A DNA stretch of 41,210 bases, taken from contig JAAYVR010000092.1 in the NCBI GenBank assembly GCA_012517065.1, positions 1 through 41,210 on the forward strand, in the 5' to 3' direction. The notes beneath the pieces were generated by a model. It did no database searches, was not told the DNA's origin, and worked only from the letters and a program-made list of their open reading frames with translations. This stretch comes from Verrucomicrobiota bacterium. Lineage in GTDB: Bacteria > Verrucomicrobiota > Verrucomicrobiia > Limisphaerales > J093. Below, piece by piece: positions 1 to 41,210 of this stretch; position 1 is the stretch's first letter, and every line of letters begins with the position of its first letter. The translations under genes and the position numbers were made by a program.

Positions 1-131
1 CCGCACACTTTGGAAGATCGTTGCCGAAATGGAGAGAGTATCCCGGCAAATACTGTTTCAAACCTTGCCCGACGCCCCTCGTCGCAAACGGCTGGCCAAG
101 AGAGTTTTAGGTCTTATCTAAGCGCCATTCG
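1..131 (+). repeat. Left copy of a 131-base inverted repeat shared with the right edge
   Basis: Bases 1-131 match the reverse complement of 41010-41140 with about two substitutions. The match stops exactly at the GGGACAGACAC motif at 131-141, which has the opposite orientation relative to the repeat in the right copy. The true outer boundary is outside the window. Confidence 0.85.
2..121 (+). CDS. C-terminal end of a repeated short reading frame, unknown function (partial)
   Basis: The frame is open from the left edge to a TAA at 119-121 and gives 39 residues rich in basic residues, ending in KRVLGLI. The same C-terminus occurs on the minus strand at the right edge (41020-41210), differing by about two bases over the shared 131, so the reading frame belongs to a repeated unit. 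The right-hand copy shows more of the protein upstream (RKTITVSLSP, then a helical stretch). I do not recognise the family. A small protein tied to a mobile or repeat element is plausible because copies sit next to GGGACAGACAC motifs, but no transposase motif is visible. The start lies outside the window. Confidence 0.5.
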   Translation, partial: RTLWKIVAEMERVSRQILFQTLPDAPRRKRLAKRVLGLI

Positions 132-286
132 GGACAGACACTTTGTTTTGTACGCCATGCCGATATGGTTCCAGGCACGATGTTTGCGCATAGAAACAAA
201 GCGGCAGCAAGCTGCCGCACTCCAGGCGCTTCGCGTCTGCCAACGCCCATTGCATCGGCGGCAGCGCGTTAGAAACAATTGGGATC
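131..286 (+). repeat. Dispersed repeat (~155 bases), copy 1
   Basis: This stretch starts with GGGACAGACAC and runs to GGGATC. It matches the reverse complement of 16609-16765 at roughly 85-90% by eye, including the palindromic core GCGGCAGCAAGCTGCCGC. It is non-coding. Confidence 0.8.
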
Positions 287-509
287 AGCGCGCTCTTCCT
301 TGCGGCCGACTGACAGGGGATATTTCGCAGCCCGGCGTGGCTGAAGGTCCGGGTGGGTGCAAGAGCCGGGGGCGTCGCCACTCAGGCGACTTTGGTTCCG
401 GCATACGCGGGGCTGGGGAGTATGCGGGCTGGAGGCAAAAGAACGGCGCGCAAACTGTTAACGGTCGGGGGAATGCAAGTGCTGCGTCGAAAGTTGCGGT
501 GCACGGCCG
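287..509. other. Non-coding stretch with a ~50-base repeat also found at the right edge
   Basis: No convincing gene is seen; the frames open here run through repeats. Bases about 382-431 (around GACTTTGGTTCCGGC) resemble the reverse complement of about 40892-40941, so it carries a second module shared in inverted orientation with the right end of the window. Confidence 0.5.
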
Positions 510-1487
510 TCAATCTCCGACCCGCATTGTCCACATCCCTTTTGGGGCATTTGTGGTACCGGTGCCCACAGTATCTGTGATCCGATGAATGGCAACGTGG
601 CCGTCATGGAAAAGATAGTTGAATCTTCGCCCATGGAGGCCGTAGGCAGTTGTTGCCCATTTGTGTTTTTCTCCAATGACGATCTGGTATGGCGATTGTT
701 CCGGGTATGCGCCCTGTGCCGGGCCGCTCGGCCCCATGCAGAACGATGGCCAATCATTGCCACAGATGTTGCCGCCCTCGGCCTGTTCAACAAGAAGGAT
801 TGTTCCCGAGGGTTCCTGCACGACGCTGTCTCTGTAACCTCTCGCGTCCCAGTCAGGGAGTGCGCCTGGGGCGGACCCGCGGAGCTCATAATAAACTCCC
901 ACGCCGTACTCTGGGGGCGGCAACGCGGCGTTTTTGGAGTTTAGCATGAACGATGGGCCGGCGTAGTTCATCGCGTAAGTGCGCCTTTGACTGAAAGCGG
1001 CCCAGACTATCGTGATCTGAATTCGGTCGGCGGGGCACTTGAGGATTTTCGGGATGGTTGATTTATCGGCGAGGGAGCCAGCCGCGCCAAGTATGAGGTC
1101 CTGTTCCGGGGAGGTTCCGCCGATGTACCGATGAAGATAATCGTCCCAAGACAGTTGGTATTGGTAATCACCTGTCGAGTAGGCGGTCGGCGGGTACTGG
1201 TCGTTATGATCGGCTGAAAACAGGACGAAGCCGACTCCGAGCTGTTTCATCTGTGACGTGCATTGGAGCCTTTGGGCGCGAGCTTTTGCGATGCTGAGGG
1301 CAGGCAACAACAAGCCGGCCAGGATGGCGATTATCGCGATTACAACCAACAGCTCGATCAATGTGAACGCCCGGGCGGACAGGCACGAGGTCGGTTTTGG
1401 GGGACAAAAGGCGCGGTTCCCGTTACCGATCTGTTTGACCGGCGCGTTGTCCGCAAGAAGGCGAAAGCCGTTGTTCACGGTTGTCAA
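510..1487 (-). CDS. Prepilin-type N-terminal domain protein (H-X9-DG type)
   Basis: A 325-residue pseudopilin-like protein. A basic leader is followed by the cleavage/methylation signature at residues 41-58 ([18 protein letters not shown]) and a helical [11 protein letters not shown] stretch. The C-terminal part carries the H-x9-DG motif ([12 protein letters not shown]) typical of the large DUF1559-like families of Verrucomicrobiota, Lentisphaerota and Planctomycetota. Such proteins are expected to be processed by a prepilin peptidase and inserted in the inner membrane with a periplasmic globular domain; the individual role is unknown. The chosen start is TTG at 1487; GTG at 1478 is equally possible. 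Two paralogues with nearly the same N-terminus lie at 12793 and 23303. No secretion-system core gene is nearby. Confidence 0.88.
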
Positions 1488-1524
1488 GCTAACGCTTGTT
1501 CAGTTTGGAAGCAACCCAAACCTG

Positions 1525-2376
1525 TCATGGTTCGGCTGCATCGGAATCGCCATCTTCGATTTCCGCACGGAACTTGCGGGAGACCTTTGGGCGGATGAAT
1601 CCGTAAACGAGATAAGAAGTGAAGATCAGGGGCAGCACCACTGGAAGGATTCTCTCGCGAAGCACGAGGATCAACCCCACAAACAGGGTTGCTATGACGA
1701 GCTTGCCGAACGGGCGCTGGACGCTCAGGTTGATCGATTTGAAAGACGGGTACTTGACATCGCTGATCATCATCACCGAAAGAAACAGCATTATGACTGG
1801 CAGAACGTACCGCCAACGGTGCCACGGAAAATCGCGGTCGTCGTACCACATCAGAAACAACGTCAACGAAGCCACAAGGCCTGCGGCTGCCGGAATCGGG
1901 AATCCCATGAACTCTTTGGTGCCGCCTGACCCGGCCTCGGCAGCCAAACAGTTGAATCGCGCCAGCCGGAGTGCGCCGCTGATAAGGTAGATCGATGCGA
2001 TGAACCACCCGACCTCGGGATGATTCACGAAAACGTCTTTCAGGACGATTCTGTGAACCAGAAACGCGGGCGCGACGCCAAACGAGATCAGGTCTGCAAG
2101 CGAATCAAACTCGCGTCCGAACGGGCTTTCAGAGCCGCCCCAGCGCGCTAGGCGCCCGTCCATGATGTCGAAAATGCATGCCAGCAATATGAAAAAAAGA
2201 GCGTATCGGATTGAGGCGCTGTAGGTTGCTTCTGCCGGATTTGCTTCAACAATTTTCGTTAGAGCGACGAATCCACAAAACAAATTTCCTGCGGTCAGCA
2301 GATTTGGCAGAAAGTAGATTTTCAGCCGCGGCTCAGCATTGGCGCCAACCGCCTGTTGGGCGTTCGACTTAGACAC
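1525..2376 (-). CDS. pssA: CDP-diacylglycerol-serine O-phosphatidyltransferase
   Basis: A 283-residue integral membrane enzyme that makes phosphatidylserine from CDP-diacylglycerol and serine, the first step to phosphatidylethanolamine. The complete CDP-alcohol phosphotransferase signature is present: D73-G74-x2-A77-R78-x8-G87-x3-D91-x3-D95, whose aspartates bind the metal and the CDP moiety. Several hydrophobic helices flank it. A polar, acidic tail follows the last helix. The start overlaps the 3' end of psd by 8 bases, so the two are very likely co-transcribed and translationally coupled. Its product is the substrate of the neighbouring decarboxylase. Length and motif fit the family well. 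Confidence 0.95.
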   Translation of the reverse strand: MSKSNAQQAVGANAEPRLKIYFLPNLLTAGNLFCGFVALTKIVEANPAEATYSASIRYALFFILLACIFDIMDGRLARWGGSESPFGREFDSLADLISFGVAPAFLVHRIVLKDVFVNHPEVGWFIASIYLISGALRLARFNCLAAEAGSGGTKEFMGFPIPAAAGLVASLTLFLMWYDDRDFPWHRWRYVLPVIMLFLSVMMISDVKYPSFKSINLSVQRPFGKLVIATLFVGLILVLRERILPVVLPLIFTSYLVYGFIRPKVSRKFRAEIEDGDSDAAEP

Positions 2377-3067
2377 GAACAGAACTCCTTTCCGCGATCA
2401 CGGTTAGCCCCGCTGTGACGTGATCGCCGACTTTAACCTGGACCTGCACATTCATGGGCATGTAGAGGTCAACGCGCGAGCCGAAGTGAATTAGGCTGAT
2501 GCGTTCACCGCGCGCAACCTTGCCAAAAGGTTGCACCCATACCGCTATTCGGCGTGCGATAAGACCGGCGATCAATCGAATCCCAACCTTTTCGCCGGGT
2601 TGTTCAAACGACTCGAATCCGAGCAACACGTTTTCGTTGTGAGCCGCGGAATCCGCGCGCATGGCGTTCATGTAGCTGCCTGGCGTGCGTTTGGAAAACA
2701 CAAGTCGGCCAGCCACAGGACTTCGCTGCACATGCACATCGAAGACCGACATGAACACTGAAACGCGGCGGCAACGCCCGCCCATGAACTCGGGCTCATC
2801 GACTTCGTCAACCAAATCGACCTTCCCGGATGCCGGGGACACAATTGCCTGCGGTGCTGACGGGATGGCCACTTCCGGGTCGCGAAAGAAATAGATTGTG
2901 AACAGGGCGAATACCAGCCACAGCACCATCAGCCCACCGGCAACCCGCACAATCAACGGGCCGAGGAGCTTTGCCAGAGCTCCGGCGAGCATAAGGGCGA
3001 GGATGAACACCAAGGTCCAGTAAATCACTCGCAATGCTGCTCGCGTAGCCTCGCTAGCGTTTCGCAT
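2369..3067 (-). CDS. psd: Phosphatidylserine decarboxylase proenzyme (short type)
   Basis: A 232-residue protein that decarboxylates phosphatidylserine to phosphatidylethanolamine. Two hydrophobic segments lie at about residues 13-60. The conserved MSVFDVHVQRSPVAG block is at about 106-120. The self-cleavage site is the Gly-Ser pair at 196-197 in HFGSRVD, where serine becomes the pyruvoyl cofactor and alpha and beta chains are formed. The length fits the short Psd class rather than the ~320-residue E. coli form. ATG at 3067 is the first codon of the open frame that precedes the membrane segment. It lies directly upstream of pssA with an 8-base overlap, giving a two-gene phospholipid operon in which the second enzyme is encoded first. 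Confidence 0.95.
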   Translation of the reverse strand: MRNASEATRAALRVIYWTLVFILALMLAGALAKLLGPLIVRVAGGLMVLWLVFALFTIYFFRDPEVAIPSAPQAIVSPASGKVDLVDEVDEPEFMGGRCRRVSVFMSVFDVHVQRSPVAGRLVFSKRTPGSYMNAMRADSAAHNENVLLGFESFEQPGEKVGIRLIAGLIARRIAVWVQPFGKVARGERISLIHFGSRVDLYMPMNVQVQVKVGDHVTAGLTVIAERSSVRV

Positions 3068-3126
3068 GACGGCATCTTACCATACGGCGGCACGGTTGAA
3101 AGGAGGAATTGACAGTGGCTGTGGGC

Positions 3127-4440
3127 TCAGGTTGTTGGCGATGCAGGCTCCTCAACCCGGGCGTACAGCTCGAGCGTATCGAGCACTTTTTCCTCGATCA
3201 ACTCGCGCGTGACGTAACCGAGCGCGTTCTTCTCATACAGTTGTTGGGCGAACTTGTCCGGCCTGACACCGTAACGTCTGGCTAATTGAGTAATCCTCTG
3301 CTCGATTTCCTCGGTTGTCACAGTGATCTTTTCCTGTTCGGCTATGCGGCGGAGCACAATCATGGCCTTGACTCGTTCGCGGGCGCTGTTGCTGGCGACT
3401 GTGTAGATTTCGTCCTTCCGTTCGTCTATGGCTTCTTTGGGGACGCCGCGCTCCTGATTGGCCCGGACAATGTCATAAATGACGTTGCGTGTTTCCTGCA
3501 TCACGTAGTCTTCCGGGAGCTCGCAGTTGACTCGTCCCAGCAATGTCGCGACAAGCTGGTCGCGGACTTTTCTTTTCTTGTCTGCGGCAAGCTGCAATTC
3601 AAGGTCGTGCCTGACCCCTGCCTTTAGAGCCTCGAGATTTTCAGCGCCGTATTCCCTGGCGAATTCATCCCCCAGTGGCGGCAGGGTTTTTTCCTTTACG
3701 GTGAGAATCTCGACCTCATAGCTGGCCAGCTTTCCGCGGAGTTCCTCGACGACAAAGTCGGACGGGAACGTGATGGTGACGGTGCGTTTTTCACCGGCGG
3801 ATGCGCCGATGAGCTGTGTGGTAAAACCTGGTATGAACTCGTCCTCGGACACACGCAGCCAGAAATTCTGTTTCTCGGCGAGGCCACGAGCAGTGGGGGC
3901 GAAGTCTGTGATCGGTTTGCCATCGATCGTGCCGACGTAATTGACCACGACGAAATGTCCCTGCTGGACCGGCTGATTGCAATCAACGAACCGTGCGCGT
4001 TGGGCTCGCAACGATTCCAAGGCCATTGCCACGTCTTCTTCGGTCACAGTGCGCGTGTCCGCTCTGATGGGAAGATTGCGATAATCCGGCAGCTCGAAGT
4101 CAGGCTCAGTTTCAACCGTTACCGTGAATGAGAAAGGCTTGCCTTCTTCGAGTATTCCCTGTTCAAGCTCGGGTTTGCCTATTGGGCGGAGTTTTTCCTG
4201 TGCCGTGGCTTTACGGTAAGCGTCCGGGATCAAGCGATCTTTCAGCTCGCTTAGTATGCGTTCGTGGAACGCCTTCGCGACGATAGCCTTTGGCGCTTTG
4301 CCGGGTCGGAATCCCGGCAACTGCGCCTTGCGCGCCAACTCGTCGATTATCTTGTTCCTGGTTTCCTCGATTTCTTCGGGCGAGAGTTCGACCCGAACCA
4401 ATTTCTTGCAAGGACCCAAATGTTCAACTGAAACGTTCAC
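3127..4440 (-). CDS. tig: Trigger factor (ribosome-associated chaperone / prolyl isomerase)
   Basis: A 437-residue protein matching the usual trigger factor length. The ribosome-docking loop GFRPGKAP is at residues 43-50 of the N-terminal domain. An FKBP-like peptidyl-prolyl isomerase domain follows at roughly 155-245 (GHFVVVNYVGTIDGKP, then FIPGFTTQLIGASAGEKRTV). The remainder is the helical C-terminal chaperone domain, rich in charged residues. It binds at the ribosome exit tunnel and protects nascent chains. The frequent neighbours clpP and clpX are not next to it here; instead psd lies 59 bases downstream and the divergent rhamnose isomerase gene begins about 230 bases upstream. Confidence 0.97.
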   Translation of the reverse strand: MNVSVEHLGPCKKLVRVELSPEEIEETRNKIIDELARKAQLPGFRPGKAPKAIVAKAFHERILSELKDRLIPDAYRKATAQEKLRPIGKPELEQGILEEGKPFSFTVTVETEPDFELPDYRNLPIRADTRTVTEEDVAMALESLRAQRARFVDCNQPVQQGHFVVVNYVGTIDGKPITDFAPTARGLAEKQNFWLRVSEDEFIPGFTTQLIGASAGEKRTVTITFPSDFVVEELRGKLASYEVEILTVKEKTLPPLGDEFAREYGAENLEALKAGVRHDLELQLAADKKRKVRDQLVATLLGRVNCELPEDYVMQETRNVIYDIVRANQERGVPKEAIDERKDEIYTVASNSARERVKAMIVLRRIAEQEKITVTTEEIEQRITQLARRYGVRPDKFAQQLYEKNALGYVTRELIEEKVLDTLELYARVEEPASPTT

Positions 4441-4672
4441 AAGTAACCTTTTCTAAACCGCCGCGCCTAACCGGCACCCCCGGTTCAGTGGAGGCCCGAT
4501 TCGACCCGCGGCAGCACTTCATAGTGAGATCATCTGCGGCAGGCGTCAAGCGCGCCACACAACCAACAATTTTCGTTGGCAATCAGTGCCGGGTTTCTGG
4601 CACTATCAACCCGCGCAGAATGATCTGGACCAACAACAAATCTGCAAGCACCTTGCAACTTTATCTGCAACC

Positions 4673-5941
4673 ATGAAATCAACCAAGAAAATCGAGCAGG
4701 CTTATCGACTCGCTTCAGAACGCTATGCAGCCCTCGGTGTTGACACCGAGGCAGCACTCAAAAAGCTGGCAGGTGTGTCCATCTCAATACATTGCTGGCA
4801 GGGAGACGACGTGGGCGGTTTTGAAAGTGCCGACATGGAGCTCGGGGGTGGACTGGCCGTGACGGGCAATTATCCGGGCAAAGCGCGAACCGCGGCTGAA
4901 CTCCGGGCCGATTTCGAAAAGGTGTTGTCGCTGTTGCCAGGCAAACACCGGTTCAATGTCCACGCGTCGTATGCTGAAATGAGCGGCAAACGCGTTGACC
5001 GCGATGAGATCAGCGTCGAACAGTTCCGCAACTGGATCGACTGGGCAAAGAAACTGGGGATCGGGATGGACTTCAACCAGACTTATTTTGCACATCCGAA
5101 GGTCGATGGCGGATTCACGCTGACCCATCCGGACAAATCGATTCGGACGTTCTGGATTGAGCACGGGATTCGCTGCCGCGAAATCGGCGCTGCAATTGGC
5201 AAGGCGCTCGGCAAAACATGCCTCACCAACCTCTGGATTCCGGACGGCATGAAAGATACGCCCGCAGACAGACGCGGGCCGCGCGAACGGTTGGTTGAGT
5301 CACTCGACGCTATTTTCAAGCCCAAGATCGATCGCAAATACAACGTTGACTCGGTCGAGCCAAAACTGTTTGGCATCGGCGCCGAGAGTTACACACCCGG
5401 CTCGCACGAGTTTTATTTGGGGTACGCGGTAAGCCGTGGGATTCTGCTGACGCTGGACGCCGGCCACTACCACCCGACAGAAACCATTGCAGACAAAATC
5501 TCGGCGGTGCTGTGTTTTCTGCCGGAACTGGCGCTGCACGTGAGCCGGGGCGTTCGGTGGGACAGCGACCATGTTGTGACCTTGACAGACGAACTTCAGG
5601 CAATCGCGCAGGAGATCGTGTGGGGCGGATATTTGGGCCGGGTCCGCATCGGGCTCGATTACTTCGATGCCAGCATCAACAGGATCGCTGCATGGGTGAT
5701 TGGGAGCCGGAACATGATCCGGGCATTGCTGATGGCCTTGTTGACGCCAATCGATTCCATCAAAGCAGCCGAAGCCAGACGCGATTACACCACGCGCCTT
5801 GCTCTTTTCGAGGAAACCAAGTCGCTTCCGTTTGGCGCGGTATGGGACTGGTATTGCCTGAAGAACGACGTTCCGGTTGGCGAAGCGTGGCTTGCTGAAG
5901 TCAAGCAGTACGAAAAAGATGTCTTGTCGAAACGGTCCTAG
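4673..5941 (+). CDS. rhaA: L-rhamnose isomerase
   Basis: A 422-residue cytoplasmic enzyme converting L-rhamnose to L-rhamnulose, close to the 419 residues of the E. coli enzyme. Conserved blocks are visible: HCWQGDDVGGFE near the N-terminus, LDAGHYHPTE and RWDSDHVVTLTDE, which carry the His and Asp metal ligands of the family's TIM barrel. I chose ATG 4673 because the family begins just before this point; the open frame continues upstream to 4586 without family-like sequence. rhaT follows 154 bases downstream on the same strand. No rhamnulokinase or rhamnulose-phosphate aldolase gene lies in the window, so the rest of the pathway must be elsewhere. Confidence 0.96.
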   Translation: MKSTKKIEQAYRLASERYAALGVDTEAALKKLAGVSISIHCWQGDDVGGFESADMELGGGLAVTGNYPGKARTAAELRADFEKVLSLLPGKHRFNVHASYAEMSGKRVDRDEISVEQFRNWIDWAKKLGIGMDFNQTYFAHPKVDGGFTLTHPDKSIRTFWIEHGIRCREIGAAIGKALGKTCLTNLWIPDGMKDTPADRRGPRERLVESLDAIFKPKIDRKYNVDSVEPKLFGIGAESYTPGSHEFYLGYAVSRGILLTLDAGHYHPTETIADKISAVLCFLPELALHVSRGVRWDSDHVVTLTDELQAIAQEIVWGGYLGRVRIGLDYFDASINRIAAWVIGSRNMIRALLMALLTPIDSIKAAEARRDYTTRLALFEETKSLPFGAVWDWYCLKNDVPVGEAWLAEVKQYEKDVLSKRS

Positions 5942-6095
5942 CCGTTGGACCGGCAATTGGAGGTCACGCCAGCCTTGGTTCCTGTTCTGGTCTGACAACC
6001 GGTGCGCAGAGAAGATCGACAAATAACCTGAAAGGTTGAAAACGGGCGTCTGCTCTTGCAACGGGCGCCCGCCCAACCACAAATATGGAACTGCT

Positions 6096-7214
6096 ATGAA
6101 CGAAACTGCCCAAGTAACAAATCCCGTGCTCGGCGTCACAATTTTCGCCCTCGGCGGGCTCGCTGGCGCCGTGTTTTATCTCCCGTTCAAGAAGGTCAAG
6201 AACTGGGCATGGGAGAGCTACTGGTTGGTTTATGCCATTTTTGGCTTGTTGATAGTGCCGTGGCTATTGGCTTTGTTCACCTCACCAAATGTGATTGCGG
6301 TGTTGAAACAGGCGCCAGGACGGCAGGTGCTTTATTGTGCGATGTGCGGCGCGATGTGGGGTGTTGGCGGCCTCACATGGGGTTTGATGATCAGATACCT
6401 CGGGGTTGGGCTTGGTTTGGCGATAGGCTGCGGGCTCTGCTCGGCCGCCGGAACGCTCATTCCGCCGATAATCTCCGGCAACCTGCAAAAACTCTTCGGC
6501 ACGCCAGCCGGCTACGCGTCGTTGGCTGGGGTCGTAGTGTCGTTGCTGGGCATCGTGCTTGTTGGCATGGCCGGCATGTCGAAAGAAAACGAGTTGCCCG
6601 ACGCGGAAAAGAAAAAGGCGGTTGCCGAGTACAATTTCAAAAAAGGGCTGATTGTGGCGATTTTCTCCGGCCTGATGAGTTCCGCGATGAGCTTCGGGCT
6701 GCAAGGCGGCGCTGACATCGAGAAACTCGCACAAACCGTGTCGCCGGTTACCTCTGCAACATGGAGAGGCATGCCCGTGCTTGTTGTGGTGCTGTTTGGC
6801 GGGTTCATCGTGAATGCGACCTGGTGCATTCTGCTGAACGTTCGCAATAAGACCGGCGGCGATTATTGCCGGACAGACGCGCCGTTGTTTCTTAATCTTG
6901 TGTTTGCCGGGCTCGCAGGCGCGATTTGGTGTTCACAGTTCATTTGCTTCAAAACAGGCGAGCCTGCCATGGGCAAGATGGCCTACGTTGGATGGGCAGT
7001 TTTGATGGCCAGCGCCATCCTGTTCAGCACGCTCCTTGGCATTCTGCTTGGCGAGTGGAGAGGCACCAGCAACCGGACACGGACCTTGTTGGCGGCCGGG
7101 TTGGTGTTGCTGCTGCTCTCATCGGTCATCGCCGGTTACAGCGGCAATCTGGCTGAGAAACAGAATGTCGCTCCAAAGGCTGATCTGGCCGAGCAGGGCA
7201 CAGCGAGGATATGA
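6096..7214 (+). CDS. rhaT: L-rhamnose/proton symporter RhaT family
   Basis: A 372-residue inner-membrane protein with about ten hydrophobic helices, slightly longer than E. coli RhaT (344). Family-like features include the N-terminal segment with FYLPFKKVKNWAWES, then MCGAMWGVGGLTWGL and the block ending in AAGTLIPPI. It belongs to the drug/metabolite transporter superfamily and would import L-rhamnose with protons. ATG 6096 starts the first membrane segment after a short polar N-terminus; an upstream ATG at 6036 would add 20 unlike residues. Position right after rhaA supports a rhamnose uptake and isomerisation unit. The polar C-terminal tail after the last helix ends in a short acidic stretch. 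Confidence 0.92.
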   Translation: MNETAQVTNPVLGVTIFALGGLAGAVFYLPFKKVKNWAWESYWLVYAIFGLLIVPWLLALFTSPNVIAVLKQAPGRQVLYCAMCGAMWGVGGLTWGLMIRYLGVGLGLAIGCGLCSAAGTLIPPIISGNLQKLFGTPAGYASLAGVVVSLLGIVLVGMAGMSKENELPDAEKKKAVAEYNFKKGLIVAIFSGLMSSAMSFGLQGGADIEKLAQTVSPVTSATWRGMPVLVVVLFGGFIVNATWCILLNVRNKTGGDYCRTDAPLFLNLVFAGLAGAIWCSQFICFKTGEPAMGKMAYVGWAVLMASAILFSTLLGILLGEWRGTSNRTRTLLAAGLVLLLLSSVIAGYSGNLAEKQNVAPKADLAEQGTARI

Positions 7215-7367
7215 ATGGCGAAGTTCCTGTGACCGGTCTTTGAATGAAGAGGGCGTGCCTTGCTCGCGCATTGACTTGGCATCGCGAGACCGAGGCCAAT
7301 GTGTTGGTTTCGGTCTTGCGGTAGCAAGCTGGTTGTGACTGCGGCGGGCCATGTTTCAGCGCACAGC

Positions 7368-8918
7368 ATGAGTGATTCAGTGCCTCACGAACCCGTAAAC
7401 GAATACGAGCACGAGCGCGTGCCTGACAGTGCTTTGCTCGGTCTCAAGAGCTTTGTTGGACAATACGCGGGCGAACACGTTGCGGGGACGGAACTGATGA
7501 TCGGGCCGTTGTTTGTGGCGTCGGGCGTCAGCGCATTTGATCTGGTTTTCGGGCTGTTGATCGGGAATTTGCTAGCGGTGTTGAGCTGGACGTTCATGAC
7601 AGCGCCGATTGCGACGCGGGCGCGGTTCACATTGTACCATCAACTTGAGCAGGTCTGCGGGCGCAAGCTGGTGGTTCTCTACGACGCTGCCAACGGTGTG
7701 ATGTTCACCCTTTTGGCCGGCGCAATGATCACTGTGTCGGCCACGGCATTGGGCGTCGGATTCAAATTCCGCATGCCCGGGTTGAACGATCTTTTGCCGA
7801 ACAGCGTGGGGTGGGTGATAGCGGTGCTGGTTGTTGGCGGGCTTTTTACTGTTGTAGCAGCCTATGGCTATAAGGCTCTGGCCAGATTCGCCAATGTCGC
7901 CGCGCCATGGATGGTTGTCATGTTCCTCGCCTTTGGCATTGTTGCACTTTCGCGATTCAAGACTTCTTCCGGGGTCAACATTGCCAGCGTTGGCGACCTG
8001 TGGAACCTCGCAAAGGATGTGATTTGGAAGGGGGGCGACGCTTTCCCGGGTCGGGTCAAGTTCACATTCTGGCACGTGATGTTTTTTGCGTGGTTCTGCA
8101 ACATGGCATGGCACATCGGGATGGCTGACCTTACCGTCCTGAGGTACGCTCGCAAGTCATGGTACGGATTGGCATCCGCAGCCGGCATGTACCTCGGACA
8201 TTTCATGGCATGGATTTGCGCAGCAATGCTTTATGCGCTCCAGTTGTACGAGGTTAACCTGACCCCCGCCGAACTCAAAGCACTTGCCGACGCAGGATTG
8301 CTCGAGTCATTCAAATCTCATGAGTTCCTCCTCACGGCCTCGAAAATAAACGAGTTGATTCAGGCGGGTGTTTGGCAAGGGCCGCCAGCCGTCCTCCCGG
8401 GGCCAATGGCATTCCATGCCTGCGGCATGGCTGGGCTGTTGCTGGTTGTCATTGCGGGATGGACAACAGCGAACCCGACGCTTTACCGGGCCGGACTGGC
8501 ATTCCAGGCAATCGCACCGGGTTCATCCAGATTCCGCGCGACGATTTGCACCGGGCTTGTGGCAAGCCTGACGGCGGTTTTTCCGCTCGTCACCATGCGG
8601 CTTCTGGATTTTGTGGCGTTGTGGGGGATGATTCTCATGCCAATGGGCGCAATAATATTTGCAGATTTCTGGTTGCTGCGGCGGTTTGGAATGGCTCCGT
8701 ACAGGGCAGCAATCTACGGACTGACCTGGAACTGGGCGGCTGCGATGGCGTGGTTTGTGACCGTGATTGTTTGCACGGCGCTGGTGTTGTCTGGCGGCGT
8801 GCCAATATTCTTTGTGGGCTTGCCGGGCTGGTTCATAGCCACCGCACTGTACGTTGGGTTGAGCAGGCTCGGCCGACGCCGCCCAGTTATCGCTGTCAAA
8901 CGACAGAACGCTTACTGA
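7368..8918 (+). CDS. NCS1-like / purine-cytosine permease family transporter
   Basis: A 516-residue protein with about twelve hydrophobic segments. The N-terminus (polar, then VGQYAGEHVAGTELMIGPLFVASG) and the alternating helix pattern resemble nucleobase:cation symporter-1 transporters (cytosine, allantoin, hydantoin type). The substrate cannot be read from the sequence. Its place after rhaA and rhaT hints at a carbon-source function, but this is only context. ATG 7368 is chosen since upstream residues (from 7299) are not hydrophobic and do not look conserved. A 65-residue membrane protein starts 3 bases after its stop codon, implying tight coupling. Confidence 0.75.
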   Translation: MSDSVPHEPVNEYEHERVPDSALLGLKSFVGQYAGEHVAGTELMIGPLFVASGVSAFDLVFGLLIGNLLAVLSWTFMTAPIATRARFTLYHQLEQVCGRKLVVLYDAANGVMFTLLAGAMITVSATALGVGFKFRMPGLNDLLPNSVGWVIAVLVVGGLFTVVAAYGYKALARFANVAAPWMVVMFLAFGIVALSRFKTSSGVNIASVGDLWNLAKDVIWKGGDAFPGRVKFTFWHVMFFAWFCNMAWHIGMADLTVLRYARKSWYGLASAAGMYLGHFMAWICAAMLYALQLYEVNLTPAELKALADAGLLESFKSHEFLLTASKINELIQAGVWQGPPAVLPGPMAFHACGMAGLLLVVIAGWTTANPTLYRAGLAFQAIAPGSSRFRATICTGLVASLTAVFPLVTMRLLDFVALWGMILMPMGAIIFADFWLLRRFGMAPYRAAIYGLTWNWAAAMAWFVTVIVCTALVLSGGVPIFFVGLPGWFIATALYVGLSRLGRRRPVIAVKRQNAY

Positions 8919-8921
8919 AAC

Positions 8922-9119
8922 ATGCGCGTGTTCGTGCAAGTAATATCCGGCGCGGTGTTGATTGGCATGGTGGTCGTGTCGGCTCTTTTCTACGCAGGGT
9001 CCGTTTCAGATGACCAACTCAGAAAGTGGCTGCTCGCATGCACGGTGCTGTGGTTTGTGACAGCCCCGTTCTGGATGGAGAGACGGCAACGCGCCCAGCA
9101 GGAAACCCAGGCCGATTGA
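8922..9119 (+). CDS. Small two-helix membrane protein
   Basis: A 65-residue protein with hydrophobic stretches at about residues 3-25 and 37-51, followed by a charged C-terminus (MERRQRAQQETQAD). Both the three-base gap from the upstream transporter gene and the shared strand suggest it is translated together with it. A role as an accessory subunit or stabiliser of the permease is possible; the sequence alone does not show it. No family recognised. Confidence 0.7.
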   Translation: MRVFVQVISGAVLIGMVVVSALFYAGSVSDDQLRKWLLACTVLWFVTAPFWMERRQRAQQETQAD

Positions 9120-9142
9120 TCGTTGCGCGCTGACATTGACGA

Positions 9143-9865
9143 GTGAACGTGCACGCAAAAATCTGCGGCATCACCACGACCGGGGATGCTCTTGTCGCTG
9201 CCGACGCAGGTGCGGACGCCATTGGCCTCGTTTTTTACCCTGCAAGCCCACGACATGTGGATTTCGAGGTCGCAGCCAGAATCGTTGAACAGTTGCCGAG
9301 CACGGTGGCTGCAGTGGGCGTTTTCGTGAACCCGTCCATCGAGGAATTAAGGAAAGCCGCGACCGAGGTTGGCATTGACGCGTTCCAGTTGCACGGCGAT
9401 GAATCACCCGAGTTCGTCTCGCAAATCGAATGCGTCGCTCAACGAAGGCCGAGGCCTGTTGGGTTTTTACCGGGAATCCCGGGCACTGAGCCAGGCCGTG
9501 TGGCAACCATCAAAGCTTTCCGTGTCCGCGACAGTAGGTCGCTGGAAGTGTTGCCGAGGTATGAGGCGGATCTCTGGTTGCTGGACAGCTATGTGCCCGG
9601 CGAACCGGGCGGGACAGGCGCGCAGTTCAACTGGAAGTTGGCAGTTGACGCAGTGCGAATGGGACGCCCCATCGTGCTGGCAGGAGGGCTCACGCCAAAC
9701 AACGTTGCGGATGCAATCAGGACCGTTCGCCCGCACGCAGTTGATGTTTCCAGCGGAGTGGAGTCGGCCCCCGGCCGGAAGAATCCGGCCTTGGTACGGG
9801 CGTTTATCAACGCGGTAAAAAGGGCAAGTTTCGAGCCCGGAAATCTCAGCAGAATGAAGCTTTGA
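9143..9865 (+). CDS. trpF: Phosphoribosylanthranilate isomerase
   Basis: A 240-residue TIM-barrel enzyme of tryptophan synthesis that isomerises N-(5-phosphoribosyl)anthranilate. The KICGIT block at the start carries the catalytic cysteine; LLDSYVPG contains the catalytic aspartate; GGTGAQFNW, VLAGGLTPNNV and DVSSGVESAPGRKN are the phosphate-binding and closing loops of the family. The start is GTG at 9143, as no ATG precedes the conserved KICG block. The C-terminal residues past the last barrel helix run into a dispersed repeat (from about 9850), so the last few amino acids (NLSRMKL) are probably repeat-derived. No other trp gene is adjacent in the window. Confidence 0.96.
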   Translation: MNVHAKICGITTTGDALVAADAGADAIGLVFYPASPRHVDFEVAARIVEQLPSTVAAVGVFVNPSIEELRKAATEVGIDAFQLHGDESPEFVSQIECVAQRRPRPVGFLPGIPGTEPGRVATIKAFRVRDSRSLEVLPRYEADLWLLDSYVPGEPGGTGAQFNWKLAVDAVRMGRPIVLAGGLTPNNVADAIRTVRPHAVDVSSGVESAPGRKNPALVRAFINAVKRASFEPGNLSRMKL

Positions 9866-9900
9866 GTGTAGTGAGCCGCTCAGGCGGTGAAATTTCCGGC
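9850..9900 (+). repeat. ATGAAGCTT-type dispersed repeat, copy 1
   Basis: About 50 bases beginning AATGAAGCTTTGAGTGT and containing CAGGCGGTGAAATTTCCGG. Related copies occur at about 23248-23299 (same strand) and about 11397-11446 (opposite strand). This copy overlaps the 3' end of trpF and supplies its stop codon. Confidence 0.7.
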
Positions 9901-10052
9901 TAGCGAAACTCCGCCTCCAGCCGGTCATGTGGGCGGTTTCACAACTGCCGCCTCGGCCTTTTCGCTCTCGGTGTCTGGCCCGCCCCGCGAGACTGAGACC
10001 GCTCCCTGGCCACGCCTTCCATTCGCACAGATACAGTGGCGAACAGCCAAAG

Positions 10053-10754
10053 CTAACCTTGACTGCTCCCTGTCAGTGCCCTGTTTCTGGTGCGATGCCG
10101 TGCACAGAAGAGAGCGACACCGACGCAGGCAATGCCCGCCAGCGTTTGGGATGGTACTTCGGGCACAGGTTGGTACGGAAGCGCGCCGCCGCTTAATGAC
10201 CCGCCGGGCAGAGGCGGATCACCTATCCCCCTGTAAAAGTCCATCCATACCGCAGCATACGGACCATCGACAGGCGCCAGATAAGATCGAAAACCGAATC
10301 CGCTAGCCGAGGGTTCATATTCGTTCGCCTCGAACATCTCGTTATAGCCTGTCGGCACGATCATTCTTCTCATTGGCAATTCAGTATCGTACCATTGCAG
10401 CACATATGCTGAATTGAACGGGTTGACGGTATCGTATTCCCACAGGTACTCTTCGGCGCTTAGAAACCTGTAGTACCAAGTGTCTGGCCAAGCGATATCC
10501 CACACCACGCTTGGCGAATCGAGAGGAATCTCGTACCCGATTATCGCCGGCCAACAGCTAGCATCCGGCGGTTGCGCGCCAGGCGAGTCGTTGAAAAGCT
10601 CGTACTCGTACCGATAAACACCTCCGCCCTCATTCTGCACTGTGGTAACGACGTGCGACTCGCGAATCACTAACTGGCCCTGCGATTGCTGCGCGCAAAA
10701 CAGGACCGCGATTGTTGGAAGAACCAACTTGAATACTGAACTTAGTTTTTTCAT
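10053..10754 (-). CDS. Secreted protein with PEP-CTERM-like sorting tail
   Basis: A 233-residue protein with an N-terminal signal peptide (MKKLSSVFKLVLPTIAVLFC, cleavage probably after QSQG). The mature part is rich in Tyr, Trp and Pro with no domain I recognise. The C-terminus has Val-Pro-Glu-Val-Pro-Ser, then a hydrophobic segment (TLAGIACVGVALFCA) and an Arg/His-rich end, matching the layout of PEP-CTERM proteins sorted by exosortase, though the motif is the variant PEVPS rather than PEPS. ATG 10754 is preferred over the upstream codon at 10784 because it starts the signal peptide. It would be an envelope or extracellular protein; no exosortase gene is nearby. Confidence 0.75.
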   Translation of the reverse strand: MKKLSSVFKLVLPTIAVLFCAQQSQGQLVIRESHVVTTVQNEGGGVYRYEYELFNDSPGAQPPDASCWPAIIGYEIPLDSPSVVWDIAWPDTWYYRFLSAEEYLWEYDTVNPFNSAYVLQWYDTELPMRRMIVPTGYNEMFEANEYEPSASGFGFRSYLAPVDGPYAAVWMDFYRGIGDPPLPGGSLSGGALPYQPVPEVPSQTLAGIACVGVALFCARHRTRNRALTGSSQG

Positions 10755-11070
10755 GGCAACCATTGGTTTCGTTGATTGGATCAATCAGTTAACCCCTGAC
10801 AGCCATCGTCACCTTTCTACCACGCTGCCATAGCAGATGTCAAGACCTCCTGAAAGGCTCCTGGAAGCAATTAGGATTTCGAGCATGGCGAGGCTCGCCA
10901 TGCGTGCGGTGGCATAACGCCCAATCGGCTTTCGCTGCCACCGGTGCATGGGACGCATCACCGAACCGTAGCCAATCCGCGCCTACTTCGCCCTTGGGAA
11001 ACGAATATGTCGGCAAATGGATTGATTCAGTGCTTGCCGCCTGCCGCCCGCGCACATCCAACAAGGACGC

Positions 11071-11201
11071 AAATAGAGTGTCAGGCTCGTTGCTTGGGTT
11101 TTCCCCCTGATTGCGGTGTGGCCTGCAGATTGTCCATTGTTCCAATCCGCGGTTGCGGAAGTCTGTGGGGAAGCTTCGTATGCAGACATGGGGACAGACA
11201 C
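11071..11201 (+). repeat. AATAGAGTGTCAGGCTCG-type repeat module, copy A
   Basis: Begins AAATAGAGTGTCAGGCTCG, contains GTTCCAATCCGCGG and ends in GGGACAGACAC. Its reverse complement matches 16754-16887 with scattered differences. In that other copy the terminal motif is GGGACAGGCAC. Confidence 0.75.
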
Positions 11202-11396
11202 GTTGTTTCTTTTCGGCGATGCCACGCCAGTAGCCGCGAGAAACTAAACTGCCGATATGGGGACAGGCACGCTGTTTGTGGTGTGCGCGCAGCGCCCGCC
11301 CTGCCTCATGCAAGGTTTCATGAACGGCAGGCCGCGCCATCCTTGGCGCGCTGGAGCTGCTACGGACATTTGCCTCGTTTGGGCGCGGGTTTCCTT

Positions 11397-11446
11397 GGCC
11401 CGAAAACCTGACCGCCTGACCAGACCAAGACACGCAAAGCTTCATT
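11397..11446 (-). repeat. ATGAAGCTT-type dispersed repeat, copy 2
   Basis: Reading the minus strand gives CAATGAAGCTTTGCGTGT, then GGTCAGGCGGTCAGGTTTTC. It aligns with copies at about 9850 and 23248. Confidence 0.7.
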
Positions 11447-11518
11447 GCGGTGAGGTTTCCGGGTTAGAAGCGTAAAGGCCAAGCACACCCAAGCCGTCAT
11501 TCCAAAGGGATTCCCGGG

Positions 11519-11944
11519 CTAGCGAATTCTCCGGCCGATGTGTTCTACCATTGCGGCAAGGCCGATGCCACATGCGTAAGCAATCAGGTCCGGAGCGTTG
11601 AAATTGGCGCCAAGCGCCAATGCCCCCAGCCGCGTTCCGCGAACAGCGTCGATCCACGGTGCGTGGTACAACTGCGAGAGTTCGATCAACACCGAGAAAA
11701 CCATGGCCGCTGCAGCCACGCCCCCCGTTGAAAGCCGCGGAAACAAAAAAGCGAATCCCGCAAAAACGAAGGCAGCCCACAACGCATCGCCCCCGTACTT
11801 GCTCATGAACTCAGACAAATGCAATGTCGGCTCGCGCCATAGCAAGCCCGCACCAAGCAGCACTGCCATCCACAACACGCACGGCAAGCGATTCCGAAAC
11901 GAGTTGGTGCCGATAGACATCTTCTTTGTTCGATCGCCAATCAT
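11519..11944 (-). CDS. DUF2809-family small membrane protein
   Basis: A 141-residue protein with four to five hydrophobic segments. The block ELSQLYHAPWIDAVRGTRLG followed by a GANFNAPDLIAYACG stretch is characteristic, as I remember it, of DUF2809 proteins, as is the earlier YGGDALWAAFVF. The family has no established function; it is an inner-membrane protein of about this length, so the gene looks complete. It starts at ATG 11944, and its N-terminal ~20 residues are polar. It has no close neighbours on its strand, being bounded by repeats downstream and about 190 bases of unassigned DNA upstream. Confidence 0.8.
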   Translation of the reverse strand: MIGDRTKKMSIGTNSFRNRLPCVLWMAVLLGAGLLWREPTLHLSEFMSKYGGDALWAAFVFAGFAFLFPRLSTGGVAAAAMVFSVLIELSQLYHAPWIDAVRGTRLGALALGANFNAPDLIAYACGIGLAAMVEHIGRRIR

Positions 11945-12130
11945 TACATCAGCGATGCCGCGCCTCAGCCCGCGCCGTCGTGCGATGCCATAATGCCGAA
12001 CTGGCTCTGGCCGTTTTCAGTGCCTCGAGCGCCTCGCTATCGACCGGTTCGCCTCCGAAGTGAAAGCTGCGCACAGAAGTTTGACGGCTTTGCCTGCGCG
12101 TTGCCACAAAACTGGGGCTGCGTTATGGCG

Positions 12131-12724
12131 TCATTTGGGGAGCGCCTGTATGCGGTAAAATCGTTTCTCGCCGGCGACAGTCGCAAGGACCGTGACACTT
12201 GCCTCTGCTCCGTCTCCCACAACAGGCGTTCCAAGGAGGTACCAGTTGCATAGATCCGTGGAGGTAAAAACACGGTACCGCTGCGCAGGATTCGCAGGCC
12301 AACGCAGCCGCACGTCTGTGTTCGTGGTTCTTGTTGCGGCGAGCCTGACACATGACGCGGGGGATCGCGGATCGGTGCAGGCAAAATATTCGGAAAGGTT
12401 CGATTGCCCGTCTGCGTCTTTGTCGCCATGCGGATCATCGCATGCGCCCAAGTCACCTCAAACCGACGATTCCCAATCATCCGGCAATTGGTCGCGGTCG
12501 GTGTCCAGTGGCGGAAGTTCAATCGGATGACGAAAAGAGCTTGTCCACGCTGGCGGGGATGGCGCCTCCCCATTCTCGAGCATCGCAAACCATGTGATGT
12601 TCATACAGCCTGCTATCTTCGCTGCAAATTCGCTAAACTCTGAAACTCCGTTGAATATAGTGCTCTTCGGCCAAACATTCCAACAAGCAAGAGCCCACCA
12701 CAAACTGAGGTGAAAACAGCCCAC
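12131..12724 (-). pseudogene. Broken C-terminal fragment of a secreted protein (in-frame TGA)
   Basis: Two open stretches, 12724-12461 and 12457-12131, are in the same frame and separated only by a TGA at 12458-12460. Before the stop the text is DTDRDQLPDDWE; after it comes DPHGDKDADGQSNLSEYFAC, i.e. an interrupted calcium-binding-type segment (DTDxDxLPDxWE ... DxDADGxSNLxEYxAGTDP) common near the C-termini of secreted Verrucomicrobiota proteins. The end (YRVFTSTDLCNWYLLG ... EKRFYRIQ) also matches that pattern. No initiation codon or signal peptide of a full protein is visible upstream. I read it as the remnant of a larger gene; a tgg-to-tga change would explain the stop. Sequencing error is the alternative. 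Confidence 0.65.
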
Positions 12725-12792
12725 TGATTGAACATGGAGCGCCGGTCATTGGCGGCAGGTCTCGATGGGAAAAAGCCTGCCTGCGCCAAGCA

Positions 12793-13674
12793 CTACAGTG
12801 AGGTACTTTTCCTTGGGGTTCTGTAGCGCACCCAGACAAGGTCCGGGTCATTCGCGGTCGTCGGAATATGTCCAATGTCTGAGTATTTGACCTTTGTGTA
12901 TCGCGGGTCTTTCATGCTGGGGCCGATCCATTTGTGGATTTCGGAATGGCCATCAGCGAAGGCGAACCCGGCGGCGCCGTTGTGGTAGCAAGCCGGCTGG
13001 TCAATCCACTCGGTCCTGTACGGCGCAAAGAAACCAGCGTCGTTGATGCTGTCCGGATGCTCATCTACGAACACCCATGTCTCTGACGGTCCCGGGATGG
13101 TGAGGTCGGACGTGCATTTGACGTGGGCGTAAGCTGTGTCCCATGGACCTGTTTCGGCGTTGCCTTCGCCGACGCCTATGTTTCCGGATATGCTTCGGAC
13201 CCGTTCAGTCCAGCCTTTGGCGCGCTGCACCGGACTCAGGTACTTGTCGGCGGGACATTTGAAAACGTTTTTTGCGTTGCCGAAGTACTCGGCCAGCTTC
13301 GAGTAACGGCGGTCGATTAGATAGAGTATGTTTGTGTTGTCTTCGGCAGTTGTCCAATCCAGCCATCCGACAACCCATGGAGCGTCTTTGTGGTTGGGAG
13401 TCGGGTTGTTTGCCCAGTCACCGTGAAATGCGCCGGGGAACTTGTCGTTGTTGTCCCCGATGTAACTGTGCCATGCGAGCATGAGCTGCTTGGTGTTGTT
13501 CATGCACATGATACCCTGAGCTTTAGATTTCGCTTTGCTCAGAGCCGGCAACAGCATGCCCGCAAGGATTGCAATGATGGCGATTACGACCAGCAGTTCA
13601 ATGAGCGTAAACCCATGAGGAGCAATTGCTCGGCGAGCCGAATAACTTCCTTTTCTTTGCTTTGGGTTGTTCAT
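12793..13674 (-). CDS. Prepilin-type N-terminal domain protein (H-X9-DG type)
   Basis: A 293-residue pseudopilin-like protein. After a basic 21-residue leader comes [19 protein letters not shown] and [11 protein letters not shown], then a periplasmic domain with several Trp residues and a CPADKY segment. The H-x9-DG motif [12 protein letters not shown] lies near the C-terminus. I chose ATG 13674, which gives a normal leader length; the open frame extends to 13767 without supporting features. It is one of three such genes in the window and lies just downstream of mutS on the same strand (gap about 96 bases). Function of the individual protein is unknown. Confidence 0.88.
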
Positions 13675-13770
13675 GGTTGGCCAGATGTGTTTGCTCAGAA
13701 CTATGGTAAAAGAGTATTGCTTCCTCCTGCCATGCCAGTCAAGAAGAGAACAAGCAGGGCGGCGCACAGC

Positions 13771-16461
13771 TCATCCAAACAGGTCCAACTGCGCCGGCGG
13801 TTCGAGAGTCTTTAGTTTGTCGCGGTCTTGTTGGCGTCTCGATGGGCGGCGCACGTTTCCCTCGGGCGTAAGCTCGGAGGCTTCCAGGTTGGCGAGTATG
13901 ACCTTTGCGCGGTCAACAACCTCACGCGGCACGCCAGCAAGACGTGCCACCTGGATGCCATAGCTCTTGTCGGTGCCGCCCGGGACGATTCTGCGGAGGA
14001 ACACGACCTGATCATTCCATTCCCGAACAGCCACGTTGAAATTGCGGAGCCGCGGCAATCGGCCCGCAAGTTCGGTCAGTTCATGATAGTGGGTTGCAAA
14101 GAGGGTTTTTGCACCGATTTGGTTGTGTATGTACTCGACGATGCTCCAGGCGAGGCTTAGTCCGTCGAACGTGCTGGTGCCACGGCCAATCTCGTCGAGT
14201 ATGACAAGGCTTCGGCGTGTGGCGTTGTTGAGGATGTTGGCGGTTTCGCTCATTTCGATCATGAACGTCGATTGCCCGCGTGGGAGATCATCGCTGGCGC
14301 CTATCCGGGTGAATATCCGATCGACAAGATCGATTGTTGCTGATGTGGCTGGGATGAACGAACCCGTGTGCGCAAGCAGCGCCAACAGCGCAACCTGGCG
14401 GATATACGTGCTTTTGCCGGCCATGTTTGGACCCGTAATGAGCGCGATCTGCTGGTTCACGCCGTCCAGCTCGACGTCATTGGGCACGAACCTCTCGTCG
14501 GCGAGTTGTTGTTCGAGCACCGGATGCCGCCCGTCGCGGATGACAAGCCTGCCGTTGTCGCCAACCTCGGGCCGGCAATAGTTGTAAAGGCGCGCCTGAT
14601 CCGCCAGTGCGACCAGCACATCCAGTTGCCCGAGTGCGTTTGCGGTTTGTTGTATCGACTTGAGATGGGCCAAAACCTCTTCACGCACACGCAGGAAAAG
14701 GTCGTATTCGAGTTGGACCGCCCGTTCTTCTGCGCCGAGGATGCGCGATTCCATTTCCTTGAGTTCGGGCGTGATGAACCGCTCGCCATTGGCGATGGTT
14801 TGTTTGCGAATGTAGTCAGGCGGGACCTTGTCGAGGTTGGCCTTGGTTACCTCGATGTAATAGCCGAAGACAGAATTGAATCTGACTTTGAGCGATTGGA
14901 TGCCCGTCCTCTCGATTTCCTGTTGCTGGAGTTTTGCGATCCAGTCTTTGCCTTCATGTGCCGCGCGCCTCAGCTCGTCGAGTTCGGCACTGAACCCCTG
15001 CCGAATCAGACCGCCATCTTTGAGCGCGAGCGGCGGATCATCGACAATCGCGCGGCCGATCAAATCGACGACTTCGGGGCATTCGGTTATTGCGGCGCGC
15101 AGCTCGCTGATCAACGAAGCAGGCGTTGGTTGGCGGACCCCGGTCTGCAGGCCGGGCGATTGCGCCGCAGGAATGCCAAGTTCTGGTTCGCGCAGTTTTT
15201 GCTGGCTGTTTGGCGCGCTCTCGAGCGAATCGAGAACGTCGCGCACCTTTGGGACTTGTTCGAGGGCGATTCTGAGCGCGACCAAATCGCGCGCGTTCCC
15301 GGTGCCGGCGCCGATTCTGCCTATTGTTCGCTCGAGGTCGCGCACGTTTGCCATTGCCTCCCGGAAATCGTGGATTGCTCCCGGATGATCCACCCACACC
15401 TGGATTGCGTCCTGGCGGCATCTGATTGGCTCGACCGACGCCAACGGCTGGGAAAGCCAGTCCCGCAACCGCCGTGCGCCCATTGGTGTGACGGTGCGAT
15501 TCAGCACGCCAAACAATGACGCATCGCGCGGGGCGTCGCGGTTCAGCGGTTCAAGCACCTCGAGATTGCGCAGCGTGACCGAATCGAGCACCAGATAATC
15601 CGACGTTTGATAAAAAACCATCCGCGTCAGATTCGTCAGGTCTCTGCGCATCTGGTTCTGCAGGTAATGCAACACCGCACCAGCCGCGCCAATTGCTGCC
15701 GACCGGCCGCGCAGGCCATAGCCGTCCAATGACGCCACTTTGAAATGGTCGCGCAGAGTGAACTGGGCTGTTTCCGGGGCGAACACCCAGTCGTCGTACC
15801 CGCTCAACGCCCAGCCAAAATCCGTTCCAATCGTCACACCCGGGCGCGGCTTGTCTGCGGAGCCGGCGGAATCTCTTTTCTCGGCTGACGCCTTGTTGCG
15901 TGCACGCCCGCGCAGGAGGGTCATGAGCAACACAGCCTCGGACGGGCAGATGAGTTCGGCCGGTCTGGTGCGTTCGAGCTCGGCGAGGAGGGCAGTCTCG
16001 CCATCGGTTTCTGTGACGCGAAAATCGGCGGTGGTCAGATCCACCAAAGCCAGCCCGTATGTCGAGCCGATGGCGAAGACGGCGCCGATGTAGTTTGGGC
16101 GCTCGGCCGAAAGCATGCGCTCGTCAAAATGCACGCCCGGGCTGAGGACCTGGGTGATTTCGCGTTTGACGAGCTTGCCCGGCCGCGCTTCCTCGAGCTG
16201 ATCGCAGATTGCGACGCGCCTGCCGTTGCGCAACAGTCGCGCGAGGTAACCGTTGGCCGCGTGGTACGGGACGCCGCACATGGGCACGCCGTTCCGCCTT
16301 GTCAGTGCCAATCCAAGCAACGAGGCCCCGATTTCGGCGTCCTCGAAGAACATTTCGTAGAAGTCGCCCAGCCTGAAAAGCAGCAGCGTGCCCGGCGGCA
16401 GGCCGCTCTTCAAGCGCCGGTACTGTGCCATCATTGGAGTAAGTTGGGCGTCGTGTGCCAC
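13771..16461 (-). CDS. mutS: DNA mismatch repair protein MutS
   Basis: An 896-residue mismatch-recognition ATPase. The mismatch-binding Phe-x-Glu motif is at residues 34-36 within RLGDFYEMF, matching F36/E38 of E. coli. The ATPase carries Walker A GPNMAGKST, Walker B LVILDEIGRGTSTFDG and the FATHYHELTEL block. Connector, core and clamp regions of normal length lie between. The start is uncertain: GTG 16461 gives an N-terminus ending in LTPMMAQYRRLKSG like other MutS proteins. An in-frame extension to 16566 exists, but it reaches the repeat region and does not look conserved. A segment near residues 175-200 (rich in Ala/Lys/Arg) is an insertion-like stretch. mutL is not nearby. Confidence 0.97.
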   Translation of the reverse strand: MAHDAQLTPMMAQYRRLKSGLPPGTLLLFRLGDFYEMFFEDAEIGASLLGLALTRRNGVPMCGVPYHAANGYLARLLRNGRRVAICDQLEEARPGKLVKREITQVLSPGVHFDERMLSAERPNYIGAVFAIGSTYGLALVDLTTADFRVTETDGETALLAELERTRPAELICPSEAVLLMTLLRGRARNKASAEKRDSAGSADKPRPGVTIGTDFGWALSGYDDWVFAPETAQFTLRDHFKVASLDGYGLRGRSAAIGAAGAVLHYLQNQMRRDLTNLTRMVFYQTSDYLVLDSVTLRNLEVLEPLNRDAPRDASLFGVLNRTVTPMGARRLRDWLSQPLASVEPIRCRQDAIQVWVDHPGAIHDFREAMANVRDLERTIGRIGAGTGNARDLVALRIALEQVPKVRDVLDSLESAPNSQQKLREPELGIPAAQSPGLQTGVRQPTPASLISELRAAITECPEVVDLIGRAIVDDPPLALKDGGLIRQGFSAELDELRRAAHEGKDWIAKLQQQEIERTGIQSLKVRFNSVFGYYIEVTKANLDKVPPDYIRKQTIANGERFITPELKEMESRILGAEERAVQLEYDLFLRVREEVLAHLKSIQQTANALGQLDVLVALADQARLYNYCRPEVGDNGRLVIRDGRHPVLEQQLADERFVPNDVELDGVNQQIALITGPNMAGKSTYIRQVALLALLAHTGSFIPATSATIDLVDRIFTRIGASDDLPRGQSTFMIEMSETANILNNATRRSLVILDEIGRGTSTFDGLSLAWSIVEYIHNQIGAKTLFATHYHELTELAGRLPRLRNFNVAVREWNDQVVFLRRIVPGGTDKSYGIQVARLAGVPREVVDRAKVILANLEASELTPEGNVRRPSRRQQDRDKLKTLEPPAQLDLFG

Positions 16462-16608
16462 GGCACAAACGATAGCGCGGAACGCGTTTGCGGTCGAAAG
16501 CTTTTTGGGGATGCAGCACTTGATATGCGCCTGCGCAAAGGGACGGCCTGCGGCGCCCCGAGCCAACTACGTGTCTGTCCCCATATAGCCCCATTCGATC
16601 TCGCCGTT

Positions 16609-16765
16609 GATCCCAATGGTTTTTCCCGCGCTGCCGCGGATGCAGTGGGCGTTGGTAGGCGCGAAGCGCTTGGAGTGCGGCAGCTTGCTGCCGCTTTGTT
16701 TCCATGCACAAACAACTTGCCTAGAACCAGATCGGCATGGCGTACAAAATAACGTGCCTGTCCCC
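16609..16765 (-). repeat. Dispersed repeat (~155 bases), copy 2
   Basis: Reverse complement of 131-286 at about 85-90% identity by eye, sharing the palindromic core GCGGCAGCAAGCTGCCGC. Confidence 0.8.
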
Positions 16766-16887
16766 ATATCGGCATCCGGGGGGCCGTCACAGACTTCGGC
16801 AGCCGCGGATTGGAACAAGGGACAATTTGCGGACCCCGCCGCAATAAAGGGGGGCAAAACCCGAACTACGAGCCTGTCACTCTATTG
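16754..16887 (-). repeat. AATAGAGTGTCAGGCTCG-type repeat module, copy B
   Basis: On the minus strand it reads CAATAGAGTGACAGGCTCG at its start, has GTTCCAATCCGCGG in the middle and ends at GGGACAGGCAC. It aligns with 11071-11201. Confidence 0.75.
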
Positions 16888-16948
16888 AGGCCCGAACCCA
16901 GACAACGAGCGTGACACTTTATCGGGCTCACTCCCAAAGGCCGCACCG

Positions 16949-18802
16949 TCATTCCGTTGGGGTATCCGGTTTGGACGCGGGCGGGTCGTCGGCGCTGGGA
17001 GTTTCATCAAGCGGAACAAGCGGCTGTTTTTTCTGCGACCGCAGCTCCTGCTGACGGCGGAGAATGGCTTGCCGCTCTTCTTCAGAGAGCGCTGGGCTGC
17101 CGAGCCGTGCCGTGAGAGCGTCCAGTTCGTTCTTTATGCTTTGATCGCGCAGACGCAACGCGATTTGTTTGATTTGTTCGGCGCGGTTGTTGAGCGAGCG
17201 GGTTTCAGAGACAGCCTCCGTTATAAGCTGCTGCAGGCTTGTGTCGGGGAATTCTCCCAACAAAGCCGCCACACCGCGCCATGTGCCCTCCAAGGCCGCC
17301 TTGAATCTGTACTGTACTATCTGGCGAACGCCTGCATGCTGAATCCATTCGGGCCGAATGTGAGCGGCAGCCCACGGCACAAGGTCGTCGTCGAGAAGCA
17401 AAAGGCGCAACAGCCAAAAATCGGCCGGGCCCGGCTTTGAAGACGTGGCAGGCGGTTGGACTGCAGGACTCGGCTCGTGCGCTCTGCCTCTGAGGGGCGC
17501 TGGCGCTTTCCGGAATTCTGATCGGACGGCATCGGGTGCCACGCCGAGCCTGAAAGCCGTTTTCTGGGCGTAACTGTCGATGAGAACGGCGTTGCCGGTT
17601 TTTAACAACGCCTCCGACATGCCGGCCAAAATCGCGAGGCGGCCCTTGTCGGTGGCGGGATCGTGGGTGGAGCAAAGCCGTTCGAGAAGAAAATCGAAAA
17701 AACCGACGGCATTCTTGATGCACGCGATGAACGCTTCGGGTCCTTTTTCCCGTATGAGACTGTCCGGATCGTGCGGCGCGGGCAACACTGCGACCCGGAT
17801 TGCGAGTCCGGATTCCAACAAATCGTCGAGCGCGCGCAACGCAGCGTTTTGGCCCGCGGGGTCGGCATCAAAGCAAAGAACAACTTCGTCAACGTAACGT
17901 TTGAGGATACGGCAGTGCTCGGCCGTCAGAGCTGTGCCCTGCGGAGCCACGATGTTTTTCACGCCGGCCATGAAACAGGAAATGAGATCGAGCTGGCCTT
18001 CGCAAATGATGGCGTGACCGGCCTCCAACAAGCCGCGCTTTGTTTTGTCCAGCCCGTAGATCACCTTGCCCTTGGTAAACACGGGTGTTTCGGGCGAGTT
18101 GACGTATTTTGCTGTTTTGTCTTCTCCTGAGAGGATTCTGCCGCTGAATCCGATTACACGTCCCTGTTCATCACAAATGGGGAACATGAGCCTGCCCCGG
18201 AACCGGTCGTAATAGCCGTTTCCACCTTCGCGCGCAATGACAAGGCCGGCCTGTTCCAACAGTGAAGGGTCATATCCTCTGCTGCGGCCCCAATTGAGCG
18301 TGTCGTCCCACGCGTCCGGCGCATAGCCGAGCCGGAAAAGTCGGATAGCTTCCGGACTCACACCGCGTCGAGCGAGATAATCCCGCGCTACTTGAGCTGC
18401 TGCGTCGTTTGCGAGTGCCGCTTGCCAGCGCTGAGCGATCTGTTCGTTGATCTTGAGAAGCGTGTCCTTCAGAAACTGGGTTTTTGCCTGGCCGGGCTCG
18501 AACTCGAATTGCAGTGGTATGCGCGCGCGTTCGGCGAGGCGGCGGACTGCCTCGATGAAACTCACGTTTTCGTACTCGCGAACGAAAGTGAAAACATCGC
18601 CGCCCTTGTGGCATCCGAAACAATAAAAAATCTGTTTGCCGGGATTGACCGTGAAACTGGGGGTCTTTTCACGATGGAACGGGCAGAGCGCGACGAAGTT
18701 GGCGCCGGCACGTTTCAGCCGCAGCGACGCGCCAATGACCTCGACAATGTCATTGGCGGCGCGGATCTGATCCAACAATGCACTGGGAATGATGCCCGCC
18801 AT
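16949..18802 (-). CDS. dnaG: DNA primase
   Basis: A 617-residue primase that makes RNA primers at the replication fork. The CHC2 zinc finger is complete: C40 and H43 (CPFH), then C61 and C64 (CFGC). The catalytic core follows with the YNSPETPVF-like segment, IICEGQLDLIS of the TOPRIM fold and the metal-binding VLCFDADPAGQNAAL block. The C-terminal helicase-binding region is divergent and ends in an acidic, Pro-rich tail. ATG 18802 precedes IPSALLDQIRAANDIVEVIG, the normal start of the family. A CvpA-like gene lies 72 bases upstream on the same strand. rpoD, a common partner downstream of dnaG, is not found here. Confidence 0.97.
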   Translation of the reverse strand: MAGIIPSALLDQIRAANDIVEVIGASLRLKRAGANFVALCPFHREKTPSFTVNPGKQIFYCFGCHKGGDVFTFVREYENVSFIEAVRRLAERARIPLQFEFEPGQAKTQFLKDTLLKINEQIAQRWQAALANDAAAQVARDYLARRGVSPEAIRLFRLGYAPDAWDDTLNWGRSRGYDPSLLEQAGLVIAREGGNGYYDRFRGRLMFPICDEQGRVIGFSGRILSGEDKTAKYVNSPETPVFTKGKVIYGLDKTKRGLLEAGHAIICEGQLDLISCFMAGVKNIVAPQGTALTAEHCRILKRYVDEVVLCFDADPAGQNAALRALDDLLESGLAIRVAVLPAPHDPDSLIREKGPEAFIACIKNAVGFFDFLLERLCSTHDPATDKGRLAILAGMSEALLKTGNAVLIDSYAQKTAFRLGVAPDAVRSEFRKAPAPLRGRAHEPSPAVQPPATSSKPGPADFWLLRLLLLDDDLVPWAAAHIRPEWIQHAGVRQIVQYRFKAALEGTWRGVAALLGEFPDTSLQQLITEAVSETRSLNNRAEQIKQIALRLRDQSIKNELDALTARLGSPALSEEERQAILRRQQELRSQKKQPLVPLDETPSADDPPASKPDTPTE

Positions 18803-18874
18803 TGCGTCGTTCGTTCCGCCTCGGAAAGGTGCCTGTTCGCAGACGATTGGTCAACTGCGCCTGTTCACCTGGAA

Positions 18875-19513
18875 TCACCGTGGCTGTGAAGTCTGATCCA
18901 ACAAACGTCTGCGTTCTTGGATCGCGCCGCTCGCATCCGGTGCAGTGCTAATCTGGACAGGCGTTGCGAGGAGATGGGGAAATTTCTTCCGAAGCAGGCC
19001 TCCGGAAAACGAATCAAGCGCGATATCACGCTGTATTCTCTCTGAAATCGTGAGAGAAAGTGCCTGGAATGTGGGATCGTTACCGTGTTTTTGGAGCCAC
19101 TTGCGCGTCGGGGCCATGTCGAAGGCATTCAAAATGGCCACCACCAGCAATACGCCCGCTACGGATTTAACAGCCGCAAGCACAAGCCCAAGCACATGCT
19201 CTGTCTTGCCGAATATTTGCGCAGCCACGATTCGGTCGGTCACCATCTTGCGCAACCACCTGAAAACCACAAAAAACACCAGCACTTCGCCCAAATACAC
19301 CGTTGCATAACAGGCCGCAAGGTTGGCTCCCGAGGCTGTTCTCAGCAGTTGCCCCAAGGATTGATGCGTGTAAGCCCCCGCGAACACCACTGCCGTCCAT
19401 TGAATAGTTGGCAACAATTCCTCCGCTGCGCCCTTGCGATAACCGCGCCACACGGTAAACCCCACAAACACAACCGCGAGCGCATCAAACCAGTTTAGTG
19501 AACTGTTTGTCAT
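18875..19513 (-). CDS. CvpA family membrane protein
   Basis: A 212-residue protein with four predicted membrane helices in the first ~135 residues, opening with NWFDALAVVFVGFTVWRGYRKGA, the typical CvpA start (colicin V production family). The remaining part is soluble and charged. The family is linked to envelope stress and, in E. coli, to colicin V export and purine-operon context, but its biochemical role is not settled. ATG 19513 is chosen; the frame continues upstream to 19675 with Cys-rich text that looks untranslated. It is followed by dnaG on the same strand and may share a transcript. Confidence 0.85.
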   Translation of the reverse strand: MTNSSLNWFDALAVVFVGFTVWRGYRKGAAEELLPTIQWTAVVFAGAYTHQSLGQLLRTASGANLAACYATVYLGEVLVFFVVFRWLRKMVTDRIVAAQIFGKTEHVLGLVLAAVKSVAGVLLVVAILNAFDMAPTRKWLQKHGNDPTFQALSLTISERIQRDIALDSFSGGLLRKKFPHLLATPVQISTAPDASGAIQERRRLLDQTSQPR

Positions 19514-19757
19514 TCTGAACGGCTGTCTCTGACAGTTTCCGCAACACCGCAATCTTTTGCCTCCGGCTCTGCGACACTGCACACTGTGCGCTTGTTGACC
19601 CGAGTGTAGCGAGGCTTTCGGTTTGGTCAACTCGCAGAGCAACGTCAGCCCGCATGTTTGGTCGGGCTGACGCAAAGCCTCGCCAAACAGGGTTTGAGAT
19701 TGTCACCTGTCCGGCCGGAATGTTACAAAGGAAGCGGCAAATGAATTAAAACCCGGC

Positions 19758-20636
19758 ATGCCAAGTATGAACCTCGACAGACGTCAAATGATAACACGCA
19801 CGGGCTCGGCTTTGCTGGCCGCCTTGTGCGCCCCGGCCGTTGCGCCGTTGCTCGCCGATGCGGACAAGCGCGGATTCAAGATAGGCGCTTGCGATTGGTC
19901 ACTGCGCAAACCGGACCCCTCATGCATGGCGCTTGCAAAGCAAATCGGCCTCGACGGAGTCCAGATCAACATGGGCAACGCGGAAAATCGAATGTGGCTC
20001 CGGCGACCAGAGGTGCAAAAGGCCTATCTCGATGCCGCAGCTCAGAACGGCGTTGAAATCGGCGGTCTCGCGCTGGGCGAACTCAACAATATCCCCCTGA
20101 AAAGCGATCCGCGTGCTGCCGTTTGGCTGGTTGACGCCATAGACGTCGCAAAAGCACTCGGCGTAAAGGTGATCTTGGTCGCGCAATTCTATAAAGGCGA
20201 CCTGAAAAACGACCCGGCGGGAATCGGCCGGACCGTCGAGTTGCTCCAGGAAATCGCGCCTCGAGCCGAACGAGCCGGAGTGATTCTCGGCCTTGAAAAC
20301 TACCTAAGCGCCGAAGAAAACCTCGAAATCGTCCGCAGAGTCGGATCGCCAGCCGTCCAAGTGTATTACGACGTCGGGAATTCAACCGACAAAGGTTACG
20401 ATATCTACAAGGAAATCCGGATGCTCAAAGGACAGTTTTGCGAGCTGCACGTCAAGGACGGCGACCACGTCCTCGGCAAAGGCAGGATAAACTTCGAAAA
20501 GGTCCGCGAAGCCCTCGACGAAATCGGGTATCGGGGTTGGATACACATCGAAGCCGCTGCTCCAAACGGCCCGGCCAAGGATTATCCTGCCACAGCCGAA
20601 TACCTTCGGCGTCTGTTCCCACGCCAGATCGGCTGA
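19758..20636 (+). CDS. Tat-exported sugar phosphate isomerase/epimerase-like TIM barrel
   Basis: A 292-residue protein. The N-terminus (NLDRRQMITRTGSALLAALC) is a twin-arginine-type signal, so the enzyme would act outside the cytoplasm. The rest matches the xylose-isomerase-like TIM-barrel family: IGACDWSLRK, GLDGVQINMG, VILGLENYLS, VYYDVGNSTDKGYD, CELHVKDGD and WIHIEAAAP provide the His, Glu and Asp residues that bind the metal in relatives. The true substrate is not predictable. ATG at 19767 is an alternative start. A second protein of the same broad family (20969) and a ThuA protein (22117) follow on this strand, suggesting a carbohydrate-modification locus. Confidence 0.85.
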   Translation: MPSMNLDRRQMITRTGSALLAALCAPAVAPLLADADKRGFKIGACDWSLRKPDPSCMALAKQIGLDGVQINMGNAENRMWLRRPEVQKAYLDAAAQNGVEIGGLALGELNNIPLKSDPRAAVWLVDAIDVAKALGVKVILVAQFYKGDLKNDPAGIGRTVELLQEIAPRAERAGVILGLENYLSAEENLEIVRRVGSPAVQVYYDVGNSTDKGYDIYKEIRMLKGQFCELHVKDGDHVLGKGRINFEKVREALDEIGYRGWIHIEAAAPNGPAKDYPATAEYLRRLFPRQIG

Positions 20637-20968
20637 TACCGCGGGCAGGTCGCCGCGGCATTCGCTTACCAAGAAACGAAGTGGCGGCGGAACAGCCACT
20701 TTGAGCAAGGCAGGCCGTGCACCGAGATCGGTGGGTTCCAGTTCGACATCATGGCACCGCATGCCTGGTCGGCCTGAAGCGGAGCCGCGCTAAAGGTTGT
20801 CAGCCGAGGCGGGTTGGAGCCTCAACGGCCTGCAATAGTGTGCCAGGCTCGCTATTCCCTAATCTGAGTTTGACGCGACAAATAGTGTGCCAGGCTAGTT
20901 ATTGCCAAATCTGAGAATAGTGTGCCAGGCTCGTTGTTGTCTGATTTGAGTTTGACGCGACGATTGCG
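20637..20968. other. Intergenic region with three tandem repeat units
   Basis: The first ~195 bases show nothing recognisable. Bases 20834-20962 hold three tandem units described separately, ending about 25 bases before the next start codon region. Confidence 0.6.
20834..20962 (+). repeat. Three tandem AATAGTGTGCCAGGCTCG units
   Basis: Units begin at 20834, 20881 and 20916. Units 1 and 3 are about 47 bases and both end in GAGTTTGACGCGAC; unit 2 is shortened to 35 bases and lacks that ending. The shared first part is AATAGTGTGCCAGGCT. The core resembles the AATAGAGTGTCAGGCTCG opening of the repeat at 11071. Confidence 0.85.
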
Positions 20969-21856
20969 ATGGAGTATCCAGCTCCCATGAACAACATGCG
21001 AATGTCCCAGCGTGATTTTCTGAAGCTCACCTCAACCGCCGCCGTCGCTGCATGCGCAAACGGAATCGCTCCTGCGCTTTTTGCGGCACAACGTTACGGC
21101 GGCAACAAAATCCCCATTGGCCTCCAACTTTACTCGGTCCGCGACGTCTGCCAGAAGGACACCGCGGGCACAATCAAAGCCGTCGCGAAAATGGGATATA
21201 AAGGTGTCGAGTTTGCCGGCTATTATGGTCACGATGCCAAGACGCTCAGGCAAATCCTCGACGATAACGGGATCAAATGCTGCGGTTCCCACATCGGCAT
21301 CGAGACCCTCCTTGGCGACAACCTCCCCAAGACCATCGAGTTCAACCAGATTCTCGGCAATAAATTCCTGATCGTGCCCGGGCTGCCTGAGAAGTACACA
21401 AAAACCCGCAAAGCATGGCAGGAAACAGCCGACTTGTTCAACGAGCTCGCGGAAAAGGTGAAACCCCACGGCATGCGCGTGGGATATCACAACCATACAA
21501 CCGAATTCAAAGAGCTCGATGGGGAATTGCCGTGGGACACTTTCTTCTCGCGCGTGCGAAAGGACGTGGTCATGCAATTCGACACCGGAAATGCAATGCA
21601 CGGCGGCGGCGACGCAACTGTGTACCTCAAGAGGTACCCGGGCCGAGCCACGACGGTCCACATCAAGCCTTTCTCGAAAGCCAAACCCAACGCATTAATT
21701 GGCGACGACGAGCTGCCGTGGCCGGAGATTTTCCAACTGTGCGAAACCATCGGCAGCACCGAATGGTATATCGTCGAATACGAAAGTGACGCTTATCCGC
21801 CCCTCGTCAGTGTCGAGAAAACGCTTGAGGTGTTGCGTCGCTGGGGCAAGTGTTAG
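20969..21856 (+). CDS. Tat-exported sugar phosphate isomerase/epimerase-like TIM barrel
   Basis: A 295-residue protein (289 if the ATG at 20987 is used). The start MSQRDFLKLTSTAAVAACANG resembles a twin-arginine-type signal with Gln-Arg in place of the Arg pair. Family features of the AP-endonuclease-2/xylose isomerase-like barrel are clear: IPIGLQLYSVRD, GYKGVEFAGYYG, MRVGYHNHTTEF, VMQFDTGNAMHGG and TTVHIKPFSK, with conserved Glu, His and Asp metal ligands. It is related to the 19758 gene only at family level. The substrate is unknown; exported members in this phylum often act in oxidised-sugar or cyclitol breakdown. A tandem repeat array lies just upstream. Confidence 0.85.
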   Translation: MEYPAPMNNMRMSQRDFLKLTSTAAVAACANGIAPALFAAQRYGGNKIPIGLQLYSVRDVCQKDTAGTIKAVAKMGYKGVEFAGYYGHDAKTLRQILDDNGIKCCGSHIGIETLLGDNLPKTIEFNQILGNKFLIVPGLPEKYTKTRKAWQETADLFNELAEKVKPHGMRVGYHNHTTEFKELDGELPWDTFFSRVRKDVVMQFDTGNAMHGGGDATVYLKRYPGRATTVHIKPFSKAKPNALIGDDELPWPEIFQLCETIGSTEWYIVEYESDAYPPLVSVEKTLEVLRRWGKC

Positions 21857-22116
21857 TTTGACAAGTTAAGCGGTTCGAATTCGCCAAACCCTGTCGAGCA
21901 CACACGGCGGCACGGCGCGGCACAGCCGCAATGGAATTGCTCCATCGACACAATTGCGCCGGCCGCCGAGCATGTCGCTGTGCGGCGATTTGCTCGAGGG
22001 TGGATTCGCCAACCGCACAAGCGGGAAATTCGGATCGTCTGCTCAAGCCGGTGGGGGGGGCAGAGTGTGATATGCGGATGAATTGCGATGATGGTGCAAA
22101 GCTCGAGGACGAAAGC

Positions 22117-23148
22117 ATGAAAAACATGAGGAATCTTATGAGACTCTTGTGGACGGCCATTCTGGCCTGCGTTGCACTCGGACAGTTAGTTCATGCGGCA
22201 GACTGGGTTGTGTATCAGGGGCGCAGCGGTCCTGGTCAGGGCAAACACATTGTGTTCTTGACCGGCGACGAAGAGTACCGGTCCGAAGAAGGCCTCCCAA
22301 TGCTGGCCAAGATATTGGCCGTGCGCCATGGGTTCAAATGCACAGTGTTGTTCGCAATCGATCCCGCCGACGGGACAATCAAACCAACTGTCCTGAACAA
22401 TATCCCGGGCATGGAAGCCCTTGACACCGCTGATCTGTGCATAATGAAACTCCGGTTCCGCGAGCTTCCAGATGCGCAAATGAAGCATTTCGTTGATTAC
22501 GTCGATTCCGGCCGACCTATCATCGCACTCCGCACAAGCACGCATGCGTTCTCGTACGAGAAGAACAAACAAAGCCCATATGCGAAGTTCGACTGGCGAA
22601 GTAAAGAATGGCCGGGCGGGTTTGGCCAACAGGTCTTGGGCGAAACATGGGTGAGTCACCACGGCGAACACGGCAAAGAAAGCACAAGGGGCGTAATCAA
22701 CCCCGAGTTCAAGAATCATCCCATACTTCGTGGCGTAACCGACGTCTGGGGCCCCACCGACGTTTACACGGTCGTCCACCTTCCCAAGGACGCCCAAGTT
22801 CTCATGCACGGTCAGGTGCTCAGCGGGATGAATCCGACCGACCCGCCAGTGCAAGGCAAAAAGAATGACCCTATGGTGCCCCTTGTGTGGACCCGATCCT
22901 ACACCGGCAGCAAGGGCAAATCGTCGTTCGTGTTTACAACGACCATGGGGGCCTCCGTCGATCTCGAAAGCGAAGGGCTCCGCAGGTTGTTGGTAAACGC
23001 GGCTTATTATGCCACCGGGCTGGCTGACAAAATACCAGAGAGCAATGACGTGCGGTACGTTGGAGAATACAAGCCGACCTGGTTTGGATTCGGCAAATTC
23101 AAGCCCGGCGTAAAACCTTCCGATCTGGAACTGAAAGCATCAGAGTGA
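22117..23148 (+). CDS. ThuA domain-containing secreted protein
   Basis: A 343-residue protein with a signal peptide (MRLLWTAILACVALGQLVHA, cleavage likely before ADW). The mature part has the ThuA-like glutamine-amidotransferase-type fold: KHIVFLTGDEEYRSEEGLPM, ADLCIMKLRFRELPDAQM, GRPIIALRTSTHAF, and GETWVSHHGEHG with NHPILRGV, all recurrent in ThuA proteins. These are associated with trehalose/sugar utilisation, but no reaction has been fixed for exported forms. ATG 22117 was chosen because it opens the signal peptide; the frame extends to 21931. It follows two exported isomerase-like genes. Confidence 0.88.
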   Translation: MKNMRNLMRLLWTAILACVALGQLVHAADWVVYQGRSGPGQGKHIVFLTGDEEYRSEEGLPMLAKILAVRHGFKCTVLFAIDPADGTIKPTVLNNIPGMEALDTADLCIMKLRFRELPDAQMKHFVDYVDSGRPIIALRTSTHAFSYEKNKQSPYAKFDWRSKEWPGGFGQQVLGETWVSHHGEHGKESTRGVINPEFKNHPILRGVTDVWGPTDVYTVVHLPKDAQVLMHGQVLSGMNPTDPPVQGKKNDPMVPLVWTRSYTGSKGKSSFVFTTTMGASVDLESEGLRRLLVNAAYYATGLADKIPESNDVRYVGEYKPTWFGFGKFKPGVKPSDLELKASE

Positions 23149-23247
23149 ACATAGCGTGCTCTTCGAGCTGGGCATTGGGGCAGCCCCCGACCAAGCATGC
23201 GCGCTATTGGGGCGCTGCTGAACAAACCGCCATCCCGGAAATCTCGC

Positions 23248-23299
23248 CCGAATGAAGCTTCGGGTGTGTTGGACCGGTCAGACGGTGAGATTCTCGGGC
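23248..23299 (+). repeat. ATGAAGCTT-type dispersed repeat, copy 3
   Basis: Begins GAATGAAGCTTCGGGTGTG, then GGTCAGACGGTGAGATTCTC. Aligns with copies at about 9850 (plus) and 11446 (minus). It lies between the convergent ThuA and prepilin-like genes. Confidence 0.7.
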
Positions 23300-23302
23300 T
23301 CG

Positions 23303-24241
23303 TTACTTGGGGCGTGTGGCGGGCGGTACGTAAGTCTTGTGCCAGTAAAACTGCCACAGCCGATCCAGTTTCACGGTTTCAACGTGGCCGTCCATGCAGG
23401 ACATGTTGACCGCGCCTGGCAAAGGTTGGCCGGGCTGCATGTTCTTTGGTGCAGCCCGCGGGCTTAGCACGCCGTGCCGTGCAATGCAATAACGGCCCAT
23501 CCCGCCCGCCGGCCCATCGCCTTCATACAAATTTCGAGCCGGAGTGTCTGTTGGGTTCGGCCATGCATCGACCCACATCGCATCCCCGACAAAAGGTGTG
23601 AGTGCGGGCATCTGAATCTCCGCCTCACGCGCAAGGACCTTGCTCTGTTCCCAACTCAGATCGTAATAGAGCCAGCCGTTGTATGAATAACTGCCCTGAT
23701 AGCCAAGGTTGTTGTTCGTCAGCCAAATCCATGTCTCGTCTGCCGTTCCGTAGTAAGGATTAAGCGGGTGCCTGTTGATGCGTTTGCGTGGTTCGGGCGC
23801 CGTTGGGCAATATCGAACCAGATGCACCTTGCCCTGATAATCCATCAACTTCGCCATCCAAAGGCTGTCCCCCTGATCGTAAGGCACCGAACGACCGTAG
23901 TCGGTCACATACATCGAATGGGCAAGCACCATCTGCTTCAGATTGCTTGTGCATTTGACCTGCTGTGCCTTGCTCTTGGCCCGAGACAAGGCGGGCAAAA
24001 GCATCCCTGCCAAAATCGCAATAATTGCTATCACCACAAGAAGCTCGATCAAAGTAAACCCCGGGTAATCCTTCTTGTCGCGACCGCAGACCGTTATGTT
24101 TGCCGAGTGACAGATCCCCACCGACAAGCCGGCAGGAATCTTGGCGCTTGCTTGACCGCGGGGTTCACATCGACAAATCCAAAATGCGCATGATCGAGTT
24201 GCTTCTCGGCATCGGATTCGGTCAAAAGGCAGGTTCTTCAT
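23303..24241 (-). CDS. Prepilin-type N-terminal domain protein
   Basis: A 312-residue pseudopilin-like protein with [19 protein letters not shown] followed by [11 protein letters not shown]. Its leader from ATG 24241 is unusually long (about 60 residues before the GF cleavage site), so an internal non-ATG start (for example a GTG near VGICHSANI) may be used. The C-terminal domain has many Trp/Tyr residues and ends with [18 protein letters not shown], a version of the DG-H motif in which the usual His is farther away. It is the third member of this family in the window. Downstream it is convergent with the ThuA gene. Confidence 0.85.
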
Positions 24242-24324
24242 AATCCGTTCTGTTTCCCATGTTTGTTTCAATCGGTCAGATTGTCAATTCCTCCCATTCG
24301 CACGAGTCTGCCGTTGGAAATATC

Positions 24325-24578
24325 GTGTCTGTCCCTCTATTCGTTCAGCCAGCGCCAAACCCCCACCAACAGCGCTCAACGGTTCTCGGAAACTTCACCT
24401 GTGACGCCAGAATGCCTGTCCAGCTCGGTTCGACGCGGCCGCCGCAATACCGTGTCTGTCCCTCTATTTGTTGCGTGCGCACCGAAACCTCGCCAACCGC
24501 CCACAAGAGTCCTCGGAGACTCCACCTCTGACTCGACAATGCTTGTCAGCCGGCATGAACTCCCCTCCCACCGGGGAT
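24325..24578 (+). repeat. Two tandem ~127-base units, each led by GTGTCTGTCCC
   Basis: Unit 1 starts at 24325 and unit 2 at 24452. Both open GTGTCTGTCCCTCTATT and share CCAAC, CTCGG and CCACCT/TCACCT landmarks at matching distances, though the interiors have diverged considerably. Confidence 0.65.
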
Positions 24579-24860
24579 CTCACCGGGATCACCAAGCTGA
24601 CCAAGCCGGGAATGACAACATGTGAAAACAATCCCCCTCCGCCGAACACCGTCACCAGGCCTTCGGCCTCCCACAAGTCCGATCTCTCAAAACGCCTCTC
24701 TCCCCTTCCTCGACTTCGTCCTCCGCTTCCTTACTCGATCGATCCCACTTTCAGATCACGCAAAACATAGCTCAGCCCCACTCCGCCTCCGCCCACCCGG
24801 GCATGCGGTGCCATAAGGTCCAACTGCTTGGGCGGGGCCGGGGCAGAACCCGGAGCGCCC

Positions 24861-24885
24861 AAATAGAGTGTCTGTCCCTCTATTT
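24861..24885. repeat. Palindrome around GTGTCTGTCC
   Basis: AAATAGAG (24861-24868) and CTCTATTT (24878-24885) form a perfect 8-base inverted repeat with a 9-base loop. It could fold as a hairpin in the transcript of the operon that ends at 24973, or be a REP-like element. Confidence 0.7.
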
Positions 24886-24972
24886 GTGCCTACAATCGCA
24901 TTTTCGCCGACGTCATGGTGCCTCAGGATAGGGTTTGAGAGATATTCCAGCCAGAGATCGCGGATCAGAGGG

Positions 24973-26397
24973 CTATTTTGGATCGGGCGGTGTCAATCTG
25001 ACAATTGCGCCGTTCCGCACGATTCCCATTGCCACGTTTGTCCGGGTGTTTTGGCCCGTGCCATCAAATTGGATTGTCCCGGCAACTCCCTGCCAGGGGG
25101 ACAATTTCGCGAGCGCTTCGCGGACGCGGGCACGGTTTGGGCCGCCGGATTGAATTGCAGCTATTAGCAATCGCGTGGCGTCGTAAGTGAGCGCCGCTGC
25201 ATGATCCGGGGCGTGCCCTCGAGCCATGGTGAATTCGCGGATGAAACCCGCGGTTGCCGGGTTTTCGGGATCGGGTACAAAAAGTATTGGCACGTGCACT
25301 CCCTCTGCGTGAGTGCCAGCGAGGGCAAGAAATCGTGCACGCGCCATCGCATGCGTTCCAAAAATGAGGCAACGCAGCTCGCCGTCATCTTCTGCTGTTT
25401 CGGAGCAAGATTTTTTGGGGTTCGGGATCGCCCGGCGCAGCGCGCTGGTATCATGGCACAGGCATTCTCGTGCGGCTTGGAGCAAGCGTGCCGAATCCTC
25501 CGGAGCGGCCACGATAAGCAGAATGATGTGACCGGACTGTCCCAAACTTTGCTCGAGAGGGGCGATTCGTTCGAGGTACGACTCCATGCCGGGCGGCAGT
25601 TCGAGTCTGTAATCGGGAAGGCGCCCGCGCAGTGAGAACTGTTTCATCACTTCACGCGCGGTCATTCGCGATTCGTGGTCGGTGCAACTGAGCATTACGA
25701 TCGATCGGGCGGTTTTGTGTTCGGTCCGGTTCGAAGTCGAGGATTGCAGCGCCCGGAACACATGATCTACGAGCACACGCGCGATTGCGTCGTCCGAGGG
25801 CGCACACGCAAACGTCCATGAAACCCCGGCGAGTGTTACGGACTTGTCGGTTGCGATTGGACTGACGAGGGGCAACTGCGCCTTGGCCACGACTTGTTCG
25901 GCGAGGTGGGTCGAAGCGGAATCGACCGAGCCCAAGAGAGCGATTGGGTGTTCTTCATAGACCATTCGGGCGAGAAGCGACACGCCGGTACCCCATGGAT
26001 TGGTTGCCCATCTTGGAACCAGTCGGAAAGGCAGGGAGGAAGACTCGGCATTGCCTTGTGGGACCGGCTTTGAAATCTCGGAGTTCGCCTTGTCAATGGC
26101 GAACCTTGCGGCCCACCACAAATCGCCGGTGAGCGGATCGTCAAGGTTTGTTGGGCCAAACCATCCGATTTTGTATTCGGTGGAATTGGTGATGTTGGCG
26201 GAGGGACCCGGGTACTCCAAAGTTGAATCGCGCAGCCGCATGTAAGGTGGGGGTTGTGCGGCATCGAGGTTTGGCCACAGGGTTGACATCAACCAGACCA
26301 TGGCCGCGGCGAGCCCGTGCGGCACTACGATGGCTGCCGTGTCCCGGTGGGCTTTGGTGCGGGTATCGCGGCACTGCGTTGACGGGAATTGGTTCAT
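24973..26397 (-). CDS. Periplasmic binding protein, type-1 fold (orphan), second copy
   Basis: A 474-residue protein with an atypical signal region (AAAMVWLMSTLWPNLDAAQ) and a type-1 periplasmic-binding fold of the branched-chain amino acid/amide type: YKIGWFGPTN, AARFAIDKANSE, PIALLGSVDSASTHLAEQVVAKAQLPLVSP, YDATRLLIAAIQSGG. Near its N-terminus it has LEYPGPS before the KIGxxGP block, similar to MEYTGPG in the protein at 27104, so the two are probably paralogues. Relatives usually deliver substrates to ABC permeases; no permease or ATPase gene is in the window. It is the last gene of the redox operon, 27 bases after the C_GCAxxG gene. The ligand is unknown. Confidence 0.85.
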   Translation of the reverse strand: MNQFPSTQCRDTRTKAHRDTAAIVVPHGLAAAMVWLMSTLWPNLDAAQPPPYMRLRDSTLEYPGPSANITNSTEYKIGWFGPTNLDDPLTGDLWWAARFAIDKANSEISKPVPQGNAESSSLPFRLVPRWATNPWGTGVSLLARMVYEEHPIALLGSVDSASTHLAEQVVAKAQLPLVSPIATDKSVTLAGVSWTFACAPSDDAIARVLVDHVFRALQSSTSNRTEHKTARSIVMLSCTDHESRMTAREVMKQFSLRGRLPDYRLELPPGMESYLERIAPLEQSLGQSGHIILLIVAAPEDSARLLQAARECLCHDTSALRRAIPNPKKSCSETAEDDGELRCLIFGTHAMARARFLALAGTHAEGVHVPILFVPDPENPATAGFIREFTMARGHAPDHAAALTYDATRLLIAAIQSGGPNRARVREALAKLSPWQGVAGTIQFDGTGQNTRTNVAMGIVRNGAIVRLTPPDPK

Positions 26398-26424
26398 CGG
26401 TTGGAACCTGGTTTGCGAGCCGGT

Positions 26425-27096
26425 TCAACCTCTGTCGAGAATAATTCCTGCGGCGATTCTCACGGCTTTTCGGACAACTCCGCCGCATTTTTCGGTCGGG
26501 TTGGCGGCCTGGAATTGTCCCAGGTCGGCGGGATCAGCCAGATTATACCTTTTGCCAAAGAGTCGTTCGACAATGTCCCCGCACATTGTGCTTCGCATTT
26601 CCTTGACGAACTGATCACAAAACTTGCGAGATGGGACGAGGCATGCGCGCCAGCCGGCCCAGTCGTCCAGGCGTTCCCGCCCGAACACAAGGCCCATGGC
26701 AAGCAAGCAGCCGGTAACCGCGCCACAAGTTTCGCCTCGTTCGGCGATTCCGGGCACGGCTGTCAACGCTTTGACGAACGAAGGATCGGCGAGGCCAAAA
26801 ACCTCATTCAGAGAAATGAAGCTCGTCTGCGCGCAGTTGTGGCATAACCGCATGTAGTACTCGGCCTTGTTATCGACCAACTCGAGCACTTCGTCTCGGG
26901 ATCGACCTTCGGCGAGTGGCGCGGGCTTGGGCGGGGCCGGAGTTGGTACGGGTGTGATTTCGGATTTGAGATTCTCCGTTTTCTTGCCTGCATTGCATCC
27001 CGAGAGTGCAATGGCTGCGGCCGGAACAAACGTCGTACTTAGAAAGTCACGGCGGGTAACAGACTCAGGCTTCTTGTGACGTCGGTGGTATTTCAA
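26425..27096 (-). CDS. Tat-lipoprotein of the C_GCAxxG_C_C family
   Basis: A 223-residue protein when started at TTG 27096, which has AGGTGA eight bases upstream and lies 7 bases after the previous stop. The N-terminus has Arg-Arg at 15-16 in VTRRDFLSTTF and a lipobox LSGC with C34, indicating twin-arginine export and lipid anchoring. A Pro-rich linker (about 48-60) precedes the domain with cysteines at 85, 88, 124, 130, 152, 160, 172 and 204; GETCGAVTGCLLAMG is the family signature. The family is thought to be redox-active but its chemistry is not established. It sits between two binding-protein genes. The frame stays open upstream to 27309, overlapping the preceding gene; I consider that extension false. 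Confidence 0.85.
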   Translation of the reverse strand: MKYHRRHKKPESVTRRDFLSTTFVPAAAIALSGCNAGKKTENLKSEITPVPTPAPPKPAPLAEGRSRDEVLELVDNKAEYYMRLCHNCAQTSFISLNEVFGLADPSFVKALTAVPGIAERGETCGAVTGCLLAMGLVFGRERLDDWAGWRACLVPSRKFCDQFVKEMRSTMCGDIVERLFGKRYNLADPADLGQFQAANPTEKCGGVVRKAVRIAAGIILDRG

Positions 27097-27103
27097 GGCG
27101 ATT

Positions 27104-28588
27104 TCACCTGATGCTGGCCTGTTCGCGTTCAACGCGTGGTCTTTCGATGACCGGCCCGGATGGAATGCCCATGTCTTCCCTCGAGTAATACTTCCATCTG
27201 CCGTTTTCGTATCGTGCGAGGAAGACCTCACCTGCGTCGTCGAGGGCTGCGCTGAGAGGGATATCGCCGGTAACACCCGGGAACGGATCTGGGCGATGCG
27301 CGAGGACATCGCGGATTTTAGCGCGGTTCAGACCGGCGGTTTGGATAGCCCAAATGAGCATGTTCATTCCGTCGTAGGCGTGGGAGGCGTAAGTGTCGGG
27401 TTCGACGCCCCAGCGTTTCTTGAAAGCCTCTCTGAACGCATCGAGTTTCGGGTCTTTGCGATCAGGGTTCCACGGGTACCCGCAAACGACGCCTTCGGCA
27501 TTGGGCCCTGCGATCTTGAGAAACTCGTCTGACACGGCGCGGTCGCAAAAGACGACCGGCTGTTTCATGCCACGGGCGCGGATTTGGTTCAGGGCGTGGG
27601 CGGCGTCTTCGCCGTCTCCCCAATACACAATTGCATCCGGGTCGGCTGCTTGGATGCGGTCGAGCTGCATTGTGAAGTCCCTTGAACCGACCTTGTGCGC
27701 CATTTCGACCACGATGGGGCGCCCCAACCTTCTGGCGCTATCGCGGATTTCGCGAACACCGAATCGGCCGTATCGGTTGCTGGACCTAAGGATTGCGACG
27801 CGGTGGCAATTCAGTTTGCGGAAGAGGTAATCAACCAGTATGTAGTTCTGCTGGCGGTCGTCTCCTATGCAACGAAAAACCCATGGAATGTTGGTCTCGA
27901 TATAAGTCGGATCAAGATCACCGGCAGTGAGCATTGGCAGTTCGGCTTTGAGTGCCACTCTGATGGCGATGTGTGTGTTTGCGCCGTCGATGGTGCCGAG
28001 TATGGCCCACACATGTTCCTTGTAAGCCATGTCAATGATCTCGTTGCCCGAAGCGCCCCATAGACCATTGTCATTGCGGACCACAAGTTCGAACGGGACT
28101 CGCCTTTTCAAATACCCGCCCTTGGCATTGGCCTCTTCGATGGCAAGCCGGCACCCGCGCAGCATCGCGATACCAAGATTCTCCTCGTGGCTTTTGCCGC
28201 CAGTTGCGACGGAGACGGTCGGCATGATAGGGCCGAGGAATCCGATCTTGACGGTATCAACGTGTTCGGGCTCCGGGATTGCCCGGCCAGGCCCCGTGTA
28301 TTCCATTTGCGCGAGAAAGTGCTCTTTGAATGGCTTGACCGCTCCGAAAGGTTCGACGTCTGCGGCTGATCGGGCGTAATTCTTGTTCGTCATCAGCGGC
28401 AGTGGCGGGACATGGTAAGCGTCAACGTCAATCAATTTCAGGATTTCCGCCACTGAAAGCGTTTGCTGCGGACCACTACCATCATGGGTTGCAGTGTCAC
28501 CTGCGATGCCAATCAAGCCCGACACAACACAGGCCACTGTCAGGCAGCCGATCTGCCGCCACGGGCGATACTCCAAGGTTCTTTTCAT
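27104..28588 (-). CDS. Periplasmic binding protein, type-1 fold (orphan), first copy
   Basis: A 494-residue exported protein (N-terminal hydrophobic segment GCLTVACVVSGLIGIAG). An extra ~80-residue region rich in Pro precedes the binding fold, which starts at VKIGFLGPIMP and continues with GCRLAIEEANAKGGYLKRRV, VWAILGTIDGANTHIAIRVAL, VAILRSSNRYGRFG, DAIVYWGDGEDAAHALNQIRARG and ASHAYDGMNMLIWAIQTAG. These are the hallmarks of the branched-chain amino acid/amide binding family. ATG 28588 is preferred over TTG 28594. It is encoded between the Reg_prop propeller gene (59 bases upstream) and the C_GCAxxG gene. No transporter partner is encoded nearby, so sensing, delivery to a periplasmic enzyme or a distant permease are all possible. 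Confidence 0.9.
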   Translation of the reverse strand: MKRTLEYRPWRQIGCLTVACVVSGLIGIAGDTATHDGSGPQQTLSVAEILKLIDVDAYHVPPLPLMTNKNYARSAADVEPFGAVKPFKEHFLAQMEYTGPGRAIPEPEHVDTVKIGFLGPIMPTVSVATGGKSHEENLGIAMLRGCRLAIEEANAKGGYLKRRVPFELVVRNDNGLWGASGNEIIDMAYKEHVWAILGTIDGANTHIAIRVALKAELPMLTAGDLDPTYIETNIPWVFRCIGDDRQQNYILVDYLFRKLNCHRVAILRSSNRYGRFGVREIRDSARRLGRPIVVEMAHKVGSRDFTMQLDRIQAADPDAIVYWGDGEDAAHALNQIRARGMKQPVVFCDRAVSDEFLKIAGPNAEGVVCGYPWNPDRKDPKLDAFREAFKKRWGVEPDTYASHAYDGMNMLIWAIQTAGLNRAKIRDVLAHRPDPFPGVTGDIPLSAALDDAGEVFLARYENGRWKYYSREDMGIPSGPVIERPRVEREQASIR

Positions 28589-28647
28589 AGGCAACTGCTG
28601 TGCTTAGGGTTGAGTGTCAAAAGGGAAATCTCATATTTAGGGCCAAT

Positions 28648-29841
28648 TCACGGGCGTGAACCTGAACCTGCAGTTTGTGTGTCCAAAGGCCTCAGACGAG
28701 GGTAATACCCTTCGCCGATTGCTCTTGCCAAACCTTTCGAGGTGCCGACCCACACATCATTGCCATCAAACTCGGCCCAAAGAACGTAATTGTGCGGGAC
28801 TCCTTGTTTGAACCGCAGCGTCTTGAGAATCTTGCCGGCGCGGCGAACCTCTGCAATGCCCTCGTGAGTGTCCGGGTCCATTGTGTAAACGACCCATGTA
28901 TCAGTCTCGAAATCTACAATGGCACCAATGCCCTTATCTGTGCAATACCAACATTCGTGAGCGCTCCTGCCGCGAGCGGCATTGTTAAAGTCGCTTGGAG
29001 TTCCGCCTTCTTGGGCGAAAAAGCCGCGCCAGTTTCGCCCGTCGTAACGGCACGCACCGAAGTAGGTCGAAACCCAAAGGGTCTTGTCCACGTATGAAAC
29101 CCCGGTGGTGATCACATGCACCACGCCGTCGTCACGATAAAGCTCGATTTCCATTTCGCCGTCAGGATCGAGGTAATGCTTCCAGCGTTCGGTAGCCAAA
29201 TCGAACTCGAGGATTCCGCTGCCCCAGACCGAGAGGAAAACCTTGCCATCCCTTGCGCTCACGCCGTAATTCCAGATTTCCTCCATGGGCGCATTTTGTT
29301 CGGTGTAAATGTTCCACTTGTCTTTGACGACGTTGTATCTGCTGGCGCCTGCGGTGGTGGCACACCAAACCTCATCGCCTATGACTGCCACGCCGTACAC
29401 GACGTCGTTGACCAGTCCGCTGTTGAGCTGATGATAGTGGTCGAACCGGCCGGCACTGAATCGGGCCAAGCCGCCTCCGAACAACGCCAGCCACACATCG
29501 CCGGTCTTAGGGTCAACATCAATGCCCGAAACGACGCGCCATGGCAGGCCATCCTTTTCTTTCCATGAACTGATTTTTCTGGTTTTTTTGTTGTAGCATG
29601 CAAGTCCGTCTTCGGTGCCGATCCACACGCAATCGCGAGTCGGATCAGCCTTGATGGCAAAGATGTGGTCGTTGGGCAGGCCATCTTTTGTGGTTATTTG
29701 CTCCCACTTGGTATAGACGTAGGGGAGGCCGGGCTCCCCATCAGTCGGGGCGCTGTCGGCGGCAGACAATGGCAGGGCAGGAAGCGCCGTGAATGCAACC
29801 AACAACGCTTGAACGGGCAGCAGTTTCGGTTTTGTTGGCAT
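28648..29841 (-). CDS. Secreted Reg_prop (two-component regulator propeller) protein
   Basis: A 397-residue protein with a signal peptide (LLPVQALLVAFTALPALPLSA). The mature part consists of repeats of the type DGLPNDHIFAIKAD ... VWIGTEDGLACYN and DVWLALFGGGLARFS, DEVWCATTAGASRYN, VWVGTSKGLARA, i.e. Reg_prop blades that normally form the sensor of hybrid two-component kinases. Here no kinase, membrane helix or DNA-binding part follows, so it is a free periplasmic propeller. AAGGATGA lies just upstream of ATG 29841. It lies 25 bases after the decahaem gene. Binding of a ligand, or a structural role in a redox complex, are the open options. Confidence 0.85.
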   Translation of the reverse strand: MPTKPKLLPVQALLVAFTALPALPLSAADSAPTDGEPGLPYVYTKWEQITTKDGLPNDHIFAIKADPTRDCVWIGTEDGLACYNKKTRKISSWKEKDGLPWRVVSGIDVDPKTGDVWLALFGGGLARFSAGRFDHYHQLNSGLVNDVVYGVAVIGDEVWCATTAGASRYNVVKDKWNIYTEQNAPMEEIWNYGVSARDGKVFLSVWGSGILEFDLATERWKHYLDPDGEMEIELYRDDGVVHVITTGVSYVDKTLWVSTYFGACRYDGRNWRGFFAQEGGTPSDFNNAARGRSAHECWYCTDKGIGAIVDFETDTWVVYTMDPDTHEGIAEVRRAGKILKTLRFKQGVPHNYVLWAEFDGNDVWVGTSKGLARAIGEGYYPRLRPLDTQTAGSGSRP

Positions 29842-29866
29842 AGGTCATCCTTGTTGTGGTTTGGAG

Positions 29867-32737
29867 CTACAGGGTCTTGAGGTACTCGATCAAATCGTTC
29901 AACTGATCTTTTGTCATGTCGTTTGTGACGCCGTGCTCGTCGTACGGATTATATTTAGTCCAAATCTCCTCGAGAGTCCATGCAATGCCGTTGTGCAGAT
30001 AAGGTGCGGAATCGTAGATATTGAGCAGTTGCGGCGAATCGAATTTCCCGTCGCGGTCGTAGGGGAACTTTGTGCCGACGTTGTGAATTCTGCCGTCGGT
30101 GTAGAGGGGGGGCGGGTGACACGTTACGCAACGGTTGTTGACCGGGATTGGTGAGCCATCGTTCTTGTGCGTGCGTTCGAATATCTCTTTGCCGCGGCGT
30201 TGAGCTTCAGTGAGGTCTTCGCCGAGTTTGCGGTAGCGATTTGGCGGCCTGGGGATTGTGCAGAGATAATAATGCAGATCGTCCAGTTGCTCTGATGTGA
30301 ACGGTTGAATGCGGGTGATGAAGACCGCCAGACGCGGTCCGCATTGCCGCCGAAGGCTGGGGTTGATCCCGATCCATTTGTAGGGCGCCATGTCGTTGAT
30401 TCCGCGGAGAGTGCGGTTGTCAATCGGCCCCATGCCGATGCCATCGTCTTCGATGTCGTAAACGATGTTGTCGATGTGGCCGTCGGGGTGGCAGGTGCTG
30501 CATGAGAACTGGCGCCTGAACGTGATGCTGGCGTTGTGGAAGAGCTTTTCGCCACGGCGCCGTTTGGTGAGTTCCTTGGCGCCGCCGAGATCGATTCGGC
30601 GAACAGCTTCGAGCTTTGCAAGGTCGATGGTGGTGACCGAGTCGTCAAGCATGCTTGCGACGTAGGCTGTTGAACCGTCTTTCGACACAGCAATGCCGCG
30701 CGGACAGGCTGGTACATCGATGCTTTTCACAAAGAACACGGACGATTTGCCGAGGTGATTTGGGACGACGTGCTTACGTTCGTACGCCGAGCTCGAGCGG
30801 AGCATTTCGACAAGTTTCTCGAGGTCAACGACACCCACGCGGTCAGTGCTGCTGCTGGTGACAAGGGCGTACTTGCCGTCCGGGGTGATGGCGACATCGC
30901 AAGGGTCGGGGAAATAAAGGTTGTTTTGGTCGAGGAGCACTTGGTCTGCGGTTCCGTCGCGCCAGATGATGCCGATGCCGTTGGTAATGGTCCAACCGCG
31001 GTTGATGCGGGTCATGGGCACGAGGTTCTTTGTCCTGAGCAGCGTGATGATGGCGTACTCGCCGCTCGGATGCCATGCAACGCCCTGGAGAAGATTGGCT
31101 GCGGGCAATACAATGCGATCGTTGACAACGGCCCTTTTCACGTCGATCACCGTCACCTCGGACATGCTGGGTGTTCGGTCCGGGACAAAACGCGACAGCG
31201 CGTGCGTTACGAGCATCAGTTCGCCGTCCGGGGAGATTGCGAGTGACCATGGCGATCTACTTGCCGAAAGCCGTTTGATTTCGCGGAGAGTTTCGATGTC
31301 AATGACCGAGATGCTGTCAATTGACGTGTTCAAGACATAGAGAACCTTCCCTTGTGGGTCCACCATTACGCCGTGCGGTTCATCCCCAACCTCGATTGTT
31401 GATATCACTTTTTGCGAAGCCACATCGATCACTGACACAGAATCGTCCAGCCGATTGGAAACAAACGCTTTTCGTCCGTCGGGGGTGAAACAGACATCGT
31501 TTGGCTGACCGCCGACAGCGATCTCGGCGACTTTGGATTGTGTGGCCGTATCAACGATTGCCACTGAGGCCGAAGCCTCGCAGGCGACCCAAAGCTGCTT
31601 GCCGTCCGGGGTCAGACAGAGATTCAAAGGGTTCTTGTACGTTGGTTCTTCGGCCACATCAGCTTTGGCTGGTTTCGTCGGGTGCGCAATCTTCTCGACC
31701 TCCTTGTCATAATCAAAGTCGCCGCTGCCCTGTCCCTGGTGGCATTGCAGGCAGACTTTTCTGTCAACAGCCCAGAGACCGTTTTGGCGGGCGGCAGCCT
31801 TGTCTCGCATTATTGCCTCAGATGAGTACTCACTGCCAGGGCCATGACATGCCTCGCACTGGACACCATCGCGCACGTCAAACGTGTCCAGCCGCGCCGA
31901 GGCATCCTTGCCTGCTGCGGTACTATGGCACTTGAGGCACTGGTCGGCTTCTTGCGGGTTGCCGATAACACCTTTTTCTTTAGCGATCTGAAGGCCTTTT
32001 GGTGTGCCAAGCGTTGCCCATGCTTCGGCGTGTTTCGACAATCGCCATTTGCTGAACTGGAAGTTGAACATCGGCCCGGTGTGACAAGCCGCACATTTCA
32101 TCACGCCGACGAATTTGAACTGGGAAGTGGCCGTCTCGCTCTTTGCCGAAGGAGAATCGGATTGCGAAGCCTTTGGCGTGGGATGAGCGATTGCTTCCCA
32201 TGCGGCGTCCAGTTTAAAAGGCTGGGTCTTGAGGACAGCTTCGTGGGAACCTTTCGAGCGGTGGCAAATGTAGCAATCATCTTTTGATGGCATCTTGAGT
32301 CCGGCTGCCATGGCTTTCATGCGATCCTGCATTACATCGGCGGTCGCATACTCGCTTCCTGGTCCGTGGCAAGCCTCACATTGCAAGCCGTCTTCGAGAT
32401 GAAACCCCTCGCCTCTTTCCCATTTTTCGGCTTCTGCCGCGGTAGTGTGGCAACCGAGGCACATTTTTGCTTTGTACGGTTCCTCTGTTATACCGCTCAA
32501 TCTGGTGATTTCCTTGCTTTGTGGGAGAGAGAGTGTCGCGTAAGCCTTGGCGTGGGCGCTGAGGTGCCATTTGCTGTATTGGAACCCCATTTGCGGGCCG
32601 TCATGGCATGACCCGCACGCTTTGGACCCGATGTAGATTGGCTCTTTGGCGGGGCCTTCCATTGCGGCAAAGGAGTGTTGCCCTGCCATGATTGAAAGGC
32701 ACATCAGAGCGCAAAACGCAATCGAGCGGCGTTTCAT
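29867..32737 (-). CDS. Decahaem fusion: two tetrahaem c554-like modules, YVTN propeller, MauG-like dihaem module
   Basis: A 956-residue exported protein (signal ends near AFAAM, about residue 25) with ten CxxCH haem sites. Module 1: 41, 93, 120 and 155. Module 2: 215, 267, 294 and 329, with the same spacing and shared text (CEACHGPGSEY twice, HPTP/HPTK at 185/352), so it is an internal duplication of a cytochrome c554-type tetrahaem unit. Residues about 365-715 form a YVTN beta-propeller (TPDGKQLWVA, DSVSVIDVAS, PHGVMVDPQG). Residues about 725-956 resemble dihaem peroxidases/MauG: CSTCH at 746, LRGINDMAPYKWIG, CVTCH at 870, APYLHNGIAWTLEEIW. It overlaps the upstream UnbV gene by 4 bases. Propeller plus dihaem module parallels hydrazine synthase beta and gamma. 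Substrate unknown. Confidence 0.93.
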   Translation of the reverse strand: MKRRSIAFCALMCLSIMAGQHSFAAMEGPAKEPIYIGSKACGSCHDGPQMGFQYSKWHLSAHAKAYATLSLPQSKEITRLSGITEEPYKAKMCLGCHTTAAEAEKWERGEGFHLEDGLQCEACHGPGSEYATADVMQDRMKAMAAGLKMPSKDDCYICHRSKGSHEAVLKTQPFKLDAAWEAIAHPTPKASQSDSPSAKSETATSQFKFVGVMKCAACHTGPMFNFQFSKWRLSKHAEAWATLGTPKGLQIAKEKGVIGNPQEADQCLKCHSTAAGKDASARLDTFDVRDGVQCEACHGPGSEYSSEAIMRDKAAARQNGLWAVDRKVCLQCHQGQGSGDFDYDKEVEKIAHPTKPAKADVAEEPTYKNPLNLCLTPDGKQLWVACEASASVAIVDTATQSKVAEIAVGGQPNDVCFTPDGRKAFVSNRLDDSVSVIDVASQKVISTIEVGDEPHGVMVDPQGKVLYVLNTSIDSISVIDIETLREIKRLSASRSPWSLAISPDGELMLVTHALSRFVPDRTPSMSEVTVIDVKRAVVNDRIVLPAANLLQGVAWHPSGEYAIITLLRTKNLVPMTRINRGWTITNGIGIIWRDGTADQVLLDQNNLYFPDPCDVAITPDGKYALVTSSSTDRVGVVDLEKLVEMLRSSSAYERKHVVPNHLGKSSVFFVKSIDVPACPRGIAVSKDGSTAYVASMLDDSVTTIDLAKLEAVRRIDLGGAKELTKRRRGEKLFHNASITFRRQFSCSTCHPDGHIDNIVYDIEDDGIGMGPIDNRTLRGINDMAPYKWIGINPSLRRQCGPRLAVFITRIQPFTSEQLDDLHYYLCTIPRPPNRYRKLGEDLTEAQRRGKEIFERTHKNDGSPIPVNNRCVTCHPPPLYTDGRIHNVGTKFPYDRDGKFDSPQLLNIYDSAPYLHNGIAWTLEEIWTKYNPYDEHGVTNDMTKDQLNDLIEYLKTL

Positions 32738-34419
32738 TGTTTGCCTTGGGTTATTTTTAGGATTTGGTTGGCTTGGACGTCGTTCAAGACGGTTTTCTGA
32801 CGGTTAGGCCAGACGATTTCGACAAGCTCGGCTTTGGCGGCTTTTCCGAGTCCAAAATTCGGCCTCGGATCGCTGCATGTCAGATAGCCGTTCACGCCTA
32901 TGACTGGCTGGATCATTGTCATGCCGTTGGCCTTGACTGTCACGGTGGCACCGATTGCGATCGCGCCGGTGTCGGCTCGCAATGGCACGACCTTGAGCCA
33001 GTTCAGGCGGTTTCCGCCATCGTTGCGCAGCAGGTGTGGCGGCTCGTTCAACGCGTTTACAAGGATGTCGATGTCACCGTCGTTGTCGAAATCGGCAAAA
33101 GCAGCGCCGCGCCCGACGTGTTTGCTGTCGAAGAAACCTCCTGATTTGCGAGCCATGTCTATGAACCTGTCCTTGCCATTCCAGCGGGCGATTACAGCTT
33201 CTTCGACGTAAAGGTGGTGTGGGTCTCCGTTTGCTATGAAAAGGTCCACATAACCGTCGTTGTCGTAGTCGTTCAGAAGCCCACCCCAACCTGTGTATTG
33301 TCCGCAAAGAAGTGCAACTCCGGACTGAGTTGTTACATCGACGAACACGGCTTTGTTGATTTGCAAAAGGAGGCAACTATAACCCATGTCGGGGACCAGG
33401 AGATCGAGGAGACCGTTGCGATCGAGGTCGGCGACGAACGGGCCCATGCTTGACACGCCTTGGCCGCCTTCGCCGAAGGCTGTGCCTGTTTCGGCGGCCA
33501 TGTCCTTGAATTTGCCGGTGCCGTCGTTGATCCAGAGGTTGTTCGACATGGCATCGTTGGTGACATAGATATCCATATCGCCGTCGCAGTCAATATCGCA
33601 GGCTACTGCGCCCATGCCGCGGCCGGTCGGTTCCCAAAGGCCGACTTCTTTTGTCACGTCAGTGAACGTGCCGTCGCCATTGTTGCGGTAGAGATGATCA
33701 GGCAAGCCGGGGTAGGAAAGCGGCCCTGGGAAATTGTCGGCTTTGTAATAGGCGCCGGTGCGCTGGAACGCGCCCTTGTCGTATTCGAGGTAGTGAACGA
33801 CAAACAGGTCGAGCAATCCGTCGCCGTTGTAGTCGAGCCATGGCGCGGCCAGCGACCAGCCGGGGCTTGTGAGACCGGCTTTCTCGGTCACGTCGGTGAA
33901 CGTGCCGTCGCCGTTGTTGCGGTAGAGAATGCAGCGGCCGTAGTTACAAACGAAAAGGTCGAGGTCACCGTCGTTGTCGTAATCGGCAGCGGAAGCGGCC
34001 ATTCCGTAGCTGTCTTCGTATCCGGCGACGCCGGCTTTGTCGGTGACGTCGGTGAACGTGCCGTTACCGTTGTTGTGGTAGAGTGCGTTTTTGAGTTTGC
34101 CTTTGAGTGATCTGCCGCGGTTGTCATTGACATCCGGGTGCCAGCGGCCGTTGACGAAGTAGATGTCCATGAAACCGTCGTTGTCGTAGTCGAAAACGCA
34201 ACTGCCAGGGCCGGTGGCTTCGACGATGTTGCTCATCTCGAAGTCGCCTAAGCTGTGCTTGAATTTGATGCCTGCGGATTCGGTTATGTCGGTGAACACA
34301 GGCCAGTTGGTGGGTTCGTCACACCTCGGGCTTGAACAAGTCGCGGCCATCGCGATTGTGGCCAGGGTGGTGATCACACGGCGGATTTGGATGTTTGACC
34401 TTGTTGTTGTTTCACGCAT
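32734..34419 (-). CDS. CRTAC1/UnbV-ASPIC family secreted seven-repeat propeller
   Basis: A 561-residue exported protein. Its first hydrophobic stretch (VITTLATIAMAATC) is a probable signal, possibly with a lipobox-like Cys. Seven VCBS/FG-GAP repeats each carry a calcium loop: DYDNDGFMD, DYDNDGDLD, DYNGDGLLD, DIDCDGDMD, DLDRNGLLD, DYDNDGYVD and DFDNDGDID, predicting a seven-bladed propeller. The C-terminal UnbV/ASPIC domain (about 465-561) ends with FGLGKAAKAELVEIVWPNRQ and QILKITQ. No enzymatic residues are evident; proteins of this type are common beside exported cytochromes in this phylum, perhaps as assembly or binding partners. It lies 21 bases downstream of the HzsA-like gene and overlaps the decahaem gene by ATGA. 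Confidence 0.92.
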   Translation of the reverse strand: MRETTTRSNIQIRRVITTLATIAMAATCSSPRCDEPTNWPVFTDITESAGIKFKHSLGDFEMSNIVEATGPGSCVFDYDNDGFMDIYFVNGRWHPDVNDNRGRSLKGKLKNALYHNNGNGTFTDVTDKAGVAGYEDSYGMAASAADYDNDGDLDLFVCNYGRCILYRNNGDGTFTDVTEKAGLTSPGWSLAAPWLDYNGDGLLDLFVVHYLEYDKGAFQRTGAYYKADNFPGPLSYPGLPDHLYRNNGDGTFTDVTKEVGLWEPTGRGMGAVACDIDCDGDMDIYVTNDAMSNNLWINDGTGKFKDMAAETGTAFGEGGQGVSSMGPFVADLDRNGLLDLLVPDMGYSCLLLQINKAVFVDVTTQSGVALLCGQYTGWGGLLNDYDNDGYVDLFIANGDPHHLYVEEAVIARWNGKDRFIDMARKSGGFFDSKHVGRGAAFADFDNDGDIDILVNALNEPPHLLRNDGGNRLNWLKVVPLRADTGAIAIGATVTVKANGMTMIQPVIGVNGYLTCSDPRPNFGLGKAAKAELVEIVWPNRQKTVLNDVQANQILKITQGKQ

Positions 34420-34440
34420 GCGTGGTGCTGTGGTAAGCGG

Positions 34441-36600
34441 TCATTTGTCTTGTGGCACGGCAGGTTTTTCACCATCAGGTCCGCCTGGCATTGCAAAGGC
34501 AGCGCCAAGGTCAATCCACTGGATTATGGTCTGCAATTCCTCAGGGGCGAGGGCGCGTGCTTTTCCCTTGGGCGGCATTTGGGTGACTTTTCTGTCCGGC
34601 CGCTTTTGTCTTTCCGAAGCGTTGTCCCACGGACGGGCAGTGTTCGTGCCGAGCAGTTGCCACACAAGCCAGCTCGTGCGGGCTCGCCCTTGGTCGATGT
34701 ACTTGCCCCTCTTGAGCAACGGGAGAGACTGCTGGTCCGCAGCCTGATTATCTTCAGGGGCCGTCAGGGCAGAGTACGCGCGTTCGAGGTCGGCTTCGGA
34801 AGGTCGTTCGCTCGAAAGCGGGAGAAACAGGGGATTGTTGCGGTTTCCGTGGCAATCGGCGGAGCTGCAGTAATTCATGAAGATTCTGGCTGCGTCGGTG
34901 CGAAAGACAACCGCTCGTCGTTTCTCGGGCGGAAGGGTCAACTCGTTTGAGGGGCGCCTTAGAGCCAGAACATACTCGTTCTCGGGGACAAGTTCTGGGT
35001 CTTCATGGCATCCGATGCAACCGCGTGTTTCCTTGGGCTGGACCCACATCCAACCGCTTGTTGCCAGGGCGAGCCCGTGTTGATCGAGTGTCTGCAGGAT
35101 GATCGGTGTGTTGGCAGGCACCTCGACGTTGAACGATCCGTCGGCCTCAACAGGGGCCTCGCCGATGAGGCGGCGTGGGACCGGAAGTATGCCTTTGTGC
35201 AACGAACGGGAGTCAGACGTGCTTGCCGCTTGAAGAACGCCCTCGATAAACCTCACCCGTTTGATCGAGCCCGGCGTCAGGTGTGGTTGCATCATGTCGT
35301 TTGCAATGTACGAGTTCATCCCATAGAACACGCCGGTTTTTGCCTTTGTATCGACGACGGTAGAGTGGCCGTCGGGGCTCTTGCGCGGTCTGAGTGGGTG
35401 GGCTTGGAGGTCGTCATGGTCCGGGCTGTCAAAGACTCGCCTGCAACTCAATTTATCCGCATCAAAGGCGAAAACGCCTGCGGTGTCTTTGCCGTCTGTG
35501 CTGCGCCTCGATACCAGCAGCACGTTGTCGTGCAGAGGGTATGGATACAGATAGACTTGGGCCGGGTCGTCCGTGAGCTTGCGATAGGTGTAATGGGGGC
35601 GTGATTCGTGGACACAAGCCAGTTGACCTGCCGTGCCCCGGGCCTGCGTGTCAGATTCAACGAAAACCACAAGGCCTTTTGGTGTGGCGCACGGCATGTC
35701 TTTGAACCGCCGGCCGTGTTCTCCGGCGTAAAGCTCAACGTCGGCTCCCTCGATGTGAATGGCAAACAGGCGCACACCATAAACTTCGCCCGGCTCAGTG
35801 GGATGCTGTTCAGCGGCATAGATCAGCCGTCCGTCCCACATTTGAAACGGGCTGAAGTTACTGTTTGGGTTGTAAGTCAGCCGGCGCATTTCCGTACCGT
35901 CCAATTTGATGTTATAGAGACTCGATGAGGCTGGCAGGCCAAGCTCGGTAAGTGTGTTCTCGCGAGCAACATACGCGATGGTGAACCATGGCTGCGGCGA
36001 ATCCAAAGTGAACAGGGTTGAAAGGTAGATGGGATTTCGTGCTTCCTGCCCTTCAGGTGTTATGGGCCGGAGACCTGTGCCATCCACTCCGATCTCATAA
36101 ACCCGCCAGTGCGAATTCACATCCTTCTTCCCCGCGAACAACACCCGTGTGCCGTCAAGCGAAACACCCGGGTCGCAAGCCGAGTGAAACCCCTCGGAGA
36201 GCACACGCGTTTGTCCGTCGGGTGACACAATCACCACGCGCGCTCCGAGAAACGAAGGCTGCAATCCGAACGGTCGATCCAATGCCGCCGTGAGCGGTTC
36301 TTGGCTGTTTGCCCCGTTTGTGGGCGAAACCGGCACTTGCGTCAAGACAAGGGCCGGGATATCGGCGGCGGTAGGTTCAGCCCCGGTTTGAAAGGCGATG
36401 CTGGCGGGTGCAATAATCATGGCCGAAACCAGCGCCGCAGTCGCCAAGACAATCTTACCGGCAAACGAGAATCCAACGCGTCGCGAGCGCACAGAGAAAC
36501 CGGAATATTTCTCGCCGCTGTTGTGCGGGGATTTCTGGCTCGGCGGTTTGTTCCAGTCACCGGGTTTTGTGGCTGGCATGGGTTGGTTCGGGTCTGACAT
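34441..36600 (-). CDS. HzsA-like (hydrazine synthase alpha-related) haem protein
   Basis: A 719-residue protein. A membrane-anchoring or signal helix lies at about 43-68. Residues about 105-420 have propeller-like repeats (SLDGTRVLFAGKKD, YNIKLDGTEMRRLTYNP, WDGRLIYAAEQHP), followed by a middle domain of HZS-alpha type with the haem site CIGCH (528-532). The C-terminal domain has CSSADCHG (578-584), a C-x4-CH site, and a QMPPKGKARALAPEELQ block whose Met675 can be the second haem ligand. Layout matches HZS-alpha (propeller, haem alpha-I, haem alpha-II). The residue four after His532 is Glu, not the Tyr I recall as haem ligand in anammox enzymes, so identical chemistry should not be assumed. 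ATG 36600 follows the RidA gene by 14 bases. Confidence 0.88.
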   Translation of the reverse strand: MSDPNQPMPATKPGDWNKPPSQKSPHNSGEKYSGFSVRSRRVGFSFAGKIVLATAALVSAMIIAPASIAFQTGAEPTAADIPALVLTQVPVSPTNGANSQEPLTAALDRPFGLQPSFLGARVVIVSPDGQTRVLSEGFHSACDPGVSLDGTRVLFAGKKDVNSHWRVYEIGVDGTGLRPITPEGQEARNPIYLSTLFTLDSPQPWFTIAYVARENTLTELGLPASSSLYNIKLDGTEMRRLTYNPNSNFSPFQMWDGRLIYAAEQHPTEPGEVYGVRLFAIHIEGADVELYAGEHGRRFKDMPCATPKGLVVFVESDTQARGTAGQLACVHESRPHYTYRKLTDDPAQVYLYPYPLHDNVLLVSRRSTDGKDTAGVFAFDADKLSCRRVFDSPDHDDLQAHPLRPRKSPDGHSTVVDTKAKTGVFYGMNSYIANDMMQPHLTPGSIKRVRFIEGVLQAASTSDSRSLHKGILPVPRRLIGEAPVEADGSFNVEVPANTPIILQTLDQHGLALATSGWMWVQPKETRGCIGCHEDPELVPENEYVLALRRPSNELTLPPEKRRAVVFRTDAARIFMNYCSSADCHGNRNNPLFLPLSSERPSEADLERAYSALTAPEDNQAADQQSLPLLKRGKYIDQGRARTSWLVWQLLGTNTARPWDNASERQKRPDRKVTQMPPKGKARALAPEELQTIIQWIDLGAAFAMPGGPDGEKPAVPQDK

Positions 36601-36614
36601 GCGATTGTGGATGA

Positions 36615-37241
36615 TCAGTTTCCTTCGCGGTAGATCACGGCCTGAGCTTCGATCTCGACCAACAGGTCGTCCCGGCAAATGCGCGCCTGAACGCCTGTGC
36701 TCGCAGGGTAAGGGTCCAACCCGAGCGCATTGTAAAACTCGGTGCGCACATTGTTGAACTCCGCATAATCCCTTTCAATGTCCCGCAAATAGCACGCCGT
36801 TCGAATCACATCATGCCAACTCGCCCCTTCGCTCGCAAGCAATCTGGTGATGTTTCGAAACGCGCGCCAGCACTGAGCCCGAAAATCGCAAGGGTACAGT
36901 GTCTCCCCCTTGGCTCCCACACTGGCGGTCCCGCTTATGATGAGAAGGGTTATCCCATGAGGAAAATCAAGGCGAAGCCCGCGACTAAAAGCGCTTCCGT
37001 AAGCGCTCGCTTCATTGAGAACTTCAGGCGCACAAATGGCTCGCTTCTTGATCAGCGAGCCGTTCGGACGCGATCCCGACAAAATGGACGGAGGAGCAGG
37101 TCTATCCCCCGGCAGCCCAAGAGCCATGCGCTCTGTTCTCTCGGCTTCGGAGTAAGCAGACCGTTGAGACTGCTTATGCGACAGACGCTTCTGATTGACG
37201 CGACGGTGGTGCGGGATTTTTGATACTCTTTTGATTGTCAT
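36615..37241 (-). CDS. RidA/YjgF family protein with N-terminal extension
   Basis: A 208-residue protein if started at ATG 37241. The RidA-type domain occupies about residues 77-208: ASAYGSAFSRGLRL, LLIISGTASVGAKGET, FRAQCWRAFRNITRLLASEGAS, DVIRTACYLRDIERDYAEFN and STGVQARICRDDLLVEIEAQAVI, including the conserved Arg and Glu of the active cleft. RidA proteins hydrolyse reactive enamine/imine intermediates in the cytoplasm as trimers. The first ~76 residues are basic with no recognised domain and may not be translated. No signal peptide is seen, so it is the only likely cytoplasmic member of the operon, of which it would be the first gene. Confidence 0.82.
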   Translation of the reverse strand: MTIKRVSKIPHHRRVNQKRLSHKQSQRSAYSEAERTERMALGLPGDRPAPPSILSGSRPNGSLIKKRAICAPEVLNEASAYGSAFSRGLRLDFPHGITLLIISGTASVGAKGETLYPCDFRAQCWRAFRNITRLLASEGASWHDVIRTACYLRDIERDYAEFNNVRTEFYNALGLDPYPASTGVQARICRDDLLVEIEAQAVIYREGN

Positions 37242-37632
37242 GCTTGGTGTGTTGGCTATTGGCGTGCCAAAAACCGCTGTTGGGGAATGGCTCGGCGGAT
37301 CTGAAGGGCTGAACCTGAAGCCTCGTTGGAGATTCCAACAAGTCTCGAAACAACAATGACTTGCATCAACGCAACCGCCAATACCATCGGCGGGGCCGAT
37401 TGGCCATGTGTTCGTCGCACAACGCCGGCGATCAGCGCATCGGCGAGCAGTTGCATTATGCTACGGTGGGACGATGATACCGTTGCAAAACGGCAATTCC
37501 GAACATTAACAAACTGTAATGCGGGCATGAGGCCAAAGTTAACAATTCGGGTGTCTGTTCTATGTGGAAAGGCGAATCAGGTATCGCCGGACCAAGAAGA
37601 GAAACAAAAATGACAAAATGTGGAACAAAGTT
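37242..37632. promoter_or_regulatory. Divergent intergenic region, probable promoter of the redox operon
   Basis: About 390 bases separate the first gene of the minus-strand operon from the plus-strand secreted-protein gene, so both promoters should lie here. A perfect dyad GTTGGA-GAT-TCCAAC sits at 37325-37339, 84 bases before the RidA start, and could be an operator or part of a leader hairpin. I cannot fix -35/-10 elements. Small open frames on either strand show no coding features. Confidence 0.4.
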
Positions 37633-37965
37633 ATGAAACGAAGAACAATCGCATGGTTGGTGGCTGTTGGTCTGTTGGTGGGTGGTTCAACTGCGCTTTT
37701 GGCGCAAGGCGGTCCCGGCCCGCACGGGCGCGGATACGGTGGCCCACCGAAGTCTAAACAGGAACGATACGATCGTTGGGCAAACTGCCCGTGGGCAAAA
37801 GACTCCCGCGGAGCCGGCCTGAAAGGGCAAGCCCGCGGTCAACGCGGCCCCGGAGACGCCAAAGGGAAAGCGTACCGACGCGGGTTGCGCGATGGAACCG
37901 GCCCGCGAGCTCAGGGCGGAAACTGCCCTTACGCGCGCCAAACACCTGCAGACAAGCAGCAGTGA
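37633..37965 (+). CDS. Small secreted basic Gly/Arg-rich protein
   Basis: A 110-residue protein with a clear signal peptide (MKRRTIAWLVAVGLLVGG, cleavage after LLAQ) and a mature part of about 85 residues rich in Gly, Arg, Pro and Lys. Two related motifs, NCPWAK and NCPYAR, bracket the basic region, giving two cysteines in similar settings. I do not recognise a family; binding to a polymer, metal or nucleic acid is possible but unsupported. ATG 37633 begins the signal; ATG 37618 (adding five residues) is possible. A strong terminator follows at 38003. Confidence 0.65.
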   Translation: MKRRTIAWLVAVGLLVGGSTALLAQGGPGPHGRGYGGPPKSKQERYDRWANCPWAKDSRGAGLKGQARGQRGPGDAKGKAYRRGLRDGTGPRAQGGNCPYARQTPADKQQ

Positions 37966-38002
37966 TGGATATAGCCCGTTGTTAATCTGAGCAGATGCAA
38001 CG

Positions 38003-38038
38003 TTCGGGTGGCTTTACTGAAGCCACCCGAATTGTTTT
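38003..38038 (+). terminator. Rho-independent terminator
   Basis: A perfect 12-base stem, TTCGGGTGGCTT at 38003-38014 and AAGCCACCCGAA at 38020-38031, with a 5-base loop, is followed by TTGTTTT. It ends the transcript of the small secreted protein and separates it from glnS. Confidence 0.88.
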
Positions 38039-38123
38039 CAACCTCGGTTCGCAGCGGAGTGCGTCGAATTCGCTCCACTTCTGCGCGCCTGTCTGATTGA
38101 CTGGTGGCGGAGTTGCTTGAGCG

Positions 38124-39989
38124 ATGGATAACCTGAACAAAATGACAGCCAACGCGGCGAATGCGCCCGAAGAACGGCCGGTGGACTTTGTGCGCGAAAT
38201 CGTTGCAGCAGATATCGCCGCCGGTAGGTACAAAAAGATCACAACCCGATTCCCTCCCGAGCCAAACGGGTATCTGCACATCGGCCACGCCAAATCGATA
38301 TGCTTGAACTTCGGCATCGCCCGCGAGTTCCAAGGCGTTTGCAACCTGCGGATGGACGACACGAATCCAACCAAGGAAGACGTTGAATACGTGGAATCGA
38401 TCATTCGGGATGTGCGATGGCTGGTTGCGGGGTGGGCCGATGACCGGCTTGGTTTGAAGAGGGTTGGGCAAACTCCCGCATCCGTCCAAAGCAACGGACG
38501 TCCCGATTTTTACATCGAGCCGGTCGTTGGTTGCTGGCCTGCTGATGCGTCTGTCGAGCCGTTCTACGCATCGGATTATTTCGATCAGCTCTATTACTAC
38601 GCCGTCGAATTGATCAAGAAAGGTAAAGCGTACGTGTGCGATCTGAGTCCGGAGGAAACGGAAGCTTACCGGGGCGCACCAGACCGTCCGGGTCGGGAGA
38701 GCCCTTACAGGAACAGGTCTGTGGCTGAAAACTTGGACTTGTTTGAGAGGATGAAAGCGGGTGAGTTCCCCGACGGCGCAAGGACGTTGCGTGCCAAGAT
38801 CGACATGAGCTCTCCGAACATCTGGATGCGTGACCCGGTCTTGTACCGGATCAGGCATGCCGAGCACCATCACACGGGCAACAAATGGTGCATCTACCCG
38901 ATGTACGATTTCGCTCACTGCCTGAGCGATTATCTCGAGGGAATCACACACTCGATTTGCACGCTCGAATTCGAGGTGCATCGGCCATTGTACGACTGGA
39001 TTCTAGAATCGCTTGAACTGCCACGGCCGCTGCCGCACCAGTACGAATTCGCGCGCCTGAACCTGGCCTATACAATCATGAGCAAACGCAAGCTCCTCCA
39101 ATTGGTGCAGGAGGAGCGTGTGAGCGGCTGGGACGATCCGCGCATGCCGACTTTGGCTGGCTTGCGGCGGCGCGGCGTCACGCCGGAGGCAATCCGCAGA
39201 TTTTGCTACCGCATCGGGGTTACCAAGTATGATGGCCTGACGGACATGGCGTTGTTCGAACACAGCGTGCGCGAAGACCTGAACCAGCGAGCGCTGCGGC
39301 GATTGGCCGTGTTGCGGCCCCTGCGCATGGTGATCACCAATTATCCCGAGGGCAAAGTCGAGGAAGTGCAGGCAGTCAACAATCCTGAAGACCCGTCAGC
39401 AGGCGCAAGGCCCGTGCCGTTCAGCCGTGTCTTGTGGATCGAGCAGGATGATTTCATGGAGAACCCGCCGGCAAACTATTACCGGTTGCGGCCCGGCGGC
39501 GAGGTCAGACTCAAGTACGCCTACATTGTCCGCTGCGACGAGGTCGTGAAAGACGCTGAAGGGCGAGTGGTCGAGCTGCGGTGTACTGCTGATCTGGATT
39601 CAAAGAGCGGTGGTCCCACTGCCAATCGAAAAGTCAAAGGCACAATTCACTGGGTGAGTGCGTCCCACGCAGTTCAGGCCGAGGTCAGGCTCTATGACAG
39701 GCTTTTCAGTGTACCCGAGCCTGATCTGGTGGGCGGCAAGCTGACCGATCACCTGAACCCGCGTTCGTTGGAAATCGTCAGCGCAATGCTTGAGCCTTCG
39801 CTCCGCGATGCCAAACCTGATGAGCGTTACCAGTTCGAGCGCCTGGGCTATTTCTGTGTTGACGTGCCGGATCCGATCGCCAGCGCAAACCAAACTCACC
39901 CGCCAGGCCGATTGGTGTTCAACCGGACAATAACACTCAGGGACTCATGGGCGAAAGAGTCTCGCAAACCGCCGGCACAGGGACGGTGA
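38124..39989 (+). CDS. glnS: Glutaminyl-tRNA synthetase
   Basis: A 621-residue class I synthetase charging tRNA-Gln. The HIGH motif is at residues 52-55 ([13 protein letters not shown]) and the KMSKS equivalent is MSKRK at 319-323. Both catalytic blocks and the anticodon-binding beta barrels are intact. It is about 65 residues longer than the E. coli enzyme (554); part of this comes from an insertion around residues 103-145 between DVRWL and YFDQLYYYA, where E. coli has only a short linker. ATG 38124 leaves an N-terminal extension of about 20 residues. A CPBP protease gene begins 6 bases after the stop. Confidence 0.96.
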
Positions 39990-39995
39990 CGACGC

Positions 39996-40889
39996 TTGGC
40001 GCAACGATTCGTGGACAACAGCGCTCTTACCAACAGGACGTTCCCCAGTTTTGGCCAGGCCGCACTTCTTGTCCTGGCCGTAATTGGAATACAAATGTCA
40101 TACGGCATCGGTTTCGGGATGGTTTACGCCGCCCTCAGAATTGCCGGAATAGACATTGGAACATCATTGGTTGCCCAACCGCTTTTCCTCGCGCTGACAA
40201 ACACCGTCGGGTTCGGTCTTCCGCTGGTTTTTGGTGTGCTGTACCAGAAGGCGCGGTTCTCGCAAGTGCTGCCGTTGAGAAGGCCACGGCCTCCATTGCT
40301 CGTCTTGGCGATCGCGGTCACCATCATGGGCGCAGTTGTGTTGAGTTCTGAGGTGGACAATCTCACGAGGATGTTCTTCCCGCCGCCTGACTGGGTTGTC
40401 AACATGTTCGGGCGAATCGGCGACACTAGAGCGTACCCGATCCAATCAGGTTTCCTGCTTGTGGTTGTGGCGCCGGTGACAGAAGAGCTTTTCTTCCGTG
40501 GATTGATTCTCCGTGGGCTGTTGAGTCGGTATTCGAGTAGCTGTGCGGTGCTTTTGACGGCGCTGCTTTTCACTGTAATTCACCTGAACCCGTGGCAGTT
40601 CTTCTCTGCCATGCTGCTCGGAACACTGCTGGGGTGGTGGTTTGTGCGGACGAAGAATTTGACGGTTTGCCTCGTTGGCCATGCGTTTGCCAACGGTCTG
40701 GTATTTGTCCAACCGTTCATTCCATTCGAGGTTCAGGGGTTCAACACCGATCCGGCGTCGTCAACGCCGGGCCAGTTCCAGCCGCTTTGGTTCGATGCGA
40801 TCGGTCTTCTGCTGTTTTTGGGCGGATTGCTGATATTCCAGCTTGCTTGCCGTCGCAACACAAAGACCGACACATTGGTCTTAACTTAG
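39996..40889 (+). CDS. CPBP family intramembrane glutamic endopeptidase
   Basis: A 297-residue membrane protein with about eight hydrophobic segments. The Abi/CPBP (CaaX protease-like) motifs are present: the paired glutamates and arginine in APVTEELFFRGLILRG, then FTVIHLNPWQF and LVGHAFANG with the conserved histidines. These residues form the active site of Rce1-type proteases within the membrane. The natural substrate is unknown. The start is TTG 39996, 6 bases after glnS with GGTGA upstream; no ATG precedes the first membrane segment. Coupling to glnS is positional only. Confidence 0.88.
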   Translation: MAQRFVDNSALTNRTFPSFGQAALLVLAVIGIQMSYGIGFGMVYAALRIAGIDIGTSLVAQPLFLALTNTVGFGLPLVFGVLYQKARFSQVLPLRRPRPPLLVLAIAVTIMGAVVLSSEVDNLTRMFFPPPDWVVNMFGRIGDTRAYPIQSGFLLVVVAPVTEELFFRGLILRGLLSRYSSSCAVLLTALLFTVIHLNPWQFFSAMLLGTLLGWWFVRTKNLTVCLVGHAFANGLVFVQPFIPFEVQGFNTDPASSTPGQFQPLWFDAIGLLLFLGGLLIFQLACRRNTKTDTLVLT

Positions 40890-41019
40890 CCTGCATGGTC
40901 CCCAGCCCGGCGTAGCCGGAACCAAAGTTGCCTGACCGGAATCTTAGTTTGCCTATAATACTGGTGGAAAACCGGAGAACGGGGGCGCCGGGAAATAGAG
41001 GGACAGACACGAATGGCGC
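40890..41019. repeat. Right-edge repeat modules
   Basis: About 40892-40941 resembles the reverse complement of about 382-431. GGGACAGACAC is at 41000-41010, preceded by AAATAGAG, followed by the inverted copy of the left-edge repeat. Confidence 0.65.
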
Positions 41020-41140
41020 TTAGATAAGACCTAAAACTCTCTTGGCCAGCCGTTTGCGACGAGGGGCGTCGGGCAAGGTTCGAAACAGTATTTGCCGGGA
41101 TACTCTCTCCATTTCGGCAACGATCTTCCAAATTGTGCGG
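41010..41140 (-). repeat. Right copy of the 131-base inverted repeat
   Basis: Reverse complement of 1-131 with about two substitutions. Beyond 41140 the left copy is outside the window, so the real length of the repeat is unknown. Confidence 0.85.
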
Positions 41141-41210
41141 TAGTTGCTCGTCGCCTGGCCGAAAGCCGCGTACTGGGCCGGACTGAGGGAAACGGTAATG
41201 GTTTTGCGCC
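41020..41210 (-). CDS. Repeated short reading frame, unknown function (partial)
   Basis: The minus-strand frame runs from the window edge to TAA at 41022-41020, giving 62 visible residues. It opens with RKTITVSLSPAQYAAFGQ and continues as a basic, helix-rich sequence to KRVLGLI. The last 39 residues equal those of the left-edge frame (2-121) except for two. The frame is free of stops and codon changes are few, suggesting it is or recently was translated. I do not know the family. The upstream part is cut by the window edge. Confidence 0.55.
   Translation of the reverse strand, partial: RKTITVSLSPAQYAAFGQATSNYRTIWKIVAEMERVSRQILFRTLPDAPRRKRLAKRVLGLI

Follow-up and report, generated by a model that had tools for sequence, protein, structure and literature searches.

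A multihaem operon with hydrazine synthase-like subunits and a chorismatase-like gene in a Verrucomicrobiota bacterium

Introduction

Hydrazine synthase (HZS) is the signature enzyme of anammox and, to our knowledge, was long held to be without relatives. Two papers have since found such relatives, one in 2023 (PMC10732223) and one by Hagglund et al. in 2025 (PMC12758564), and neither gives them a function, the latter as far as its main text goes. The 2023 study described Phycisphaerae in which hzsA adjoins fused hzsBC-like genes; it raised the possibility of new anammox bacteria and also suggested a broader family with other substrates. The main text of Hagglund et al. describes four clades of co-located α and β-γ homologues and notes two binding-protein genes downstream. 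In clade I, whose hosts include Syntrophobacter fumaroxidans, Thermogutta, Aquisphaera and Opitutus terrae, a CRTAC1 gene lies between α and β-γ, and eight extra c554 haems are present. RidA, chorismate and shikimate do not come up in that main text.

Here we analyze a stretch of 41,210 nt from a Verrucomicrobiota bacterium (the window), which contains an operon of the same kind. The original prediction called this system undescribed, a claim that does not hold, since a 2023 paper (PMC10732223) had already reported hzs-like clusters and a 2025 paper (PMC12758564) the same architecture.

Results

Gene layout

Eight close-spaced ORFs occupy positions 24973-37241 on the minus strand of the window (Table 1), in the number and order originally proposed. 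The intergenic gaps given for them (14, 21, -4, 25, 59, 7 and 27 bases) fit when the starts are placed at ATG 36600 for the HzsA-like protein, ATG 28588 for the first binding protein and TTG 27096 for the C_GCAxxG gene. Domains were named with Pfam and NCBIfam models across all eight products, and the matches agree with the UnbV propeller, two c554-like units, C_GCAxxG lipoprotein and two binding proteins of the original prediction. Hydrophobic, export-type N-termini, judged by eye from the sequence, are seen in the HzsA-like, UnbV, decahaem and Reg_prop proteins and in both binding proteins. The best matches of the binding proteins are LivJ-type amino-acid binders, and binding protein 1 keeps the LivJ amino-acid pocket motifs only in part. 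Promoter and terminator scans gave results near chance. The source genome assembly comprises 5.26 Mb in 298 contigs; the named genomes closest to it are Verrucomicrobia MAGs, of which one is labelled Pedosphaerales.

Table 1. Features of the operon, in window coordinates.
Feature	Position	Strand	Basis
Hyg5-type chorismatase-like protein with Rid fold; 208 aa, signal peptide not seen	36615-37241	-	PF01042; profile A3 best PDB match Hyg5 5ag3
SGTA motif, counterpart of Hyg5 Gly240	36924-36935	-	Invariant G94 in A3
PASTG motif, counterpart of CH-II glycine of Hyg5 PAATG; sits where RidA has PAR (Arg105)	36693-36707	-	Alignment
CRDDLLVE motif, C and final E corresponding to Cys327 and catalytic Glu334 of Hyg5	36654-36677	-	Invariant C179, E186 in A3
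HzsA-like protein: propeller and two haem sites, export-type N-terminus	34441-36600	-	HZS_alpha, phmmer, AlphaFold/Foldseek
HZS_alpha middle domain PF18582 with haem α-I site CIGCHEDPE	35002-35271	-	Pfam and alignment
Haem α-II site CSSADCH (CX4CH)	34849-34869	-	Alignment
CRTAC1/UnbV-ASPIC FG-GAP propeller protein, export-type N-terminus	32734-34419	-	Pfam; kept in most related loci
Decahaem protein: two c554-like tetrahaem units, HZS β and HZS γ	29867-32737	-	Pfam, NCBIfam, PDB matches, alignment A1
Two cytochrome c554-like units, 8 CXXCH	31703-32641	-	PF13435 Cytochrome_C554 x2; PDB 1bvb c554
HZS β-like seven-bladed propeller, loop NLVPMTRINRGWTITNG	30623-31633	-	5c2v_B residues 14-348; Foldseek
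HZS γ-like dihaem module; Cys799 aligned with γ Cys165, Trp788 replaces γ His144	29870-30559	-	5c2v_C; invariant A1 columns
Reg_prop propeller protein, export-type N-terminus	28648-29841	-	PF07494
Binding protein 1, Peripla_BP_6, LivJ type, export-type N-terminus	27104-28588	-	Pfam, LivJ-type matches
Tat-type lipoprotein (TRRDFL..LSGC) with C_GCAxxG_C_C domain; outside conserved core	26425-27096	-	Pfam, N-terminal sequence
Binding protein 2, Peripla_BP_6, export-type N-terminus	24973-26397	-	Pfam, LivJ-type matches

Homology to hydrazine synthase

The α, β and γ counterparts encoded here are almost certainly true homologues of HZS, which is preferred over other propellers and cytochromes by sequence, collinearity and predicted fold; the likeness greatly exceeds what chance would give. 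The HzsA-like protein, foreseen as a propeller with two haem sites, matches PF18582 (E 6.6e-23) and contains one CXXCH (α-I) and one CX4CH (α-II) motif, the latter being CX2CH in most Planctomycetota relatives. Its sole phmmer match in the PDB is HZS α (5c2v_A, 9.4e-31). The YVTN propeller and MauG-like dihaem module that had been recognized within one product correspond to HZS β and γ. This protein, with ten CXXCH motifs, matches 5c2v_B at 1.2e-43, collinear over residues 369-705 and covering almost the whole of HZS β, and 5c2v_C (HZS γ) at 2.5e-18. The order, β followed by γ, is that of the Scalindua-type fusion, and the NCBIfam β-γ fusion model NF052342 matches at 1.9e-62. Among relatives, the HZS α model matches all 26 aligned HzsA proteins; the β, γ and fusion models each match all 17 aligned β-γ proteins, and CCP_MauG matches 12 of the 17.

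The AlphaFold model of the HzsA-like protein (pLDDT 78, pTM 0.81) superimposes best on 5c2v_A in Foldseek (E 3.5e-41, TM 0.67), with TolB as the runner-up at 3e-11. For the modeled β propeller, 5c2v_B ranks first (E 2.3e-30, TM(target) 0.91). The haem parts of the β-γ model are poor (pLDDT 58), so the γ and c554 units were judged from sequence alone. In this fold comparison, which the original prediction had proposed, the α protein and the propeller both match HZS best, so the comparison does not refute the idea. Sequence, fold and gene-set comparisons agree with its view that the operon encodes a relative of HZS outside anammox, in which no subunit is missing, β-γ is fused and accessory genes are conserved.

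The window's operon has in common with anammox HZS (Kuenenia, PDB 5C2V) the fold, the subunit set, the position of the blade-6 loop and γ Cys165, and Scalindua likewise has a fused β-γ. In contrast, the gene order is reversed relative to HZS, residues at the α-I, α-II and γ-I active sites are replaced, and eight more haems and further operon genes are present.

Active-site residues

Because the HZS-specific active-site residues are lost, with the exception of γ Cys165, the predicted HZS-type core is not a hydrazine synthase but a catalytically altered relative. HZS numbering was anchored on the CXXCH motifs and on residues listed in PMC12758564 and PMC12607021. In the alignment, the proximal Tyr591 of haem α-I is lost, with CIGCHEDPE replacing the CXXCH..SY stretch, and no His occurs in the stretch aligned with the α-II distal His772. 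The position of γ His144 is taken by Trp788 and that of γ Asp168, which supplies protons in HZS (PMC12607021), by Leu or Phe. The acidic β-loop residue that coordinates Mg is also replaced (NLVPMTRINRGWTITN vs NWLPVCEAENGQVFTN). Cys165 of γ, which forms the third thioether to haem γ-I in HZS, is kept as Cys799, a residue that does not vary in either group, 10-haem or 3-haem, that alignment A1 samples. Measured against the curated NCBI cut-offs, the window proteins fall far short, at 150 of 800 bits for α and 212 of 1250 bits for β-γ. A search of the window's genome with PF13447 (HAO/HDH family) gave no match, and no control genome matched either.

Conservation across related loci

One scan of GTDB species genomes yielded 80 related loci. 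Their gene content was established by profile search of all stop-to-stop frames (greedy ORF calls are antisense-prone on GC-rich relatives). This neighborhood survey, also proposed with the original prediction, likewise does not refute it: the gene set is kept at about 80 loci across many phyla, among them Verrucomicrobiota, Planctomycetota, Acidobacteriota and Bacteroidota. A FastTree phylogeny of β-γ (midpoint root, long branches flagged) places the window in a 7-row Verrucomicrobiota group with support of 100, within a clade of 42 rows where proteins with 6 or 10 haems predominate; the tree is our own, and published clade I sequences are not named in it.

The 3-haem clades, from Verrucomicrobiota and Bacteroidota, follow the order UnbV-HzsA-βγ-RegP-(Rid)-SBP-SBP. 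In the 2-haem clades, one protein of ~640-800 aa replaces both binding proteins, and in locus L129 this single protein contains two Peripla_BP_6 stretches. A further, more distant 2-haem group has larger HzsA relatives. Haem number differs among clades (2, 3, 6 or 10). UnbV, Reg_prop and binding proteins are found in most loci beyond the distant group, with the Phycisphaerae 6-haem group being without UnbV and binding proteins; a Reg_prop protein longer than 330 aa is present in 73 of 81 loci, window included. The C_GCAxxG gene is clear only in the window and its close relatives and was left out of the core set for that reason. The set is retained even as its gene order changes from clade to clade, which favors a shared function.

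Judged against the main text of Hagglund et al. (PMC12758564), the window operon fits best as one more example of the clade-I kind. The α - CRTAC1 - β-γ order is the same, β-γ carries eight N-terminal c554-type haems for ten in all, Cys165 is kept, Trp stands for His144 and the α ligands are lost. The window additionally has Reg_prop and C_GCAxxG genes, and its Rid/chorismatase-like gene is unmentioned in that main text, as are shikimate genes. We also observe that the residue changes reported there for other members agree with ours, which extend them to the window's protein. In the Phycisphaerae UBA1845 tunnel MAGs (PMC10732223), which are L104-L107 and L109 in our set, hzsA-like immediately precedes fused hzsBC-like. 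They have six haems; UnbV and binding proteins were not found in those loci, and a Rid/chorismatase-like gene is near in L106 and L109.

The Rid-fold gene

The product originally named a RidA protein is not a canonical RidA, since the imine-hydrolase arginine is absent and a chorismatase-like signature is present. It has the signature and catalytic positions of the Hyg5-type chorismatases, not those of the imine-deaminase type. With RidA/YjgF imine deaminases it shares the fold and the Glu120 position, but Arg105, essential for imine hydrolysis in RidA, has no counterpart; about 10% of RidA proteins have Ser at this position. The short forms in family alignment A3 show PAST (or PAAT) in place of RidA PAR, and PASTG also corresponds to the PAATG glycine of the Hyg5 N-domain. 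The SG of SGTAS and the C and E of CRxxLLVE are invariant or nearly so, and the window protein holds counterparts of Hyg5 Gly173, Gly240, Cys327 and the catalytic Glu334.

The A3 profile, window included, identifies Hyg5 (PDB 5ag3) as its best PDB match at 7e-21, spanning both domains. Several relatives have a version as long as a chorismatase, and for some of these the top-scoring match is the FkbO/Hyg5 model or 5ag3; long relatives reach 3e-18 against that model (TIGR04444) and two-domain relatives 66 bits. The window protein scores 35 bits against a cut-off of 325, and the general Rid model scores better. Its likeness to the Hyg5/FkbO chorismatases (PDB 5AG3, 4BPS) lies in the CH-II signature glycines and the Cys327 and catalytic Glu334 counterparts, whereas it differs in having a single Rid domain, against two in known chorismatases, and in falling under the family cut-off. 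One domain of the short form holds motifs that are split over two in chorismatases, an arrangement that a homotrimer could use.

Across 98 genomes of the window's order, close copies (E < 1e-50) of the short Rid-like protein occur in 12 of 20 genomes with a near β-γ protein and in 1 of 78 without (Fisher 2e-9, or 0.002 outside the window's own family, relatedness uncorrected). Longer, more distant copies of chorismatase length are also found away from hzs-like genes, including one in the window's own genome (G000:C131). The association with the operon is thus confined to the short type.

DAHP synthase in related operons

Chorismate is the precursor of aromatic compounds, and DAHP synthase is the shikimate entry. 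In 12 of the 80 related loci, the operon contains or adjoins a gene for DAHP synthase (NF006421, E 2e-136 in L116), in several distinct positions. The gene sits between the two binding-protein genes in L114, L116, L117 and L118 (Bacteroidota), and after the binding-protein genes in L126, L127, L129 and L140, with a 4 bp gap in L127 and L129. In L098 it lies between Rid and hzsA, 4 bp before the latter; in L138 it is directly upstream of hzsA; in L092 and L094 it is divergent and adjoins Rid. If a 4 Mb genome is assumed to hold two DAHP synthase genes, the probability of 12/80 is roughly 3e-12, and that of 6/80 (one per independent placement) roughly 5e-5, with relatedness uncorrected. The remaining 68 loci show no DAHP synthase within the fetched stretch. 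The window's own operon does not contain the gene, and elsewhere in its genome the only TIGR01361 match falls below the cut-off. Clusters of unlabelled ORFs are mostly shadow frames of operon genes; conspicuous in the clustering were DAHP synthase and a gene resembling asparagine synthase.

Discussion

Our tentative reading, which we favor while holding it short of probable, is that the operon encodes an exported multihaem complex on the HZS scaffold (α plus β-γ), a periplasmic oxidoreductase for a chorismate-derived compound and not for hydrazine. A chorismate-derived substrate is favored because of the chorismatase-like partner and the DAHP synthase genes joined to related operons; here we infer substrate from gene neighborhood. 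Counting against it are the missing DAHP synthase in the window's own operon and in 68 of 80 loci within the fetched stretch, the single Rid domain that scores far below the chorismatase cut-off and better on the general Rid model, the Ser that some 10% of RidA proteins have in place of Arg105, and the chorismatase-length relatives away from hzs-like genes. The chorismatase-like protein would act on chorismate or a close relative to give a small aromatic or cyclohexadiene carboxylate, and this compound, or its product, would reach the periplasm. The paired LivJ-type binding proteins may hold or sense the chorismate-derived compound, which the complex would oxidize or couple at the MauG/CcP-like haem γ-I with its conserved Trp788. 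Periplasmic carriers could then receive the electrons by way of γ-II and both c554-like units.

An unlikely alternative is amine or amino-acid oxidation, in which the complex would oxidize an amine bound by the LivJ-type proteins while the Rid-fold protein clears imines. The Rid fold itself and the LivJ-type amino-acid binders as best matches would fit, as would the clustering of Rid genes with those of amine oxidases that is known from other bacteria. However, the arginine for imine hydrolysis is missing family-wide (PAST for PAR), the Rid-fold protein has no signal peptide whereas the complex looks exported, and the DAHP synthase association is left unexplained.

We consider it less likely again that the decahaem protein is a peroxidase or an extracellular electron-transfer conduit whose resemblance to HZS reflects shared ancestry only. 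While the CCP_MauG matches in 12 of 17 relatives, the eight additional c554-like haems and the variable haem number among clades are consistent with such a role, the α subunit and the β loop are kept across clades, needless for a simple conduit or peroxidase, and the rest of the gene set is constant while haem number varies.

Improbable, too, is a MauG-like maturation, with the γ haem pair oxidizing residues of a partner such as the UnbV or Reg_prop propeller into a protein-derived cofactor. Such a role would suit a CcP/MauG-like γ with a conserved Trp and two propeller proteins that travel with it, but it leaves the chorismatase-like gene and DAHP synthase unexplained, and HZS γ itself is no maturase. 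Finally, a genuine hydrazine synthase of an unrecognized anammox bacterium, as the three subunits, the retained γ Cys165 and the proposal of new anammox for related Phycisphaerae genomes (PMC10732223) might suggest, is hardly credible given the replacement of α Tyr591, α His772, γ Asp168, γ His144 and the β-loop acid, the scores of 150/800 and 212/1250 bits against the NCBI cut-offs and, more weakly as no control genome matched, the lack of an HAO/HDH-family match in the genome.

What appears to be new here is the Hyg5-type chorismatase-like nature of the "RidA" gene together with the DAHP synthase association. The recurrence of these genes turns our reading of a chorismate-derived substrate into a concrete hypothesis, testable in the cultured Maribacter arenosus and Lutibacter citreus. 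The family also cautions against inferring anammox from hzs-like genes, as the Phycisphaerae genomes proposed as new anammox hold members of this other family. In a broader and rather doubtful extension, the HZS scaffold would not have arisen for anammox. HZS would instead be the anammox branch of a widespread family of periplasmic enzymes that make or convert a compound derived from chorismate, be it a redox mediator, a cofactor or an aromatic containing N. A Hyg5-like chorismatase dedicated to this family would supply it, joined in some hosts by a likewise dedicated DAHP synthase.

Neighboring genes and local features

An asparagine-synthase-like gene lies close to the operon in several phyla, frequently adjoining UnbV genes, and long proteins of ~1100-1200 residues that combine TPR, FG-GAP, and UnbV_ASPIC regions adjoin the operon in L116, L119, and Opitutaceae loci (L-numbers other than L187 denote related hzs-like clusters fetched from GTDB species genomes). 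In L109, L112, L128, and L129, the neighborhood of the operon includes a MarR-like regulator whose C-terminus is rich in cysteine. Within the window, a strong terminator-like hairpin of 14 pairs is located directly past a small ORF. The window's own genome encodes a second Rid protein, of chorismatase length, whose short contig (C131) carries no hzs-like neighbors.

Coordinates of features in the window and the fetched loci
Feature	Locus	Position
PF00733 gene	L098	18735-20180
PF00733 gene	L135	14946-16292
PF00733 gene	L119, L121, L124, L125 (ends)	
TPR + FG-GAP + UnbV_ASPIC protein	L116	17258-20809
TPR + FG-GAP + UnbV_ASPIC protein	L119	16117-19725
Second Rid protein	L187	7342-8568
Small ORF	window	37564-37965
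Hairpin (+ strand)	window	38002-38032
EW11 HzsA	L100	6208-8220

Variation among related clusters

L104-L107 and L109 are Phycisphaerae OFTM MAGs (PMC10732223), formerly proposed as new anammox bacteria. Their fused beta-gamma proteins belong to the same large clade as that of the window, and a Rid/chorismatase-like gene is close by in L106 and L109.

In Opitutaceae bacterium EW11, HzsA no longer contains the haem alpha-II motif and the beta-gamma protein carries six haems. In five Opitutaceae loci (L132, L139, L145, L148, L149), a conserved protein of 200-280 residues follows the binding proteins ~3.5-4 kb past beta-gamma; some copies contain a CXXCH-like motif.

One ORF of 640-800 codons takes the place of the two binding proteins in L126, L129, L138, and L140-L142, and the L129 version contains two Peripla_BP_6 stretches. 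Because a single ORF stands in for both, the arrangement hints that the two binding proteins act as a pair.

Follow-up and report, generated by a model that had tools for sequence, protein, structure and literature searches.

A gene at positions 29867-32737 (minus strand) of the window, i.e., of the whole 41,210-nucleotide stretch of verrucomicrobial DNA analysed here, encodes a ten-haem protein in which two cytochrome c554 modules are fused to homologues of the beta and gamma subunits of hydrazine synthase (HZS), and it is located in a conserved operon together with a homologue of HZS alpha. These proteins probably constitute a complex of the HZS superfamily that carries a built-in electron relay and that is not a genuine HZS. 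The decahaem protein belongs to a published but uncharacterised family. HZS was long believed to have no homologues outside anammox bacteria, and in December 2025 the architecture was described in the main text of Hagglund et al. (PMC12758564) as "clade I" of the HZS homologues, with co-located genes for alpha, FG-GAP and beta-gamma homologues and with two c554 domains that add eight haem motifs, only four being added in the exceptional case of Opitutus terrae. The view of the preliminary description that no characterised protein shows this order is thus upheld for the biochemistry in the literature searched, but not for the architecture itself. Added here are a wider conserved operon, a CX4CH motif at the haem alpha-II position in 20 of 56 alpha homologues and a locus (L106) encoding the beta-gamma homologue and a c554 protein as separate genes.

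The minus-strand open reading frame comprises 956 amino acids and contains all ten CxxCH motifs that had been proposed for it, starting at residues 41, 93, 120, 155, 215, 267, 294, 329, 746 and 870, and the plus strand across the same positions is interrupted by stop codons. Along the protein, cytochrome c554 is matched twice in Pfam, followed by propeller families and then by sub-threshold CcP/MauG and cytochrome c scores. A scan of a genome collection, from which the best 80 of 95 confirmed matches yielded 79 distinct named loci, assigned these loci mainly to Planctomycetota, Acidobacteriota and Verrucomicrobiota, with fewer in Omnitrophota, Aminicenantes and one deltaproteobacterial metagenome-assembled genome (MAG). 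For 65 of the 79 loci the beta-gamma row spans more than 880 residues of the window protein, and the alignment of these with the window protein shows all ten CxxCH motifs in 66/66 full-length sequences, next to the invariant residues C799, W788 and H935. The motifs and the fusion are therefore neither due to chance nor a local assembly artefact. An error joining two genes in this genome only, which the preliminary description had considered, is ruled out by the 79 named loci carrying the fusion, by the 66/66 alignments and by a 95% identical copy in L030, a Verrucomicrobiota MAG and the nearest named relative by decahaem protein among the best 80 of the 95 matches. In a quick tree of 35 rows, about half of the decahaem rows and built independently of the published clade I alignment, the window protein groups with other decahaem proteins including those of Aquisphaera and Thermogutta. 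Several loci deviate in their own ways: in L034 (9590-12848) and L083 (9941-12813) the decahaem gene is split over two frames, representing either a frameshift by assembly error or decay; the protein of L103, labelled Arcobacter sp., groups with Bryobacteraceae, so that this MAG is probably mislabelled; and the verrucomicrobial relatives L011-L020 encode a sister type, a three-haem beta-gamma homologue of 38-40% identity adjoining a second open reading frame with one haem motif.

The octahaem part consists of module 1 (residues 34-188, haems 1-4; 32174-32638, minus strand) and module 2 (residues 208-355, haems 5-8; 31673-32116, minus strand), both matching PF13435. They share 42% of 156 aligned positions (E 8e-46), which bears out the suggested duplication of a tetrahaem module. 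The PF13435 score of 113.1 bits over two stretches lies above the curated cut-off of 20.8, and the N-terminal part also matches cytochrome c554 of known structure (PDB 1bvb/1ft5) by sequence with E 2.6e-6. Each four-haem module offers three conserved candidate distal histidines, namely H62, H165 and H185 in the first and H236, column 337 and H352 in the second, column 337 being histidine in 55/66 proteins and glycine in the window, where module 2 hence misses one of them. In cytochrome c554 one haem has an open site, and the putative pattern of three distal histidines per module resembles this arrangement. In a quick tree of both modules from 34 decahaem proteins, about half of all, the module-2 copies without exception share one side of a branch (support 100), from which it follows that the duplication is older than the spread over the phyla. 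L086 and L106 have single modules, which sit on the module-1 side. L086 (6208-12376; Opitutaceae) has only four N-terminal haems, of the module-1 type, and lacks the alpha-II haem motif. In L106 (3111-5784) a beta-gamma homologue with two haems, in which the third gamma cysteine is absent, and a tetrahaem c554 protein of 220 amino acids are encoded by separate adjacent genes. This is direct evidence for the module being a partner that occurs either fused or as a free protein, making a role as relay plausible. Of the eight-haem wire proposed initially this role is thus retained, while an outside or membrane partner and a flow of electrons out of the dihaem site are unsupported. The latter applies also to an extracellular decahaem wire of the MtrC type, a barely conceivable reading: besides the number of ten haems it can draw on a match to the Pfam family Mtrc-MtrF_II-IV that overlaps the c554 part, but this match reaches 55 bits compared to 113 for c554, two of the ten haems are placed inside the HZS-gamma domain, and no porin-like gene was recognised among the common neighbours upon clustering of the loci.

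The propeller and the dihaem end, described before as a propeller and a MauG/CcP-like domain, are both present; together they correspond to the HZS beta-gamma pair and not to a free CcP/MauG fusion. The HZS-beta-like seven-bladed propeller covers about residues 366-710 (30608-31642, minus strand), of which residues 369-705 match HZS beta (PDB 5c2v_B) with E 1.2e-43. The HZS-gamma-like dihaem domain covers residues 725-956 (29870-30565, minus strand), of which residues 727-956 match HZS gamma (5c2v_C) with E 2.5e-18, and it contains haem gamma-I at C746, haem gamma-II at C870 and a third cysteine, C799. An AlphaFold2 model of the decahaem protein based on 64 sequences (mean pLDDT 82.9, pTM 0.80) has pLDDT values above 90 over most of the propeller and of about 50-60 around gamma-I. 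Its best PDB chain is 5c2v_B (Z 48.1, rmsd 1.9, 341 aligned residues; next chain Z 40.0), which is also found by Foldseek with E 3.0e-31; the PDB fold matches listed for this model are almost all propellers and barely cover the c554 and gamma parts. The scores stay below the curated NCBIfam cut-offs for HZS, with 178.5 of 560 bits for beta, 80.5 of 625 bits for gamma and 211 of 1250 for the fusion model.

For the active site of gamma, the sequences were aligned with four anammox beta-gamma rows, using HZS numbering and residue roles as given in the main texts of PMC12607021 and PMC12758564. Cys102, Cys105, His106, Cys165, His229 and His332 of HZS are kept in 66/66 beta-gamma homologues; in the window protein H750 corresponds to His106, C799 to Cys165, H874 to His229 and H935 to His332. 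The position of Glu122 is occupied by aspartate in 64/66, that of His144 by tryptophan in 66/66 and that of Asp168 by leucine, with an arginine beside it, in 66/66. Judged from these alignments and that of alpha below, haem gamma-II, where electrons enter, and the covalent frame around gamma-I have been preserved, but not the groups to which NO reduction and hydrazine condensation are ascribed. The tryptophan invites a comparison with CcP/MauG-type peroxidases and protein-modifying oxidases, since gamma belongs to the MauG/CcP fold family (PMC12607021, main text) and it is a tryptophan needed by CcP and MauG that replaces His144 (PMC12758564, main text). An enzyme of this type would exchange electrons with the octahaem part and the alpha homologue would be its scaffold or target. 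This is an unlikely explanation given that the family CCP_MauG (PF03150) scores 19.3 bits, below its curated threshold of 25.6, that the third haem cysteine is retained as in HZS and that a conserved alpha protein with a haem site of its own and two substrate-binding proteins would be unexpected for a peroxidase.

The HZS-alpha homologue is encoded two genes upstream of the decahaem gene (34441-36678, minus strand; 745 amino acids as listed from a TTG, with ATG codons downstream, one of them at 36600). It matches NF052339 with E 5e-44, PF18582 above cut-off and 5c2v_A with E 9.4e-31, and its 150.4 of 800 bits are below the curated cut-off for HZS alpha. A model based on 45 sequences (pLDDT 79.0, pTM 0.80) finds 5c2v_D as the best chain (Z 36.7, rmsd 3.6, 584 aligned residues; next chain 28.0). 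In an alignment of 56 alpha homologues (55 loci and the window) with three anammox rows, the haem alpha-I residues Cys583, Cys586 and His587 are kept in 56/56, the window protein having the motif CIGCH at residue 554. Ser590 and the proximal ligand of alpha-I, Tyr591, fall into a gap in 56/56, His772 is unconserved (histidine in 3/56), and Cys303 is unconserved as well, being glutamate in two of the three anammox rows too. The gap at alpha-I, like the replacements in gamma, was likewise observed in the main text of Hagglund et al. (PMC12758564).

At the alpha-II position, where HZS has CxxCH, the window protein carries a CX4CH motif (CSSADCH, residues 604-610). Among the 56 alpha homologues, 20 show CX4CH, 28 CxxCH (including L043 and L056, which have CVGCH as second motif) and eight neither. 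The CX4CH rows are derived from eight Verrucomicrobiota, nine Acidobacteriota and three Omnitrophota, as assigned by record label and kinship. The first cysteine of alpha-II follows that of alpha-I by 50 residues in the CX4CH and the CxxCH types alike, and the inner residues of CX4CH are variable (SSAD, ASVE, AAAG, ALAD, SGTA and others), which fits the expectation for a haem motif. Moreover, an MP motif is present in the C-terminal stretch of 19/20 CX4CH proteins, where class-I cytochromes carry the methionine ligand, with Met701 in the window. Haems bound by CX4CH are known from cytochromes c3, and the motif at alpha-II is read here as a putative real haem site with altered spacing, in which case haems in alpha would be undercounted if CxxCH alone is considered. 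A literature search on CX4CH combined with further terms returned nothing.

The genes are arranged on the minus strand in the order Rid, HZS-alpha homologue, FG-GAP/ASPIC, decahaem, Reg_prop, SBP1, C_GCAxxG and SBP2, with intergenic gaps of at most 25 nucleotides from alpha through Reg_prop. The run starts with a Rid-family protein (PF01042; 36615-37241) directly before alpha. The FG-GAP/ASPIC-UnbV protein of the CRTAC1 type (32734-34419) overlaps the decahaem gene by 4 nucleotides, and downstream of the latter follow a Reg_prop propeller protein (28648-29841; PF07494, E 1.2e-4), substrate-binding protein 1 (SBP1; 27104-28594), a C_GCAxxG_C_C protein (26425-27309), whose listed start overlaps SBP1, and substrate-binding protein 2 (SBP2; 24973-26397), both binding proteins belonging to Peripla_BP_6 in Pfam. 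In loci with sufficient upstream sequence, alpha is encoded upstream of the decahaem gene in 49/50 and FG-GAP in 48/50; in those with sufficient downstream sequence, Reg_prop and SBP1 follow in 53/53 each and a second SBP in 49/53. Rid is found in 25 of the 79 named loci and C_GCAxxG in only four. Between phyla SBP1 and Reg_prop are conserved to roughly the same extent as the enzyme subunits or higher, pointing to a working role of both. Promoter and terminator scans gave results near the shuffled expectation. A longer Rid protein comprising two such stretches is encoded in several loci, and in six loci a carbon-nitrogen hydrolase of the nitrilase family is found near the end of the cluster, e.g., L090 (16853-17875). 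Elsewhere in the window, an L-rhamnose isomerase gene adjoins one for a rhamnose-proton symporter (4586-7211, plus strand), and other genes checked are mostly housekeeping, such as those for trigger factor, MutS, DnaG and a class-I tRNA synthetase.

The source genome (5.26 Mb, 95% complete) has a strong match to NrfA, a weak NirK-like match far under the cut-off and no match to the HAO family. A candidate hydrazine dehydrogenase is hence missing, and this argues against an energy metabolism of the anammox type. Among 97 relatives, own genome included, NrfA or an HAO-family protein occurs in 8/9 genomes with the decahaem gene and in 26/88 without it (Fisher p 0.0008); within the source family the corresponding numbers are 6/7 and 5/7 (p 1.0), so that the co-occurrence may reflect lineage or lifestyle only and nothing is concluded from it on the substrate. 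In a mixed set with phyla unmatched between the groups, 51 genomes with the cluster (own genome and those of 50 of the 79 loci) were compared with 29 without it: HAO-family proteins were found in 24 vs 4, NrfA in 16 vs 3 and NirK above the cut-off in 1 vs 5. A true hydrazine synthase outside anammox bacteria, forming hydrazine from NO and ammonium, could account for the homology and co-location of all three subunits and for the three-cysteine frame of gamma-I and the ligands of gamma-II being kept in 66/66. Such an enzyme is highly improbable, since alpha, beta, gamma and the fusion score far under the curated cut-offs, His144, Asp168 and Tyr591 are lost, and the source genome lacks the HAO-family match mentioned above; the view against it is shared in the main text of Hagglund et al. 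(PMC12758564). On the replaced residues and the curated cut-offs, a genuine HZS is rejected, the kept haem frame being the one defining feature that agrees.

The HZS-superfamily complex with a built-in relay is favored as best explanation by the sequence and fold matches to HZS beta, gamma and alpha, the conservation of the operon, the kept haem motifs and the separate c554 gene of L106; against it count the replaced gamma-His144 and Asp168, the gap at alpha-Tyr591, the beta-gamma homologue of L106 without a third cysteine and the pLDDT of about 50-60 around gamma-I. The alpha homologue and the fused beta-gamma homologue would assemble into a periplasmic complex, in which each HZS-type propeller scaffold might hold a haem site, alpha-I in alpha and gamma-I beside gamma-II in beta-gamma. 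The layout is most likely similar to HZS, with haem sites on a propeller scaffold and electron entry at gamma-II. The duplicated c554 module would act as an eight-haem relay between periplasmic donors and gamma-II, followed by gamma-I. If the enzyme is reductive like HZS, electrons would enter through the octahaem part and a small substrate would be reduced at the three-cysteine haem gamma-I, where the two co-encoded binding proteins might help to deliver it. This direction is preferred here at about even odds, and it is a guess, as is the substrate, which may be a nitrogen compound. Given the residue changes at gamma-I and alpha-I, the enzyme probably forms something other than hydrazine. The opposite direction, suggested in the preliminary description, would make the dihaem site oxidise its substrate and the octahaem part carry the electrons to a periplasmic pool. 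In ammonia oxidisers, cytochrome c554 takes up electrons from hydroxylamine oxidoreductase, a role as acceptor in line with an oxidative enzyme, to which an organic substrate could be supplied by the binding proteins. This direction is possible but rather doubtful, as HZS, the nearest characterised relative, is reductive at gamma-I (PMC12607021, main text).

More speculatively, the HZS-superfamily complex might represent a second, non-anammox branch of HZS-type chemistry, i.e., a two-site periplasmic enzyme forming or breaking nitrogen bonds with a non-ammonium substrate, such as an organic amine brought in by SBP1 and SBP2, and connected to its own octahaem part. The branch would extend at the least over Planctomycetota, Verrucomicrobiota, Acidobacteriota and Omnitrophota; this broader idea is an unlikely one. 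The origin of HZS chemistry could naturally be studied in such a sister family, which is large, uncharacterised and equipped with a built-in relay, and its existence warns against taking matches to hzsA or hzsBC in metagenomes as a sign of anammox. The conserved operon offers concrete proteins for co-purification, and the compounds bound by SBP1 and SBP2 would give a lead to the substrate.

Compared with known systems, the decahaem protein shares the tetrahaem module of PF13435 with cytochrome c554, but contains two tandem copies fused to an enzyme, whereas cytochrome c554 itself is a single small carrier. With clade I as described in the main text of PMC12758564 the window shares alpha, FG-GAP and fused beta-gamma in identical order, two N-terminal c554 domains, the kept gamma Cys165, the exchange of His144 for tryptophan, the gap at alpha Tyr591/Ser590 and the absent His772; L086 repeats the four-motif exception of O. 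terrae. It differs from clade I in the CX4CH instead of CxxCH at alpha-II and in the Reg_prop, the two SBP and the Rid neighbours found here. In the main text of that paper, a word search did not find the CX4CH finding, Reg_prop, Rid neighbours or Verrucomicrobiota, and two SBP genes are reported there, apparently for clade III. With anammox HZS (PDB 5c2v; PMC12607021, main text) the similarity comprises the homology of three subunits, the propeller folds, the three-cysteine frame of gamma-I and the two histidine ligands of gamma-II, and the differences are the added octahaem part, the lack of His144, Asp168, Tyr591 and His772 and scores far under the curated cut-offs. Finally, the hzsABC-like genes of Phycisphaerae UBA1845 (PMC10732223) likewise comprise an hzsA-like gene and, directly downstream of it, a fused hzsBC-like gene, but a c554 module is unmentioned in the main text of that study, whose authors proposed a wider family of HZS-like enzymes acting on other substrates.
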